This document shows, in pieces, positions 1 through 64,000 of a DNA stretch of 64,000 nt. The notes below the pieces were generated by a model. It searched no databases. It was given only the letters and a program-made list of their open reading frames with translations, and was not told where the DNA came from. The DNA lies in the NCBI RefSeq assembly GCF_019263745.1, contig NZ_CP077107.1, positions 186,001 through 250,000 on the forward strand. Reading direction: 5' to 3'. The position numbers and the translations under genes are program-made. This DNA is from Methanospirillum hungatei. Lineage in GTDB: Archaea; Halobacteriota; Methanomicrobia; Methanomicrobiales; Methanospirillaceae. Each line of letters begins with the position of its first letter. Position 1 is the first letter of the stretch.

Positions 1-610
1 TCCCATCAGGAGCAATAATAAGACCTGAATGCCTGATGGCATTTTCAATCAAAATCCCTTCGTGTGATGCTTTTGTAAGCCTGGCAACAAGTTCCCCATC
101 AGCAAGACTTCTGTCGACTGAAGGATGGCGACCAATATCATCAAGTCTTCCTCCGGAAAGGACAGTCACTCTTTCAGGGAGACCAAATTTTTTGCATAGC
201 GGTTTTGCTTTCTCTATCAATGATATTTTTTCTGATACAGACCATCCTTCATCAATGCCGACAGGACCAAGGAAGAATCTGGTTTTATCTGATGTTTCTA
301 AGAGAACAATACGTTCAAGTTTAGAAACTTTTGAAAAGTCTTTCAGCAGCTTCATGGTTTTGTGTGCTGAAAGAGTCCCACGTATTGCCGCATCAATTGA
401 TCCAGAAAAAAGATCTGATATAAGATCAGATTCAGGATACTCTGACTTTTTTATTCTATGAGGAAAAGAATCAGGTATTAAAACATCAGGTGCTGTGTAA
501 CAAATAATTGAAGAAGGACCGGTGTAAGAAAAAATCCCTTTGAATATTCTGTCGGGGTCTTCTCCAACTCCAATTCCGATAACAGATGGCTTTCTATTGG
601 TAGGTTCCAA
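1..610 (-). CDS. mtxX: Methanogenesis marker protein 4 / MtxX (partial, C-terminus outside window)
   Basis: An open frame enters on the minus strand and runs to the window edge without a stop, giving the first 203 residues. The start is probably TTG at 610: a GGAGG lies about 10 bases upstream and no ATG is in frame. It begins EPTNRKPSVIGIGVGEDPDR and contains a run near GTLSAHKTMKLL, resembling the MtxX/Mmp4 family, which is related to phosphate acetyl/butyryl transferases and found in methanogens. The biochemical role is not established. It overlaps the end of the upstream mmp2 gene by 17 bases, so the two are probably translated from one message. The family call comes from recall of sequence pattern. 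Confidence 0.72.
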   Translation of the reverse strand, partial: MEPTNRKPSVIGIGVGEDPDRIFKGIFSYTGPSSIICYTAPDVLIPDSFPHRIKKSEYPESDLISDLFSGSIDAAIRGTLSAHKTMKLLKDFSKVSKLERIVLLETSDKTRFFLGPVGIDEGWSVSEKISLIEKAKPLCKKFGLPERVTVLSGGRLDDIGRHPSVDRSLADGELVARLTKASHEGILIENAIRHSGLIIAPDG

Positions 611-1631
611 GATGCATTACGCCTCCATTTTTTGAAAAATCAAATACCAAAGAGGATGAATTGTCATCATGAATCCTTAGTTCACCACTATTATTCACCG
701 TCCCGATAGGCTTTGTAGTCATCCCTGTTTTCCTAAATAATTCAATGATAGTTTTAATGTTGTTATTTTTTGCTGTGAGAATGAATGCCATACCTGGATA
801 CATCCGAAGCCAGTGCTCAAATGTGATTCCCAGTGCATCTAAATCCGGTTTAGGAATTTGAGTCAGATCAATATCTGCACCCTTTCCTGAAACCTCAAGC
901 AACATTCCTAGTGTCCCAATGATTCCAGGATTTGATATATCTTTACCAGCAGTCACGAGTTTTCTGCTTCCAATCTCCTGCATAACAGAGATTTGTTTCC
1001 GCACTTCATCAGCAGTCCGGAGTGTTGCAGAATCCCAATTCAGAATACATGAAGGATGAATTCTTCCTTCCAGGTCAATTGCAACCAAAACAATGTCATC
1101 TGCTTCAGCTGTATTACTGTAAATGATTCCATTCATTGGGGCTATACCAAGGATAGCGACATCGATTACACTATAAGGCGTATCAGGGTGAAGATGCCCT
1201 CCCACAATTGGAACACCAAATTGAAGGGAAGCATCATGCATGCCTTGTATGACTTGTTTTTTTATTGATTCATTCGAGATTGAAAACACATCAACCATCG
1301 CAAGTGGCTTTCCTCCCATCGCTGCAATATCATGAATATTAACAAGGACTGCACAATACCCTGCCCAGTAGGGATCAGCATCCATAAGTTTACTCCATAT
1401 TCCGTCTGCAGCAAGTAAGAGTGCATCTGAACCATTCTGTATAACTGCAGCATCTTCTCCAAATGAGGCTACAATAGCATGAGAATCAATCCGGAGGTCC
1501 CGAACCATCGCACCGATTTCACTTTTGCGTCTCACTCCGTCATACATTCTGACAGCTTGTGCTATCTGTTCGGTTGAGCAGGTGTATTCTCCCATGGCCC
1601 AAAATCTCACTCTTTTTTTCTGTTTCATCAC
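594..1631 (-). CDS. Methanogenesis marker protein 2, AIR synthase (PurM)-like
   Basis: 345 residues if the first ATG is used; the ATG 12 codons in (1595, MGEYTCSTEQ) is an equally good start and fits family length better. The protein has the PurM/HypE-type ATP-binding pattern: an N-terminal acidic GEDAAVI segment near residue 58, a DGIW stretch, NIHDIAAMGGKPLAMVDV (about residues 97-114), and the C-terminal glycine-rich half with SNPGIIGTLGMLLE. This matches the AIR-synthase-related proteins found across methanogens as marker protein 2; substrate unknown. It is divergently oriented to rfcL and overlaps the downstream mtxX, suggesting one operon of methanogenesis-linked genes. Confidence 0.85.
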   Translation of the reverse strand: MMKQKKRVRFWAMGEYTCSTEQIAQAVRMYDGVRRKSEIGAMVRDLRIDSHAIVASFGEDAAVIQNGSDALLLAADGIWSKLMDADPYWAGYCAVLVNIHDIAAMGGKPLAMVDVFSISNESIKKQVIQGMHDASLQFGVPIVGGHLHPDTPYSVIDVAILGIAPMNGIIYSNTAEADDIVLVAIDLEGRIHPSCILNWDSATLRTADEVRKQISVMQEIGSRKLVTAGKDISNPGIIGTLGMLLEVSGKGADIDLTQIPKPDLDALGITFEHWLRMYPGMAFILTAKNNNIKTIIELFRKTGMTTKPIGTVNNSGELRIHDDNSSSLVFDFSKNGGVMHLGTYQ

Positions 1632-1730
1632 TCATAAAATGTCTTATTTAATGCAGAAGTTCTCTACTGGAAGAAATGAGTCATGAAAGGTTCAAGCGGT
1701 TTATCTTCATTGCCGGTTAATATATCGGGG

Positions 1731-3200
1731 ATGGATTGGGCTGAGAAGTATCGTCCCCGACATCTGAATGAGATGGTGGGTAACCGGGAGGCATTACACC
1801 AGATGAGTGAATGGGCCACTCGATGGACAACAAACTCACCCCCTCTCATTCTTTATGGGAAACCAGGCATTGGGAAAACGTCTAGTGCCTGGGCTCTCGC
1901 ACATGATATGAACTGGGAAGTTGTAGAACTGAATGCCAGTGATCAAAGAACTAAAGCAGTTATTGAAAAGGTAGCAGGTGGGAGCGCCAGTACTGGATCA
2001 TTGACTGGTGCTTTCCGAAAACTTATCATTCTGGATGAAGCTGACAATCTTCAGGGTAATGCAGATCGCGGAGGTGCAAGGGCTATTGCAGAAGTTATCA
2101 GACAGGCACGTCAGCCCCTTATCCTTATTGCGAATGATCTGTATGGACTGGATGGAACTATTCGAAATCTCTGTACAAAAATTCAGTTTAAAGCTCTCCC
2201 TGCAAAATCATTAGTGCCGCGTTTACGAGAAATTTGTTCAAAGGAAGAACTATCCTGTTCCATACAGGCCCTTACTGATATTGCTGAACAAGCTGGAGGG
2301 GACATTCGGTCCGCAGTAACGATGCTTTATGCTTCTGCAATTGGACGTGATGAAATAGGAAAGGATGACGTTTCAATTTCAGCGAAGGATAACAGGGCTA
2401 GTATTTTTGATCTGGTTGCGGCAACATTAGGGTACAGACAAGCACCTTCTCTTCTGGAGATGGGAATGTCAGTAGATGAAACTCCTGATGCTATTCTTCA
2501 ATGGATAGAAAGCAATCTCGGTGTTTTACCTGATAAAAATAAAAACTCCCAGGCATATGGGGCATTATCCCGGGCGGATATGTACCTTGGATATACTTTT
2601 AAAAATCAATACTACACACTTTGGCGATATGCGAGTGCAATGATGCTTCTTGGTGTGCATGATGTCATGAAGGGGCGTCCATCTGGATATGCAAAAATCA
2701 TGCCCCCATCAAGATGGCGACAGATGTCTGTTGCGAAAAGACAAAAATTGATGCGTGAACAATTGTTATCCAATTTAGGATCAGATATGCATATGTCAGC
2801 ATCATCTGTCCGAAATCTTTATTTGTGTCCCGTATCCCTTCTAGCCAAACAGTTTCCTGATCCTTTTGCCAGGGAATTTAATCTGGATGTTGATCAACTC
2901 GATATTTTAATTCACGACACAGCAACGGCCAAATCAATAGTTAAAGCTATAGAAGATGAAAGAAAACAGATAGAAAAGGAATTAAAGAAAAAAAAGAAGG
3001 AGGAAGAGGCAAAAGCTAAGAAATCAAAAGTTACCAAAAAAGGATCAGACAAAACCACAGATACTGTTTCATCCATCGAGACTCTGGTTTGTCAGGAAAA
3101 AAATGGAATAAATCCAAGGGAAGAGAATTCTGAAAAAACAGATGACAAATCAATAGAAAAGGATAAAAAAACTTCTCAATCAACATTATTTAATTTTTAA
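1731..3200 (+). CDS. rfcL: Replication factor C large subunit (clamp loader)
   Basis: Subunit of the clamp loader that opens and places PCNA on primed DNA. From the ATG at 1731 (MDWAEKYRP, the usual start of the family) it is 489 residues; an in-frame ATG at 1683 would add 16. Visible motifs are Walker A GKPGIGKTS, Walker B LIILDEADN, a sensor-1-like IANDLYGLD segment, and a lysine/glutamate-rich tail. The last residues QSTLFNF match a PIP box, the PCNA-binding peptide. The small subunit is not in the window. The 3' end overlaps the convergent UPF0146 gene by 11 bases. Confidence 0.95.
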   Translation: MDWAEKYRPRHLNEMVGNREALHQMSEWATRWTTNSPPLILYGKPGIGKTSSAWALAHDMNWEVVELNASDQRTKAVIEKVAGGSASTGSLTGAFRKLIILDEADNLQGNADRGGARAIAEVIRQARQPLILIANDLYGLDGTIRNLCTKIQFKALPAKSLVPRLREICSKEELSCSIQALTDIAEQAGGDIRSAVTMLYASAIGRDEIGKDDVSISAKDNRASIFDLVAATLGYRQAPSLLEMGMSVDETPDAILQWIESNLGVLPDKNKNSQAYGALSRADMYLGYTFKNQYYTLWRYASAMMLLGVHDVMKGRPSGYAKIMPPSRWRQMSVAKRQKLMREQLLSNLGSDMHMSASSVRNLYLCPVSLLAKQFPDPFAREFNLDVDQLDILIHDTATAKSIVKAIEDERKQIEKELKKKKKEEEAKAKKSKVTKKGSDKTTDTVSSIETLVCQEKNGINPREENSEKTDDKSIEKDKKTSQSTLFNF

Positions 3201-3588
3201 CATACTGGTGAAGAGAAACATCACATCCCGAAACAGGGGCAGGTCTGTCTGTCCCTTCAAATCCGAGATGATATATTAATAAATCAACTCCTATTGCTTG
3301 TGCAAGTCTGATAAGACAAGGGATCATCTCTTCTACAGGTCTTATGGCATAAATACATTCACAATCACTGTAGAGTGATAATTGAGGTGAAAAAACATCA
3401 TCATACACATATGGTATAAATAACATCTTTTTTGGAACAACAATATCTGTACATCGTTTTAAAACACCTGCTCGAAACAATAAATGGGCAGCATGAAGGT
3501 TTTCTCCAGCCCCTGTTTCGACCGCTGAGCGGTACCTCCAAACGATGTAGCGGGCAATCTCCGTCTCAATATGTTTATACCCGCTCAT
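3190..3588 (-). CDS. UPF0146 family protein
   Basis: 132 residues starting MSGYKHIETEIARYIVWRY. The central IYAIRPVEEMIPCLIRLA and DLLIYHLGFE segments match the small archaeal UPF0146 family, which looks like a reduced Rossmann fold; no function is established. It is convergent with rfcL (11-base overlap) and its start lies only 17 bases from the divergent archaemetzincin start, leaving almost no intergenic promoter space. Confidence 0.75.
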   Translation of the reverse strand: MSGYKHIETEIARYIVWRYRSAVETGAGENLHAAHLLFRAGVLKRCTDIVVPKKMLFIPYVYDDVFSPQLSLYSDCECIYAIRPVEEMIPCLIRLAQAIGVDLLIYHLGFEGTDRPAPVSGCDVSLHQYVKN

Positions 3589-3605
3589 TACCCAGATTAT
3601 TGGAG

Positions 3606-4151
3606 ATGAATATCCTTATTTTTTGGGATCGCGGGGCACCAGCAGGTCTAGAAATTCCTGTTTATCGGATCATTTCTCAAATTCTGGATATTCCGGCTTC
3701 AGTATGTGAGAGTCCTGTTTTATATAATGGCTTTGACAGGACGAGAAATCAGTTTGATGCAAGTGAAATATTAACCTGTCTTGATATTTTCTCGCGCCGG
3801 AATGGAGAAAAAAACTTAATACTCCTGGTAATCGGTGATGATATATACCGTCAGAATACCAGGTATGTATTCGGACTATCACGCCCTGCAACTGGAACTG
3901 CTGTGATATCTTCAGCACGACTTAAAAATGAATATTGGGGTCTCCCTTCTGATGAAATGATGTTAGTAGACCGATTATCACGGGAAGGTGCTCATGAACT
4001 TGGTCATTTACTCCATCTTGATCATTGTGATAATCCATCCTGTATTATGGCAAATCCTCTAACACTGGATGATCTTGATAATAAAAAATCTATGTTATGT
4101 CCTCTGTGTCTAGGGAAAATCCAGCGATCTCCAATAACCGTTTCGATATAA
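3606..4151 (+). CDS. amzA: Archaemetzincin (zinc metalloprotease)
   Basis: 181 residues from the ATG at 3606 (MNILIFWDRG), preceded directly by GGAG. The C-terminal zinc site reads HELGHLLHLDHC, then C five residues later, then M, and finally CPLC, which is the archaemetzincin pattern: a catalytic HExxH zinc plus a second structural four-cysteine zinc. The usual glycine at the eighth position of the metzincin helix is histidine here. The open frame extends 58 codons upstream, but that part is antisense to UPF0146 and does not resemble the family. Physiological substrates are unknown. Confidence 0.9.
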   Translation: MNILIFWDRGAPAGLEIPVYRIISQILDIPASVCESPVLYNGFDRTRNQFDASEILTCLDIFSRRNGEKNLILLVIGDDIYRQNTRYVFGLSRPATGTAVISSARLKNEYWGLPSDEMMLVDRLSREGAHELGHLLHLDHCDNPSCIMANPLTLDDLDNKKSMLCPLCLGKIQRSPITVSI

Positions 4152-4159
4152 AATTTATT

Positions 4160-4996
4160 TTATTGACTCTCTAAAATTTTTAAATTTTCTTTCGCTATTT
4201 CATTTTCTGGGTTTAATTCGACTGCTTTTTTATACGCAGTCATTGATTCATTATATGCACCTGAAGCATACAAAACATTTCCATAATTATACCATCCCTG
4301 GTCAAATACAGGTTTTGTGATAGTGGCATTTTTAAGAGCATTTTGAGCCTCATTCATTCTTCCAAGTAGATAGAGAATTCTACCTAAATTATTCCACGCA
4401 TAACCATTATCCGGATTCAACATTGTTGCTTTTTGTAATGCAACAACGGCATCATTGTATCTATGTTGTTCTGAATATGCCCATCCCAGATTATTCCATG
4501 CATCCGAAAAGTCATTATCAAGGTTAAGTGCGATTTGAAGCGCAGAAATTGCATCATCTACTCTTCCAAGCCGAATCAATGTATACCCTAATGTACTTTG
4601 GGCATATTTATTTCCTGGATCTGTTTTTATTGCTCTATCAAGAGCATCATATGCTTTGTCAAATCTTCCGAGTTCATTGTATGCCCAACCCATATTTGTC
4701 CAGAAAATGCTATTGTTAGGATCAAGACGGGTGGCATTTTCAAGGGGATCAATTGCCTCCTCAAACCTTCCCAAATTGTTAAGTGCATATCCAATTGAAT
4801 TCCAGATAACTGGATCAGTAGTATTATTGAGGGTATAATTCTTGAGAATTGCTAATCCCTCTTCATAAGAACCATTTTGAATCAAATCCTGAGCTATTGA
4901 TGGTTCGGGAAGCATTTCTGTTGCAAAAACTCCTAATCCAAATTCAAACACACATAGTAAAATAAAAATGAATACAATAGGCACAAATCTTTTCAT
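4160..4996 (-). CDS. Secreted TPR-repeat protein
   Basis: 278 residues. An N-terminal hydrophobic segment (about residues 5-26, FVPIVFIFILLCVFEFGLG) looks like a signal peptide or anchor. The rest is about seven tetratricopeptide repeats of 34 residues with the recurring pattern WNNLGWAYxxLGRxxEAxxALxxAxxLDPxN. TPR arrays act as protein-protein scaffolds; an extracytoplasmic position is inferred. Two further small TPR proteins occur at 16309 and 34353. It is convergent with amzA, with 8 bases between stops. Confidence 0.85.
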   Translation of the reverse strand: MKRFVPIVFIFILLCVFEFGLGVFATEMLPEPSIAQDLIQNGSYEEGLAILKNYTLNNTTDPVIWNSIGYALNNLGRFEEAIDPLENATRLDPNNSIFWTNMGWAYNELGRFDKAYDALDRAIKTDPGNKYAQSTLGYTLIRLGRVDDAISALQIALNLDNDFSDAWNNLGWAYSEQHRYNDAVVALQKATMLNPDNGYAWNNLGRILYLLGRMNEAQNALKNATITKPVFDQGWYNYGNVLYASGAYNESMTAYKKAVELNPENEIAKENLKILESQ

Positions 4997-5061
4997 GATA
5001 CTATGAAATATACATTAATAGGCTAAAAAAAGATTTGTAATATCAACTTTTCTGATAAAGA

Positions 5062-6099
5062 TCAGATTTTTGGTTTCTTTTTGAGAGCTTCAACGAGAAG
5101 ATCTATTGTAGATTCTACGTCTTTTAAATCTACAACTTCAACCGGAGAGTGGATATATCGTGACGGTACTGATAAAGGAATGCTTGGGATACCATCCCGT
5201 ACGAGGTTAATTATTGAAGCATCAGTATTTCCACCATCACCTACTTCAAGCTGGTATGGTATCTTCATTTTATCACCGGCAGAACGAAGCCAGGTTACAA
5301 GTCTGTTATCCGCTAATAGTCCTCTTCCTGAAGCACTTGCGAGTACAAGGACCGGTCCTTTTCCCATTTCCGGAGATGCTTCTTTTTTTGATACTCCTGG
5401 ATGATCACCGGGGATAGTAACATCTGTTGCAATCGCAACATCCGGATTTAAGGCAAAGGCACTTACCTTGGCTCCTTTAAGCCCGATCTCTTCCTGAACT
5501 GTAAACACTGCATAGATGGTCATTGAAGTTTTCATCCTGCGAAGTGTTTCAATAAGAACTAATACACCAACCCTGTTATCAAGGGCTTTACCAGTCACTC
5601 TATTATTAGCGAGTTTAATAAGTTCTTGTTCTATTGTTACCGGTGTCCCGATTTCAATACCTAGTCCGGCTGCTTCTTCTGCAGATGAAGCACCAATATC
5701 GATAAAAAGATCTTCCATTTTTATCTCTTTTTTTCGATCTTCAGGTGTCATGACATGAGGAGGTTTAGATCCTATGACACCTGGTACCGGACCTTTCGTG
5801 CCATGTAAGACTACACGCTGAGTATGGAGTGTCGGATTAAACCATCCTCCAATACCGACGAATTTTATGAACCCCTTATCATCAATATATTGAACCATCA
5901 GACCGATCTCATCCATATGAGATGCGATCATTACCGAGAAATCAGATCCTTTTTTAATTGCAATAAGATTGCCAAGCCGGTCTTCAGTTATTTCATCAAC
6001 ATATCCGTCAAGTTCCTTTCTTATAATAGTCTTGATATTCCCTTCAAAACCAGAAAGGCCATGTGCATCAGATAATTTTTTTAATAAATCATATACCAT
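5062..6099 (-). CDS. M42 family metallo-aminopeptidase (TET-like)
   Basis: 345 residues of a two-metal peptidase of the M42 family, which forms large tetrahedral shells that degrade peptides released by the proteasome. The metal ligand pattern is present: ASHMDEIG (His61), GKALDNR, TVQEEIGLKGA (catalytic/ligand Glu), IATDVT and SRYIHSP (last His). The start codon shares one base with the stop of the upstream aminotransferase (TAATG), so translation is coupled. Confidence 0.92.
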   Translation of the reverse strand: MVYDLLKKLSDAHGLSGFEGNIKTIIRKELDGYVDEITEDRLGNLIAIKKGSDFSVMIASHMDEIGLMVQYIDDKGFIKFVGIGGWFNPTLHTQRVVLHGTKGPVPGVIGSKPPHVMTPEDRKKEIKMEDLFIDIGASSAEEAAGLGIEIGTPVTIEQELIKLANNRVTGKALDNRVGVLVLIETLRRMKTSMTIYAVFTVQEEIGLKGAKVSAFALNPDVAIATDVTIPGDHPGVSKKEASPEMGKGPVLVLASASGRGLLADNRLVTWLRSAGDKMKIPYQLEVGDGGNTDASIINLVRDGIPSIPLSVPSRYIHSPVEVVDLKDVESTIDLLVEALKKKPKI

Positions 6100-7205
6100 T
6101 ATTCATCCTCAAAAACTGGTTTCATCCGCTCTATTGCAGCTCGTATATTTTCACGTGAGGTAGCATAACTAAACCGGGCATACTCTTTTCCTGATGGTCC
6201 AAAAGCATCACCAGGAACAACGATGACTCCTGCATCCATAATCTGCTTTGTTTTATCAATACCAAGAGGAACGAAGGCATAAAATGCACCCTGAGGAACA
6301 GGGAAAGAAACACCGATCTCGGTAAACCCTGATGTTAAAATATCCCTTCTGGCCTGATATTCATCCCGCATCATTTTTACACAGGATTGATCTCCGGTAT
6401 ATGCTGCAAGTCCTGCATACTGGCTAATAGATGTGGCGCAGGTCTGGCAGTACTGGTGAACTTTCAAGCATTGTTCCATATATTCTGAAGGACCAGCAAT
6501 ATATCCTAGCCGCCAGCCAGTCATTGCATAGGTTTTACTAGCCGCATTCACGGTGAGGACATCATCACCAAAAGTCCCTGCACTTGCATGAACAGAATCA
6601 TATATGATGTGTTCATACACTTCATCTGATAATACTGTAACACCAGCATCCATTGCAGATTCAACGAGAGCCTTGATTGATTCAGGAGATTCCACAGCCC
6701 CTGTTGGATTGCAGGGGGAATTTAATATCAGAAGACGGGCACCGTTGAGTTTTTCTTTCAATGCTTCATGATCGATGTGTAGGTCTTTTTTTAACGGAAT
6801 AAAATCAGGAATACCTCCAGCTAGTTTCACACAGGATTCATATGAAACAAATCCAGGATCTGTCAGGAGAACTCGATCTCCATTATCAACAAGACTTTGA
6901 ATGGCGATAAAGAGAGCCTCTCCTGCTCCGGCGGTTACAATTATCTCATCAGGATTATATGACAGATTATTTTCCGACTTAAATTTTACAGATAACGCAT
7001 CTCTTAATTCTGGCAGGCCTGCATTAAATGTGTATCCGGTTTTCCCTTCTTGAATAGCCTGAATAGCAGCATTTTTAATGTGAGATGGTGTATCAAAATC
7101 TGGCTGACCTAATGTCATATTAATTGAATCAGGTTTTGCAGCCTGGAAAAATTTTCGGATACCAGACATTTCAATATTTTGAGCGCGTGTTGAAATTTTT
7201 TTCAT
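6099..7205 (-). CDS. Class I/II pyridoxal-phosphate aminotransferase
   Basis: 368 residues of the aspartate-aminotransferase fold. Visible are the NSPCNPTGAV segment, SDEVYEHIIYD, the Schiff-base lysine in AASKTYAMTGWRLGY (about residue 230), and a C-terminal arginine region RFSYATSRENI that binds the substrate carboxylate. The amino donor and acceptor cannot be deduced; aspartate/alanine/aromatic-type is likely. It sits between hxlB (5 bases upstream) and the M42 peptidase (one-base overlap) in a minus-strand operon. Confidence 0.9.
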   Translation of the reverse strand: MKKISTRAQNIEMSGIRKFFQAAKPDSINMTLGQPDFDTPSHIKNAAIQAIQEGKTGYTFNAGLPELRDALSVKFKSENNLSYNPDEIIVTAGAGEALFIAIQSLVDNGDRVLLTDPGFVSYESCVKLAGGIPDFIPLKKDLHIDHEALKEKLNGARLLILNSPCNPTGAVESPESIKALVESAMDAGVTVLSDEVYEHIIYDSVHASAGTFGDDVLTVNAASKTYAMTGWRLGYIAGPSEYMEQCLKVHQYCQTCATSISQYAGLAAYTGDQSCVKMMRDEYQARRDILTSGFTEIGVSFPVPQGAFYAFVPLGIDKTKQIMDAGVIVVPGDAFGPSGKEYARFSYATSRENIRAAIERMKPVFEDE

Positions 7206-7210
7206 ACGTA

Positions 7211-7810
7211 TTACTCGATGTTTGCATGACGGCCTTTCAGCTCTGATTCATCAGTCTGGGTAATTTCCATAAGACGAGAAATTACAGCATCACAAAATGT
7301 CATCGCTGCAGTTTCAAACAGTGTTCCCAGGGGTGCAAAGGATTTGTGTTCTCCAAGCATCTGCCTTGTGTCATATTCTTTACTTTCATCAGGAATATTA
7401 TCTCTATAATTTTCAATAATTACTATTGAGTTAGAGATTTTTCCGATAGGAGAGTCTGGATTTGATGTAACAAGAGAAATTCGACCCCCGATCTCTTTTG
7501 CTGTCTGAACAATTTCAACAATTGTTCTTGTCTTTCCTGATCCTGATAATACAACAATGAGATCTCCGGTTTGAAGGGCCGGAGTGATCGTTTCACCAAC
7601 AACATAACTTATCATGCCAAGGTGCATGAGTCGCATTGCAAATGCTTTTGCAACAAGACCAGATCTTCCTGCACCCATCACGTAAATTCGTTTGGCATCC
7701 AGGAGTTCTTTTATAAAATGAGATACTTCATCATCAGAAATATGATCTGCGATGGCATTTATACGAGTAGCCATCAGTTTCATCATATCCTGTACGCGGT
7801 GCTGGTTCAT
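7211..7810 (-). CDS. hxlB: 6-phospho-3-hexuloisomerase, SIS domain
   Basis: 199 residues, a single sugar isomerase (SIS) domain. VMGAGRSGLVAKAFAMRLMHLG and VLSGSGKTRTIVEIVQTAKEIGG are the phosphosugar-binding loops, and SFAPLGTLFE is typical of the hexuloisomerase branch. In archaea this enzyme works with hexulose-phosphate synthase in the reverse ribulose monophosphate route to make ribulose 5-phosphate for nucleotides. The synthase is not in this window. First gene of the run with the aminotransferase and M42 peptidase. Confidence 0.88.
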   Translation of the reverse strand: MNQHRVQDMMKLMATRINAIADHISDDEVSHFIKELLDAKRIYVMGAGRSGLVAKAFAMRLMHLGMISYVVGETITPALQTGDLIVVLSGSGKTRTIVEIVQTAKEIGGRISLVTSNPDSPIGKISNSIVIIENYRDNIPDESKEYDTRQMLGEHKSFAPLGTLFETAAMTFCDAVISRLMEITQTDESELKGRHANIE

Positions 7811-7840
7811 ACTTGAGTATACTTTCCGATCAATTCCTCT

Positions 7841-9379
7841 TCAGGATATCGTACTGAGATCAGAGAGATATTGATGTTTATAGGTGTGTGATTTACATGC
7901 CGGTATCAATTCGTTATCCCGCATAATGGAAATAGGACCATGACCACAGCAATAGAGCAGGTGTTTTCCTTTCTCACGAAGTGATGCGTCAATATCAGAT
8001 GCAAGTTTTGTCAGGGCTTTTCGCTCACTTTTGACGAGATCTGGATCGACATTTACTGTTGTAACCAGATATACAGCAAAATTGTTGTAAGCACTCCTCT
8101 CTGGACTAAGGTATTTCAGGTTTAAAATAGTGTCTGATGTAAAAAGAAGGCCGGCTTCTTTACAGAGTACGTAAATAAGACCATGTTGATGTCCGCCATG
8201 CCCCTCCAGGATTTGAAAGGTATATCCACCAGCAGTGAACGTAGAAAGAACAGGGAATTCTCCTTCTTTGTCTTTTCCCGCAGGTGGTAAAAGCGAAATC
8301 GAATCAGGAGTTGTCATTCGTGCAAATAAATTGATCATTACCGTATAGACCTGTTCAAGAACAAGATCCTGAGAGGTGGCACCCCATGCACGATTATTTG
8401 TTCTGATAATCTCCCAGGTCCCTTCATGGGTATAGACTGGGCAATCAAAAAATCCTGATGCACCACAGTGATCAGTATCTCCATGGGTCAGAATTATCCG
8501 TGAAAAATTTTCTTTTCCTCCAAGTCCATAATGCTTGAACATTAAAAGAACATCTTCATGATAAATTCCATATCCGGTATCGATCATGATCCGTTCCTCA
8601 GGAGTATCAATTACAAAGATGCTTCCCCCACCAGGGAGCTGAAAGCAATAGAGCGTTACAGTATCAGATATTGAGATCTTCTGGACATCTGCATAAAATC
8701 CATCTCCAGTTGTTTCTTTCAAACGTTTCCCGTTGAGGAGAATTTGTTCCAGAACATCCTGGTATTCCTTTCCATATTCAGTTAATTGTTGGGCAAGGTG
8801 ACTAAACTGATGGAGAAGTTCAAGAATATGCGGATCTTCAAGATTATCTAGAATCTCATTGACACGTGCCGCATATCTGACATAAAAGAGACTTCCGTCA
8901 TCACAACTATCTCCACAATCATAGCCTTCTATTTCAACTGCATACTCGGATCGAATTGCCTGAATTAATTCTTCGGTCCGTGAAGGTTTTCGAACCCTGA
9001 GCATGACATGCAAACGGTCAGGATATCTACCGCGGTTATCAAAAGAAAGGGAACTAATTTCTGCCTGGTAAGAGTCAAGGATGGTAAGGATTCTATGAAG
9101 TGTTCCTGGAATCTCCGGAACAATAATAGTAAACCTGATACTTCTAGGATAGGTGACTGTGGTCTGAAGATATCCTTCTTCTAATAAGGCCTGCTCTCCT
9201 TTTCTGCAATCTGATTCATCTCCAGATACAGAAAAAAATGCAGTTACGGGATCTAATGACCGGTTAAAATGGCATCGTGTTATTGTCAGTCCGGATGAAG
9301 CAATGAGCCGAACTGCATCAAGAAGAGAACCCGTATCCGGAATTCTTATTATAAAGAATTCAGTCCTGTCCGTTGGCAT
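7841..9379 (-). CDS. ACT-like tandem plus metallo-beta-lactamase fold fusion
   Basis: 512 residues. Residues 1-75 and 80-150 look like two ACT-type small-molecule sensing domains (FFIIRIPDTGSLLDAVRLIAS; FTIIVPEIPGTLHRILTILD). A helical linker follows, then from about residue 250 a metallo-beta-lactamase hydrolase: THGDTDHCG, LEGHGGHQHG, LFTSDTILN and CCGHGPI supply metal ligands. The second His of the canonical HxHxDH is Asp (HGDTDH). An amino-acid-controlled hydrolase is inferred; the substrate is unknown. It is 15 bases downstream of a small hypothetical gene, in a minus-strand run with the Mrp homologue. Confidence 0.8.
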   Translation of the reverse strand: MPTDRTEFFIIRIPDTGSLLDAVRLIASSGLTITRCHFNRSLDPVTAFFSVSGDESDCRKGEQALLEEGYLQTTVTYPRSIRFTIIVPEIPGTLHRILTILDSYQAEISSLSFDNRGRYPDRLHVMLRVRKPSRTEELIQAIRSEYAVEIEGYDCGDSCDDGSLFYVRYAARVNEILDNLEDPHILELLHQFSHLAQQLTEYGKEYQDVLEQILLNGKRLKETTGDGFYADVQKISISDTVTLYCFQLPGGGSIFVIDTPEERIMIDTGYGIYHEDVLLMFKHYGLGGKENFSRIILTHGDTDHCGASGFFDCPVYTHEGTWEIIRTNNRAWGATSQDLVLEQVYTVMINLFARMTTPDSISLLPPAGKDKEGEFPVLSTFTAGGYTFQILEGHGGHQHGLIYVLCKEAGLLFTSDTILNLKYLSPERSAYNNFAVYLVTTVNVDPDLVKSERKALTKLASDIDASLREKGKHLLYCCGHGPISIMRDNELIPACKSHTYKHQYLSDLSTIS

Positions 9380-9394
9380 GATATTGTCTCGTTT

Positions 9395-9709
9395 TTAATC
9401 AGAATCAGATACAAAACTTTCACGATCGATAAATAGTCCACCAAATATCGTTCGTTCAATCATTTCTGAAACAAATCGCATTTTTTGTGCCTCTTCCATA
9501 TCACTATTTCTGTGTATCTCAGAATATAACTGGAGGCGTAGCAGCCCAAACCGCAATTTCTCTAATAGTGTGTCGTTTAGAGTGATGGCGTCACGGTAAA
9601 TGGGTTCAACAAGGTCTGGAAATTGAGTTATATCTTCCAGACATGTAACAATTTGAGAATAGATAGGAAGGTTTTCTTCCTTTCCACAAAGAACAGATAA
9701 ATAATTCAT
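9395..9709 (-). CDS. Conserved-looking small hypothetical protein
   Basis: 104 residues, not recognised. It appears mostly helical and soluble, with no membrane segment, cysteine cluster or nucleotide loop; the tail is acidic (ESFVSDSD). It lies 2 bases after the Mrp/NBP35 gene and 15 before the ACT-MBL gene, so it is almost certainly a real gene in that transcript. Confidence 0.65.
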   Translation of the reverse strand: MNYLSVLCGKEENLPIYSQIVTCLEDITQFPDLVEPIYRDAITLNDTLLEKLRFGLLRLQLYSEIHRNSDMEEAQKMRFVSEMIERTIFGGLFIDRESFVSDSD

Positions 9710-9711
9710 TT

Positions 9712-10587
9712 CTATTTTTCTACAATGCTGACCAGGTGTTCCATAACGGTGTCAACTGCTTTCCATGTCTGTGAGTCTTTCTGACGTATGATAAATGGTC
9801 GCCCTTCATCTCCGGCTTTTCTGACTTCTGGATCAAGGGGAAGACTTCCAAGGAAAGGAACGTTATGTTCCTGGGCAATACGTTCTCCTCCTCCTTTTCC
9901 AAAAAGATCCACCTCTTCACCGCAATGTGGGCAAATGAATCCGCTCATATTTTCAATGACACCTATTACTTTGAGTCCTAGTTGTTCTACAAAAGTTATG
10001 GCCTTAGTCGAGTCAAGAGTTGAAACTTCCTGAGGTGTTGTTACGATAACTGCGCCACGAAGGTTTGGTGCCATCTGTGCAATCGTTAAAGCCTCATCTC
10101 CGGTACCCGGAGGAAGATCAACTACAAGATAGTCCAGAGATCCCCATGCGGTATCTTCAAGGAATTGTTTGATGGCGCCAGATTTCATCGCCCCACGCCA
10201 GATAACTGGTGCGTGTTTTTCTGGAAGCAGGAATGCCATCGACACAACCTGTAATGATCCGGTTACTTTTACCGGGACAATTTTATTTTGATCTGCAAGG
10301 AGTTTGTGATCTTCAATTCCTAACATTTTTGGAACATTCGGTCCATGAATATCCAAATCTAAAAGACCTACCTGTTTTCCGTGATTCGAGAGGGCATATG
10401 CAAGGTTTACTGCAACAGTGGATTTACCTACTCCTCCTTTTCCAGAAAGAACAAGAATTACATGTTTCACATCAATGTCTGCTTTCGGTGGGAGATTTCC
10501 TGCAGCTGATGGGCAGCTGGCGCCGGAAGGACAGGATGAACAGTTATTATCACAGGATCCAGGAGTTGGTTTGTTCGTATCAGACAT
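9712..10587 (-). CDS. Mrp/NBP35-type P-loop iron-sulfur cluster carrier
   Basis: 291 residues from the ATG at 10587 (MSDTNKPTPG), which has GAGG nine bases upstream; an upstream ATG at 10602 lacks a comparable site. An N-terminal cysteine cluster (CDNNCSSCPSGASC) precedes a deviant Walker A SGKGGVGKST, then DLDIHGPN, DLPPGTGDE and a CPHC pair near residue 225 that holds a bridging Fe-S cluster in dimers. The family assembles and transfers iron-sulfur clusters to apoproteins, a heavy demand in methanogens. Confidence 0.93.
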   Translation of the reverse strand: MSDTNKPTPGSCDNNCSSCPSGASCPSAAGNLPPKADIDVKHVILVLSGKGGVGKSTVAVNLAYALSNHGKQVGLLDLDIHGPNVPKMLGIEDHKLLADQNKIVPVKVTGSLQVVSMAFLLPEKHAPVIWRGAMKSGAIKQFLEDTAWGSLDYLVVDLPPGTGDEALTIAQMAPNLRGAVIVTTPQEVSTLDSTKAITFVEQLGLKVIGVIENMSGFICPHCGEEVDLFGKGGGERIAQEHNVPFLGSLPLDPEVRKAGDEGRPFIIRQKDSQTWKAVDTVMEHLVSIVEK

Positions 10588-10752
10588 ATTGATCTTCCTC
10601 ATTCAGTGATTCCATATTATTCGCCTCACTTTGGCATAAATAAGATCATGATTTTCACTGTGAACCAGTATAATTTCATCTGTTTGTAAGGGCCCTAACT
10701 TCACGCTATAAATATTTAAGTCACCCATGTTGTATCAGCAGAGGGCTGCCTG

Positions 10753-11403
10753 ATGGAGAAGCGGGATATAATAGTCATTTTAGCAGCAATTATAGTGGTA
10801 TTTATAATGGCAGTAGTAGTAAAGCCAGTAATTACGGGTCAACCGGTAATCTTCCTTCCAGAGTCTCCTCCCGTAACAGAGAGTTCAGATTATGAAATTT
10901 ATCCTGAAACTCCTTACACTATTGCCCCAGTAGACACGGAAGTTGTATTAACACCTGAACAGACTCAAATACCAGAAGAAACGCAACCAATATCCACAGC
11001 AACAAATGTTCAGGCACCAACTCCGACACTTACACCAATGACCTGGCAACCAAATCCAGATGATCCGATGCCAGCAATCCAGATGACGAATTATGCCGAA
11101 ATTATTGGAAAATATACCGGTTCAACATCACCGTTCAGAATACCAACACCATACTGGGAACTCCATTATAATGTAACTCCAGCAGATATGTCAGCATCTT
11201 TTTCAATAGATGTTATAGAGAAAAGTGAAAAAGAAGAAAAGACTATCAGAACAATAAGCTGGCGTAATGGTAAGGAACCTGATCCACGTGAATTCAGATT
11301 TTTTGAAGGAGGAAAGGAGTATTATATGAGTATTCTGGCAAATCAGTTAAAAGAGTATAGGATCATAATTCAAATTCCTTTAAAATATATTCGCGATACA
11401 TAA
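10753..11403 (+). CDS. Membrane-anchored hypothetical protein, paralogue of the next gene
   Basis: 216 residues. MEKRDIIVILAAIIVVFIMAVV is an N-terminal membrane anchor, followed by a Pro/Thr-rich linker (about residues 35-95) and a small folded domain containing IPTPYWELHYNVTP. Function unknown; a surface-exposed lipid-anchored or membrane-tethered protein is inferred. A TATA-like CTATAAATATTT at 10706-10717 lies at the right distance for a short leader. The next gene starts with nearly the same 25 residues. Confidence 0.75.
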   Translation: MEKRDIIVILAAIIVVFIMAVVVKPVITGQPVIFLPESPPVTESSDYEIYPETPYTIAPVDTEVVLTPEQTQIPEETQPISTATNVQAPTPTLTPMTWQPNPDDPMPAIQMTNYAEIIGKYTGSTSPFRIPTPYWELHYNVTPADMSASFSIDVIEKSEKEEKTIRTISWRNGKEPDPREFRFFEGGKEYYMSILANQLKEYRIIIQIPLKYIRDT

Positions 11404-11411
11404 GGATGCAT

Positions 11412-13148
11412 ATGGAAAAACGGGATATTCTTGTAATTTTTGTGGCGATAATTATCGTCCTTATTATGGCGATGTATATAAAGCCGTTAGTTACGGGAAA
11501 AGAAGCGAAACTGATTCCAGATGAAATATCTGGTCTTTTTTCAAATAATAATACATCCCCTAATAACGAGAATAGGTTTGAAGAATCATCAAGATCTGAT
11601 CGTCCCTTATCACAAGTACCTCTCATTAAATCCATTACTCCGGATACTATGAAGCCTTTAGATCCTACCGCCTCGATTGATGTAATTGGAGAGAACTTTA
11701 AGGAAACAATGTTAGTTCGGGTTTTTTCGGATTCAGAAAATAAAACATATAACATAACATTAGATGGTGGGAAATTACGAGCTGAAAATTTAATGTTATC
11801 GGAAGGGAATTGGACTGTAAAAATTGTAGATACTGATTCAAATGTTACCTATAATACTCAACATATTATTCAGGTAATCCCGACTCCCACTCCTGTCCCA
11901 ACATGGGATGGTAATCCCAAACCTTTGGATATAAAAGAAAAATATGAAACAAAACCCTGGGGGCGGGTATATCCATCAGATCAGATTGTTAATACTACAA
12001 AAATGAATACCTATATTAATTTTAGTGGTGTTACAGGAGTAATTTCAAACCCAATTTCTATCCCGTATGGATATTGGGATATTATATATACGGTTGATTA
12101 TAGAACTGAAATTGCAAATCCACAAGATGACAAAGTCTTTGAATTCAATCGTCAATATAAGGAACCTAATGTTAGTTATGAAGGTAACTTTACTCTTTTG
12201 TATCTAAGTGGAAATCCAATTCCAATATTAGTACCGAATAAACAAAGAGTTGAAGGTGAAACCTCATTTAGGCCAAGTAAAGACACTGTATTAACGAAAA
12301 TTCCCAAGGATGAAGAACCAAACGCGACACCTCCATTTGAGACAGAGACAACTGAATATGAAACGGGATCTATTCCGGCATTAGTGGAGACTGTCGGTTA
12401 CATGAAACCTGTCTTTCAAATGGTTATCACCAACTTAGATGACCCAAGTGAACCTCCTATTGTCATTACTCCCAGTGGTGGTATTGATCCGTTACAATGG
12501 GATGAGGCTGTGCATAAAAAAGAAGCTGAAAAAATAATGACACAAAAAGGGAAAAAGGAATATTTTGATTCAGAGGAATATCAGGATGCATGGGAAGAAA
12601 AGTGGAGATACATAAAAGATCCAAGACCGTGGAAAGAACGAATATATGGACCAGGTAATTATACCTTTGATGTATCTACACAGAGTATCGATTCATATAA
12701 CATCCAAATATTAGTGCCCGAAGCAACCTGGACACAAAATCAGTCAGATGAGGATGTAATATCTAAAAATGAGAAAGAGAACATTCGGTTCATGCTAAAT
12801 TCCTTTGTTAATAATTTTAATGAAATAATCAGCCCGGAATATTTCAGTAATTTATCAGAATATATTGATATTCATAATTATTCTTCCGATGATATGAAAT
12901 TAATTATGAGTAATTATATGCAAGCAAGAGCAGCTGGCATTATCATTAAAGATACCATTCTCAATGATGTTTCATTACGTGGTTACCTGGGGAAAACCAA
13001 CAAACTTGTTCAAAGTACTGATGCAACAATAAAAGGAAGTTTTAAAATAGATTATAATGGATATGAGAAATACGTTCCATTTGACATAGAATTGAAGAAA
13101 GTAGATAATAAATGGAAATTTGTAAATAGCCCTGTCATTCGGTACTAA
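11412..13148 (+). CDS. Large membrane-anchored surface protein with IPT/TIG-like domain
   Basis: 578 residues from the ATG at 11412 (MEKRDILVIFVAI), matching the start of the upstream paralogue; an ATG two codons earlier is possible. After the anchor (about residues 5-25) comes a low-complexity linker, an IPT/TIG-like beta-sandwich (SITPDTMKPLDPTASIDVIGENF), a Pro/Thr spacer, then a domain with IPYGYWDIIYTVDY matching the YW segment of the first protein. The C-terminal 130 residues look like a separate mixed domain. Many NxT/S sequons suit archaeal N-glycosylation. Function unknown. Confidence 0.75.
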   Translation: MEKRDILVIFVAIIIVLIMAMYIKPLVTGKEAKLIPDEISGLFSNNNTSPNNENRFEESSRSDRPLSQVPLIKSITPDTMKPLDPTASIDVIGENFKETMLVRVFSDSENKTYNITLDGGKLRAENLMLSEGNWTVKIVDTDSNVTYNTQHIIQVIPTPTPVPTWDGNPKPLDIKEKYETKPWGRVYPSDQIVNTTKMNTYINFSGVTGVISNPISIPYGYWDIIYTVDYRTEIANPQDDKVFEFNRQYKEPNVSYEGNFTLLYLSGNPIPILVPNKQRVEGETSFRPSKDTVLTKIPKDEEPNATPPFETETTEYETGSIPALVETVGYMKPVFQMVITNLDDPSEPPIVITPSGGIDPLQWDEAVHKKEAEKIMTQKGKKEYFDSEEYQDAWEEKWRYIKDPRPWKERIYGPGNYTFDVSTQSIDSYNIQILVPEATWTQNQSDEDVISKNEKENIRFMLNSFVNNFNEIISPEYFSNLSEYIDIHNYSSDDMKLIMSNYMQARAAGIIIKDTILNDVSLRGYLGKTNKLVQSTDATIKGSFKIDYNGYEKYVPFDIELKKVDNKWKFVNSPVIRY

Positions 13149-13391
13149 AAAAATTTCTTTAATATTTTCTCATTTGGTTGAATTTTTATTAAACTGATGT
13201 TTTAATAAACTTTTATTATTTTCACATTTTCAACCGAACTAGGGGAAGAACAAACCCTGATACATGTTACTGGAAAATGTTTTCATAACGTTATATTATC
13301 AGTGAATAAGCCACAAATACAATTCAGAAATTATTGCATAATAGAAAATTACTTCATTAATTAAGAGACGAATGAGTGCGAGAAAATAAGA

Positions 13392-13775
13392 TTAAAGGAA
13401 ATCGATCTTTCTTTTTTCCATGGAATAAATGTACATCGTTTCCTTTCCTGCCTCTATTCTGTCAATGACATCGTCAGTAACGGTGACCTCAAAATTTTCA
13501 AAACTTTCAAGATCCATCATCTGAACAACATTACCGGCGATTGATATCACCTGCGCATTTCTCCTTTCAACAATAGGCGCGTATACCTTTGCTGATACCG
13601 GCTGGACAATGGACCGCTTGACGCCATCAAAAATACCCATGACATCAAGACGAGCTTTTGCAGCTCCATGTTTCCCAGGTTTGGATACAGATATTGACAG
13701 GATCTTACACGGTTCATCATCTACTAACAGATATTTTCCTTCTTTCAGCTTACCAACTTCAGTCTGCTCTTTCAT
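13392..13775 (-). CDS. Translation factor aIF5A
   Basis: 127 residues from MKEQTEVGKLKEGKY at 13775, where AAGGTG sits just upstream; the open frame continues 13 codons further without family resemblance. The hypusine loop SKPGKHGAAKAR is intact, with the modified lysine after PG. The protein rescues ribosomes stalled at difficult peptide bonds. The C-terminal half is the OB-fold. It is divergent from the phosphatase at 13859. Confidence 0.95.
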   Translation of the reverse strand: MKEQTEVGKLKEGKYLLVDDEPCKILSISVSKPGKHGAAKARLDVMGIFDGVKRSIVQPVSAKVYAPIVERRNAQVISIAGNVVQMMDLESFENFEVTVTDDVIDRIEAGKETMYIYSMEKRKIDFL

Positions 13776-13858
13776 AAAACACCTTGGGAAAAGCTGGTTA
13801 TATTTACGTGTCACCCTTACATAAATACACCGTCCGGAATAGAGATCAGGAAACCGCT

Positions 13859-14635
13859 ATGGACTTTTACTCAGTCAGTAATTCTATATTCACATTAATA
13901 CGAATAGCTATCACTCCTCTCATCGGAACACCCGAAGCTGGGGTCATTACCGGAATTGGGGCTGATGGAACTCCTACCAAGTATATAGATAAGGTTGCGG
14001 AGGATATTGCATTATCAGAACTTCGAAAAAACGGTATTTGTAATCTTCTTATTAGTGAAGAAGCCGGAAAAGTAGAAATGGATGGAGAAAAGGGGACAAT
14101 CTTTTTAGATCCAGTAGATGGTACATATAATGCAATAATGAATATCCCCTTTTATGCCGTATCTTTAGCTTTTGCGAAAGAAGGAATATTACAAGAGGGT
14201 TTTGTTGGAAATCTCGCTAACGGTGATCTATTTACCGCTAAAAGAGGTGGTGGGGCTTTTTTAAATAAAAAACCTCTTTGTGTATCTGATATTTCTGAAT
14301 TACAAGCGAGTGCCATGAGCGTATATGGAAAACATTTCCAATATGATCGGGTCATTAATCTTATCCGGAAAATCAGACGCTTCCGTCAATTTGGAGCATC
14401 AGCTCTCGAACTTTCTTATGTAGGTGCAGGTAAAATTGATGGGTTTGTTGATCTACGCCAGACCCTTCGGGCAACTGATGCAGCAGCAGGGATTCTGATA
14501 CTTGAGGAAGCAGGAGGTATTGTAAGTGATCGTGACGGAAACAGACTTGTTCTTCCTGATGAAGTCAATATTGGTAATTGTCTCGTTGGTACAAATAAAT
14601 GTCTTCACGGAAAAGTAATTGAATATCTGCGGTGA
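13859..14635 (+). CDS. suhB: IMPase-family phosphatase (fructose-1,6-bisphosphatase / NADP phosphatase candidate)
   Basis: 258 residues from the ATG at 13859. Lithium-sensitive phosphatase motifs are clear: [16 protein letters not shown] (metal-binding DPxDGT) and RATDAAAG near the C-terminus. Archaeal members act on inositol phosphate, fructose 1,6-bisphosphate and sometimes NADP. The stop overlaps the start of the NAD kinase gene (GTGATAATG), and the two activities are fused in the M. jannaschii protein MJ0917, a bifunctional NADP phosphatase/NAD kinase, so an NADP-balancing pair is plausible. Confidence 0.9.
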
Positions 14636-15462
14636 TAATGGTGCCTGTTTTATTGCACATCCTCATCGTATGCCGTCATGCTGACTCTCGTGCAGAATCT
14701 TTCTCTCAAGATGTAGAGAGATTACTCATTCAACATGGGCATTCAGTTTATAAATGTAAGAAAAACCTATTGGAGAGCACTGATTTTCTTTTTGATCCTG
14801 ATTCATCTCCAGATCTTGTTGTTGTGATTGGAGGGGATGGAACCATTCTTCTTGCAACGCAGCGAATGCCGGTTCAGGTACCGATTGTTGGTATAAATTA
14901 TGGAGAGGTTGGTTTTCTTGCAGACATTGAGCCTGATGATACTGCCGAATTGGTAAACCGTCTTTCAAAACCACTTCAGGTTGAAGCGCGAATGAGAATT
15001 GAACTTCGTTTGAATGGGGATGTTATCGGTACCGCATTAAATGAAGCATTAATAGTAACTGATCGCCCTGCAAAAATGCTCAAATTTCTTATACATATTA
15101 ATGGAAAAATAGCTGAACGATTCAGAGCTGATGGTCTTATTATCAGCACTCCAACTGGTTCTACTGCCTATGCAATGAGTGCAGGAGGGCCAATCGTAGA
15201 TCCACGGGTGGAAGGATTTTTAATGGTACCATTGGCCCCATTTATGCTTTCAAACCGACCCCATCTCATAGATTCTTCAAGGACTGTGTCAGTAACTCTT
15301 GAGGCAACAAAACCTGCAAAATTGGTTATTGATGGTCAGACAGAGATCCATCTTGAGAAAAATTGTGTTGTAGAACTTACAAAAAGCGATAGTCCTGCCT
15401 TATTTCTCGAAGCAGGACAGAATTTTTTTGAAAAGATTAATAGAAAACTACGGCATCTTTAA
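14632..15462 (+). CDS. nadK: NAD kinase
   Basis: About 275 residues; the start is GTG at 14632 or ATG at 14638. The family signatures are present: [14 protein letters not shown] (the GGDGT loop), [11 protein letters not shown], and [19 protein letters not shown]. It phosphorylates NAD to NADP using ATP or polyphosphate; a polyphosphate kinase gene lies at 26787 but no link is shown. Overlaps the upstream phosphatase by 4 bases and is co-transcribed with it. Confidence 0.95.
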
Positions 15463-15520
15463 GTAAAAAAGAAAGTTTTAATTTGGTTCCTGTATGATAT
15501 CCTCCAAAGGACTGAGTATC

Positions 15521-16234
15521 ATGCAGGACACTATTAGAACACGATTTGATTATGCTGAAGCATCGAATGTATTAAAGAAAACCCTCAATTTGGATGGCTC
15601 TCCGGTTGCCTTTAAAATCTGTAAATCTGCAGAAGATATTCCAGCCGGTATGACACATATTACTGAAACAATCCGCCATTGCCAGATGGTGGATATGGCA
15701 AGGAAAAAAGGGATGATTTTTTACTCAACGGTGGAGAATCATGCCTGTATGGGAGGATCATGGGCGCTTGGGCTTCGTGAGCTTACTCAAAGTCTAAAAA
15801 CCGGAGAATTTTATTATAAACTTGGTAAATTTGATTCATGGCCTGCCTGTAAAAGAACAATTGATCGTGTTCCCCATGTTGAATCACTTACCACGCATGC
15901 TACGCTATATGCCCCCCTTGAAACAACTCCATTTGATCCTACACTTGTTTTGATTATCACGAAACCGAAATCAATGCTGAAATTGGCCCAAAGTAGTTTA
16001 TATCGTCTGGGTGGTAGAATTAATTCGAATTTCTCAGGTATTCAATCGGTATGTTCTGATGCATGTGCGCAGGTCTATCTTTCAGGGTCACCTAATTTCT
16101 CTCTTGGATGCGATGGCTCCAGAAAATTTTCAGGAATAGAAGAGAATGAAATGGTAATGGGCATTCCAATAGAAATGATACCGGAGATTGTATCCTCTCT
16201 GTCTATTGTTGTCGGAGCTGCAGGATCTTCATAA
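15521..16234 (+). CDS. DUF169 family protein
   Basis: 237 residues from the ATG at 15521 (MQDTIRTRFDY), which has AAAGGAC upstream; an ATG at 15494 lacks a ribosome site. It contains conserved cysteines at RHCQMVDMA, ENHACMGGSWALGL and SVCSDACAQVYLSG, the layout of DUF169 proteins common in methanogens and anaerobic bacteria. The cysteines suggest metal or cofactor binding; no activity is known. Confidence 0.85.
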   Translation: MQDTIRTRFDYAEASNVLKKTLNLDGSPVAFKICKSAEDIPAGMTHITETIRHCQMVDMARKKGMIFYSTVENHACMGGSWALGLRELTQSLKTGEFYYKLGKFDSWPACKRTIDRVPHVESLTTHATLYAPLETTPFDPTLVLIITKPKSMLKLAQSSLYRLGGRINSNFSGIQSVCSDACAQVYLSGSPNFSLGCDGSRKFSGIEENEMVMGIPIEMIPEIVSSLSIVVGAAGSS

Positions 16235-16308
16235 CCTTTTTTATACAAAACCTTTGATAGGAGAAGAATCTTAACAAGGGCAGAATACAGATAGGTACGA
16301 GTATCAGG

Positions 16309-16827
16309 ATGCTGAAAAAATATCCGATCTTATTTCTAATCCCTATGCTGGTTATTGGCGCCTCTGGTGCACCGGTTTATTCCGGAGAAGACCTGTTTGA
16401 GATCGGGAATGAGCATTATGCACAAGGGTCTCTTGATAAGGCAATTGAACTCTGGATGCAGGCCAAACAAATTGATCCTTCATTATCAGCGAATGCATGG
16501 TATAATACCGGCCTTGCATATGCGGCAATGAAAGATTATGAGAAAGCAATAATGGCCTGGAATGAAACAGTCATGCTTGTTCCGAATTCTTCGATGGCGT
16601 ATGATAACATGGGGACTGCATATGGTCTTTTAGGAAAATATGAAGAGGCTTCTATGGCATATGATATGGCCATTTCTATAGACCCTGATGTGGTAAAATA
16701 TCGTATTGATAAAGAACTTCTATTGAAAAGCGCTCCAAAAGAGGAAACTCCCTTATCTCCAATTTCCGCTTTTCTAGCTCTTATAACTGTTCTTGGTATC
16801 ATACTTCGATATACCGGGGACTCTTAA
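16309..16827 (+). CDS. Anchored TPR protein with N- and C-terminal hydrophobic segments
   Basis: 172 residues. A signal-like N-terminus (YPILFLIPMLVIGASGAP) precedes three TPR units (EDLFEIGNEHYAQGSLDKAI; AWYNTGLAYAAMKDYEKAI; AYDNMGTAYGLLGKYEEA), and a C-terminal helix SAFLALITVLGIILRY ends in a short tail. The arrangement suggests a scaffold outside the membrane anchored at its C-terminus. The next gene starts 22 bases after its stop. Confidence 0.82.
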   Translation: MLKKYPILFLIPMLVIGASGAPVYSGEDLFEIGNEHYAQGSLDKAIELWMQAKQIDPSLSANAWYNTGLAYAAMKDYEKAIMAWNETVMLVPNSSMAYDNMGTAYGLLGKYEEASMAYDMAISIDPDVVKYRIDKELLLKSAPKEETPLSPISAFLALITVLGIILRYTGDS

Positions 16828-16849
16828 AATTTTTGCCCAAAAGACTTTC

Positions 16850-18556
16850 ATGAGCGAAAAGATATCCTCATATATGAATACTGATTTTATTTTAAACAGA
16901 TTTTTATTTCTTACAATATCTATTACGTGTTTTTTTATCTGTATTGGATCTCCTCATCTCATAACAGGTGAATGGAGTTCTGTTGGTGGGATTGTTACTG
17001 CAGATGATACTGTCAATTTGGATATTATTGGAATAAGGATGGACATTCCCAGTTATGTAGATGCTGGAACTTATCTTCGAATTGTTGATACTGTTCGAAA
17101 CAGAGGGACACAATCAACTGGCTTTTTTTCGATTGGGTATGTATTGCAGGATGAAACCGGATCAAACCCAGATTTTTATTTAGGTAATATATCAATTCAA
17201 AACCTGGTTCCTGGTGGACAAAAATCTGTAAATGTGTCGTTTCCGATATCAATGGAGATTAAATCCGGATCATATAAACTCCGTCGAGTAATCCTCCTTT
17301 CTGATTTGATTGTGAGTTCTAAACCAGACTCCTTTATTCCGGGAAATGAAAAGGCATTATATGTCAATAATGGTCCTGAATTTTTTGGATTGGGGTATAA
17401 TGAAGAAAATTTTCTGACCGCTGAAAATGGAGAGATGCTACGATTATCGTCAACAATTGAAAACCTGAATGAAACCCATTCTGTTGAAACAAAATTATCA
17501 TATTATCTCTCCAAAACCGGTCTCATTTCTGATGATGTGATTTTTTTTGGAGAATCTGATTTCATTCAGGTAAAACCTTCTGAAAAACAGACCGTAGAAA
17601 CAATATTTCCAGTCCCTTCTGATATTGAAAATTCTGAATATTTCATAATAACATCATTTATTCCTCTTGACTTGGTGTCAGAAAATTCTGATGTATACTG
17701 GGTTTCGGATGAGTCATATTCTATTGCAGAACGTGAACCTGTTCCGACACCGGTAATATCCATTGCACCGGTAGAGCCAACCACATCTGAACCGGATATA
17801 ATGACAGTAAAAACAGACTATCCGGATGTGATGTATATTGGTGAAGGTGCAAAAATTACCGATTCGGTTACAAATATTGGAGGATCTACTGCAGGTATAG
17901 TAAGGGTTGAATACTTGGTCGCTACCCAGGATGATGGATCTAATGCCCGCCATCTCGGCTGGTGGACAATTCACAATCTGAAAGCTGGAGAGACACGCAC
18001 ATCACAAGAAACTGTTGGAATACCGGATTCTGTCAGGTCAGGTATTTACTATCTTACAAAAAAGATAACGGTTACCTCAAACCCACCTGAGAGAAATACT
18101 GCAAATAATTATTGGACCGGAAATCGTCCTGTACGTGTGGAATATAACCCTGCAGCACGGATTCCTGATCTGACTCACGTTCTTACTAAATTCCCTTGTG
18201 GTGAACCCGGGAAAGATGCAGAAATTATTGATACAATTACAAATATTGGAAATGGATGTGCTGAGCATGTAACGGTTGCCTATTACATCTCTCCATATGC
18301 GGATTTTGATCCATCAACTGCCAGATATCTGGGAATCTGGGAGATCAACAAAATCTGTGTAGGAGAGCAATTGACCAATACAATCACGGTTACTGTTCCT
18401 GGAGATCTCATGAATGGAGAATACTATTGGTTCTCAGTTATTGATCCATGTTCCTTTATGTCCTATTGTGGTGAAGAACTTCCAGAACTCGATAAATCGA
18501 ATAATGTCAATATTGGTCAGTTGGTCATTGGACCTTGTGTTTTTTGTGAATGCTGA
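16850..18556 (+). CDS. Secreted multi-CARDB-like protein
   Basis: 568 residues from the ATG at 16850 (MSEKISSYMN). A signal anchor (about residues 20-40) is followed by four immunoglobulin-like repeats of about 110 residues, each with a PSYVDAGTYLRIVDTVRNRG-type start and an NNxxN end, resembling CARDB adhesion modules. The third and fourth repeats (from PDVMYIGEGAKITDSVTNIG and FPCGEPGKDAEIIDTITNIG) are clearly related. A Pro/Thr linker divides the pairs. The protein ends CVFCEC. A cell-surface adhesion or binding role is inferred. Confidence 0.8.
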   Translation: MSEKISSYMNTDFILNRFLFLTISITCFFICIGSPHLITGEWSSVGGIVTADDTVNLDIIGIRMDIPSYVDAGTYLRIVDTVRNRGTQSTGFFSIGYVLQDETGSNPDFYLGNISIQNLVPGGQKSVNVSFPISMEIKSGSYKLRRVILLSDLIVSSKPDSFIPGNEKALYVNNGPEFFGLGYNEENFLTAENGEMLRLSSTIENLNETHSVETKLSYYLSKTGLISDDVIFFGESDFIQVKPSEKQTVETIFPVPSDIENSEYFIITSFIPLDLVSENSDVYWVSDESYSIAEREPVPTPVISIAPVEPTTSEPDIMTVKTDYPDVMYIGEGAKITDSVTNIGGSTAGIVRVEYLVATQDDGSNARHLGWWTIHNLKAGETRTSQETVGIPDSVRSGIYYLTKKITVTSNPPERNTANNYWTGNRPVRVEYNPAARIPDLTHVLTKFPCGEPGKDAEIIDTITNIGNGCAEHVTVAYYISPYADFDPSTARYLGIWEINKICVGEQLTNTITVTVPGDLMNGEYYWFSVIDPCSFMSYCGEELPELDKSNNVNIGQLVIGPCVFCEC

Positions 18557-18612
18557 TAACACATTATTTTTTATAAAAGATTTTTTTTATATTGAGGTTC
18601 CATCTGTAATTC

Positions 18613-19176
18613 ATGGCCGGCAATATTCCGGGTATATCATCTTCAATGTCTCATGGAACTAGTGGACTATTTGCGAATAAAAGTTACGGAAAGTCACATG
18701 ATGATGGAGCGGAAGAATCATTTCAAGTTGTTGAGTTTCTTCTGGGGCAGGAACATTTTGCAATAGATCTTTTTGATGTGAAAGAAGTCGTTGAATATAC
18801 ACGTATTACAAAACTACCAAATAGCCCTTCATATATTAAAGGAATCATAGATTTACGTGGTGAGATTACAACTATCATAGATTTAAAACAACAACTCGCA
18901 ATAACCTCCGGTACTGCAACAAGTGAAGAAGAAACACGAATAATTGTGTTAGATGATCGGATTACCCATTCAAAAATAGGGATTATGGTAGATGATGTGC
19001 TTACTGTATCTACCTTTAATGCTAGTCAGGTTGATGAAACAGCGACAACGGGTGATGAATCTTCACATATTCTTGGAATAATTAAGAAAAAAATAAAAGA
19101 TAAGGATAAAGAAAGCACAGAATTAGTAATCTGGTTGGATGTAAAAACGCTTCTTCAGGATATGAACCAAATATAA
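18613..19176 (+). CDS. cheW: CheW-like adaptor
   Basis: 187 residues. After a Ser/Gly-rich 35-residue N-terminus comes one CheW domain (FQVVEFLLGQEHFAIDLFDVKEVVEY; LPNSPSYIKGIIDLRGEITTIIDL; IGIMVDDVLTVSTF). CheW couples chemoreceptors to the kinase CheA. No receptor, CheA or CheY operon is visible here; a CheB-like gene is 10 kb away. It is a member of a scattered signalling set or a stand-alone adaptor. Confidence 0.92.
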   Translation: MAGNIPGISSSMSHGTSGLFANKSYGKSHDDGAEESFQVVEFLLGQEHFAIDLFDVKEVVEYTRITKLPNSPSYIKGIIDLRGEITTIIDLKQQLAITSGTATSEEETRIIVLDDRITHSKIGIMVDDVLTVSTFNASQVDETATTGDESSHILGIIKKKIKDKDKESTELVIWLDVKTLLQDMNQI

Positions 19177-19180
19177 ATTA

Positions 19181-20194
19181 TTAGGTTTTTTTCTCAATCA
19201 TCATCTCATAATTAATTACATTTTCAGAAATATCTGCTGAATATTCTCCTGATCTTCTGATACTATCCGTGATATTGCGAACCGGTACTGCCAGATGTGC
19301 CGGAAGGGCCAAAAGGTCGGTATTGATTTTAGAAAAAGTATCTTCGAGATCTTTCATATATTCTATTGTTTTATTTGCTTTTTTGAGGTCATGGGTAAAA
19401 AAGGACTCAACACTTTTTTCAAAAGTTTTTAGCGCTCCCATTGACGCTGCCCGAATTTGTTCTAATATTTCCTGTGGTATTTCTTCTCCATGGACTTTAT
19501 GTGCATTTTTTGCGATTCGTACACTGTGATCTCCAACTCGCTCAATAATTCGAGCAACCTGAAAATGTGGAAGCATTTCTGATGCATTGACATTCATCTT
19601 TTTAGATAGGTGCACGTTATGCATGATCATATTTGTTTGTCGTGCAATAAGCCAGAACAGTCGATCTACATCATTGTCGCGTTCTATAACATCAGAGATA
19701 AGGTCTGAATCATGTGCAATGAATGCATCAATCGCATCAGTATACATCCCCTTCACAATGACAAACATCCGTTTGAGAGAATTTTGAATTGGCATCTCAA
19801 GAGGATTTAAAAGATCTTTAATGAGAACACTAGAATCTGTTTCTTCTATAAATTCAGGTCCTATTACCATATTGGAGAATTCACGCAGTTTCATGCGGAT
19901 ATTTCCGTTCATACGGTCCTTGGTTGTGATATGTATGGCATTATATCCGGCAATATAAACTCCTATTAATATTCGCAAAAAGAAATCTGGGTCTGTACCG
20001 GATTCTATCTCGAGATTTTTAATTCTTTGAATCTGGTCACCAGTAGTATTCTTTGTAATAAGGAGGGTTCCATCTGGTTGAACCATTATACCTAGGGGAT
20101 CATTTTTTTTAATGTGGGTCGATTCAATCCAGTCTTTCGGTAGGGTAATTACATAGGAAGAACCTCCCGTCATTTGAACTCTGCGTATTTCCAT
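19181..20194 (-). CDS. PhoU-like regulator with AbrB-type N-terminus
   Basis: 337 residues. The N-terminus (MEIRRVQMTGGSSYVITLPKDWIE) is a SpoVT/AbrB-type swapped-hairpin DNA-binding motif; two PhoU three-helix bundles follow (around residues 130-210 and 235-325, with ERDNDVDRLFWLIARQ and ARIIERVGDHSVRIAKNAHK). Archaeal proteins of this design are taken as phosphate uptake regulators. No Pst transporter adjoins it. Convergent with cheW, 4 bases between the stops. Confidence 0.88.
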   Translation of the reverse strand: MEIRRVQMTGGSSYVITLPKDWIESTHIKKNDPLGIMVQPDGTLLITKNTTGDQIQRIKNLEIESGTDPDFFLRILIGVYIAGYNAIHITTKDRMNGNIRMKLREFSNMVIGPEFIEETDSSVLIKDLLNPLEMPIQNSLKRMFVIVKGMYTDAIDAFIAHDSDLISDVIERDNDVDRLFWLIARQTNMIMHNVHLSKKMNVNASEMLPHFQVARIIERVGDHSVRIAKNAHKVHGEEIPQEILEQIRAASMGALKTFEKSVESFFTHDLKKANKTIEYMKDLEDTFSKINTDLLALPAHLAVPVRNITDSIRRSGEYSADISENVINYEMMIEKKT

Positions 20195-20288
20195 ATTTAC
20201 TAGTCTATATGTATAGATACTAAAAAATATATATTGAACCGATATTTTCTTTATCTGATAATATTTACATCAGAAAAACCAATTTATA

Positions 20289-20732
20289 ATGAAAACAAAA
20301 TTAGATCAATTTCTCATTATGAATCATATTCAATTCACTATAGTTGAGTCCTGGAATACGAATTCAATTGTCCGATTATATAAGGAAGCTGGATGGTGGA
20401 AAGAAGAGTATTCTCCTGACGAAATTCCCGGCCTTATCAAGGCAAGTTATAGATTCATTGTTGGAATTGATGTAACATCTGGTGAGACAATTGCGATGGG
20501 GCGTATAATATCTGATGGCATAAGCATAGGTATTATTCAGGATTTATGCGTTCATTCAGATTTCCGTGGTAAGGGAATTGGACAAGCTCTTCTTCAATCT
20601 TTGGTAAATGAGGCCAGAAAGGCTGGTCTTTTAAAAATTATGCTGGTTGCAGAACCAAATACAGAATCATTTTATAAAAAATCATGTTTTATTTCTAATA
20701 AAAACCAGATATTTCTTTTACATAGCAGATAG
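20289..20732 (+). CDS. GNAT family N-acetyltransferase
   Basis: 147 residues. The acetyl-CoA loop is visible as RGKGIGQALLQSLVNEA after the beta-strand IIQDLCVHSDF, with a closing FYKKSCF helix. Substrate unknown; the family acetylates amines of proteins, amino acids or drugs. The next gene starts 9 bases later, so the pair is probably one transcription unit. TATA-rich sequence lies at 20222-20235. Confidence 0.88.
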   Translation: MKTKLDQFLIMNHIQFTIVESWNTNSIVRLYKEAGWWKEEYSPDEIPGLIKASYRFIVGIDVTSGETIAMGRIISDGISIGIIQDLCVHSDFRGKGIGQALLQSLVNEARKAGLLKIMLVAEPNTESFYKKSCFISNKNQIFLLHSR

Positions 20733-20741
20733 GATTTTTCA

Positions 20742-21641
20742 ATGAAGTTACATGAAGAAGATTTTCATCCAATTGAAATAGAAGACAAAGTAATTTTTGA
20801 TCGCATTTTTAAAAAATATCCAATACAACATTCTGAAAATACATTTGGAACACTGTATTGTTGGCGCTCATATGGTAATTATTCAATTTGCGAACATGAA
20901 GACTCTCTTATTATTAAAGGCGAAACGGAAAATTACCGATCATATCGTTTTCCCCTGGGTTCATTGAATCCTGAAGTCTTTGAAGCAACAATAAAACTTG
21001 CTGAGGAGCTTCATGATGATGCTCCTTTATTGATACTAGAGCCATGGCAATTGAGTTGGGTAGAAAAAAACCGGCCTGATTTGATTTTTAAGCAGGATAG
21101 AGATTTTTTTGATTATGTGTATCGATCAGATATTCTCGCCACTCTTCCAGGACAGGATTTTCTTACTGTTCGCAAACATCTGAATCGGTTTAGAAAAAAG
21201 TGCCCTTCGACTATAGAACAAATATCCGAAGCTAACATGGATGATGTTTTAGAATTTTTAATTAGATGGTGTGCACAAAGAGAATGCGATAAGTATACTA
21301 TTTTAAAACATGAAAAAGAGGCTATCCATGAAGCGATTAATTATTTTTCAGAGCTCAATTTTTCTGGCATTACCGTAAATCCCCGGGGAGAGATTGGTGC
21401 TATTGCGATATTTGAAGAGTTAAACCCGGAAACTGCTGTTGTTCATTATGAAAAAGGTCTTCCGGACTGTGAAGGTATATACAAGGAAGTAAATTTTCAG
21501 ACTGCATTACACCTTCAGGATCGGTATAAGTATATTAATCGTGAGAGTGATATGGGAATACCTGGACTTCGCGAAGCAAAGGAACGATACCATCCGGATC
21601 ATATGGTGAAATTGTATTATCTGGAAAAAACTCTTAAATGA
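20742..21641 (+). CDS. DUF2156 (phosphatidylglycerol lysyltransferase C-terminal-like) protein
   Basis: 299 residues, soluble. ENTFGTLYCWRSYGNYSICEHEDSL, then TVRKHLNRFRKKCP, and YEKGLPDCEGIYKEVNFQTALHL with KERYHPDHMVKLYYL at the end are the pattern of DUF2156, a tandem GNAT-like fold related to aminoacyl-phospholipid synthases. No membrane flippase domain is present. Aminoacyl or acyl transfer is likely but the acceptor is unknown. Follows a GNAT gene. Confidence 0.85.
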   Translation: MKLHEEDFHPIEIEDKVIFDRIFKKYPIQHSENTFGTLYCWRSYGNYSICEHEDSLIIKGETENYRSYRFPLGSLNPEVFEATIKLAEELHDDAPLLILEPWQLSWVEKNRPDLIFKQDRDFFDYVYRSDILATLPGQDFLTVRKHLNRFRKKCPSTIEQISEANMDDVLEFLIRWCAQRECDKYTILKHEKEAIHEAINYFSELNFSGITVNPRGEIGAIAIFEELNPETAVVHYEKGLPDCEGIYKEVNFQTALHLQDRYKYINRESDMGIPGLREAKERYHPDHMVKLYYLEKTLK

Positions 21642-21846
21642 TTTAATTCTTTTTTGCTATCGGAAATATTACTATTAGCCTTGTCTATTATTTAATATGG
21701 AATAGAACTGACTTTTTTCAGGGAACCTGAAAGAGTGGGATTTTTACAAAAAATGAAACTAAAATTTTTAAACCTATCCTGATTGTATTTATTATCATTT
21801 ATACAACTAATTTTATACTTATTACATCAATACTTCATCAGCGTTC

Positions 21847-23268
21847 ATGTCTCCGCTACCGTTAGGTCTCAGGATAATTTTGGTTATAGTAATCTTCATA
21901 AGTACAGGCATGAATGGATTTTTTGTCTTCGCAGATTACTCAATTGGAACAATAATTGACACAACCGGACCAGTGCGAGATAGTTTTACCGGGTTATGGT
22001 CTGGGAGTGATGAGAACGGAACAAATATTACTGGTGTGTATTCTGATTCGCTCATGACAAATGGTGGGGCGTTAACTCTCAATAAACACCTCAGTATGAC
22101 TGGAAAAGAAGCTGTGTCGCCAGTCCTTCAAACTCAAAAAATTATCGGGTATTCTGCCGGAGATACCGGATCCCATCTTATATCCGATGAATCTATTTAT
22201 GCATCAACAAATATTCTTTCAAATCAATCAAAAGGAACGTTGTGCTTTGGCAATCCCTATGAAGTATCCCAACAATCATTTAAGGGTCAATCTGCTTCGT
22301 TCAGTATTGTAAATGCGAAAGAACTTCAGTTATCTTCTACTGCAAGACATATAGACGGGAATTTAGATTATTCTCTTAACATCGGAAATTCTGGCGTTAA
22401 TAGCACAGACAAGTATACTGAAGGGACAATTATCACCACATTTACCGGTCAATCTTTAACAAATACCGGTGAGATAAAACTTTATGACAGGACATTGATT
22501 TCCGGCCTGATACGAACATTCAATCGTTTGTATCAGGGTAGTGAAGATCTGAATATCATGGGTTCCTCCTCTGGGGAAGGTTTTGTTCATGATAAAACAA
22601 TAGTTGAGAAGTACTACACCAAGAATGAAACTGACACATCTATGGTATCATCTGGTACAGCAGTGTATTATCAGGACATTATGACAAATGGAGGAAATAA
22701 TGATGAAATTAGATCTACATCAGGATCTGAAAGTATTTCCTCGGAACGAATGGTAACATATACATCAGACGGTGATCGTTCAATTCAGGCATCTGAACAT
22801 GCTGTGGCTACGTATTTGAAAGGATCTGAAGAGAATTCAAAGGATCTTTCCTGTGTATTTGCTGGATCACAGTCAACCAATACTACTCAATCACCATATA
22901 AGGAAGCGTCTGCACAGACAGGATTTGCAGGGGTATCATCTGCTCAGATAAGCAGCAGTACCCTCATTCGTGATCCGGAAAACTCAGATGCATTAAACCT
23001 TGAATATCGTGCGGATATTATGATACCAGTCGGTTTTAATTCGACGTTAATGAAGGAGATGAAAGATCCAGATAATGATGGCAGATTCGAAGATCTAAAC
23101 GGGAATGGTCATCTTGATATGCATGATCTGGTTCTTCTCTTCCATAATTTCCGTTGGATTGGTGAAAGTAATCTTTCACTACGTATAGACTTTAATAAAA
23201 ATGGTCGTGCTGATTATGCAGATATTGTTACCATTTTCCATTCAATGAATCAAACCCAGTACCAATGA
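21847..23268 (+). CDS. Secreted protein with C-terminal dockerin-like EF-hand pair
   Basis: 473 residues. Residues 1-30 form a signal peptide. A long Ser/Thr/Asn-rich region of unknown fold, with beta-type pattern, fills residues 30-400. Near the end, DPDNDGRFEDLNGNGHLDMHD and DFNKNGRADYADIVTIF are two calcium loops separated by about 20 residues, the layout of a type I dockerin. Segment YDRTLISGLIRTFNRLYQGSEDL (about residues 218-240) resembles the C-terminus of the small protein at 29006. No cohesin was seen in the window. Confidence 0.8.
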   Translation: MSPLPLGLRIILVIVIFISTGMNGFFVFADYSIGTIIDTTGPVRDSFTGLWSGSDENGTNITGVYSDSLMTNGGALTLNKHLSMTGKEAVSPVLQTQKIIGYSAGDTGSHLISDESIYASTNILSNQSKGTLCFGNPYEVSQQSFKGQSASFSIVNAKELQLSSTARHIDGNLDYSLNIGNSGVNSTDKYTEGTIITTFTGQSLTNTGEIKLYDRTLISGLIRTFNRLYQGSEDLNIMGSSSGEGFVHDKTIVEKYYTKNETDTSMVSSGTAVYYQDIMTNGGNNDEIRSTSGSESISSERMVTYTSDGDRSIQASEHAVATYLKGSEENSKDLSCVFAGSQSTNTTQSPYKEASAQTGFAGVSSAQISSSTLIRDPENSDALNLEYRADIMIPVGFNSTLMKEMKDPDNDGRFEDLNGNGHLDMHDLVLLFHNFRWIGESNLSLRIDFNKNGRADYADIVTIFHSMNQTQYQ

Positions 23269-23272
23269 AAAA

Positions 23273-24619
23273 TTAAAAAAAATTTTGGGTTGCATAAAAA
23301 AACTCTCCATCAAATTTTGCTCCGATTCCAACTTTTTCAATTGTTGGATTGATAAGATTTTTATTATGTTCAGGGCTGTTAATCCATTCTATCATCATCA
23401 CATCAGCAATTTCCTCCGGTGTTGTTGGATCAACAAATCCGGTATATGCTTTTCCAATCGTATGACCTGAAGCAATACGGATAATATTTTCTGCTATTCC
23501 TGTTCTGATACTCCCATCATCCATCTTTCGGTTTATATCATATCCAGCCAGTTGTGCCCGACCAGCAGGATCAATTCCTTCCGGAGTATAATGGGAGAAA
23601 TATGATCGCTCAATCATATCCAGAGAATGATCGAATGCAATCTTTCGTAAATCATCATCAAATTCCAATGGACGAAGACCAAGATATTCTCTATATTTAT
23701 TCGTTTTGAGGTAAAGATACCCGGATATTGAATCTGCATATGAATCTGAATAAATATCATCCGGATAGGTAATGGTGACTGGATCAGAATAAATGAATAT
23801 ATTGTCAGCCTCGTCTGTTTCCTGAATCATTCCTGTATAATCCACAACACTGATGAGATAATAAACTCCTGGAGGCACATATTCAGGGATGAGATCAACT
23901 GATGAACCCTTTTCATTCATATAACTGAGAACAGAAAATGCTCGTTCTTCACGAATCCTATACCCTCCTGATGATAAGTTTTTATCTGGTGAAAGGATAA
24001 ATGCGGTTTGATAACTTCCAGCAGTATCTTTGTTTTGATTTATCGTTGAATAGGATATTCGAAGAGGAGATCCAGGCGAGGTCAGATTTGTATCGATGGA
24101 ATCAATTACAATCTGAAGATTTGTATGTCCCCACTTCCATTTTTCACCCTGAATAATTTTTATGGGGGTGCTTGTTTGAATTCTATTGTTATGAGTAAAA
24201 AATTCCTGTTCATAGGCCTGAATGATTGCTTCAAGATGGTAATCTCCTTCAGTCAGTCCTTTAGGTATAGAAAAAACAAAAGGAATTTTCCCTCGCTGGC
24301 CGGGAGGCATTATTTCTGTTGATTTACTGCCCAGCCAAATGATTTCTTCACCCTGTAATCCATCTTTTTTCAGAATGAAATCTGTTACTACATTGGTGGC
24401 TGATACTGGACCATTATTTGAGACGATTATTGAACCGGTTACATCTTCTCCTGTTTTTACTGTTTGCGGATACTGTAGATCAGATACTGAAAGATCCGGT
24501 GTAAAATGCATCTCATATTCAAGAATCGAAAGATTGGTTGATTCATTTTCTGAAAGTGAACCAGGTATGAAAAGGAAGTAAATAATAAAAATGAAAAATA
24601 GTCGCTGCGATCGTTTCAT
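23273..24619 (-). CDS. Secreted CARDB-like plus CAP (SCP/PR1) domain protein
   Basis: 448 residues from the ATG at 24619 (MKRSQRLFF); starting earlier would run into ruvB. A signal peptide leads to two CARDB-like sandwiches (about residues 45-155 and 165-285; TNLQIVIDSIDTNLTSPG starts the second), then a CAP domain from about residue 300 with FDDDLRKIAFDHSLDMIERSYFSHYTPEG, GIAENI and WINSPEHNKNLINP. The catalytic-like His/Glu cavity residues are present. CAP proteins bind lipids or peptides outside the cell; the role here is unknown. Convergent with the dockerin gene, 4 bases between the stops. Confidence 0.85.
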   Translation of the reverse strand: MKRSQRLFFIFIIYFLFIPGSLSENESTNLSILEYEMHFTPDLSVSDLQYPQTVKTGEDVTGSIIVSNNGPVSATNVVTDFILKKDGLQGEEIIWLGSKSTEIMPPGQRGKIPFVFSIPKGLTEGDYHLEAIIQAYEQEFFTHNNRIQTSTPIKIIQGEKWKWGHTNLQIVIDSIDTNLTSPGSPLRISYSTINQNKDTAGSYQTAFILSPDKNLSSGGYRIREERAFSVLSYMNEKGSSVDLIPEYVPPGVYYLISVVDYTGMIQETDEADNIFIYSDPVTITYPDDIYSDSYADSISGYLYLKTNKYREYLGLRPLEFDDDLRKIAFDHSLDMIERSYFSHYTPEGIDPAGRAQLAGYDINRKMDDGSIRTGIAENIIRIASGHTIGKAYTGFVDPTTPEEIADVMMIEWINSPEHNKNLINPTIEKVGIGAKFDGEFFYATQNFF

Positions 24620-24663
24620 GTAATAAAATATTGATCGCAATACGATACAAGCTTGCAGGGGAA

Positions 24664-25677
24664 TCAGGAACAAGATGAAAAATTCTGCGTGATAACTGAA
24701 CTCATATGTTCACTTCCTGAAGGAGTGATCATTCTTCCTTGTGGTGTTCGTTTAAGAAAACCAATTCTTATAAGATATGGTTCGTACACATCTTCTATTG
24801 TTCTTGGTTCCTCTCCAACAGAAATTGAGATAGTTTTCAGACCAACCGGTCCTCCACTAAAATCATGTGCAATAACTTCTAGAATTCGTCTATCCAAGAC
24901 ATCCAGTCCCTTTTTATCGACTCCAAGGGCAAAAAGAGCTGAGTTTGCTATTTCTTTGTCTATTGAACCAGATCCTCTGACTATTGCATAATCATAAACC
25001 CTTCTTAACAGACGGTTTGCTATCCGTGGTGTTCCACGAGATCTCATGGCAATCTCTTCTGCCCCTTCATGAGTTATGGGAATAGCTAAAATACCAGCAG
25101 ACCTCGTGATGATAATTTGTAAATCTGCGGGATCGTATAAATCCAGACGAAGAATAATTCCAAACCGATCTCTGAATGGAGATCCCAGAAGACCAAGTCT
25201 TGTTGTTGCTCCAACCAACGTATACCGCTCGAGAGGGAGTTGAATCGTACGGGCAGACGGTCCCTCTCCTATGAGGAGATCGATTGTGTAATCTTCCATC
25301 GCCGGATAGAGAATCTCCTCGATGACAGGTGAGAGTCGGTGGATTTCATCAATAAAAAGGATGTCATGGTCTTTTAACGGAGTTAGAAGCGCTGCAAGAT
25401 CTCCTGGCCGATCAAGCACCGGACCACTCGTTGTTTCAATACCTGCTGACATTTCCTGCGCAATGATGTGAGCCAGTGTTGTCTTTCCGAGTCCTGGCGG
25501 GCCTGAAAACAGAATATGATCAAGAGGTTTGTTGCGTTTAATGGCAGATGTGATAGCAACCATCAACGCATCTTTCACTGGTTCTTGTCCAACAAAATCT
25601 TGAAGATATCCGGGTCTGACAGATGGCTCTTCAGTATCTTCATCTCGATTCACTGGGCTTACAAATCTCGTCTGCAT
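24664..25677 (-). CDS. ruvB: Holliday junction branch-migration helicase RuvB
   Basis: 337 residues, standard RuvB length. Walker A GPPGLGKTTLAH, Walker B ILFIDEIHRL, sensor 1 GATTRLGLL, arginine finger SPFRDRFGI and the C-terminal winged helix with RIGFLKRTPQGR are intact. As a hexamer it drives branch migration with RuvA. It is bacterial-type, uncommon in archaea. Last gene of a ruvC-ruvA-ruvB operon, 6 bases after ruvA. Confidence 0.97.
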   Translation of the reverse strand: MQTRFVSPVNRDEDTEEPSVRPGYLQDFVGQEPVKDALMVAITSAIKRNKPLDHILFSGPPGLGKTTLAHIIAQEMSAGIETTSGPVLDRPGDLAALLTPLKDHDILFIDEIHRLSPVIEEILYPAMEDYTIDLLIGEGPSARTIQLPLERYTLVGATTRLGLLGSPFRDRFGIILRLDLYDPADLQIIITRSAGILAIPITHEGAEEIAMRSRGTPRIANRLLRRVYDYAIVRGSGSIDKEIANSALFALGVDKKGLDVLDRRILEVIAHDFSGGPVGLKTISISVGEEPRTIEDVYEPYLIRIGFLKRTPQGRMITPSGSEHMSSVITQNFSSCS

Positions 25678-25683
25678 ATTTCT

Positions 25684-26268
25684 TTACTTTTTCCGAAGAT
25701 GTTTGAGCGCTTCTTTTACCTGTTCTGAAGAATTCATATTGGAATTATTACCTTGAATCTTTTCAATGGCAGCAATACTTTCCTCATGGGTGTATCCTAA
25801 TGACTGCAGTGCAAGAATAGTATCCTGGATACATGATGAGAGAGTTGAATGACTTGTTGTTTTGATAAATTCCGGAACTTTATTTTGAAGCTCCAGAATA
25901 ATACGTTCTGCACCCTTTTTCCCAAGACCCTGAACTTGTGAAAGTTTATCTGGTTTTTTACAAGAGATCGCATCACAGATTTCCTGGACTGAAAATTTAC
26001 TTAATAATGCAAGTCCTGTCTGTGGTCCTATATGAGAAACAGATATCAATAGCCTAAACAATTCAACTTCTTCAGGTGTTTGAAATCCATACAATGAAAT
26101 TTGATCCTGTCTGACAATCAATTCAGTATAAAGAATGGTTTCTTTCTGTAATTCAATATGTATCAGATTAGATTCTGGAATTCTGATTTTATATCCAAGT
26201 CCTCCAGCTTCAACAATTACAAATCCATCTTGTTTATTGAGAACCGGTCCACGTATACGTGCAATCAT
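25684..26268 (-). CDS. ruvA: Holliday junction DNA-binding protein RuvA
   Basis: 194 residues. N-terminal OB-fold (MIARIRGPVLNKQDGFVIVE), two helix-hairpin-helix motifs (LISVSHIGPQTGLALL and SQVQGLGKKGAERIILELQ), and a C-terminal RuvB-binding three-helix domain (DTILALQSLGYTHEES). Full length and apparently functional. Overlaps ruvC by 4 bases (ATGA). Confidence 0.96.
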   Translation of the reverse strand: MIARIRGPVLNKQDGFVIVEAGGLGYKIRIPESNLIHIELQKETILYTELIVRQDQISLYGFQTPEEVELFRLLISVSHIGPQTGLALLSKFSVQEICDAISCKKPDKLSQVQGLGKKGAERIILELQNKVPEFIKTTSHSTLSSCIQDTILALQSLGYTHEESIAAIEKIQGNNSNMNSSEQVKEALKHLRKK

Positions 26269-26762
26269 CTATACGTTCTCATCCAGTTCATGTGGCATAA
26301 GGCCAAAGATAATCCATCAGCAGCATCATCAGGTTGTGGTATTTCAGATAATCGGAGCAACCTTGCAATCATCATTTGAATCTGTTTTTTATCTGCTTTC
26401 CCTGATCCAGTTATTGCAAGCTTTACCTGATTTGGAGTATATTCATACACCGGTATGTGATTTTTTGCTGCAGCAAGAAGAATAACTCCCCGTGCTTCAC
26501 TCACCTGCATTGCCGTTGTTGTGTTTCTGGAAAAAAATAATTTTTCACAGGAGAGACATGAGGGTTTATATGTTTCGATAAGATCATCAATGCCCTCAAA
26601 TATTGTCAAAAGCCGAATAGAGGTATCTCCAGTCTTTGGGGTTGTCTGAATACATCCCCAGGTATGTGCTATCGGGTAATTTTTTTCTTTTCCGATAAGC
26701 CCATATCCACATCTGGCAAAACCAGGATCTATACCCAGTATCGGTTCAAATCCAGTCGTCAA
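26265..26762 (-). CDS. ruvC: Holliday junction resolvase RuvC
   Basis: 165 residues. The RNase H-fold acidic residues are visible: ILGIDPGFARCG (Asp), SCEKLFFSRNTTTAMQVSEARG (Glu), and PDDAADGLSLALCH (paired Asp). It cuts junctions symmetrically. Archaea normally use Hjc for this step. First gene of the operon; the polyphosphate kinase gene ends about 24 bases upstream on the same strand. Confidence 0.96.
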   Translation of the reverse strand: MTTGFEPILGIDPGFARCGYGLIGKEKNYPIAHTWGCIQTTPKTGDTSIRLLTIFEGIDDLIETYKPSCLSCEKLFFSRNTTTAMQVSEARGVILLAAAKNHIPVYEYTPNQVKLAITGSGKADKKQIQMMIARLLRLSEIPQPDDAADGLSLALCHMNWMRTYR

Positions 26763-26786
26763 AACTTATTTCCCTCTATTTTTTTT

Positions 26787-28949
26787 TTAAATGTCCACAT
26801 TCTTGAGGATATCACATTTTGGCTCTTCATGTAGATGGTCATTCCAAAGTCCACGATGTGATATGAGCCATTCCTGGGCATGTATCGAATTTTCTTCTGA
26901 ACGAACACGTATGTATGAGCCATCAGATCGAAGCATTCGTTTCTTTACGGTATCCTGTAAATGAATTGGAAGAATGGTAGATATAATCTCATTTCTAATT
27001 CCCGGGTCAAGTATCGGAAATAATACCTCAATGCGGCGGTTCAGGTTTCTTGGCATGAGATCAGCGCTCCCCATCAGGACAATTTCGTCTCCACCGTTAT
27101 GGAAATAATAAATTCTAGAATGTTCAAGGAATCTTCCGACAATACTGGTGACTGTAATATTATCTGATACTCCGGGTATACCTGGTCTTAAACAACATAT
27201 CCCCCTTATCTGAAGATTTATTTTCACTCCGGCCTGTGATGCACGGTATAATGCCCGGATCATTTCTGCATCCTGGAGGGCATTTAGTTTTAGTATGATA
27301 TGTCCATCCTGGTGTTCTTTTTGCCGATGGATTTCACGCTCAATAAGTGAAAGAATACCTCTTCTGATATATTTTGGAGAGACCATGAGATGATTATATG
27401 CCATATAGTTGGAATATCCGGTAAGGGCATTGAAAAGATTAGAAGCATCAGAAGCGATCTCCGGATCGGCTGTGAAAAGTCCTATATCCGTGTATATTCT
27501 GGCTGTGGTTGCATTATAATTACCAGAACTCATATGCACATATCTGACAATACCCTCACGTTCACGCCTGACTACAAGACATAATTTTGCGTGAACTTTC
27601 AGCCCCATTATTCCATAGACTACATGGACTCCGGCATGTTCAAGTGCTTTTGCCCAACCTATATTGTTTTCTTCATCAAACCTTGCTTTCAACTCAACAA
27701 CAACCGATACTGCCTTTCCATTTTCTCTTGCATCCAATAATGCCCGGATGACCGGAGATTTCGAACCTGACCGATACAAGGTCATTTTAATAGCAAGAAC
27801 ATCTGGATCATGAGCTGCCTGAAGGACAAATTGCACAACTGGCTGAAAACTTTCATATGGATGAAAAAGCATCATGTCCCTTGCTTTTATTTTATTGAAA
27901 AGATTTGGCTCATTATCAATTCGTTTTGGAACTGATGAAACAAATGGAGTGTCCTTTAAATCAGGCCGATTTAAATCAAGCAGACACATAAGATCTGCCA
28001 TACCGATAGGACCTCCCAACCGGTAAAACATATGGGGATAATCAGTCATTTTTTCTGCCATCATGGCACAGACTGATTGATCCATCCATGATGAGACTTC
28101 TATCCGTACTGGTTTTCCTACCCACCGTCTCCCTATAGATTCTTCAACAGCTGTGAGAAGGTCATCCGCCTCATCTTCTTCAATCTCAATATCAGCATCA
28201 CGGGTAACCCGGAAAGGATAAGCAGCTCTTACATCCATACCTGGAAAGAGCAGGTCAAGGTTTTCTGCAATAATCTCTTCAAGAAAAATAAATTCTGATT
28301 TCCCTCGTTCTTCATGTTCCTCATCATCTGTTTTTACTAGAATTAAGCGAGGGAATAATTTATTTGGAATTTTTATCCGTGCAAATAACTCTTCTTTTTG
28401 TCCTCGCTCACGAAGGATAACTGCTAAGTTCAATGCCAGATTCGAAATAAAAGGGAAGGGATGAGATTTATCAAATGCCAGTGGTGTTAATACAGGAAAT
28501 ATTTCCTTAATAAAATAATTTCTTAAATATCGTTTTTGCCCTTCATTAAGAGTCTCATATGAGTGAATCAGAATTCCCTCATTTTTCAGGGCAGGTACTA
28601 TATCTTCATTCCAAACAGAGACTGACTCTTCAAGAAGTGGGACTAATGCTTTGTATATTGCGTCCAGCTGTTCTCCTGGTGTTAAACCATCAGGCGGTGC
28701 CTTAATTACTCCTTCTCGTAATTGCTGATGAAGCCCGGATACCCGGATCATAAAGAATTCATCAAGATTATTTGCAAAAATGGAAAGAAATTTGACCCGT
28801 TCGAGAAGCGGATGAGTATGGTCTTTTGCTTCTTCCAATACATGACGGTTGAACTGGATCCAGGAAAGTTCCCGGTTAATATACAGAGATGAATCTTTCA
28901 AGTGATACACTCTGGATATATTTCCTGATATCGTGTTTTCCTCTTCCAT
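26787..28949 (-). CDS. ppk: Polyphosphate kinase 1
   Basis: 720 residues, full length. The PPK1 layout is clear: N-terminal YINRELSWIQFNRHVLEEA, the middle HPYESFQPVVQFVLQAA, the catalytic VHAKLCLVVRRE histidine, the SSGNYNATTARIYTDIGLFT loop, and the second phospholipase-D-like half with GSADLMPRNLNRRIEVLFPI. It makes polyphosphate reversibly from ATP. Upstream of ruvCAB on the same strand; a PhoU-like regulator lies 7 kb away. Confidence 0.97.
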   Translation of the reverse strand: MEEENTISGNISRVYHLKDSSLYINRELSWIQFNRHVLEEAKDHTHPLLERVKFLSIFANNLDEFFMIRVSGLHQQLREGVIKAPPDGLTPGEQLDAIYKALVPLLEESVSVWNEDIVPALKNEGILIHSYETLNEGQKRYLRNYFIKEIFPVLTPLAFDKSHPFPFISNLALNLAVILRERGQKEELFARIKIPNKLFPRLILVKTDDEEHEERGKSEFIFLEEIIAENLDLLFPGMDVRAAYPFRVTRDADIEIEEDEADDLLTAVEESIGRRWVGKPVRIEVSSWMDQSVCAMMAEKMTDYPHMFYRLGGPIGMADLMCLLDLNRPDLKDTPFVSSVPKRIDNEPNLFNKIKARDMMLFHPYESFQPVVQFVLQAAHDPDVLAIKMTLYRSGSKSPVIRALLDARENGKAVSVVVELKARFDEENNIGWAKALEHAGVHVVYGIMGLKVHAKLCLVVRREREGIVRYVHMSSGNYNATTARIYTDIGLFTADPEIASDASNLFNALTGYSNYMAYNHLMVSPKYIRRGILSLIEREIHRQKEHQDGHIILKLNALQDAEMIRALYRASQAGVKINLQIRGICCLRPGIPGVSDNITVTSIVGRFLEHSRIYYFHNGGDEIVLMGSADLMPRNLNRRIEVLFPILDPGIRNEIISTILPIHLQDTVKKRMLRSDGSYIRVRSEENSIHAQEWLISHRGLWNDHLHEEPKCDILKNVDI

Positions 28950-29005
28950 TTTCTTTCCTGAATAATAATGAGGAAAAAGAATAAGTAATTGCCGGATGGT
29001 AAAAA

Positions 29006-29386
29006 TCAGAGATCTATTCCACTCTCATAGTGGAACGACTTCATAAAGTTTTTAATAAGTCCACTTACTGATGACTTGTCAGAAAATGTCATAACTACCG
29101 ACGGAGTTTGATTGTCACCTCGTGCTTCGATTGATGAACCCGAAAAACCTGTACTGATTCGTCCCGCGTCTGCATATCCTTGCACCGAAACTCCTAAATC
29201 CAGTCCCTCTGTTGCTTCTAATCCATCAGAAGGATATTTAATTCCTGATGTTAACAGAGTTTCATTATTTGCAGAATAATTTGTGATGTTTGTTACATTT
29301 CCTTCATCAGCATAGATTGGGGTTCCTATTAGGATCAGAGTCGATATCACAAATGATATATAATATAGTTTATGAAGATTTTTCAT
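29006..29386 (-). CDS. Small secreted protein related to the dockerin protein
   Basis: 126 residues from the ATG at 29386 (MKNLHKLYYIS), which has AAAGGT right before it; 16 codons further upstream look untranslated. It has a signal peptide (to about IYADEG) and ends TFSDKSSVSGLIKNFMKSFHYESGIDL, similar to a segment at about residues 216-240 of the protein at 21847. It lacks EF-hands. Function unknown; either a short family member or a truncated copy. Confidence 0.65.
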   Translation of the reverse strand: MKNLHKLYYISFVISTLILIGTPIYADEGNVTNITNYSANNETLLTSGIKYPSDGLEATEGLDLGVSVQGYADAGRISTGFSGSSIEARGDNQTPSVVMTFSDKSSVSGLIKNFMKSFHYESGIDL

Positions 29387-29467
29387 ACCTTTCGTCCTAA
29401 TCTTGTGTTCTGTACATAATATTGTATGATACATATTGAATTGTTTGTGGTCAATTTCATTCTTATT

Positions 29468-30028
29468 TTAATTATCATTTCCAAAAGCAATTATTTTTTC
29501 GCGAATCTGTTCAGGTGTTAGAACAAAATCCACGATGCCTGTTTTAATAGATGCCTGAGGCATACTTTTAATTGGAGCAGTAGCTGGATCCTGTACAATT
29601 GTTATACCTCCACATTGGTGGAGATGGATAAGTCCTTCGGCTCCATCCCGTCCCATTCCGGTAAGAATAATTCCCATTATCTTGTCATTATTCAATTTTT
29701 GCATACTCATCATAGTCAGATCTACAGCAGGTCTGACTCCGTGGAGTTTTTCACCATCATCCAACTGGAAATAACGATTATTTTTTACGATGAGATGATG
29801 CCCTGCAGGAGCAATAATGATCTGTTGTTCTTTAATCCTGGTTTCTTTATCTGCAATGATTACTTCCATTTTCGTGAATGATGTAATATGATTTTTAAAT
29901 GTTTTAGTAAATGTTGGAGGCAGATGTTGAACGATGATTATGGTAAGAGGAAGAACAGGAAATTCTGATAAAATAGACTCTATAATATATGGTCCACCTG
30001 TTGACGAACCAATAATAATAATTTTCAT
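29468..30028 (-). CDS. CheB-type methylesterase domain without receiver
   Basis: 186 residues, only the catalytic domain. The Ser-His-Asp triad is visible in GSSTGGPYIIE, IVQHLPPTFT and ILTGMGRDGAEG. CheB removes methyl esters from chemoreceptor glutamates; the usual N-terminal receiver is missing, but a separate receiver gene lies 23 bases upstream on the same strand, so the two may act together. No CheR is visible. Confidence 0.92.
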   Translation of the reverse strand: MKIIIIGSSTGGPYIIESILSEFPVLPLTIIIVQHLPPTFTKTFKNHITSFTKMEVIIADKETRIKEQQIIIAPAGHHLIVKNNRYFQLDDGEKLHGVRPAVDLTMMSMQKLNNDKIMGIILTGMGRDGAEGLIHLHQCGGITIVQDPATAPIKSMPQASIKTGIVDFVLTPEQIREKIIAFGNDN

Positions 30029-30051
30029 TTTGATTATTTTTCCATTTCGGC

Positions 30052-30438
30052 TTAATCTTGAAGATAACTCATGAAAAACCTGGTTTTTTCAATGAGGTCT
30101 TCATTGTCAAATGGTTTTGTGATATAATCAATGACATACTCCTGAAGGCCAATCATCTTTGTATCAGGAACACTTTTTGCAGTGAGCATAACAATTATGA
30201 TACCTTCTGTCAGGCTGTTATCAAGAATAGCTTTGATAGTATCCCACCCGTCCATCTCAGGCATCATAACGTCAAGCAATACTACACCAGAAAATCCTTT
30301 TTGAAGGATATTTATACATTCATTTCCACTATCTGCTGTAACTACAGAAAATCCTGCATCGCCCAGAATTGTACGGACTGCTATTCTGACATGTGAGTCA
30401 TCATCAACGATCATGACCTTGTGTTTTTGCTCGTTCAT
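30052..30438 (-). CDS. Single-domain response regulator
   Basis: 128 residues of receiver domain alone: acidic pair in MIVDDDSHVRI, phosphoacceptor in VVLLDVMMPEMDGWD, conserved Thr region MLTAKS and Lys in DYITKPFDNEDL. No output domain. Its start overlaps the histidine kinase gene by 35 bases, and the CheB-like gene follows, so it probably passes phosphate from that kinase. Confidence 0.95.
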   Translation of the reverse strand: MNEQKHKVMIVDDDSHVRIAVRTILGDAGFSVVTADSGNECINILQKGFSGVVLLDVMMPEMDGWDTIKAILDNSLTEGIIIVMLTAKSVPDTKMIGLQEYVIDYITKPFDNEDLIEKTRFFMSYLQD

Positions 30439-33016
30439 CTACTTTCACCATTTTGTTTGAACTGAATGATTCAGAAAATTTAGGTTTTTTCTTCAGAAGA
30501 ATATCTGGATGTTTTTTCAAGAGAAGATGTACGGTAGTTCCTTTTCCTGCCCCCTCACTTTGAATAGATATTGTCCCATGATACATTTCAATGACCCGTT
30601 TTACTATTGCAAGTCCAAGTCCATGAGATCCTCGTTCATGGCGGGAATTATCCGCCCGGTAAAATTCTTCAAAAATCCTTGTGATATGTTCTAATTCAAT
30701 ACCTATTCCTTCATCTTTAATGATGATTTCAATTGAATCCTGGTAATTATTAGCACTTATCTGAACATTTCCATCAATAAATGAATATTTTATGGCATTG
30801 CCGATAAGGTTTCCAAAAATAGTTTCAATATGAACAGGAGACATTTTCACTGAGTATTCAGATAGGATTGAATTTGTTATATGTAGACTTTTTTGATGGA
30901 TGAGATATGCATTATCACTAATAATCTGATTTACCAGTTCTGAAATATAAATATCCTGTATATCTGAGATCATATACAGACTATTCATCTGGGCCAGATC
31001 AAGAATTGTAGTCACCAGTTTTCTGATGGTGGCAACGTCCTCAATCGAATTATCTAAAAGTTCACATAGTTCTGGATCATCGATCTTTTTTCTAATGTAT
31101 GGAAGGATAGCAACAAGAGGAGTTAAGGGGGTTTTTAGATCATGGCCGATTATCTGAATGAACTCATCCTTTTGTTTTAATAATTGATCTATCTGGACTG
31201 TACGTTTTCTAACTCTGTTGTCTAGATCACGATTCATGTCAAGGAGTTGAGTTCTCATGGCATCAAGTTCCATGGTCTTTTCTTCAAGTTCGGTAGCATA
31301 TTTCATTAAATGGTTTTCAACGTCTTTTCTCTCAGTAATGTCTTGTATAATCCCAAAAGAACCGTGAATAATCCCTTTTTTTATAAGGGGTTTCCCTTTA
31401 ATCCGAAGGTATCTGAATTTTTTTTCCATAAGGTTTATTCTGAATTCAAAATCAAATTCAATCCCTTGATCGACTGCACGGGGAAAAAAGGATAATAATT
31501 TATCTAAATCCTGAGGGATGGTCCGGGATGTAAAATCATGAATGGTAACTATGTTTTGTTCCTGTGATAACCCAAGAAGAGCAAATATTTCTGGCGAAAC
31601 TCTGAACCGCTCCAGGTGAATATCATATGACCATACTCCCATTCGTGCAATTTTCTGAGCTTGTTCTAATTTCCATTCAATATCGGTAAGTAGATCCCCA
31701 TATTGTTTTCTTCTGGAAATGTCTCTGATAACCCCTTCGATACCTTGTAATAATCCATCGTCATCATATATGAGCCGACAACTAATGGATGAGTAAATGC
31801 TCCTATTGTCATATGTCCGGAGCTGAATATCATAGTCTTTAATTTTTTCTCCGCTGATGATTTCTGAAAGAAAAATGGGCCAGTATTCAGGTGAATGGAT
31901 TAATTCTTCAAAAGATGTTCCTTCAAGTGATTGAGATGACGGATATCCAAGGTTTTTAGCCATAGACGAACTGACACGAATCAGGATTCCTGATTTATCA
32001 GTCATAAAATACATGTCACCAATCTGATCGATCAGACTTTGAAACTTTTCTTCGCTTCGGACAAGATTATCTTCAACTTGACGTCGGGCAAGTTTCGTTT
32101 CTATTACTCCTGCCAGAATCATAAGAGCGGTCTGTTCAGTCTGGCTCCATTCTCTTATTTCTCTATCCCAAAGCAGAAACATACCATATAGGTAAATACC
32201 TTGAATTAATGGAATAATTAACGCTGATTCAGATTTTCTTTTGTCGAATAAATATTTTAACTGCCCGGATACTTTTGGTTTTTTCAATACAATAGGCGTA
32301 TGTGATACAAGGATCTGTAATAGTGAAGAAAGAGCAGAATCCTGGTTTACATTATTTATATCAGTACCAATGAGGAACCCTTTTTTCTTTGACCAGAAAT
32401 ACCGCTCCTGAATAGAAGTATATGGTCCTAATCCATCGATTTCCATATACGAACAATACTGGATATTTGTTATGAGTCCAATCCTGCTCATTACCTGTTG
32501 AATTTGCTCTTCAGGGTGATCGTAAAGATGGTCTGATTTGGTAATATCCTGAATTATTTTGAGTATCTCGTTAATTCTGGTTTGTTCAGTTTTTAGGTTA
32601 CATTCATCTGTGATATCACACCCTGAAATTAACAGTATTATTTCTTTTTCTGGGTTTGGAATAGAAGTTATCAGGATCTTATACCATTTTTCATGATAAG
32701 TTTCTGATTGAAAATGAATGATTTGGATTGAATGTGATTTATTTCCTTCAATTATTTTTTTAAACTCTTCCTGAATGCCTGAAAATGGATGATTTTTTTG
32801 AAATAATGGTTTTATTGTACTATATTGTGATATTGCATGTTTTGAACTAAAAATTTCTAAAAATTTTTTATTTGTAGCGAGAATTTGGAAATTAGAGTCT
32901 GTAATACATGCTGGTCCGGGAAGATTTTGTATTAAAGGGTAATAAATCGACTTTGAAAAAAATGATCCATTCTGTAATGGTGGGATCATATCATCCTTCC
33001 TTTGAATCTTATCCAT
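30404..33016 (-). CDS. PAS/GAF sensor histidine kinase
   Basis: 870 residues, with no obvious membrane segment, so probably cytoplasmic. Order: PAS (about 25-140), GAF (about 155-310), PAS (about 320-435), PAS (about 445-565), a coiled coil (565-615), HisKA with the phosphoacceptor in IGHDLKTPLTP (His625), and HATPase with NLIGNAIKYS (736-745), DEGIG (768) and GLGLA (799). Signals are unknown. Followed by the receiver and CheB-like genes in one operon. Confidence 0.95.
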   Translation of the reverse strand: MDKIQRKDDMIPPLQNGSFFSKSIYYPLIQNLPGPACITDSNFQILATNKKFLEIFSSKHAISQYSTIKPLFQKNHPFSGIQEEFKKIIEGNKSHSIQIIHFQSETYHEKWYKILITSIPNPEKEIILLISGCDITDECNLKTEQTRINEILKIIQDITKSDHLYDHPEEQIQQVMSRIGLITNIQYCSYMEIDGLGPYTSIQERYFWSKKKGFLIGTDINNVNQDSALSSLLQILVSHTPIVLKKPKVSGQLKYLFDKRKSESALIIPLIQGIYLYGMFLLWDREIREWSQTEQTALMILAGVIETKLARRQVEDNLVRSEEKFQSLIDQIGDMYFMTDKSGILIRVSSSMAKNLGYPSSQSLEGTSFEELIHSPEYWPIFLSEIISGEKIKDYDIQLRTYDNRSIYSSISCRLIYDDDGLLQGIEGVIRDISRRKQYGDLLTDIEWKLEQAQKIARMGVWSYDIHLERFRVSPEIFALLGLSQEQNIVTIHDFTSRTIPQDLDKLLSFFPRAVDQGIEFDFEFRINLMEKKFRYLRIKGKPLIKKGIIHGSFGIIQDITERKDVENHLMKYATELEEKTMELDAMRTQLLDMNRDLDNRVRKRTVQIDQLLKQKDEFIQIIGHDLKTPLTPLVAILPYIRKKIDDPELCELLDNSIEDVATIRKLVTTILDLAQMNSLYMISDIQDIYISELVNQIISDNAYLIHQKSLHITNSILSEYSVKMSPVHIETIFGNLIGNAIKYSFIDGNVQISANNYQDSIEIIIKDEGIGIELEHITRIFEEFYRADNSRHERGSHGLGLAIVKRVIEMYHGTISIQSEGAGKGTTVHLLLKKHPDILLKKKPKFSESFSSNKMVKVDERAKTQGHDR

Positions 33017-33103
33017 CGATATTTCATATCAAACTCTTATGGTATAAGTTACTATTCCGATGATGGTAAATGATACAACGGAGAATCATTATGGCATATC
33101 TTC

Positions 33104-34471
33104 ATGAAACCTGATGTTTCTTCTCATTCTTTAACAAATCCAGTTATTGTTACCGTAGAATTATCACGGATTCTCCTTCCAGATGAAGAATACATTCTTT
33201 CAAGATTAAATAAACAGTTTAAGCCTCATGAAATCTCTCTCAATTTTTCTGCTCAAAGTCTGATAGCGTTTCTATATACTTTAGATCCTGGTAAATATGA
33301 AAAAGCTATTCAGGATTACATGGATAAGACGAATTTATGTCAATTATATTCTGATGGCCTGGAAAATCCTTTTGAAATCCTTATGAGTAAAATCCTTTCA
33401 ATTGGAAGTTATGGGATACGATATCGAAAGCGGGTGTATGCAGGATATGCTTCAGAAAGGAAAGTAGCAGGAAGAAAAGAAAAAGAAAATGAGCGGGGTG
33501 CTTATTTTTATATTGAGGGCAATACTTTTCATCAAGAAGTAAATGAATTGCCAAAACAGTATCAGAACCAGATACTTTGTGGCGATAGTGAAAAAATTCT
33601 TAAGAATCTTCCTGATAATTGTATCGACCTCATTATTACATCTCCACCTTATAATTTTGGATTAGATTATGCCTCATCAGGTGATAGTGCTCACTGGGAG
33701 GAATATCTTGAAAAATTATACCGCGTATTTTCAGAAGGAATCAGAGTATTAAAATTCGGTGGCAGGTTTATTGTGAATGTTCAGCCACTCTTCTCAGATT
33801 ACATTCCTCTTCACCATCTTATCTCCTCATTTTTTATGAACCAGAAAATGATCTGGAAAGGGGAGATTTTATGGGAAAAAAATAATTACAATTGTAAATA
33901 CACCTCCTGGGGGAGTTGGAAAAGCCCGAGTAGTCCATATTTGAAATATACGTGGGAATTTATTGAAATTTTCTGTAAAGGGTCACTTAAAAAAACCGGA
34001 AAAAGTGAAAATGCCGATATAACCGATGAGGAGTTTAAATCCTGGGTGGTAGCCAAATGGTCCATCGGGCCTGAGAGGCGGATGAAAGAATACAATCATC
34101 CGGCAATGTTTCCAGAGGAATTAGTGAACCGATGTCTGAAACTATTCAGCTATAAAGATGACATAATCCTTGATCCGTTTAATGGGGCTGGTACTACAAC
34201 TGCAGTGGCAGCAAGAACCGGACGACGATATCTGGGCATTGATATTTCTTCAGAATATTGCTTAAAAGCTGAGGAACGAATAGATGTTTTTCAAAATAAA
34301 CCAAAAAATCTAGAAAACAAGGAAAAAATAAAAAAGAGATTTGAAAAATCATTTACTTCCGAACCAGAACCTGTAATGCCACGGCGGAGAGGACGCCCGC
34401 GAAAAGTAACGAAAGAGAAAGAGATGATTTCTCAGCCCTCACTGGATCACTATTACTCTGATTCAACATAA
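33104..34471 (+). CDS. Orphan beta-class DNA methyltransferase with AT-hook
   Basis: 455 residues. Motif IV TSPPYN at 179-184 precedes motif I DPFNGAGTT at 357-365, the beta-class order of N4-cytosine or N6-adenine methyltransferases. A 150-residue N-terminal domain of unknown type comes first. RRRGRPRK (427-434) near the C-terminus is an AT-hook. No restriction endonuclease gene is adjacent, so it is an orphan or epigenetic methylase. The last 119 bases overlap the convergent TPR gene. Confidence 0.88.
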   Translation: MKPDVSSHSLTNPVIVTVELSRILLPDEEYILSRLNKQFKPHEISLNFSAQSLIAFLYTLDPGKYEKAIQDYMDKTNLCQLYSDGLENPFEILMSKILSIGSYGIRYRKRVYAGYASERKVAGRKEKENERGAYFYIEGNTFHQEVNELPKQYQNQILCGDSEKILKNLPDNCIDLIITSPPYNFGLDYASSGDSAHWEEYLEKLYRVFSEGIRVLKFGGRFIVNVQPLFSDYIPLHHLISSFFMNQKMIWKGEILWEKNNYNCKYTSWGSWKSPSSPYLKYTWEFIEIFCKGSLKKTGKSENADITDEEFKSWVVAKWSIGPERRMKEYNHPAMFPEELVNRCLKLFSYKDDIILDPFNGAGTTTAVAARTGRRYLGIDISSEYCLKAEERIDVFQNKPKNLENKEKIKKRFEKSFTSEPEPVMPRRRGRPRKVTKEKEMISQPSLDHYYSDST

Positions 34472-35030
34472 GCCCTTTTTGTGCAAATTCGTAATTTGAT
34501 AATGCATCTTCATTTTCAGGATCTATGAGAAGTGCCTGGGATGATGCATTCAATTCCTCACCGTACTGTCCAAGACCTCCATGTGCAGTTCCTTTTATGA
34601 TCCAGGTTTCGATGAGTGAGGGATCAATGGCAAGAGCATGATCTGCAACTTGGATTGCTTTTTTATACTGTCCTGTTTCCAGATAAAGGGAAGCTTTTGC
34701 TGTAAGTACATAGACATTACCTGGATGTGTTTTTTCAGCTTCATTCAAAATTATTTCTGCTTGTGAATGTCTCCCGGTTTGGGAATAGAGGCTAGCTTTT
34801 GTTACCTGAGCCAGATAGAAATCCGGCTGAATCTCGAGAGACTTGTTAATTAATATTAAAGCTTCATCGATGGATCCTTCTGAAGCGGCGTCAACTGCCT
34901 GGTTATAGTAGGAAATTGCATCAACTACGGGCCCCTCCAATCCTGCAATTACTGAGGAGGTGAGAAATCCTGTGAAGATGATAGTAGAAAAAAGAAAAAT
35001 TGCTTGCGCTTTTTGAATCCTATTTTTCAT
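34353..35030 (-). CDS. Anchored TPR protein with C-terminal membrane helix
   Basis: 225 residues. A signal-like N-terminus (FLFSTIIFTGFLTSSVIAG) precedes about four TPR units with AYY/ASLYxxTGxxxxAxxxxxxAxxxxP patterns. The last residues SLSLSLLFAGVLSAVALQVLVRK form a membrane helix with a basic tail. That helix is encoded antisense to the methyltransferase AT-hook region. It shares its general design with the protein at 16309. Confidence 0.82.
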   Translation of the reverse strand: MKNRIQKAQAIFLFSTIIFTGFLTSSVIAGLEGPVVDAISYYNQAVDAASEGSIDEALILINKSLEIQPDFYLAQVTKASLYSQTGRHSQAEIILNEAEKTHPGNVYVLTAKASLYLETGQYKKAIQVADHALAIDPSLIETWIIKGTAHGGLGQYGEELNASSQALLIDPENEDALSNYEFAQKGLMLNQSNSDPVRAEKSSLSLSLLFAGVLSAVALQVLVRK

Positions 35031-35157
35031 AGTACATTCTCGGTTTTATTTTCTTAAGGTATTGTCGGATAATTATCAATTTTTTCTTAATACTGGATAA
35101 AATAAAGACAAGACAATACGAGCATGTTATATGTTAGCATGGCACAATGATCGATGA

Positions 35158-35262
35158 ATGTTTGGTTTACCAACTGAGACGATCATAATAGTAGGTGGAG
35201 CAGTTATTCTTTGTACTATTCTTCTTTTCCTTTGGGGGCTTTTTTTCAGAGGTGAAGCATAA
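35158..35262 (+). CDS. 34-residue symporter-associated membrane peptide
   Basis: A short frame reads MFGLPTETIIIVGGAVILCT followed by ILLFLWGLFFRGEA and stops at 35262, sharing its last base with the ATG of the symporter (TAATG). It is one hydrophobic helix. Small single-helix peptides in front of SSS symporters are known in archaeal annotation as symporter small accessory proteins; I recall this from annotation practice and cannot test it here. Coupled translation supports a real gene. Confidence 0.75.
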   Translation: MFGLPTETIIIVGGAVILCTILLFLWGLFFRGEA

Positions 35263-36764
35263 TGGCTGATGGAGTAACCATTGCAATTGTTACCATCTAT
35301 TGTCTTGCGATGGTCGGGATAGGAGCATGGGCATCTAAGAAGATTAAAAATACAGAAGATTATCTGGTTGCTGGGAGATCTTTAGGTTTCTGGGTGTTTG
35401 TTCTCCTTATGATAGGAACCGTTTGTTCGGGAATGTCCCTTCTCGGTGTATCTGGGTTAGGCTACAAATTTGGATGGCCCACCATATGGGAACAAATTTT
35501 CGTACCCCTATCAATTGCGTTCTGTATCATGTTCTTTGGAGTTAAACTCCATGCAATTACCAGGACAACAGGATATATCACGGTGCAGGATTATCTTGCT
35601 CACCGATTTGAAAGTCCGACAACTCTTCGGTCTCTTTCAGCTGTTGCCGGAATTATTGTTTCAATGATTTATCTGGTAGGTCAGTATACTGCAATTGCAA
35701 TTGTATTGATGTGGCTTTTTGAGATTCCGCTCTGGCTTGCTCTTATTATTGCCACCCTGGTGGTCACTATTTATACAACAATAGGAGGATTGTATGCTGT
35801 AGCATGGGCTGCACTTATTCAATCTCTTATCCTGATTATCGGAGTCGTCATCATGTCACCGATTATCATATTTTATGCAGGTGGATTTACTCATGTGAAT
35901 GAATTTATGGCTTCGGTGAATCCTTCCCTTGTTCAACCATGGATGGCTGAAGGCATGGTCTTTACTCCGGCATACCTGGTTTCTTTTGGTGTCCTTCTTA
36001 TTGTGGGTCTGGCTTGTGCCCCACATGTCATCAATAATGTACTTGCTGTAAAAGATGCCAGACTCTTTGCGTGGGCACCTCTCCTTGGTTTCCTTATTTA
36101 TGGGGCGGTAATGTTTCTTTTAAAATTCGCCGGTTTTGCAGGGATTGCTCTTGTCCAGGAGGGAGTATTTACACTGCCGAGTGTTCCAAATGCTCAGGAT
36201 TTTGTGATATTGTACGGCATTCAGAATGCGATTCCCCATATTGCCTTATGGTCAATTTTTGCGGTCATCGTATTAGCAGCGGTCATGTCTACTACAGATC
36301 GGTTAATGCTTACAATTGGCGGTATGTTTTCCTGGGATATTTATAAAAAGATCATCTGTAAAGATGCTTCTGACAAACAGGTCCTGTTAGTCAGCAAAAT
36401 AGTCGTTATTCTCTCGGCTCTTATTACAATGGTGATAGCACTGAATCCGCCGGAAATGCTGGCCTTTTTAATCTGGATGGGGATTGGTGTTATGCTCTCA
36501 ACCTTTGCGGTTCCATTGTTAGCAGGATTATACTGGCGTCGTGCAACGAGAATGGGGGCAATTGTGAGTATGGCTTCTGGTCTTATATCAGCTGGTGTCT
36601 TTGGAGCGTACTATCAATATGTATCACCATTACCACTTCACTTTAGTTTTTATGCAGTCATTGTTTCCTTAATTGCAATGATAATTGTTAGCCTGGTGAC
36701 CAAACCGGTCAGTGAAAAGGTTTTGGATGAAACTAAAACTGGTTGGTACATTCGTTGTCCATAA
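35262..36764 (+). CDS. Sodium:solute symporter (SSS family)
   Basis: 500 residues with about 13 membrane helices. The N-terminal NTEDYLVAGRSLGFWVFVLLM, the GLYAVAWAALIQSLILI segment and SVSS-type STTDRLMLTIGGMFSWDIYKK are typical of SSS transporters related to PanF/PutP/ActP. The solute is unknown. Likely a sodium-driven uptake system for an organic anion or amino acid. Starts on the stop codon of the small peptide gene. Confidence 0.93.
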   Translation: MADGVTIAIVTIYCLAMVGIGAWASKKIKNTEDYLVAGRSLGFWVFVLLMIGTVCSGMSLLGVSGLGYKFGWPTIWEQIFVPLSIAFCIMFFGVKLHAITRTTGYITVQDYLAHRFESPTTLRSLSAVAGIIVSMIYLVGQYTAIAIVLMWLFEIPLWLALIIATLVVTIYTTIGGLYAVAWAALIQSLILIIGVVIMSPIIIFYAGGFTHVNEFMASVNPSLVQPWMAEGMVFTPAYLVSFGVLLIVGLACAPHVINNVLAVKDARLFAWAPLLGFLIYGAVMFLLKFAGFAGIALVQEGVFTLPSVPNAQDFVILYGIQNAIPHIALWSIFAVIVLAAVMSTTDRLMLTIGGMFSWDIYKKIICKDASDKQVLLVSKIVVILSALITMVIALNPPEMLAFLIWMGIGVMLSTFAVPLLAGLYWRRATRMGAIVSMASGLISAGVFGAYYQYVSPLPLHFSFYAVIVSLIAMIIVSLVTKPVSEKVLDETKTGWYIRCP

Positions 36765-36766
36765 TC

Positions 36767-36800
36767 ACTTTTAAAAAATTTTTCTTTTAATCATTTTCTA
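36767..36800 (+). terminator. Possible T-rich terminator after the symporter
   Basis: Three T-runs follow the symporter stop (CTTTTAAAAAATTTTTCTTTT), the pattern of archaeal T-tract termination. No stem-loop is needed. Assigned by composition only. Confidence 0.4.
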
Positions 36801-36864
36801 TCACCCATTCCATGTTTCATTGGGAAGCATTAACAGAAAGATCAGATGAACGTATAAGAGAGAT

Positions 36865-38673
36865 ATGGAGCACCCGTCTAAAACTTCGATCATAAAAGCT
36901 GCGGGGTTGGTATTCGGAGATATTGGTACAAGTCCGATTTATACTCTTGCAGTGTTGTTTCTTTTCCTCCCACCAACTCATGCGAATATCATGGGTGCTG
37001 TATCATTGATATTCTGGACTTTGATCATCATGGTAACTGTCCAGTATACGTTTCTTGCAATGCGTTTGTCAGAAACCGGTGAAGGGGGAACATTAGTCTT
37101 AAAAGGGATACTTCTTCCTCTATTAAAAAAACCTCGTGGGGTAGCAATATTTACTTTACTCGCCACGCTTGGAATTTCACTTATGATAGGTGAATGTGTT
37201 ATCACCCCTGCCATTTCAATTCTTTCAGCGGTGGAAGGTGTTAGACAGATACCGGGATTTGAACTCATATCCCAGGACTGGCTCATATTCTTTGCCATCA
37301 TTATCGCTCTTGGATTGTTTTTATTTCAAAAAAGAGGGACAGAAGGGGTTTCTAGAACATTTGGCCCGATAATGGTATTGTGGTTTGTCACGTTGTTTGT
37401 TTCCGGACTAGTATCTGTGCTATTCAGTCCGGAGATTCTGGCTGCCATAAATCCGGTGTATGCAATTCAGTTCTTTTCACATAATGGCATTTTAGGTTTT
37501 TTTTCACTTTCTATGATTGTTTTGTGTGCTACTGGCGCTGAAGCATTGTTTGCTGATATGGGTCATCTTGGACGCGAACCCATACAATATGCCTGGGGTT
37601 TTGTCTTTGTAGCTGTGTTCTTCTCCTACCTAGGACAAGCAGCATTCTTGCTCAGAAATACTGATGTATCAAATCCTCTTTTTGAGATGATATTTTCAGA
37701 ATCCCATCTCCTATACATACCCTTTTTGATATTGATGATAGTGGCGACTGTCATTGCATCACAAGCCGTCATAAGTGGTATATTTTCAATTATCTACCAG
37801 GCTATTACAACACATCTTCTTCCGATGCTTCCGGTTGATTATACGTCAGATGAACTTAGAACACAAATTTACATTAATACTGTGAATTGGCTTCTCTGTA
37901 TTGCAGTAATCTTCGTACTTCTGATTTTCCAGTACTCAGACCGGCTTGCAAGTGCATATGGTCTTGCGGTTACTGGAACTATGTCCATCACCGGATCATT
38001 TATGATTGCCATCTTCCTGCAAAGACGCAAATATTTCTACATGAGTATTGCGATGTTGGTTACTCTGGTAGATATTTCCTATTTCTTATCGACAGTATCC
38101 AAAATTACTCACGGCGGCTACTTATCTCTGGTCATTGCAGCTATACCATTTTCAATTGTCATTATTTACACTGCCGGACAACGGGCACTATACCGGTCCA
38201 TGAAGCCGATGGGTCATGATCAGTTCATCAAAAAATACACCCGTGCATATAAAACTGCACGCCATCTTCGGGGAACTGCACTGTTCTTTGCACGATCACT
38301 CGACCAGGTTCCGGCATATATCTCCCGGACGATGTTTAATAATGAGATAATCTATGAAGAGAATGTGATTATTTCTCTGGATATTAAAGATGAGCCATAT
38401 GGATTTTCATGGCATTTTGACAAAACAATAGAGCCCGGTCTTTCACATCTTTCTATTAGTTACGGATATATGCAGATTATAGATTTGATGCGGATTATCC
38501 GTGAAGCTGGTATTGAAGAGAAGACTATCTTTTATGGAATGGAAGAGATTGTTACGAGGAACATTATCTGGAAGATATTCAGTGCCATAAAAAGACTTTG
38601 CCCCTCATTTGTACAATATTACCGGTTACCTTCCCATAAAGTTCATGGAGTAATTACCCGGGTTGAACTCTGA
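36865..38673 (+). CDS. kup: Kup potassium uptake transporter
   Basis: 602 residues. The Kup signature is clear: AAGLVFGDIGTSPIYTL at the start, GEGGTLVLKG, LATLGISLMIGECVITPAISILSAVEG and GAEALFADMGHLG, across about 12 helices in the first 430 residues, then a soluble C-terminal domain. It takes up potassium, probably with protons. Stand-alone gene with its own upstream space. Confidence 0.96.
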   Translation: MEHPSKTSIIKAAGLVFGDIGTSPIYTLAVLFLFLPPTHANIMGAVSLIFWTLIIMVTVQYTFLAMRLSETGEGGTLVLKGILLPLLKKPRGVAIFTLLATLGISLMIGECVITPAISILSAVEGVRQIPGFELISQDWLIFFAIIIALGLFLFQKRGTEGVSRTFGPIMVLWFVTLFVSGLVSVLFSPEILAAINPVYAIQFFSHNGILGFFSLSMIVLCATGAEALFADMGHLGREPIQYAWGFVFVAVFFSYLGQAAFLLRNTDVSNPLFEMIFSESHLLYIPFLILMIVATVIASQAVISGIFSIIYQAITTHLLPMLPVDYTSDELRTQIYINTVNWLLCIAVIFVLLIFQYSDRLASAYGLAVTGTMSITGSFMIAIFLQRRKYFYMSIAMLVTLVDISYFLSTVSKITHGGYLSLVIAAIPFSIVIIYTAGQRALYRSMKPMGHDQFIKKYTRAYKTARHLRGTALFFARSLDQVPAYISRTMFNNEIIYEENVIISLDIKDEPYGFSWHFDKTIEPGLSHLSISYGYMQIIDLMRIIREAGIEEKTIFYGMEEIVTRNIIWKIFSAIKRLCPSFVQYYRLPSHKVHGVITRVEL

Positions 38674-38697
38674 TGGTCTGCACGCATCACCATCTAT

Positions 38698-38720
38698 TAC
38701 TTTTTTCTCAGTAATTTTTC
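38698..38720 (+). terminator. Possible T-rich terminator after kup
   Basis: Two T-runs (TTTTTT at 38701, TTTTT soon after) lie about 28 bases past the kup stop. A composition-based call only. Confidence 0.35.
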
Positions 38721-38873
38721 CAGGTTTGCCATATCAGGAATTAGACATTGTTTTTTAAAGATTTTTATGTATGAATAAAGAACGGAATAAGTATAAAATC
38801 TTACAAAAATCAGTATGGAAACGGATAATTTATTACTGGTTATGCCGAGATATGGTATCGAGGTGAATTGTCT

Positions 38874-39026
38874 ATGTGCACCGTTGGCGGACCTGTTGAT
38901 ATCGACTTTGATGAAGGATTAAAACCGAAAAATTACAAGTGTAAAGACTGTGGTGGCAGCTTTAGTACAATCGGCAAAAATGTCCGCTGCCCAACCTGTG
39001 GGTCGGATAACTGCGTTCCAGCATGA
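38874..39026 (+). CDS. 50-residue zinc-ribbon protein
   Basis: The frame begins MCTVGGPVDIDFDEGLKPKN and continues YKCKDCGGSF...VRCPTCGSDNC before stopping at 39026. Two CxxC knuckles about 13 residues apart form a zinc ribbon. A TATA-like AAGTATAAAAT lies near 38788. The stop overlaps the ATG of the next gene by 4 bases (ATGA), so it is translated with it. Function unknown; a nucleic-acid or protein adaptor is possible. Confidence 0.8.
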   Translation: MCTVGGPVDIDFDEGLKPKNYKCKDCGGSFSTIGKNVRCPTCGSDNCVPA

Positions 39027-39493
39027 TTGCTCCTCTTTATGATGGTTATCTCTGTATTCGATCCGAGCAGTCCTTTCTTCTGATTGGAAGGGTTCTCTCC
39101 CCCTTTCATCTTTTCATTGAAACAATCGATGATGAATATTGTCAGTATCTTGAAGAAGGAGATTTGGTTGTGGTTTCTGCTCCGGAAGGAGGAGAGGTTA
39201 TGCAGGCGATGATTCTTCTTGAACTCATCAGGGAGTATCATGCTCCCCTTGTCGTTCTTCCCAAAGGTCATCCTGGTAGCAAACGGCTCTCTATGGTTGT
39301 GTCTGCTGGAGATCATATTGAATTAAATTGTTCAATTCAACGAGGTACTCACCCTGAACAACATCTTCTCTGTGGATCGGAAGAGATGGCCGGGTTAGTT
39401 CTGAAACGATATGAAAAAGGAGTTGAGATTAAGGGAGGAGACAATCTTTCTATCCAGTCATTTGACCGGATGATTATTGCTCCTCTTCCCTAA
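39023..39493 (+). CDS. Hypothetical protein translated with the zinc ribbon
   Basis: 156 residues, not recognised. It starts MIAPLYDGYLCIRSEQ and contains LEEGDLVVVSAPEGGEVMQAM and APLVVLPKGHPGSKRLSMVVSAG, a mixed alpha/beta pattern with no membrane segment. Its start overlaps the zinc-ribbon stop, so the two are likely partners. It ends convergent with the membrane protein at 39474, with 20 bases shared. Confidence 0.75.
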   Translation: MIAPLYDGYLCIRSEQSFLLIGRVLSPFHLFIETIDDEYCQYLEEGDLVVVSAPEGGEVMQAMILLELIREYHAPLVVLPKGHPGSKRLSMVVSAGDHIELNCSIQRGTHPEQHLLCGSEEMAGLVLKRYEKGVEIKGGDNLSIQSFDRMIIAPLP

Positions 39494-39752
39494 CCGGTTC
39501 TTCACTTTTGAATATATTAGTAAAACCTTCAGTGATACTTTTATTTTTTCTTTTCTGATTGTAGACCACGATGCTGGTATGGATATAAATAATCCCAATA
39601 ATCAGGAGTAAATCAATTACTCCGACTAGGGCCGCCGGGAGATTAAATCCTAAATGTGAAAGGATATATGCATCTATCATGGGAATCATCAGGATCCCCA
39701 CAAGGAAACAGAGTATCCCCGTTATTACAACCATTGCATCGTTAAAATTCAT
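39474..39752 (-). CDS. Small membrane protein
   Basis: 92 residues with two membrane helices (about residues 7-29 and 38-62) and a charged C-terminal tail (YNQKRKNKSITEG...EEPVREEEQ). No family recognised. Convergent with the preceding gene. Confidence 0.7.
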   Translation of the reverse strand: MNFNDAMVVITGILCFLVGILMIPMIDAYILSHLGFNLPAALVGVIDLLLIIGIIYIHTSIVVYNQKRKNKSITEGFTNIFKSEEPVREEEQ

Positions 39753-39912
39753 TTGTTGAGCTCTTATCTGAAATATGGGTAATTGTTATTATTAAAGGGT
39801 GACGAAAGATTCTGCTTCATAACAAAATGACACATATCAGGGATCAAATTATAGAAACGGACTGATATACAATATTATTCTCTTTTTTAGAAACTGATTA
39901 GGAAAAGAGACT

Positions 39913-40686
39913 ATGCAAACAACACAGGAAAAGCTTGCTAAATCACTGACGGCTGATACAATTGAACTGATTCCATATCTCCCATATCTATTGCAAGATA
40001 TTTGGGAATTAGGCTCATCACCCAGGATCATTGCTGATTTAATTAAAAAGCATATAATAACATCCAGCGAAACGAAGGTGCTTGATTTGGCTTGTGGAAA
40101 GGGTGCCATAAGTATCCAGATTGCTCAAATCTTCGGTTGTCATGTAAAAAGCTTTGATATAATCCCTGATTTTATTGAATATGCAAAAACAAAATCCTTG
40201 CAGTATCATGTAGAAAAACTGTGTGAATTTATCGTTGGAGATATAAACGATGCTGTTTATGTCGAAACTGACTTTGATATTGTAATATTTGGCGCAGCAG
40301 GTGATATATTTGGGAATCCAGAAGAAACCATTCTCCTATTGAAAAGAACAATAAAAAATGGAGGATATATCATTATCGATGATGTTTATGGAAATGTCGA
40401 ATTTAATAGAAAATATCCAACTAGAAAGGAATGGTTTCATGTTTTTCAAAATACTGGTGTAAAACTTCTTGAAGACCGGTTGTCCGAAATTGAGGAAATA
40501 AAACGAATAAATGATAAGCAACAATTAGTTATCAAACAAAGGGCGAGTGAATTAATAAAAAAATATCCAGATAAAGCAGATCTGTTCAAAAGTTATGTAA
40601 AAAGTCAACAAATTGAGTGTAATGAATTGGAGTATGAATTAACAGGGGTTACGATGCTTTTGAGATGGGCCGTTGATTCTGATTAA
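39913..40686 (+). CDS. Class I SAM-dependent methyltransferase
   Basis: 257 residues. SAM-binding motif I is KVLDLACGKGAISIQIAQIFG (about residues 56-76), followed by SFDIIPDFIEYAK and CEFIVGDINDA, then GGYIIIDDVYG. The substrate is unknown. Start chosen at the ATG at 39913, 9 bases after an A-rich leader. Codon use looks more A/T-rich than neighbours, but this was judged by eye. Confidence 0.88.
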   Translation: MQTTQEKLAKSLTADTIELIPYLPYLLQDIWELGSSPRIIADLIKKHIITSSETKVLDLACGKGAISIQIAQIFGCHVKSFDIIPDFIEYAKTKSLQYHVEKLCEFIVGDINDAVYVETDFDIVIFGAAGDIFGNPEETILLLKRTIKNGGYIIIDDVYGNVEFNRKYPTRKEWFHVFQNTGVKLLEDRLSEIEEIKRINDKQQLVIKQRASELIKKYPDKADLFKSYVKSQQIECNELEYELTGVTMLLRWAVDSD

Positions 40687-40811
40687 CCATGGGATAAGGT
40701 ATGAATCTGTAAAAAATGGTGTGTATTTAGAACATGGTTTTTTAGTTTGTAATTTGATGTATCGGTAGATATTTGTGGATATAAATAAAATTTCAATTGT
40801 GAAGGGATATC

Positions 40812-40991
40812 ATGGACGGATGTTATTCATATCGGGAAATTGATCTGAGTGATCCTCGTATAGATCTAAATCGTGTTCGGTCTTTGAATGATTTTTGGGG
40901 TGTCATAATTACGAAAGAAGGTAAAATCAAAATCCCTGTTTGTTCATATGATGATATATTTCCATTGATTAGAAAAAAACCTGATATTTAA
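40812..40991 (+). CDS. 59-residue hypothetical protein
   Basis: A short frame starting MDGCYSYREIDLSDPRIDLN and ending LIRKKPDI, preceded by GAAGGGATATC that supplies a ribosome site at good spacing. It is soluble with two cysteines. No family recognised. It fills the gap between the methyltransferase and the PAS/GAF regulator. Confidence 0.55.
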   Translation: MDGCYSYREIDLSDPRIDLNRVRSLNDFWGVIITKEGKIKIPVCSYDDIFPLIRKKPDI

Positions 40992-41171
40992 TTTATTTTT
41001 TAATATACCTTTCCTAATTCAATTCTGTTCTTTTGATTATTAAAAAATTTGTGGCCGTGAGGATCTCGACTCTAATGAGAATATATGAAAAGTACTAGGA
41101 GTTGGATGCAAAATTTATATTCAAAATAGCAATTATAAGCAGAAACTGAGATAAAATAATTAAACTCTCTC

Positions 41172-42662
41172 TTAATAGGTACTATTAAAATTATGAAGAC
41201 AGAAAAGAATTTTTCCTCCATCTGATATAGGAACAGATTTTAGTATTACATTCTTTTTTGCATTATTTTTACATTGAATAGAGATCACAGGGCTATAATA
41301 GTCCTGATTTACTTCGAAATTATCTGAATCATCATCTTTCCATTCAGGATTTTCTGAACCTTTACAAATTATTTTACCAAGAAATTCTTTCCATGTTTGG
41401 ATATCTTTCTGACAATATCCGAAAATATCAGAAAATTTTGGATTAATCATGGTAACACAACCTTGATTATTAGTTACTAATACAGGGAGATCACAAAATC
41501 GTATAGCTTCCTGAAACCTAATATCACTCATTTTCATACGTTCTTCTGTCATCCGCCTTGAAATTGCAATAGATGCCTGTCGAAGAAATGATTCAATAAT
41601 TTTGTGATTTTCCAGTTCTTCATCAGGACGAAGACATATTCCGACTATCCCATGGAGATTGTTCTGCCATACCAGTCCTGCAACCCAGATTTTTCCGATA
41701 TTATTATTTTCTATAAATTGTTTACACACCTCTCGAGGAAAAAGGCCTCCACAAAGATCGTAAAAAGGAATGGACTCATCGTTAAAAAATGGTTTAAAAT
41801 GTAATTCAGTCATTGGTTTGAGAGATCCAAGGCTCCAATTAAAGGGAGATTTACTAAAGTATTCTTTGATTGGTACCTGTAATCCAAACAACTCTTCTCC
41901 ATTATTAAGTTCTTTTGTATTTTCACGGAAATTTTGGTCTTTAATTATTTTCATAAAAAGACCATTGTTTTTTTCATCATAAGATAAAACCCAACATCGG
42001 GGATTACTAGGCAATAGAGAAGAAATAGTATCAGCTATGTACTGAAATATATCTACATTCGGTGCTAACTCTACAAGTTCCATTGCAGTTTTGGTAAGTA
42101 ACTCCATGTCTCGAACATATTTTGTTTTTTCTGAAATATCCTCTAAAACAACTGTTAATCCTTTCATTCCCTCTTCAAATAGGGTTGGGATTACTTCCAT
42201 TTTAAAAAAATGTTGGAATTTTCCTTTGTGATAACAAATATCTGATATTATTTGTTCATTTTTTGTAGACTCAATAATTTTTATAGTATCTGGAGATGAT
42301 ATGATTGGAAGAGAATCTTCACTTATATGTCGCCCAATAATATCATCTTTTGATGTATTGGAGTAACGAATATACTGCTCATTCACCTGAACGACATTTA
42401 AATTTTCATCCAGGATTACTATCATATTTTTCGTAAAACACAAAAATGCAGATAAAGGGATCCTTTGAGAAAGCCAATAGACTCGAGCAGACCCTATTTT
42501 TTTTGTTTCAACTTTTCCTTCAGCACGAAGGATGTCAAGATACTTAGAAATGTAATTTCTATCTTTTTTCAATTTTTTACTAATATCAGTGATAGTAAGT
42601 CCATGAGGACTAGTTTTAAGTCTTTTTAGGATTGCAACAGTAATGTCCTGTTCTTCAACCAT
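41172..42662 (-). CDS. Winged-helix regulator with PAS-GAF-PAS sensing domains
   Basis: 496 residues. The N-terminal 75 residues form a winged helix (ITVAILKRLKTSPHGLTITDISKKL; DRNYISKYLDILRAEGKVE). A PAS domain (about 75-180), a GAF-like region with cysteines (about 190-365) and another PAS (about 370-480) follow. There is no kinase. It is therefore a one-component transcription factor that senses a ligand or redox state. Targets unknown. Confidence 0.85.
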   Translation of the reverse strand: MVEEQDITVAILKRLKTSPHGLTITDISKKLKKDRNYISKYLDILRAEGKVETKKIGSARVYWLSQRIPLSAFLCFTKNMIVILDENLNVVQVNEQYIRYSNTSKDDIIGRHISEDSLPIISSPDTIKIIESTKNEQIISDICYHKGKFQHFFKMEVIPTLFEEGMKGLTVVLEDISEKTKYVRDMELLTKTAMELVELAPNVDIFQYIADTISSLLPSNPRCWVLSYDEKNNGLFMKIIKDQNFRENTKELNNGEELFGLQVPIKEYFSKSPFNWSLGSLKPMTELHFKPFFNDESIPFYDLCGGLFPREVCKQFIENNNIGKIWVAGLVWQNNLHGIVGICLRPDEELENHKIIESFLRQASIAISRRMTEERMKMSDIRFQEAIRFCDLPVLVTNNQGCVTMINPKFSDIFGYCQKDIQTWKEFLGKIICKGSENPEWKDDDSDNFEVNQDYYSPVISIQCKNNAKKNVILKSVPISDGGKILFCLHNFNSTY

Positions 42663-42766
42663 ATTTTAATATTGAGCCATCTTTTAAATATATTTTTGAA
42701 TGGATTTCTTATTTTGGAATTCCCAAAAAAAGGTGTAATTAATCTCTCAAGAAACTTGAAAATCAA

Positions 42767-43987
42767 TTAAAGATTATACGATACCCGATACACAATTCCA
42801 TTCATATCATCGGAAATAAGAAGAGAACCATCCTGAATTACCTCCACATCAACCGGTCTTCCGTACACCGTTCCGTTGTGTAACCATCCCTCGATAAATG
42901 GTTCATAAGAAACCGGAATCCCGTTTTCCCGCTGTACAATAGTTAACCGGTACCCGATAGGATCTTTCCGGTTCCAGGATCCATGTTCTGCTATGATTAT
43001 TGCATTTGTATAAGAGTCTGGAAACATTTCACCTGTATAAAATCTCATACCCAGAGAAGCTACATGGGGTCCGAGTTCTCTGGCTGGAGGAGTACAGTTT
43101 TTGCATCCGTCCGGAGACAGATCACCAAATTCCGGATCTATAATGTTACCTCCATGAAGATAGGGGTACCCAAAGAACATTTTTGGTGTGGGGGCATGAT
43201 TTAGCTCATCTGGGGGAACATTGTCTCCTAACATATCTCTTCCATTATCAGTAAACCAAAGATCACCTGTCTTTGGATCCCAGTCAAATCCAACGGTATT
43301 TCTTACACCCGAAGCAAATTTTTCAAGGCTTGTTCCATCAGGATTAATCCGGTGGATTGCAGCATAGAAATCACCAGGTGGTAGACAAATATTACAGGGT
43401 GCTCCGACCGGAATGTAGAGCTTACCATCTGGACCAAACCTGATAAATTTCCAGCCATGAGCTGTATCCTTTGGAAAACCAGCATACAAGATTTCATAAT
43501 CTGGGATATCAGGAAGAGTCATTTCTATTCCTGGAAATTTTATTATCCGGCTAATCTCTGCCACATAGAGATCGTCTTCTAGTATTGCTACTCCATTTGG
43601 CATGGTAAGATCGCTAGCAATAATGGTTCGATTCTCTGCAAAACCATCTTCATCGGAATCACGAACAGCATATACTTTGTCTTCCCTGGTTCCGATGTAG
43701 AGCGTTCTGTTTTTACTATATGAGAGAGATCGTGCACCCGGAACATGAGTTGCGTATATGTTAATGTGAAATCCATCCGGAAGAGATATTTTATCCAGGA
43801 TTTCATGATACATGTCTGGATCCATCTCAACTGCATCAGTAGGATGGATAATCAGGTTTTCATGGAAAACAGAATTTTGCATTGGAAAATCCGGATGAAA
43901 CGGAATCATCAGAACTCCTAGTAGTATTAGAATACCGAGGCAAAAGATGATTCTCGCAGGATTTGCAGACCATCCGGACATAAGCAA
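42767..43987 (-). CDS. PQQ-type glucose/sorbosone dehydrogenase-like beta-propeller
   Basis: 406 residues. An N-terminal hydrophobic segment (ARIIFCLGILILLGVLMIPF) exports or anchors it. The rest is a beta-propeller of the sugar/sorbosone dehydrogenase type: LPDGFHINIYA, GRDMLGDNVPPDELN, FGYPYLHGG, IAEHGSWNR and RPVDVEVIQDGSLLISDD. Two cysteine pairs (CNIC, CKNC) occur. Whether it uses PQQ is unknown in a methanogen; a sugar-binding or oxidase role is inferred. Confidence 0.82.
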   Translation of the reverse strand: MLMSGWSANPARIIFCLGILILLGVLMIPFHPDFPMQNSVFHENLIIHPTDAVEMDPDMYHEILDKISLPDGFHINIYATHVPGARSLSYSKNRTLYIGTREDKVYAVRDSDEDGFAENRTIIASDLTMPNGVAILEDDLYVAEISRIIKFPGIEMTLPDIPDYEILYAGFPKDTAHGWKFIRFGPDGKLYIPVGAPCNICLPPGDFYAAIHRINPDGTSLEKFASGVRNTVGFDWDPKTGDLWFTDNGRDMLGDNVPPDELNHAPTPKMFFGYPYLHGGNIIDPEFGDLSPDGCKNCTPPARELGPHVASLGMRFYTGEMFPDSYTNAIIIAEHGSWNRKDPIGYRLTIVQRENGIPVSYEPFIEGWLHNGTVYGRPVDVEVIQDGSLLISDDMNGIVYRVSYNL

Positions 43988-44748
43988 TAATGTGATTATG
44001 AGTATTTAAATTTCGGTATTTCCATGGATTTTGTCACTAACTATACTCTGAACCGGCCGGTATTCAATTATTTTGGAATTCATTGGGAAAAATAGGAGAC
44101 AGGGAATTATTAAAATCCACTCTTCAATAGTTACACACCTGATTGAAGAATGGCAGAAAAAAAGATCTATTTGCTGCACATATGAAGCGCCTGCCTCTCA
44201 ATCAAAAACCACTAAAAATCATGTAATTGGATATGTAAAATATATATTATTAGATCTATTGTAAAGCAAATTGTGTACTCATGTACCAATTCCTGAATTA
44301 CTATCATTGACCTGAGTAATATCTACGTGTAACTGCAGGATTTCCGCAATAAAGATCTAAATTCAAAAAATTATGCCTAGATATTAAATCAGAATAATAT
44401 TTAATAGCGGATTTTCTCCTCACAATGCTTCACTCTGCTTCACTTTGATGAAAAGTTGCAGCATGTCTCCATCATGGACCTGGCTCTGACCATTTTACTA
44501 CCATTATCTATGAGATAATGATATGAAAAAAAAGATCGAAAATTTAAAACCCACAAACTTGAATAACCATTGCAGAAAATCGGATGCATATTTTCTGCAG
44601 GTTTTCTGCACGTGCAGAAAATGAAAAACGGATAATTTGACTCTAAAATAGTACATGTACATATGTACACTCTTATATGATCTCATTTTCTGCAACACAT
44701 ACGCTCACGTACTGTTTTCCGAACCTGAGTTCAAGAGGTTGGATCTTT

Positions 44749-44766
44749 CATACATGTTCATGTATG
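44749..44766 (+). repeat. Inverted repeat CATACATG-TT-CATGTATG
   Basis: Eight-base arms around a two-base centre, inside the array region. A second palindromic stretch (GTACATGTAC) starts at 44651. Both could be protein sites unrelated to the TGCAGAAAA units. Confidence 0.7.
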
Positions 44767-44870
44767 AGATCATGGTTGCAGAAAATGAAATGAAAAAAAT
44801 GTATAAATCTGGTAAATATATGATCGAAGGATTTAATTAGGGCGGATCGTTGCAGAAAATAACTCATGGT

Positions 44871-44888
44871 TGCAGAAAATTTTCTGCA
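44871..44888 (+). repeat. Perfect 18-base palindrome
   Basis: TGCAGAAAATTTTCTGCA is a perfect palindrome made of two array units joined head to head. It is the likely highest-affinity site if a dimeric protein binds the array. Confidence 0.85.
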
Positions 44889-44940
44889 AATCAAACACAT
44901 GACATTATGAAGTTAAGGTCAACAATGAAATCAATCATAA

Positions 44941-44957
44941 GAACAAAAAGAATTTTT
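44941..44957 (-). terminator. T-tract after tRNA-Ser
   Basis: Read on the minus strand, TAAAAATTCTTTTTGTTC follows the tRNA 3' end within a few bases, the usual archaeal termination signal. Confidence 0.5.
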
Positions 44958-44959
44958 AA

Positions 44960-45043
44960 CGCCGAAAGGGAGATTTGAACTCCCGAGGTGTTACCACCAG
45001 TGGTTTTCAAGACCACCGCCTTCCCGGACTAGACTATCTCGGC
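44960..45043 (-). tRNA. tRNA-Ser (anticodon UGA)
   Basis: An 84-base tRNA with a long variable arm. The acceptor arms GCCGAGA and TTTCGGC pair (one G-T), discriminator G; the anticodon loop CTTGAAA gives UGA. The variable arm is CTGGTGGTAACACC-like and the T arm GGGAGTTCAAATCTCCC. A TATA-like TATATTTTTAAAG sits about 30 bases upstream. No intron is seen and CCA is not encoded. Confidence 0.95.
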
Positions 45044-45144
45044 ACCTATACATGTCTGTATATCTACTTTAAAAATATATTCATCAAGTACCGATCAATA
45101 CCCGTATATTCTTTTACATTTCACCTGAAAGGAGAGGGATAATT

Positions 45145-45891
45145 CTGCACACTTCCATAACTGTAACTGGGATCAGGGGCCTTCCTCTGATTCAGAAAGG
45201 AGATAACCTTCCACGTCTGATTATCGACAAATGCGCTTTGGAAGATGGAGACATCATCTGTATCGCAAGTACCATCATATCAAAAGCGAAAGGATACACT
45301 CGGCACCTGAAAGATATCATTCCCGGTAATCGTGCAACACATATAGCAGAGAAGACTGGTGAAGATCCCCGTTTTATTCAGGTAGTCCTTGATCAGGCCT
45401 GTGATGTTCTCATTGAAACACCATTTACTCTTACTGAAGTATCATGTGGTCATGTCGGAGTCAGGTCAGGAGTAGACGCAAGCAATGTAGAAGATGGCCT
45501 GGTAATCACACTCCCCCCGGATCCCATGAATGAGGCAGAGGAGATTAGAAAAGAACTCAATAATCTCAACGGAAAAAGTTGTGGTGTCATTGTCACAGAT
45601 ACCTGTGGGAGATCATTTCGACGAGGACAGACCGGTCATGCAATCGGTTGGAGTGGGATGTCAGCAATTAGAGATTTTCGAGGAGATAATGATCTCTTTG
45701 GTCGGACACTTGAGATAACCGAAGAAGCGGTGGTTGATGAAATCGCTGGATTTGCTAATCTTGTCATGGGTGAAAGCAATAATGGGGTACCTGCTGTGCT
45801 CTTCCGAGGTATACCTGTATGGTCAGGACATGACGAGATATATTTCAAGCCTGATGAAGACATCATCAGAAAGGCATTAAAAAAAGTGTAA
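45145..45891 (+). CDS. cofE: Coenzyme F420-0:L-glutamate ligase
   Basis: 248 residues if translation begins at CTG 45145; ATT at 45142 is the alternative. Neither ATG nor GTG is available in frame, and the TTG at 45238 would cut off ITVTGIRGLPLIQKGDNLP, the conserved start of CofE. AAAGGAGAG lies 10 bases before the CTG. Other CofE motifs are present: ICIASTIISKAKG, CGHVGVRSGVDASNVE, VTDTCGRSFRRGQ and AGFANLVMGE. The enzyme adds gamma-linked glutamates to F420-0. Confidence 0.92.
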   Translation: MHTSITVTGIRGLPLIQKGDNLPRLIIDKCALEDGDIICIASTIISKAKGYTRHLKDIIPGNRATHIAEKTGEDPRFIQVVLDQACDVLIETPFTLTEVSCGHVGVRSGVDASNVEDGLVITLPPDPMNEAEEIRKELNNLNGKSCGVIVTDTCGRSFRRGQTGHAIGWSGMSAIRDFRGDNDLFGRTLEITEEAVVDEIAGFANLVMGESNNGVPAVLFRGIPVWSGHDEIYFKPDEDIIRKALKKV

Positions 45892-45896
45892 GAGAA

Positions 45897-46058
45897 TCAG
45901 AATGCAACCATATTCAGGACGAAGATGGCAAGACCACATACAACTGCTGCAGCTAATACTGCATAGGGGCTGATGTGGACTGCCCGCCGGTCTTCACTGT
46001 CATAGTAATTGACGAGACCAGCAGATGAGATTAATCGTCCACCTGCTTTTTTTGCCAT
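45897..46058 (-). CDS. Preprotein translocase Sec61 beta (SecG-like) subunit
   Basis: 53 residues: MAKKAGGRLISSAGLVNYYD, then SEDRRAVHISPYAVLAAAVV and a hydrophobic end CGLAIFVLNMVAF. This is the archaeal Sec61 beta pattern, a single-helix tail-anchored subunit of the SecYE translocon. Convergent with cofE, with 5 bases between stops; divergent from the amidohydrolase. Confidence 0.93.
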   Translation of the reverse strand: MAKKAGGRLISSAGLVNYYDSEDRRAVHISPYAVLAAAVVCGLAIFVLNMVAF

Positions 46059-46109
46059 AATTTATATCTGACCGCTGAATTATATAAAAGACAAGGCCGG
46101 CAATATATC
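46059..46109. promoter_or_regulatory. Shared divergent promoter region with TATA box
   Basis: The 51 bases between the Sec61 beta and amidohydrolase starts hold TTATATAAAAG near 46079. Its symmetrical core lies about 22 bases from one ATG and 30 from the other, fitting nearly leaderless transcripts in both directions. Inferred from spacing only. Confidence 0.5.
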
Positions 46110-47141
46110 ATGATTAAAGAGTATTCGGTATCAGGGACTGCTCTGACTGGTGAAAACCTTGAGGCGCGGGATGTAACTATCGTTGTTCAGGATGGCATTA
46201 TTACTGCTGTCGAAGATGAAATCTCTGTCTCTCATAAATGGATATGTCCTGCATTTTTTAACGCTCATACCCATCTTGCTGATACCGTTGCAATGGATCT
46301 CCCCTGCAATGGAACTCTTGATGAACTCGTTACTCCCCCACATGGACTCAAACATCAAATTCTTGCTCATACTCCGGATGATCGGCTTATTACAGCAATG
46401 AATGAATCTATGAAAGAAATGATTCATTCCGGAACTGCAGGATTTGCTGATTTTCGGGAAGGGGGAAAAGAAGGAGTTTTAACTTTAAAACAGGCCGCAT
46501 CATCATTACCCATTCATCCGGTTATATTGGGGCGTGAAGGTGGTGAGGTGAATGCTGATGGAGCGGGCATCAGCAGCGTTCGTGATGTTTCCTCGTCACA
46601 GGAGATAGTCGATCGGATGAAAAAACAAGGTAAGATTGTTGGCTTTCATGCAGGGGAACGAGATTTTCTTGATATTGATGCTGCATTGGATATGAATCCA
46701 GATTTTCTTGTGCATTGCACTCATGCAAGATCTGATCAGGTAAAAAGAATCGCTGATGAAGATATTCCAGTAGTATTATGCTGTCGGTCAAATTTTCTTC
46801 TGGGGGTTTCATCTGGAAATCATCATCCCCCTGTGCAGGAAATGCTCAATGCTGGTGTTCGGTTGTTAATCGGAACTGACAATGTCATGTTTGTGCAGCC
46901 AGATATGATGCAGGAGTTGAGTTTCGTTCATACGGTGTATGGGGTGCCTACTCATGATTTACTCAAAAGTGCCACTTCTGGATTTCCGCCTATAGGGGTA
47001 TCACATTGTATAGAAAAAGGTAATTTGGCTTCTTTTTTTGTTTTAGATACTTCTTGGGGGAACATTCACTATTCCCGCGATATCGAATCCACCATTGTGA
47101 AGAGGGCTCCTTTGAGCCATTTTTGCGCAAGAATTTTTTAG
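46110..47141 (+). CDS. Amidohydrolase (chlorohydrolase/deaminase-like)
   Basis: 343 residues of the metal-dependent amidohydrolase barrel: NAHTHLAD (first metal His pair), GFHAGERD, VHCTHARSDQ (metal His) and LIGTDNVMF (metal Asp). An N-terminal beta-sandwich and a C-terminal strand are typical of ring deaminases such as cytosine or 5-deoxyadenosine deaminase, but the substrate pocket cannot be read. Stands alone between Sec61 beta and uspA. Confidence 0.88.
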   Translation: MIKEYSVSGTALTGENLEARDVTIVVQDGIITAVEDEISVSHKWICPAFFNAHTHLADTVAMDLPCNGTLDELVTPPHGLKHQILAHTPDDRLITAMNESMKEMIHSGTAGFADFREGGKEGVLTLKQAASSLPIHPVILGREGGEVNADGAGISSVRDVSSSQEIVDRMKKQGKIVGFHAGERDFLDIDAALDMNPDFLVHCTHARSDQVKRIADEDIPVVLCCRSNFLLGVSSGNHHPPVQEMLNAGVRLLIGTDNVMFVQPDMMQELSFVHTVYGVPTHDLLKSATSGFPPIGVSHCIEKGNLASFFVLDTSWGNIHYSRDIESTIVKRAPLSHFCARIF

Positions 47142-47183
47142 GTAAAGTCCAAATTAATTGGGAAGCCTTTTTGTGAGGAGTAT

Positions 47184-47612
47184 ATGTACAACACAATTCT
47201 TGTTGCGATTGACGGATCTGTTATTAGTGAAAAGGCATTTGAAGCCGCCGTCGAACAGGCAAAAGCCTGGAAAGCAAAACTTCATGCCGTTTATGTCGTA
47301 GAATCGGGGCTTTTTACTGATATTCCGGCAGACAGCAAGCTTGAAATCATGTACAGTCTTCTGGAGCAGGAAGGGAACGCTGCTCTTGATAAAATCCGGG
47401 AGATTGCCCAGAAACAGAACTTTGAAGTGACTACTCATTTCGAACAGGGTCATGCCGGGGATACTATTCTTTCAACCGCTGAAAAACTGAATGCAGATCT
47501 TATCATCATGGGATCACATGGAAAGAGTAATATTGACCGCATCCTGATTGGAAGCGTTAGTTCCTTCGTAGTTGAACACAGTAAGGTCTCTGTGTTGGTG
47601 GTGAGATCATAG
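47184..47612 (+). CDS. Universal stress protein A family
   Basis: 142 residues. N-terminal NTILVAIDGSVISEKAF and the ATP-binding loop IMGSHGKSNIDRILIGSVSS (Gx2Gx9GS) are intact, so it is probably an ATP-binding Usp. The last base of its TAG is the first of the GTG of the CBS gene, so the two are coupled. Confidence 0.93.
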   Translation: MYNTILVAIDGSVISEKAFEAAVEQAKAWKAKLHAVYVVESGLFTDIPADSKLEIMYSLLEQEGNAALDKIREIAQKQNFEVTTHFEQGHAGDTILSTAEKLNADLIIMGSHGKSNIDRILIGSVSSFVVEHSKVSVLVVRS

Positions 47613-48475
47613 TGTCAATCCCCCTGGTATCTGATTACATGACTGGTGATGTCGTCACCGTGGAGATACCTGGAAATAGGGATGATGTATTAAAAATTTT
47701 AAAAAGGACCGGAATCAGTGGAGTTCCTGTCTTAAAAGACAATAAACTTGTAGGTATTATTACCCGAAAGGATCTCCTCCATAAACCAGAAGAGAATCAG
47801 CTCGCTCTTCTGATGACCCCTAATCCGCTTACTATACGGTACGATGCTACTCTGACCGAAGCTGCAAAAATGATGAGACAGCGGAACATTCGCCGTCTTC
47901 CAGTTGTCGATGAGGCAAATAAACTGGTGGGGCTTATCAGCGTAGCAGATCTTATCCTTGCAATTGCACGAATGAAAATTGAGGATGAGATAAAAGATAT
48001 ATACACCAGTCCCACATTTGCACTCTGGGAAGAAACTCCCTTGCCACTTGTTGGGAGAATTATGGAGATATCCGGGCATGAGGCAATTCCAATCCTCAAC
48101 AGAGATTCAAAACTTCAGGGTATCATCTGCGAACGAGATCTTATCAGATGTGCTATGATCGAGGATTCTGTTGAGACATCTGATCTTTCAACAACCGGGA
48201 CTGATGATGATGAATGGACCTGGGAGAGTATCCGTGATGTGCACCACATCAGCTATGGAATATCAAGGGTTCAGCTTCCAAACCGACCGGTAAAACAGGC
48301 TATGATTACGAATGTGGTCATGGTTCCGCCAAATGCTGAAGTGAGTGAATGTGCCCTGAAGATGAAACGTGCCAGGGTCGATCAGCTCCCAATAGTAAAC
48401 GGCGATAACCGGCTGAAAAGCATTCTCTTTGATAGAGAACTCATCAAAGTTCTGCTTGATGAAAAATATCAATAA
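47612..48475 (+). CDS. Four-CBS-domain protein
   Basis: 287 residues from GTG at 47612, with two Bateman pairs. Repeats start near SDYMTGDVVTVEIPGN, LMTPNPLTIRYDATLTEAA, ALWEETPLPLVGRIMEISG and AMITNVVMVPPNAEVSECA, with closing IVGIITRKDL, LVGLISVADL, LQGIICERDL and LKSILFDREL. CBS pairs sense adenosyl nucleotides. A likely energy sensor coupled to UspA; no catalytic domain. Confidence 0.93.
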   Translation: MSIPLVSDYMTGDVVTVEIPGNRDDVLKILKRTGISGVPVLKDNKLVGIITRKDLLHKPEENQLALLMTPNPLTIRYDATLTEAAKMMRQRNIRRLPVVDEANKLVGLISVADLILAIARMKIEDEIKDIYTSPTFALWEETPLPLVGRIMEISGHEAIPILNRDSKLQGIICERDLIRCAMIEDSVETSDLSTTGTDDDEWTWESIRDVHHISYGISRVQLPNRPVKQAMITNVVMVPPNAEVSECALKMKRARVDQLPIVNGDNRLKSILFDRELIKVLLDEKYQ

Positions 48476-48566
48476 AAACCTTTAAATTATTGCAGGTTAT
48501 TTGTAACTAAGGCATTTTTGCTTCTGCAATACTTTCGCATTTCACTCATTATTTCCGGAGTTCATT

Positions 48567-49196
48567 ATGGTCGAACAGAGCGATACAATGAAAGGAACAA
48601 CCACTGTTGGAATTGTATTTAAATCAGGGGTTGTGCTCGCAAGTGAAAAACGTGCAACGATGGGATATCTGATATCCAACAAAACAGCAAAGAAGATTTA
48701 TCAGGTAGCTCCTCGGATTGGACTTACTACAGCAGGTGGAGTCGGTGATGCACAACAGCTTGCACGGCTCATGACCGTTGAAGCAAATCTCTATGAAATT
48801 CGGAGAGGCAAGCGTATCAGCGTTCAGGCAGCATCTACCCTGCTTTCAAATATTCTTCATGGAAACAGGATGTTCCCATTTTATGTCCAACTTTTGATCG
48901 GCGGCGTAGATGAGACCGGACCGGTTCTTTTCTCCGTTGACGCAGTTGGAGGAACCGGAAAAGAAGATGGGATTGTGGCAACAGGATCAGGATCTCCCAT
49001 GGCTTATGGTGTTCTGGAAGATCGGTATATTGCCGGTATGGAAGAAAAATCAGCCGTGGAATTAGCTATTCGAGCATTACGCTCAGCAATCAAACGTGAT
49101 GCCGGATCAGGAGAAGGAATTGCGGTTGTTGTCATTACTGATGAATCCTATAACGAATTAACAGATGAAGAAATTAATGCTCTAACACCAAATTAG
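48567..49196 (+). CDS. psmB: Proteasome beta subunit
   Basis: 209 residues. A ten-residue propeptide MVEQSDTMKG is followed by the catalytic Thr11 in TTTVGIVFKSG. Lys (SEKRATMGYL) and Asp of the active site are in place, as is SGEGIAVVVIT. A TATA-like TTTAAATT near 48481 fits a leadered transcript. Followed 40 bases later by aCPSF1, a pairing I recall in many euryarchaea. Confidence 0.97.
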   Translation: MVEQSDTMKGTTTVGIVFKSGVVLASEKRATMGYLISNKTAKKIYQVAPRIGLTTAGGVGDAQQLARLMTVEANLYEIRRGKRISVQAASTLLSNILHGNRMFPFYVQLLIGGVDETGPVLFSVDAVGGTGKEDGIVATGSGSPMAYGVLEDRYIAGMEEKSAVELAIRALRSAIKRDAGSGEGIAVVVITDESYNELTDEEINALTPN

Positions 49197-49236
49197 ACTA
49201 TTTTACAATATTTTATTACTTTTTTAGGACGGTTTT

Positions 49237-51126
49237 ATGCTTATTGAGGAACGTCTCAAAGAGATTCAGGAAAAAATTAAAAAGAAAGTGCCAAAAGGAA
49301 TCAAGGTAGCTTCAGTTGAGTTTGAAGGCCCCGAACTGGTTATCTACACTGATGATCCAAAAACTTTTGCAGATCAGGATGATCTCATAAAAATTCTGGC
49401 ACGGGATATTAGAAAAAGAATTGTTGTCCGACCGACTATTCTTGAAGATCCGGAACGAGCTGCATCAGCAATTCGTCGGGTCGTTGGAGAGAATGCAGGA
49501 ATCTCGGATATATTTTTTGAAGCAGATAGTGGAGAAGTCCTTATCGAGGCAGAAAAACCTGGTGTTGTTATCGGGAAGAACGGTGCAACCCTTCGGGATA
49601 TAACCCGGGAGATCGGGTGGACACCCAAAGTAGTCAGAACACCCCCTATTGAAAGCAGTACAGTAAAACAGGTACGACAATATCTGCGGGCTGCTCACCA
49701 GGAAAGAAAAGAACTCTTAAAAAGAATTGGTAGACGTATTCACCGGGATGTTATCTCAAAGGATCAATGGATACGTGTTACTACTCTTGGTTGCTGTCGA
49801 GAAGTTGGTCGTGCAGCATTTCTGTTATCTACTCCGGAAAGCCGTGTACTGATTGACTGTGGAGAAAAGCCTGATAGTTTTGAAGCAACACCTTATCTCT
49901 ATGTCCCAGAAATACACCCCCTCTCACAGCTCGATGCTGTGGTTCTGACCCATGCTCATCTGGATCACTGTGCTTATATTCCTCTTCTCTATAAATATGG
50001 ATATGAAGGGCCGGTTTACTCTACGCCGCCAACACGTGACCTAGCCGCCATGCTTCAGCTTGATTATCTTGACGTGGTTAATAAGGAAGGAAAAACTATT
50101 CCCTATTCCTCCAATGAAGTCAAAGAATATATTAAACACTCCATTGTTCTTAATTATGGATGTGTGACGGATATTGCGCCAGATATCAAACTGACATTTC
50201 ACAATGCAGGTCATATTCTCGGATCAGGCATTGCTCATTTCCATATAGGTGATGGACTTTATAATGTAGCCTTCACTGGAGATCTCCACTATGGAAAAAG
50301 CCGTCTTTTCAACGCTGCAGTAAACCATTATCCTCGTCTTGAAGCTTTATTCATGGAATCTACCTATGGTGGTGCCCAGGATATGCAGCCTTCCCGTGCT
50401 GAAGCAGAAGAGAGACTTTATGGTGTTTTCCGCGAAGTCCTGGAACGTGGTGGCAAGATCATTATCCCCGCTTTTGCTGTCGGACGTTCACAGGAAGTTA
50501 TGCTTGCAATTGAAGAAGGCATGCGACTTGGAAAATTCCCACCAGTGAAAGTCTATCTGGATGGTATGATTAAGGAAGCAACTGCAATTCATACAACCTA
50601 TCCAGAGTATCTTAATTCAGAGCTTCGCAACCTTATTTTCAAAGAAGGCCACAATCCATTCCTGGCTGAATGTTTTGAACAGGTTGATTCAGCAGAAAAG
50701 CGTGAGCGTGTCATAACCGGAGAGCCCTGTGTCATCATTACCACCAGCGGTATGTTAAACGGTGGTCCAGTTATGGAATACCTGCGGAATCTTGCTGCAG
50801 ATGAAAGAAATTGTCTGGTATTTGTCGGTTACCAGGCTGATGGGACACTTGGACGGAGAATTCAAAAAGGCTGGCGTGAGATTCCAATTGGAAACCGTGA
50901 GACAATAGTTGTCAATCTTGATTGTATCACAGTAGATGGATTTTCAGGTCACTCAGATCGAAGACAGCTGATGAACTTTGTTTCTCATATGCAGCCAAAA
51001 CCTGAAAAAATATTTGCAATCCATGGTGATGAGAATAAAACAATCGATCTAGCAAGTTCTATTTACAAGAAATTGCATATTCAGACAACATCTCCCATGA
51101 ATCTGGAAACATACCGGTTGATATGA
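49237..51126 (+). CDS. aCPSF1 / FttA, archaeal beta-CASP ribonuclease and termination factor
   Basis: 629 residues. N-terminal KH-type domains include [19 protein letters not shown] (about residues 109-127). The metallo-beta-lactamase core has [13 protein letters not shown], the FTGDLHYG Asp, and [10 protein letters not shown]; the beta-CASP region has [21 protein letters not shown] and the closing [18 protein letters not shown]. The protein cuts RNA and terminates transcription genome-wide in archaea. Full length. Confidence 0.96.
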
Positions 51127-51130
51127 TCAG

Positions 51131-52237
51131 ATGAACCGACCAATTTTTCTCTTTTTTTCTATTTTCATTATCATGGCGCTTTCGAACGCCATTGTTCCAG
51201 TACTCCCCCAGCTTTCTGATGATCTTTCATTCCAGACTCTTATCTTCTCTGCATATTTTTTTGGAGCAATGATCTCAACCCTCCCATCAGGAGTTGCCAG
51301 CGATAAATTTGGTCAGCCGGTGATGATTCGATTTTCTCTTATGCTTACCTTGATATCCGGAATATTAATTCTGACTCTTACCGATCCTGTCGATCTTCTG
51401 ATCTGGAGGTTTATTGAAGGTATTGGAGCTGGGATGTTCGTGTCATCAGGTCTATCCTGGATCGGATATCAGCCGGATAATCTCAAAAACACCGGATTTT
51501 TCATGGCCTCTTTAAATCTTGGTCTATTGTGTGGACTTATTGGATCAGGATGGCTTGCACAAATTACTAGTAATATTTTACTTGGGGTGGTCATCTTCAC
51601 CGTTTTGAGTGGATTATTACTTGTAATATCAGTTTTTATTCGAATGCAACGATTTGGAACACAGAAATTGATGGACGCTTCTCTCCTTGCCCGAGAGACC
51701 GGGTCGCAGGTCATAAGGGAATATCCCCTATGGATATCAGTAATCGTTCTCCTTGGTTCAACCGGATATGTTCAGGCAGTATTTCCTGAATTATCCGGAT
51801 CTCCGGTACATGAAGTTAGTACTGTTCTTGCAGCCATGAATTTTGCAACCATCATCACATCTCTTCTGACTCCTTATCTGAAGATAGAACCGGTCATGCT
51901 TATTCGGATTTCGGCCCTTGTGATTGTCCCGTTATTATTTTCATTTCTCATAGCTCCGGTTATTGTTCTTATCATGGGGGGAGTTGCAGGTCTTATCATG
52001 GTTTCTCAGGTAGCTTATCTCGCATCAGCAGAAGAACATCAGGGAATTGCCATGGGTCTTTATTCAACATGTAGTTATGCAGGAATGACATTTCTTCCTG
52101 CCATTGGTGGATTTCTGATCAGTCTTTTTTCATTTGAATTTGCCTCATTTATTATCGCTCTTGGAGCAATTGTAACTGCAATTATTATTGGAAGATGTTC
52201 ATGCAGAGGATTTGATATTCATGGAAAAGGGGTATGA
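51131..52237 (+). CDS. MFS transporter
   Basis: 368 residues with about 11-12 hydrophobic helices. The A-loop motif GVASDKFGQPVMIR and WRFIEGIGAGMFVSSGLSWIGY match major facilitator efflux pumps. The substrate is unknown. It begins 4 bases after aCPSF1 and overlaps the methyltransferase by 17 bases, so all may share a transcript. Confidence 0.9.
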   Translation: MNRPIFLFFSIFIIMALSNAIVPVLPQLSDDLSFQTLIFSAYFFGAMISTLPSGVASDKFGQPVMIRFSLMLTLISGILILTLTDPVDLLIWRFIEGIGAGMFVSSGLSWIGYQPDNLKNTGFFMASLNLGLLCGLIGSGWLAQITSNILLGVVIFTVLSGLLLVISVFIRMQRFGTQKLMDASLLARETGSQVIREYPLWISVIVLLGSTGYVQAVFPELSGSPVHEVSTVLAAMNFATIITSLLTPYLKIEPVMLIRISALVIVPLLFSFLIAPVIVLIMGGVAGLIMVSQVAYLASAEEHQGIAMGLYSTCSYAGMTFLPAIGGFLISLFSFEFASFIIALGAIVTAIIIGRCSCRGFDIHGKGV

Positions 52238-52877
52238 AATATCTGATCTTCTAATACAACAACAAAAGATATGGGACAATGAATACAGAACAAAAGGGCG
52301 ACTCTGGGGGAAAGTTCCATTTGTACCAACTGCAGGATCAAATAAAGGGATTTTTTTAGATTTGGGATGTGGAGATGGTAAAAATCTCCGAAGAGGAGAA
52401 ACCGGTACCCTGCGTATCGGTCTTGATTTTTCTATGCATGCTCTTCGTTTATGCCGGAAAAATCCTGATTTATGTGATGTCACCTGTTTGTGTGCAGATG
52501 TCAGACATCTCCCGATAAAAAATAATGCGATTCAATCGATTGATGCCCATCATATTCTTGGACATCTTCTTTCTCCGGACAGATATCTTTGTTCAAATGA
52601 AATAAATCGAATTCTCTCTCCGGGTGGCGAAGTTTTGATTACTGTTTTTGGGTCAGAAGATCTTCGATATGGTCATGGATATGAGGTAGAACCTGGAACA
52701 TTCATGAAAGGAACCGGGATTATCACTCATTATTTTTCATCTGATGAGATCAACAAAATTTTCTTAGATATGGATCAGGTCTCATTAGAACCATGTTCCT
52801 GGATCATGAAGGTTAAAGGAAACGAATATGTTCGTTCCACATGGGTAGTTTCGTATAAAAAAGAGAATACATACTAA
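52221..52877 (+). CDS. Class I SAM-dependent methyltransferase
   Basis: 218 residues from the ATG at 52221 (MEKGYEISDL). Motif I is GIFLDLGCGDGKNLRRG, then RIGLDFSMHALRLC, DVTCLCADVRHLP and SPGGEVLITVFG. Substrate unknown; the C-terminal YFSSDEINKIF pattern is common among UbiE-like and small-molecule methylases. Overlaps the MFS gene by 17 bases. Confidence 0.88.
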   Translation: MEKGYEISDLLIQQQKIWDNEYRTKGRLWGKVPFVPTAGSNKGIFLDLGCGDGKNLRRGETGTLRIGLDFSMHALRLCRKNPDLCDVTCLCADVRHLPIKNNAIQSIDAHHILGHLLSPDRYLCSNEINRILSPGGEVLITVFGSEDLRYGHGYEVEPGTFMKGTGIITHYFSSDEINKIFLDMDQVSLEPCSWIMKVKGNEYVRSTWVVSYKKENTY

Positions 52878-52955
52878 AAAAGTTTATATGCACGATACAT
52901 TTGTAGCATACGCCGTAAGAAAAAGATATACCATATTACATAAATAGTAATCACC

Positions 52956-53411
52956 ATGTCTCCTAGCTTTGCTGATTCAGAACAGGAAGACTTGTATGAT
53001 CATGATCTCTCCCGTATTGGAGTATCGCTTCCATCTAATCTGCTACAGAATTTTGATCAAATTCTAAAAACACGAGGCTATTCATCTCGATCTGAAGGTA
53101 TACGTGACGCTATCCGTTCATATATCAGATATCACAAATGGATGGCAGATCTTTCAGGACCCAGACAGGGTATCATTACACTCGTATATGATCACCATCA
53201 GAGGGGACTTGTAGCAGCAATTACGGATATTCAACACGATTATATGGAATTAATTCAAGCATCTCTTCATTCACATGTTACTCATAACCGGTGTGTTGAG
53301 GTCTTGCTGGTAAAAGGAGATGCACAGGAAGTTAAAAGTATTGCAGAACGTCTTATGGCACAAAAAGGTGTTGAGACGGTAAAATTAACGACGATACCCC
53401 TTGAGGGGTAA
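52956..53411 (+). CDS. nikR: Nickel-responsive regulator NikR
   Basis: 151 residues. The ribbon-helix-helix DNA-binding domain (RIGVSLPSNLLQNFDQILKTRGYSSRSEGIRDAIRSYI) is followed by the ACT-like metal domain with LYxHxH-type ligands: ITLVYDHHQ, ASLHSHVTHNRCVEVLLVKG (His, His, Cys). It represses nickel uptake genes when nickel is ample, important where F430 and hydrogenases need nickel. TATA-like GTTTATAT at 52882. No nickel transporter is adjacent. Confidence 0.95.
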   Translation: MSPSFADSEQEDLYDHDLSRIGVSLPSNLLQNFDQILKTRGYSSRSEGIRDAIRSYIRYHKWMADLSGPRQGIITLVYDHHQRGLVAAITDIQHDYMELIQASLHSHVTHNRCVEVLLVKGDAQEVKSIAERLMAQKGVETVKLTTIPLEG

Positions 53412-53416
53412 TTCTT

Positions 53417-54616
53417 TTATTCTGTTCCCTCTGAAAGACAAGGGTTTTTCCGGTACAACCAGTTTCTGTATACTATCGGCGTGCTGATAGTTGTAAGCAG
53501 GCTCATGAAAACAATACCTGCATAAATATCCTGCCCGATTATACCTCCGGTCAGTCCGATTAATGCAACAATCATTGCCACTTCTCCCCGGGGTGACATT
53601 CCAAAACCGACAATTAACGAATCGCGATTGCAAATACCAATAAGTCGGGAAGGTATGGCACATCCTACCACTTTTGTCAGGATTGCCACAACCGTTAACA
53701 CCAGCATGAATATTATTCCGTCAACTGTTAATGCATGAATGTCAACCAGTATACCAAGAGATACAAAGAATATTGATGCAAAGATGATCTGCAGGTATTC
53801 TGCACCCTCCTTCAAATCCTTGCTATGTCTAAGGCCTACACTCTCCATTGAAACACCTGCAAGGAATGCGCCAACAATTCCGGAAAGACCGACGAGATCC
53901 GCTACCATGGCATAAAAAAACGCAATCATCATTGCGGTTATAAAGGCAAATTCTGGAAATTTCTCTGCTATCCTGGATTGATCCAGTTTCATTAACAATT
54001 TACTAATTACTGAAACTCCCAAAAGACCAAAGATTGCCATAAATCCGATGGCCTTGATGAAGACAAAGACAACTCCTTCTGGGGTGAATGAACCGGAAAC
54101 GAAATCTTCAGTGATTGCAAGCGCCAGAAGTGAGAGCACATCATCAATTACTGCAGCACCAATAATTGCTTTTGCTGCATCCGACTGAAGCTGGTTGATC
54201 TCACGAAGTACGTTAGCAGTAATAGCGATACTTGTTGCTGTAAGGGCGGTTCCAACGAAAAATGCCCCCTGCATGTCAAAGTGAAAGAGAACTGCTGTAA
54301 TATACCCCCCTATCCAAGGGATGATAACTCCAAATCCGGCAATAATACTATATTTTACATTGAAAATTTCTCTGATATTAAATTCAAAACCAATTACAAA
54401 CAGGAGAATAATTGCTCCAAGATGGGCAATACTACTTACAAAATCCGTGTAGGTGACAAGACCTAAAATACTGGGTCCGACAATGAGGCCTACCAGAATT
54501 TCCCCTATGACTGCTGATTGGTTTATTCGGGATGCAAGAAGGTATCCAGCAAGAGCAACAAAGAGTAGCAGGCTCATCTGAAATTCAATAGAAGAGATCA
54601 CACCTTCTGGGCTCAT
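53417..54616 (-). CDS. CPA2-type Na+/H+ antiporter
   Basis: 399 residues with about 12 helices. AVIGEILVGLIVGPSILG, the LFVIGFEFNIREI segment, GTALTATSIAITANVL, and the AAVIDDVLSLLALAI aspartate pair are typical of the KefB/NapA branch. It exchanges a monovalent cation for protons. No TrkA domain. Convergent with nikR, 5 bases between stops. Confidence 0.93.
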   Translation of the reverse strand: MSPEGVISSIEFQMSLLLFVALAGYLLASRINQSAVIGEILVGLIVGPSILGLVTYTDFVSSIAHLGAIILLFVIGFEFNIREIFNVKYSIIAGFGVIIPWIGGYITAVLFHFDMQGAFFVGTALTATSIAITANVLREINQLQSDAAKAIIGAAVIDDVLSLLALAITEDFVSGSFTPEGVVFVFIKAIGFMAIFGLLGVSVISKLLMKLDQSRIAEKFPEFAFITAMMIAFFYAMVADLVGLSGIVGAFLAGVSMESVGLRHSKDLKEGAEYLQIIFASIFFVSLGILVDIHALTVDGIIFMLVLTVVAILTKVVGCAIPSRLIGICNRDSLIVGFGMSPRGEVAMIVALIGLTGGIIGQDIYAGIVFMSLLTTISTPIVYRNWLYRKNPCLSEGTE

Positions 54617-54622
54617 AATTAC

Positions 54623-55213
54623 TTATTTCTCCGTGATATGTGGTTTTGGTTCAAGTTCACCCAGGATACGATTTGTCCGGTCCAATATTTTCCTGATCTG
54701 ATCCTGTGTGGCTGGGTGATCAGTATGGAGATCACGTAATGCTTTTGTTGATGATTCAATATCGGCGATATATGATGCAATTGCAGATCTCGTTAATGTC
54801 CAGTTCTTTTCGTTCTGGATTGCAGAATCTTCTGCTTTATTTCTCCTGACAAGGTGCCGGACTGCATGGGCAAGTTCTGTAAAAAGAGGTTTTGGGTCTC
54901 CTCCTTTTTGAAGATAAAAGTCTGCCCCGTTGTTTAGTGCTTCAATTACCACTTCTTCCCTTCCTTTACCGGTAAAGATGATAAAGGGAATAGATGGATT
55001 TTCTGACCTGACACATTTTAGCAATTCAATGCCGTCCATATCAGGCATATCATAATCAGAAATGATGGCATCAAACTGTTCAGACCGTAACCGGGTAAGT
55101 CCCTCATCTGCTGAGTCTGCAATTTCTACATCGAGATTTGCTTCTTCTTTTAAATAAATTTGTGTCAGAGTGAGCAACGTCTTTTCATCATCAATATATA
55201 AAACACGGGTCAT
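54623..55213 (-). CDS. Response regulator with C-terminal helical domain
   Basis: 196 residues from the ATG at 55213 (MTRVLYIDDE). A receiver domain has LYIDDEKTLL, DAIISDYDMPDMDG (phosphoacceptor), FTGKGREE and the position-Lys region FYLQKGGDP. The 75 C-terminal residues are helical with DLHTDHPATQDQIRKIL, not a known DNA-binding domain. Its kinase is not adjacent; the antiporter starts 6 bases after its stop. Confidence 0.9.
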   Translation of the reverse strand: MTRVLYIDDEKTLLTLTQIYLKEEANLDVEIADSADEGLTRLRSEQFDAIISDYDMPDMDGIELLKCVRSENPSIPFIIFTGKGREEVVIEALNNGADFYLQKGGDPKPLFTELAHAVRHLVRRNKAEDSAIQNEKNWTLTRSAIASYIADIESSTKALRDLHTDHPATQDQIRKILDRTNRILGELEPKPHITEK

Positions 55214-55320
55214 TTTTTTAATATTTGTGATAGCACCTGAGCATTCCATTACGTGGTAATGTAGTATTATCTTCTCAAGGGAAATTTCTTTTTTGCCATC
55301 TAAAGAATAGGGTGTATATA

Positions 55321-57300
55321 CTATATATTCAGGTTGTCAGTTGCGATGCTCACTTCCTGATAAGCCTTTTTGAGAAGTCGGTTATAATACCTGATATCAA
55401 TCCCCTTTGGATCCCATGATGGATCAACAAGGAGTCGTTCTTCATTTCTGACCAGAAATGAGGCATCCATTCCAGGTTCTATAGTAACATTGTATTCACG
55501 ATATGTATCCAGAACTGCTTGAGCAATACAGTGAGATTTGTATTTTTCTTTTCCAATCCGACGGGTAATTATCAGTTCCTCTGGATCTGTACTGGAAAGA
55601 TCATGTCGGTATTTTGTATAGAGATTATGCAAAATTTCTCGTGCATGGTGAAGTTGCCGGGCATCCGGGTATTGAGCCAGGTGCTCTATCATATCGGTCT
55701 GCATTCTGGCAACATAAGGAGGGGTTGTTCTTCTGTTTATGGAAATACCCTTCATCTTCATCGTTCCATCTGTCAGTCTGCCAAAATAAGAACTAAATGA
55801 TCCGCTTCCATCATTTTGAGGCAAAAATCCTACCCAGTCAAAATATTCACATTCGGTATGAAATTTCGTATGTTTTTCAATCCTTTTTTGAATGGAATCA
55901 ATACAGCCTCCCTTGATGAACAGACAATCTATTATTGCATGAAGGACTTTTCCTCCATTCTCCTCGGTAAGTGTGATACATTCTTTCAGTATTCGTGTGG
56001 CTGAACGTGTAATCTCTTCATGTACTTCGATTCTCCCAAACCGTGCATTTTTGTATCCTGTGTATCCAAAGCAGGTGACGAGCATCCATTTCAGGACTCC
56101 GTCCATGCCTTTGTATGTTGGATCTGTTTTCTTTTTCAATTTCGTATACTGTCTGAGATCAAGAATCGGTTTCAGGACGGAGGGAAGAAATCCTTCGCTA
56201 TTAGGATTCATCAAGGTTTCAGGTGATAGATTTTCTTTGACGATGATACTTGGATAAAAGGATGTAAAATCAAGCTGGGTTACATCTGCATATATACCTG
56301 GATGGGGTTGCAGCATATATCCTCCGCGATAATCAAGTCGCATGGATCTGACATTCCGGTTCGCTTCTGCATCACTTTTTCTGAATGGAACAGCCAGACC
56401 TCGTGCCAGTGCTTCATAGACTTCATATGTGGAGATGAGTGTTCCTGGTGTCAGCCGTGATGCCAGGTTAGGGGAGAGACCTGATAATCGTGATGCAAGA
56501 AATATTCCTCTGAGATCGCCTTCACGATACATGAAGCTCTGTCTGGTATCAATGATGATTCTGCCTTCGGGGATTTTTGCCCCAAGCCGGTGTTCCATTC
56601 GCCCATAACTAAAATATGATCTGGGAGATACGGTATGAAATATTCCGGTTCTACTGAACGAATTAAAGAGGTTGTATTCATGTGCAGCATTATAGAAGAT
56701 CCCTGACCATGTATCATAGTCCGGAAACAGGATAATATCAGGATCCTGATCATTGATGATAGTGAAGAGATCATCTGCCAGAGTTTTTTTCGAACCTTCA
56801 AGGAACCATTTTTTTGTATCCATGGAAATCGAGATGTTTCCGGGATGATCAGAACGATGAGGATTTTCACTACAGGAGATTTTCATCAGATCAAGTTCTA
56901 TTATCTGGTCAGGAGAGAACCGATTAGCATTGGCATATCCCCCAACGACCTGATTTGTACTTGCACAATAAAACTGTTCAGGCCTAATATCTACATTAAA
57001 TAATTTTGCCTGGTAGCAGGTCTGCTCTTCAATTTGTAATGCAGTTTCCCTGTCTGCTTGTATATGAAATCCTTCTTCAGTTCCATATATGGTTCTGATA
57101 GTGCATGGTGTGACATCATATACTTCATCCAGTCCATCAAGGAGATCATAATACTGGTGCATATCCGGAAATGAGATCTTAAAACCCGGGTTCACGATAT
57201 GATGAGTGCAGGATAACGTTTCACCGTTTTTTATCCAGAGGTCTACTCCATATTTCGTCCTCGAGACATCGAAAATGAAGTCATTTTTTACATGGGTCAT
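55321..57300 (-). CDS. B-family DNA polymerase homologue with degenerate active site (PolB2-like)
   Basis: 659 residues. Motif A DFTSFYPSII (344-353) is intact. Motif B, normally KxxxNSxYG, is KWMLVTCFGYTGY (404-416), with N-S changed to V-T. Motif C, normally DTD, is HAIIDCLF: the first Asp is Ile456 and only Asp458 is left. The 3'-5' exonuclease region (about residues 130-270) shows no canonical ExoI or ExoII acidic residues. The KG...RR thumb motif (517-524) remains. It is probably inactive or weak, as in archaeal PolB2 proteins. Strong GGAGGT site; one base after the RecA-like gene. Confidence 0.88.
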   Translation of the reverse strand: MTHVKNDFIFDVSRTKYGVDLWIKNGETLSCTHHIVNPGFKISFPDMHQYYDLLDGLDEVYDVTPCTIRTIYGTEEGFHIQADRETALQIEEQTCYQAKLFNVDIRPEQFYCASTNQVVGGYANANRFSPDQIIELDLMKISCSENPHRSDHPGNISISMDTKKWFLEGSKKTLADDLFTIINDQDPDIILFPDYDTWSGIFYNAAHEYNLFNSFSRTGIFHTVSPRSYFSYGRMEHRLGAKIPEGRIIIDTRQSFMYREGDLRGIFLASRLSGLSPNLASRLTPGTLISTYEVYEALARGLAVPFRKSDAEANRNVRSMRLDYRGGYMLQPHPGIYADVTQLDFTSFYPSIIVKENLSPETLMNPNSEGFLPSVLKPILDLRQYTKLKKKTDPTYKGMDGVLKWMLVTCFGYTGYKNARFGRIEVHEEITRSATRILKECITLTEENGGKVLHAIIDCLFIKGGCIDSIQKRIEKHTKFHTECEYFDWVGFLPQNDGSGSFSSYFGRLTDGTMKMKGISINRRTTPPYVARMQTDMIEHLAQYPDARQLHHAREILHNLYTKYRHDLSSTDPEELIITRRIGKEKYKSHCIAQAVLDTYREYNVTIEPGMDASFLVRNEERLLVDPSWDPKGIDIRYYNRLLKKAYQEVSIATDNLNI

Positions 57301-57301
57301 A

Positions 57302-57799
57302 TCAGACCTCCAGAGTGAGTTGCCTGGATGGGGTCTTTTTCATTTTTCGACCCGGCTTTTCGTTAATAGTCCTGTATAGAATAATCCGATGAAAAAAGGG
57401 TTCCAGGGCCTGTATGTATGTATCCGCATATGGGGTCAGGAGTAAAACGCCGGTACTTCTCGCTGCATGTTCTTTGCACCGGTGGCCGATAATGGGAAGT
57501 AAATCTGCACGTTCTTCAAATAAAGATCGATCATGTTCAATGATTATGAATGATTGATAGGCATCATCAAGAATTGTAAGGATCTGAAATGCAGTTAGGG
57601 CCCTTCTGACAACAAATCGTTCAGAAAATCTGAAAAGATCTGGTAGTATGATCGGATAATTGCCACACAGGTAGAGAATAAGTCCCTGTTCTTTCCTAAG
57701 AAATAATTCGGGCGCTTGGGTCAGTACCTCTGTTGGTGCAATGAAAGCAGTGAAGGTACCATGAGAGACTGAGAACTGTGATATGAGAGGAACTGACAT
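57302..57799 (-). CDS. RecA-like protein without Walker A, polymerase partner
   Basis: 165 residues. The pattern alternates beta-strands and helices as in RecA/RadA cores (GLILYLCGNYPII; LTILDDAYQSFIIIEHDRS; TGVLLLTPYADTYIQ; RIILYRTI), but there is no GxxGxGKT loop, so ATP hydrolysis is unlikely. The basic tail (KPGRKMKKTPSRQ) may bind DNA or the polymerase. It sits one base before the degenerate PolB gene. The assignment as an inactivated RecA fold is an inference. Confidence 0.6.
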   Translation of the reverse strand: MSVPLISQFSVSHGTFTAFIAPTEVLTQAPELFLRKEQGLILYLCGNYPIILPDLFRFSERFVVRRALTAFQILTILDDAYQSFIIIEHDRSLFEERADLLPIIGHRCKEHAARSTGVLLLTPYADTYIQALEPFFHRIILYRTINEKPGRKMKKTPSRQLTLEV

Positions 57800-57877
57800 G
57801 GCATAGCAGGATGTTGGTACCCCACATATAATACTAAAGGAAGCAGGGTGAAAGTGAAAAACACATATAAATAGTCC

Positions 57878-59641
57878 TCATTTCTCTTCAGAGACCTGAG
57901 GATTATATGAAAGGACCATATTTCTTGCTCGAATAAATTCTGCTATACTCCATGCCTGACAGATGGCACCTGCAGGAGCATGAGGGAAATCACCGTTGAA
58001 TAATTCAGGAAGCATCCCGGCTCCTTCTGTGAAGAAATAATGCCAGAGGGGGAGAAGTCTTCGTGATGCACGATCTGGGCTTTCTCCATATTGTATTTGA
58101 GCGTCAATATACCATGAGATAAACCAGGGCCAGACCATTCCGTTATGGTAGGAAGCATCTCCAGTATAGGTTCCAAGATATCCGGGTGAATTAGGTGCGA
58201 GCGAACGCAGACCATATGGTGTCAGGAGATCATTTCGTATTCTTGCAAGTGCTTTTCTGCCTTCATCAAATGGAACAAGACCTAATGATAATGCAATAAG
58301 TTGATTTGGTCTGACTGAGGGATCATCAGGATCTAACACATCAAAGAGACAACCAGTATTTTCATTCCAGTATGCATAATAGGCACTTCGTACACGTTTT
58401 GGTGATACTGGATGATCAATTTCAAGATAATCACAAATTTCAAGAGCAAGTATCCAGAGTGCATTTATCTCAACTGGTTTTCCTTCCCGTGGTGTATATG
58501 GTGTATCCATCCATGTTGTACCTGAAGTTACCGTGATGAGATCCTTGTCAAGATGGGTTATCTCGGTATCAGGATATGCAGATATGAGCGCTTCAAGATC
58601 TGGCAAAATCTCATCAACAAAAGGTGAATTCTGGTGTGTCTGCAGGTAATGAAAAAGAGCCCAGAAAAGCCAGAGTGGAGCATCTGAAGAGTTGTATGAA
58701 TCCGGAATACAGTTAGGGATAAGTCCTCCTTTCTGAGCCTTGAGAAACTTTCGAAACAGATGTTCTGCTTCTCGGTACTTCCCCCTCGATAGAAGAAGTC
58801 CTGGCATACTGATAAAAGTATCACGCCCCCATTCCTGAATGAACCAATGATATCCTGCAATTATTCCTCCATTTAGAAGACAGAGTTGTGATGCACGGGT
58901 TAAAAGATCAGGTGATTGTGTGGTATGTACACGAGAAGGTGGAGGGATGGTGCAATCCGGATACACCTGGAGTTCAATACTGGCATCGGTTACGGTCCCT
59001 GAAAAATATCCTGGTGAGATAAGTGTTTCAGTGAGATCTTTCCCCTGAATGGTATCTTTTGGGTACCTGGCATGGTAATATGGTATGTGGTTAATAGTGA
59101 ATGGCAACTGGCATCTGAAATGATATTTGTTCCAGGTATATCCATCCTTAACCGGAGTTACAAATACTGACCGGTCAGATTCACATGCATGGATGTTGCG
59201 ATCGATCATAAGTGGTCTGATGGTAAAATCGGCTGTGCCATCTACTTCCCATCTGACAAAAAGGCCGTGGTCGAGATCAATTGTTTTTGTTATAAGGGCC
59301 GATTGTAGAGATAATTCCTGGGTGACCGGATAAAGTCGTGTTGAAAGGATATATTGAAGCATCTCATCTGGTGGTCGTTCTCCCCACCATCCGGGTAGGA
59401 GTGAGATTTCATTTATGGTTTCGTGCAAGGCTGAAAGGATAATTCGTCCATCATCTATGAAAAGACCATGATGTCTACGAGAATTTCCTGCCCATGAAGT
59501 AGAACAAAAAAATGTATCCTCACTCATCAGAAATTCACGGGATGATGCAAGAGCCGTGTGGCTACGCTCTGGTCCGTACCATATCTGATCTGGAACATGT
59601 GCCAGAAGTGAAGTCATGGCCTGATGGCCTTTAAAATGCAC
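57878..59641 (-). CDS. Glycogen debranching enzyme (amylo-alpha-1,6-glucosidase type)
   Basis: 587 residues from GTG at 59641, with GGAG ten bases upstream. The N-terminal beta-sandwich (STSWAGNSRRHHGLFID) is followed by an (alpha/alpha)6 catalytic barrel with WFIQEWGRDTFISMPGLLL, TWMDTPYTPREGKPVEINALW and YHNGMVWPWFISWYID. This is the archaeal debranching enzyme pattern. Forms a minus-strand cluster with a GT4 synthase and GH57 hydrolase. Confidence 0.92.
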   Translation of the reverse strand: MHFKGHQAMTSLLAHVPDQIWYGPERSHTALASSREFLMSEDTFFCSTSWAGNSRRHHGLFIDDGRIILSALHETINEISLLPGWWGERPPDEMLQYILSTRLYPVTQELSLQSALITKTIDLDHGLFVRWEVDGTADFTIRPLMIDRNIHACESDRSVFVTPVKDGYTWNKYHFRCQLPFTINHIPYYHARYPKDTIQGKDLTETLISPGYFSGTVTDASIELQVYPDCTIPPPSRVHTTQSPDLLTRASQLCLLNGGIIAGYHWFIQEWGRDTFISMPGLLLSRGKYREAEHLFRKFLKAQKGGLIPNCIPDSYNSSDAPLWLFWALFHYLQTHQNSPFVDEILPDLEALISAYPDTEITHLDKDLITVTSGTTWMDTPYTPREGKPVEINALWILALEICDYLEIDHPVSPKRVRSAYYAYWNENTGCLFDVLDPDDPSVRPNQLIALSLGLVPFDEGRKALARIRNDLLTPYGLRSLAPNSPGYLGTYTGDASYHNGMVWPWFISWYIDAQIQYGESPDRASRRLLPLWHYFFTEGAGMLPELFNGDFPHAPAGAICQAWSIAEFIRARNMVLSYNPQVSEEK

Positions 59642-59802
59642 GACAGGATATCTCCTTCGTATCTCTTGAATATACCGGATAATATAGAGCGATTATATTA
59701 ATAAATTTTTTAGATAAAAAGAGAAGTGAATATACATTGGTTACGAGGTTTCAATAGCGCACGGATATTGGGGAGTATGTGTTTCCTTTTTTGATTGGAT
59801 TA

Positions 59803-60942
59803 TCAATTCATAGCTTCAAGATATACATACATAACCTGATCTTTAATAGAATCCCAGAAAAACCGTCGATCTACCTGATTATATCCACCTCGTGAAAGCC
59901 GGATCCGATCATGCTGATTATCAAGATAATAATTTACTCCCCAGGCAATTCCTTCAGGTGTTGGATCAACAACAAGTCCATTTATACCATGCTCCACATT
60001 CTCCGCAAGTCCACCAACTCTTGAAACGACGACTGGTTTATTTGCACTCCATGCTTCTAAAAGTATGATTCCAAATGGTTCATTTCTGCTCGGAATTACG
60101 ACAATATCACTGGCATGTAAGAGTCTTACGTATTCTGAATCAGAAATGAATCCAGGAAGTTGAACCGGCCATCCTTGTGTCCGTTCTATAAGCCAGTCCC
60201 GCATACCTCCTCCGCCGGCCATAATAAATGCTGCATTCCAGTGTTTCTCCCGAATCAGTGGGATTGCATCCACCAGGATGTCTGGACCTTTCTGATAGGC
60301 CATTCTTCCTACATATGTAATCAATGGAGTAAGGTAATGTAATCCAAATTGTGTTTTGATTGCTCCAGGATCAATACTGACATCAAATTGTTCTTTCACG
60401 ACCCCATTCGGAATAACGTGTATCTTTTCTGGGTCTGTTTTATAGAGCGAGAGTACTTCGCTTCGAAGTGTCCAGGAAACTGTAATGCATCGCCTGGCAA
60501 TAAGACTTGCATACCACTCCTTACTACATATCTCATGGTACTCCCACCAGTCACCATGTACATTTCCATTTCGCCCATATTCTGTTGAGTGAAATGAAAA
60601 AACGGTTGGGCGATGTTGCAGGAGATGGAGTGCTTCGGTTACATGCCAGTCGTGGAAATGAATGACGTCAAAGGCCGGATTATCAAATTGATAAAATCGA
60701 TTAACAAGCCCTTTTGAAAGATCTGCACAATATTCTACGATATTATTTCCACTGGGGCGATATGTATGAAAATATACCCCGTTCATCTCAAAGTCCCCGT
60801 CTCCTCTGGTGAAGAAATGGACTTCATAATCTTTGGCAAGAGCCTGGGCAAGGTATGTCGCTGCGTTTGATAGTCCTCCTACCCGTTCTCCGTAAAGGTT
60901 TTCCCAGCAAAAAATTGCTATTTTATATCGTTTTCCTGACAA
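59803..60942 (-). CDS. GT4 glycosyltransferase (glycogen synthase-like)
   Basis: 379 residues, probable TTG start (GGGTG upstream). KxGGL-type VGGLSNAATYLAQALA near the N-terminus, VIHFHDWHV, the EX7E region SRNEPFGIILLEAWSANKPVV and GGLAENVEHGINGLVVDP mark a GT-B retaining enzyme like archaeal glycogen synthases. The glucosyl donor is probably a nucleotide sugar. Between the GH57 and debranching genes. Confidence 0.9.
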   Translation of the reverse strand: MSGKRYKIAIFCWENLYGERVGGLSNAATYLAQALAKDYEVHFFTRGDGDFEMNGVYFHTYRPSGNNIVEYCADLSKGLVNRFYQFDNPAFDVIHFHDWHVTEALHLLQHRPTVFSFHSTEYGRNGNVHGDWWEYHEICSKEWYASLIARRCITVSWTLRSEVLSLYKTDPEKIHVIPNGVVKEQFDVSIDPGAIKTQFGLHYLTPLITYVGRMAYQKGPDILVDAIPLIREKHWNAAFIMAGGGGMRDWLIERTQGWPVQLPGFISDSEYVRLLHASDIVVIPSRNEPFGIILLEAWSANKPVVVSRVGGLAENVEHGINGLVVDPTPEGIAWGVNYYLDNQHDRIRLSRGGYNQVDRRFFWDSIKDQVMYVYLEAMN

Positions 60943-61001
60943 AATTTACACCCATGACATTCTTATGAGAATTTTTTACAAATGAAGTTCGTCAATATCC
61001 T

Positions 61002-62456
61002 TTATTGTAATGCAGCCCATAATTCATGTCTTCTGGTATCTGCTGCAAGAATTAATTCCTGGCGGTTATTCGCTCTGTCGATTGCCTGGGCTAATGGTTC
61101 ATCTTTTATAACTGTTCGGCACCAGTTTGCTAAATCGCCTTTTTGATGATGGTATGAGATAGAATCAGCAGGAACAATTTGCAGCATATCAGCAAACTGG
61201 TCCATATCAAATGCTACATGACCGGTATATCCTACCGGACTTGAAAAGTAAAATGCATCATCAATGGGTAGTGACCTGAGCGGATACAAAAATTCTTTCT
61301 TTTCCATTTGCTGTATGGATCTCTCTTCAAAATCAGCTAGTACATCCATATATGTGATGAATGCTTCATGTTCGGGTTGATGACTAAAATAGGTGTGAAC
61401 TTCACCGCATGATCCATGCTTACATGACATGTAGTAAAAATGATCACTTATCTGAAGACACCGCCAGGTATGCAGGTCTTCACAAAAGGTCTTGGCACGT
61501 TGAACAGCCCGAAACGCATTTTTCTGTTTTCTGTTTTCAATCCAGGCAGTACCATCTTTTTCTGCATCAGCCCATGAAATCGGAAGAGGTATGGAAAATT
61601 CATCTCGGACTGGTGATGAGAGGATCTCTGAGGGTTTTATCATCTGGACATCAGATCGTTGGATCTCTGGACCCAGGTGTCTTAAAAACTCCAGGATACC
61701 TGATTCAACCCAGTAATGTTCTCCGAGTGTCTCATAGTCAATAAATACCGGCACAAAATCTCCGGGAGTTTTTGAGATCCAGTAGGCATACCGATCAGCC
61801 GATAACGGCCATGCTTCCCAGTCACGGCAGGTAAAACGAAATGCTATATCATCTGATAGTTTGAAATTTCGCATGATAACGGGGAGACCGGCACATTGAT
61901 AGAGGTAATTAGGACTGCGCCATTCCAGTATATTGTCTACTCCCTCAGTAAGACATGCTTTAAATCCGAGATCTTTTACTGTCGCTGCTATTCTGTTGTC
62001 AAAAAGAAATTCTGTATTTTCAAATATTACTGGTTCTACACCAAATGTGTCTTTCAGGAGTTCACGATGGAGGTTTACCTGGTTGCAAAATTCTTCCATC
62101 GTCCAAAAAAGGCTTGAAATACTGTGAAAATAGGTCTGACCAATCATCTCAACGTTTTTATGCCGGGCAGCCTGGTTAAAAAGTTCAAGAACGTCAGGTG
62201 CCCATTTTTCCATCTGCTCAATGAGAACTCCGGATAGGGAAAAAGCACAACAAAATCCGTCATCGAGTTGATCTAGTATTATTGAGGTTGCTGGTTCGTA
62301 ACACTTATTGCAAACACGAAGAAGTATCTCCTTATTGGCATCATCAAAGTAGCGCTCCATCGGGTCTTCATAGTTTCCAGATAATTTAGGCTTAAAATTC
62401 TTTTTCAAACGATATGGTTGATGAACTTCAAAACCTAAAAAAAAACGCTGATTCAT
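61002..62456 (-). CDS. GH57 alpha-amylase-like glucanase
   Basis: 484 residues; GGAG six bases before the ATG. GH57 motifs are present: FFLGFEVHQPYRL, the FCNQVNLHRELL/FENTEFLFDNRIAATVKDLGF region with the presumed nucleophile Glu, and FIDYETLGEHYWVESG with the Asp. It probably cleaves or rearranges alpha-1,4-glucans stored by the neighbouring synthase. No signal peptide, so intracellular. Confidence 0.93.
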   Translation of the reverse strand: MNQRFFLGFEVHQPYRLKKNFKPKLSGNYEDPMERYFDDANKEILLRVCNKCYEPATSIILDQLDDGFCCAFSLSGVLIEQMEKWAPDVLELFNQAARHKNVEMIGQTYFHSISSLFWTMEEFCNQVNLHRELLKDTFGVEPVIFENTEFLFDNRIAATVKDLGFKACLTEGVDNILEWRSPNYLYQCAGLPVIMRNFKLSDDIAFRFTCRDWEAWPLSADRYAYWISKTPGDFVPVFIDYETLGEHYWVESGILEFLRHLGPEIQRSDVQMIKPSEILSSPVRDEFSIPLPISWADAEKDGTAWIENRKQKNAFRAVQRAKTFCEDLHTWRCLQISDHFYYMSCKHGSCGEVHTYFSHQPEHEAFITYMDVLADFEERSIQQMEKKEFLYPLRSLPIDDAFYFSSPVGYTGHVAFDMDQFADMLQIVPADSISYHHQKGDLANWCRTVIKDEPLAQAIDRANNRQELILAADTRRHELWAALQ

Positions 62457-62633
62457 ATATACTCCGGTTCACGTAAAATCAAGGATCGTATTTCGATACG
62501 AGAGAGATTTGACTGAGCCATAGTTTTACTATTCAGGTAACCTATATAAACCATGCGGGATACGGAATCCGAATAAAAAAAACAAAATGAACGATAGAAA
62601 AAAATAAACCCGATGCCATGAGATGCTACAGGA

Positions 62634-63068
62634 ATGGATGGATCAATGCTTCAGGCACTCACAGATCCTATAATAATACTTTTCATTTTTTGTACAATTG
62701 TCGCAATATTTGGCAGTTTTTTACGTTCCTGGATATTGTCTTGTTTGTTAATTTTATTAATTAGTCTTCTGGTAATTATTATTGCAATAACTGCTGGTCA
62801 GGTGGCTGGACTTGAAGAACAGATACGATATTATATAACGGCTCATTATGTCTTTTTTTCGATAATAACACTTACCCTTCGGGACATTATTCTCACAATA
62901 ATTATTATTCTGGCATTTCAGCTAGCCCTTGCATTTCATATTACCAAAGTAGATGATGAGTTTCAGAAAAAATTTTTCTGGCTACCAGAAAGGAAATGTT
63001 GTCATTATGAAATGGAACATACTTTCAAGGTTCTATCTGAAAAAATGAAAGGGAAAAAGAGAAAATAA
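62634..63068 (+). CDS. Hypothetical four-helix membrane protein
   Basis: 144 residues with about four hydrophobic helices (about residues 11-30, 33-55, 65-80, 82-103) and a basic Cys/His-containing tail (ERKCCHYEMEH...KMKGKKRK). No family recognised. AGGA immediately precedes the ATG. Convergent with the methyltransferase at 63078. Confidence 0.7.
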   Translation: MDGSMLQALTDPIIILFIFCTIVAIFGSFLRSWILSCLLILLISLLVIIIAITAGQVAGLEEQIRYYITAHYVFFSIITLTLRDIILTIIIILAFQLALAFHITKVDDEFQKKFFWLPERKCCHYEMEHTFKVLSEKMKGKKRK

Positions 63069-63077
63069 TCAATATTT

Positions 63078-63818
63078 TTATTTTTCCGGTTTTTTTCCTG
63101 CTGCAATCAGATTATATGCCAGATAGGGAATATTATCCTCAATAAAGGATTCAACCTTTTTTGCGATCATAAATAAAGGTCCAGCCAGGTTAAAGTGAGC
63201 AAATGAACATCTGAATATTTCTATCTCTTCAAATCCTGCTCTATCTAACAGATCATACATCTCTTTTGCACTGTAGTAGTGTTCTGCAAAAGAACCAACC
63301 CCTACCCGCCTTATCTTCATCTTTGCTCCAATGCTATATAGGGCGGGAAGACTTGATGTGAAGATATTTTTCCCAAGGGTACACACCGCAAGCCTACCTC
63401 CAGGAATTAATACTCTTAGACAATCGTGAAGGCTTTGTCCGGGATTTTGTAGGTAGGAAAATGCCAGTAAGCTTGAGATTGAATCAAACGTTTCCGATTC
63501 AAATGGGAGCATTTCTGCATTTCCTACAACATACGGCAGATAAGGATATCGCTCCTGGGCTTTCTTTATCATTCCTGGGCTTATGTCAATACCAGTGGCA
63601 GTCCGGTTTGTACCTTCTTTAAGATACCGATCCAGAAAAAGACCTGTCCCACATCCGATGTCTAGTAAATGTCCCTCATGATGAATTTTACTGAGGACGG
63701 CCCCTGCAATGTGGTCATAATATATTCTGCCTCGCTCCCGGTGATCATATCGCTGATCATACACATCGGCAATGTCATCATAATGTGACTGAACCCTGGC
63801 TTCAACCGATGGTTTCAT
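63078..63818 (-). CDS. UbiE-like class I SAM methyltransferase
   Basis: 246 residues. Motif I HLLDIGCGTGLFLDRYL, then TGIDISPGMIKKAQERYP, YVVGNAEMLPFESETFDSI and IPGGRLAVCTLG are textbook. Small-molecule or lipid substrate likely. Begins 5 bases after the partial gene upstream, so co-transcribed with it. Confidence 0.92.
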   Translation of the reverse strand: MKPSVEARVQSHYDDIADVYDQRYDHRERGRIYYDHIAGAVLSKIHHEGHLLDIGCGTGLFLDRYLKEGTNRTATGIDISPGMIKKAQERYPYLPYVVGNAEMLPFESETFDSISSLLAFSYLQNPGQSLHDCLRVLIPGGRLAVCTLGKNIFTSSLPALYSIGAKMKIRRVGVGSFAEHYYSAKEMYDLLDRAGFEEIEIFRCSFAHFNLAGPLFMIAKKVESFIEDNIPYLAYNLIAAGKKPEK

Positions 63819-63823
63819 TTCTG

Positions 63824-64000
63824 TTATGAAAACACCTCCGCAACTATTGTTGCAACCATGGCATTGATTTGAAGATACTCATTCCCTGCATGGGTAAGTT
63901 TTGCATCTACATCGGCCAGCCGGGTGACAATTGCAGGATCATTATATTCCCGCTCTGTGACCTGAAGAAGGGTTGTTATGATCTCTCTTCCTGACAGACC
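63824..64000 (-). CDS. C-terminal fragment of an unrecognised gene (runs off window)
   Basis: The last 58 codons of a minus-strand gene end at 63824: LSGREIITTLLQVTEREYND...NEYLQINAMVATIVAEVFS. It looks helical and soluble. The N-terminus lies beyond the window, and no family could be named from this piece. Operon partner of the UbiE-like methyltransferase. Confidence 0.7.
   Translation of the reverse strand, partial: GLSGREIITTLLQVTEREYNDPAIVTRLADVDAKLTHAGNEYLQINAMVATIVAEVFS

Follow-up and report, generated by a model that had tools for sequence, protein, structure and literature searches.

A nine-iteron array beside tRNA-Ser in Methanospirillum is probably a gene-less copy of an iteron region inside a predicted replication-initiator gene

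An array of nine short repeats beside a tRNA-Ser gene of Methanospirillum is likely to be a solo origin, having the iterons and AT-rich stretch that lie within the coding sequence of rep1, a predicted replication-initiator gene on the same chromosome, but not the gene around them. The array lies in the window, the 64-kb stretch of DNA that was analysed, which comes from a genome of a single contig of 3,393,136 bp (G000, the source genome). An earlier, sequence-only reading had raised three identities for the repeats: a replication iteron set, an operator array, or the remains of an integrated element. The first was the right family of ideas, with the amendment that the array copies an iteron region from inside an initiator gene and stands without that gene.

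The array and its counterpart inside rep1

All nine exact copies of the word TGCAGAAAA that had been read within 318 bp, in both orientations, were recovered, each where it had been placed. The features of the locus, in window coordinates, are as follows.

42767..43987, minus strand: left-hand neighbour gene, TIGR02604-like protein (below the curated cut-off)
44136..44464, plus strand: older, decayed rep2-type module, with GTGAAGCA and TGCRGAAAA words in relatives; 71-73% identity to the flanks in G002 and G008
44568..44896, plus strand: probable solo origin of rep1 type (iterons, dyads and AT-rich centre), colinear with a segment inside the rep1 ORF
44571..44579, plus strand: iteron 1, TGCAGAAAA, word match
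44591..44599, minus strand: iteron 2, word match
44602..44621, no strand: iterons 3 (from 44602, minus) and 4 (from 44613, plus), forming the perfect 20-bp palindrome TTTTCTGCACGTGCAGAAAA
44622..44685, no strand: AT-rich centre, 72% A+T, with the TACATGTACA dyad; candidate melting region
44686..44694, minus strand: iteron 5, word match
44749..44766, no strand: imperfect dyad CATACATGTTCATGTATG
44777..44785, plus strand: iteron 6, word match
44851..44859, plus strand: iteron 7, word match
44870..44889, no strand: iterons 8 (from 44871, plus) and 9 (from 44880, minus), forming the perfect 20-bp palindrome TTGCAGAAAATTTTCTGCAA
44959..45044, minus strand: tRNA-Ser (TGA), 3' end at 44959
45121..45891, plus strand: cofE, coenzyme F420-0:L-glutamate ligase, the conserved right-hand neighbour; start codon not settled

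The word occurs 12 times in the window, against a mean of 1.02 and a maximum of 4 in dinucleotide shuffles, and its 173 copies in G000 give an expectation of 0.016 per 318 bp (Poisson P ~2e-22)—the pattern that defines an iteron origin, a short word repeated within a few hundred bp far above chance. Read backward as a control, the word has 33 copies in G000, and codon use (GCA GAA AA) may be the source of its general genome-wide excess. It is not equally dense elsewhere: among the matches listed, the sole other dense cluster lies inside the rep1 gene. Some details of the layout needed correction. The palindrome described at the right-hand end is indeed perfect, but spans 20 bp rather than 18 bp, and has a second perfect 20-bp counterpart in iterons 3 and 4. 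The array does lie in a gene-free stretch (43988-44958, 971 bp), yet fills about one third of it rather than all, another third being the older related module. It also adjoins the 3' end of tRNA-Ser, though with the last iteron 70 bp away. The high A+T content of the centre is to be read against local gene-free DNA that is AT-rich generally (68% in 44136-44464).

Used as a DNA query, the gene-free stretch returned a second site in three species (G000:C1:1757421-1757755; G002:C1:3232305-3232607; G008:C133:15600-15934), which falls within an ORF of 1068 aa, rep1. Aligned directly, the whole array is colinear with the rep1 segment over ~330 bp at a score of 159, where 300 shuffles reached at most 41, and the TACATGTACA dyad of the AT-rich centre aligns with an identical motif in rep1. 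Among 23 Rep genes of this family, the best match of the array is the rep1 of its own genome. All nine iterons of the array are perfect, as against five in rep1 itself. Because stop codons interrupt all three forward frames, the array does not code for the Rep linker, and because no Rep match is listed in the 64-kb window, with rep1 lying 1.53 Mb away in the same genome, we regard it as a solo copy and not as a complete replicon.

The tRNA-Ser locus in related genomes

The locus was found in relatives through the neighbouring cofE; they include G002, which we take to be M. hungatei JF-1, G008 (M. hungatei MAG M59) and G009 (M. stamsii Pt1). In four genomes the flank of tRNA-Ser aligns with an in-ORF Rep origin, the types differing. 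The G000 flank scores 159 with its own rep1 and 131 and 121 with the rep1 orthologues of the other two species, whereas the flanks of G002 and G008 align with the in-ORF origin of G002 rep2 (145 and 129; the G002 gene served for both, the rep2 contig of G008 ending before the linker) and that of M. stamsii aligns on the opposite strand with its own L135 rep (274); shuffles reach 37-40. The flanks of G005, G011 and G010 gave nothing clear against in-ORF origins, and neither G002 nor G008 yielded the rep1-type copy of G000 as such. The older module at 44136-44464 matches the tRNA-Ser flanks of G002 and G008 with E-values of 5e-52 and 3e-35. A structured-RNA search passed only tRNA-Ser, a DUF2693 RNA hit falling far below threshold. 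As a separate observation, the rep2 gene of G000 (L125, G000:C1:612000-626000) is split by ~3.2 kb containing long transposase-like ORFs, one of which looks IS66-type by eye, and its iterons have drifted to TGCTGCAG.

This comparison bears on the other identities proposed for the array. An operator for tRNA-Ser or for the leftward gene would fit inverted pairs of a short word placed upstream of that gene. It is nonetheless very improbable and finds no positive support, since the neighbouring genes differ between species: the TIGR02604-like gene does not adjoin tRNA-Ser in G002 or G008. The nearest iteron, moreover, lies >580 bp from the annotated start of the leftward gene, behind the tRNA 3' end, and another solo copy (1.5965 Mb) sits between convergent genes. 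Remains of an element integrated at tRNA-Ser found no support: over ~20 kb the best matches to the tRNA 3' end do not outscore shuffled tRNA, and when the 4 kb on the left of tRNA-Ser in G000 were compared with Rep-locus proteins, nothing but the origin matched, with no integrase or element genes. Other solo copies are, besides, mostly distant from tRNA genes. Inverted repeats around an AT-rich centre in gene-free DNA would also suit the chromosomal replication origin of the host, a reading that we consider extremely improbable. The array had already been judged unlike archaeal Orc1 sites, and we agree that it is not an Orc1-type origin, the orc1/cdc6 genes lying far off at 2.095 and 0.865 Mb while the array is at 0.231 Mb. 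Sampled GC skew (~16% of G000, and weak everywhere) has no switch at the array, and the array block is not conserved across the genus. With no tRNA duplication, element-gene relic, skew switch (in the sampled stretches) or nearby orc1 found, the locus supports neither a tRNA-integrated element nor the host origin.

The tRNA-Ser site of G002 (L061, ~0.961 Mb) lies ~10 kb from the point opposite the main orc1 (2.7435 Mb of 3.5447 Mb), and that of G000 ~168 kb from the equivalent point; this could reflect chance or a terminus-side position.

A family of Rep proteins with iterons in their own genes

Rep1 (1068 aa) appears to combine an AEP-type primase, an MCM-like helicase and a zinc part. Pfam, NCBIfam and PHROG gave no confident family for it, and a search of solved structures by sequence found nothing, so folds were predicted instead, on the G008 orthologue. 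The evidence for an MCM-like AAA+ fold in the predicted helicase part is strong, with a mean pLDDT of 82 and Foldseek matches to MCM chains at E 1.8e-11. The primase part was predicted at pLDDT 88; its top 30 hits are all primases, prim-pols or LigD polymerase domains, and we hold the AEP-like fold with moderate confidence because the best Foldseek E is 1.3e-3 and TM-scores are low. An alignment of Reps contains DIDP and SGNGAH motifs and a Walker A GxSGKGK; the C-terminal end of Rep1 has conserved Cys pairs and a helix-turn-helix (HTH) suggested by secondary structure only. Rep1 has the primase, AAA+ helicase, HTH and zinc finger by which arCOG07809 is described, a match made by description and lineage rather than with an arCOG profile. 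Proteins of this type, from the archaeal 'dark matter', occur in small integrated elements or satellite viruses, which they are predicted to replicate, and are associated with a PD-DEXK nuclease, arCOG09441 (PMC4158269). Many Reps here have a small gene directly upstream, which may be arCOG09441. Plasmid and phage records match only parts of Rep1, and a scan of viral contigs with the single Rep1 protein as query gave no match.

Two side observations concern the surroundings of the family. Scanned with the Rep alignment, ~90 viral contigs proved related to the primase part at 30-48% identity, mostly without a helicase match. Many Rep loci also carry, upstream or downstream, two small proteins, p175 and p206 (L086:5257-6367 and matching places), without a confident Pfam family; p175 is present at 54-80% identity in most of these loci.

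Rep matches were found in 29 of 41 genomes, with many copies per Methanospirillum genome and others elsewhere in Methanomicrobiales, and 248 stretches in the database match Rep. In most Reps examined the same linker of the ORF contains an array of iterons, a few lacking one, and each group has its own word—TGCAGAAAA in rep1 of three species, GTGAAGCA in rep2, and TGGAGAAAA, ATCTATGCA, GGGCGGGAG, GGCGGAAGT, GTCGCGGAAA and others. An 8-mer recurs at least 4 times in the linker of 45 of 73 database Reps, against 1 among control segments of the same genes, and in 50 of the 73 the linker repeats surpass codon shuffles, at a level of 1 in 100 or better. Since each Rep thus seems to carry its own target word, the family may offer a readable specificity code.

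Both the protein and the linker DNA of rep1 are constrained. Between G000, G002 and G008, dN/dS is 0.16-0.19, which indicates selection on the Rep1 protein. The synonymous rate drops about threefold in the linker: dS is 0.32-0.58 for the primase and helicase parts and falls there to 0.12-0.17, while dN is not lower; these dS and dN values are rough, the linker being short (~107 codons). Because synonymous sites are conserved in the linker, the DNA itself is constrained there, as expected for an overlapping DNA function.

Further solo copies, possible roles and known systems

Queries with other in-ORF origins revealed further solo copies—in G000 at 1.2045, 1.2066 and 1.5965 Mb, in G002 at 2.624 and 2.980 Mb, in G005 on C47 and in G008 on C229. 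Most of them are in gene-free DNA that lacks an intact Rep gene, and two have a C-terminal fragment of Rep close by. The flanks of the two G002 copies differ, but the copies have a common 557-bp unit at 85% identity; when solo copies were examined for transposon-like ends, neither terminal repeats nor duplicated targets were found. By our own tally, where the iterons of a solo copy are readable, its genome nearly always contains a cognate Rep as well; none was seen in G008 for its C229 copy, G008 being an incomplete MAG. Two loci are of separate interest. A 640-bp segment comprising the end of a malic-enzyme gene and a solo origin occurs twice in G000 (L344:6197-6836 and 8302-8941); the copies lie 2.1 kb from each other and are 79% identical, and between them stands an AAA_14/DUF4143 ATPase gene. 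In M. stamsii, tRNA-Leu (GAG) has a Rep-like gene ~270 bp away (L347, C78:170053-171620), which has an array of GGCGGAA type and whose similarity is confined to the helicase part and linker; this gene is possibly a truncated Rep adjoining a tRNA.

The array might be a neutral relic: a family element once adjoined tRNA-Ser and decayed, leaving a functionless origin. Integration has been described for elements that carry this Rep (PMC4158269), and the rep2-type module at 44136-44464 has decayed in G000, so decay does occur here. We nevertheless think a relic rather unlikely, given nine perfect iterons where rep1 has five, the lack of any other element-gene relic or attachment-site duplication, and slower change in iterons than in spacers of solo copies. 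Across 13 comparisons, identity is 94-100% for iteron bases and 72-87% for the rest of the aligned bases (p 0.013 to 4e-7), iterons being taken as exact words in one sequence and scored by the partner's agreement. Some comparisons are reciprocal or made against a coding copy, and the words were chosen after reading the sequences; the cleaner solo-solo pairs (the G002 pair, the G000 pair, G000/G008, and tRNA-Ser of G002/G008) are among those in which iterons change more slowly. For the rep2-type module, iterons and remainder are 98% and 83% identical between G002 and G008, and 86% and 76% from G002 towards G000, where rep2 is interrupted; this lower iteron conservation is in the expected direction, though weakly so. 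Several such signs suggest that solo sites are kept by selection.

If the array is a solo origin, its binding by Rep1 is strongly implied. Rep1, made 1.53 Mb away, would most likely bind the inverted TGCAGAAAA pairs; contact would probably be made by its winged-helix or zinc parts, and the inversion suggests dimers or paired domains. Rep1 might then assemble a helicase complex, an MCM-like ring that could melt the AT-rich centre between the arms, and its primase part would prime. At the tRNA-Ser site the outcome could be local replication, use by a satellite, or titration of Rep1. We tentatively give equal weight to two roles, one in which the site titrates or controls Rep and one of Rep-dependent local replication or satellite-like use; a site without a present role is less likely, and some other role less likely still. 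More broadly, and equally tentatively, Methanospirillum may house resident primase-MCM-like initiators, each with its word in its own gene, that act in trans on selected, dispersed solo origins; a mobile-element replication system would thus have been turned into a control or satellite network spanning the chromosome. For arCOG07809, until now a predicted element family, the analysis supplies a probable replication origin, gene-less copies of which persist in chromosomes with signs of selection, and initiator titration, satellite replication and trans-licensing in archaea become directly testable.

Phage lambda carries its origin iterons inside the coding sequence of the initiator gene O, in a variable linker. 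The arrangement in Reps is likewise one of iterons within a variable linker of initiator coding sequence, but the protein is unrelated, and a single genome here has many paralogues that differ in their words, besides solo copies at other places. In-gene iteron origins are known in principle from lambda; what appears to be new is the occurrence of solo origins in an archaeal primase-helicase family with many words. In open-licence literature arCOG07809 is named only in PMC4158269, whose text contains neither 'iteron' nor 'replication origin', which is not proof of novelty. The elements described there (Mpal_2033-type primase-helicase) come from the same archaeal order and have the same parts as Rep1, which has a small upstream gene as described for the associated nuclease; what differs here is the iteron array within the Rep gene and the dispersed gene-less copies (PMC4158269). 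The pRN1 protein ORF904 is also a primase-helicase-winged-helix replication protein with an origin adjoining its gene, but that origin is a 100-nt stem-loop downstream of the gene rather than iterons inside it, and its helicase is described as SF3 (PMC4234260), whereas that of Rep1 looks MCM-like in the predicted fold. In the Vibrio crtS/RctB system, too, the initiator of a replicon binds a chromosomal site away from the replicon's own origin; there, however, crtS is a single site that acts on a second chromosome (PMC5991422), whereas here there are several whole-origin copies with putative Rep binding.
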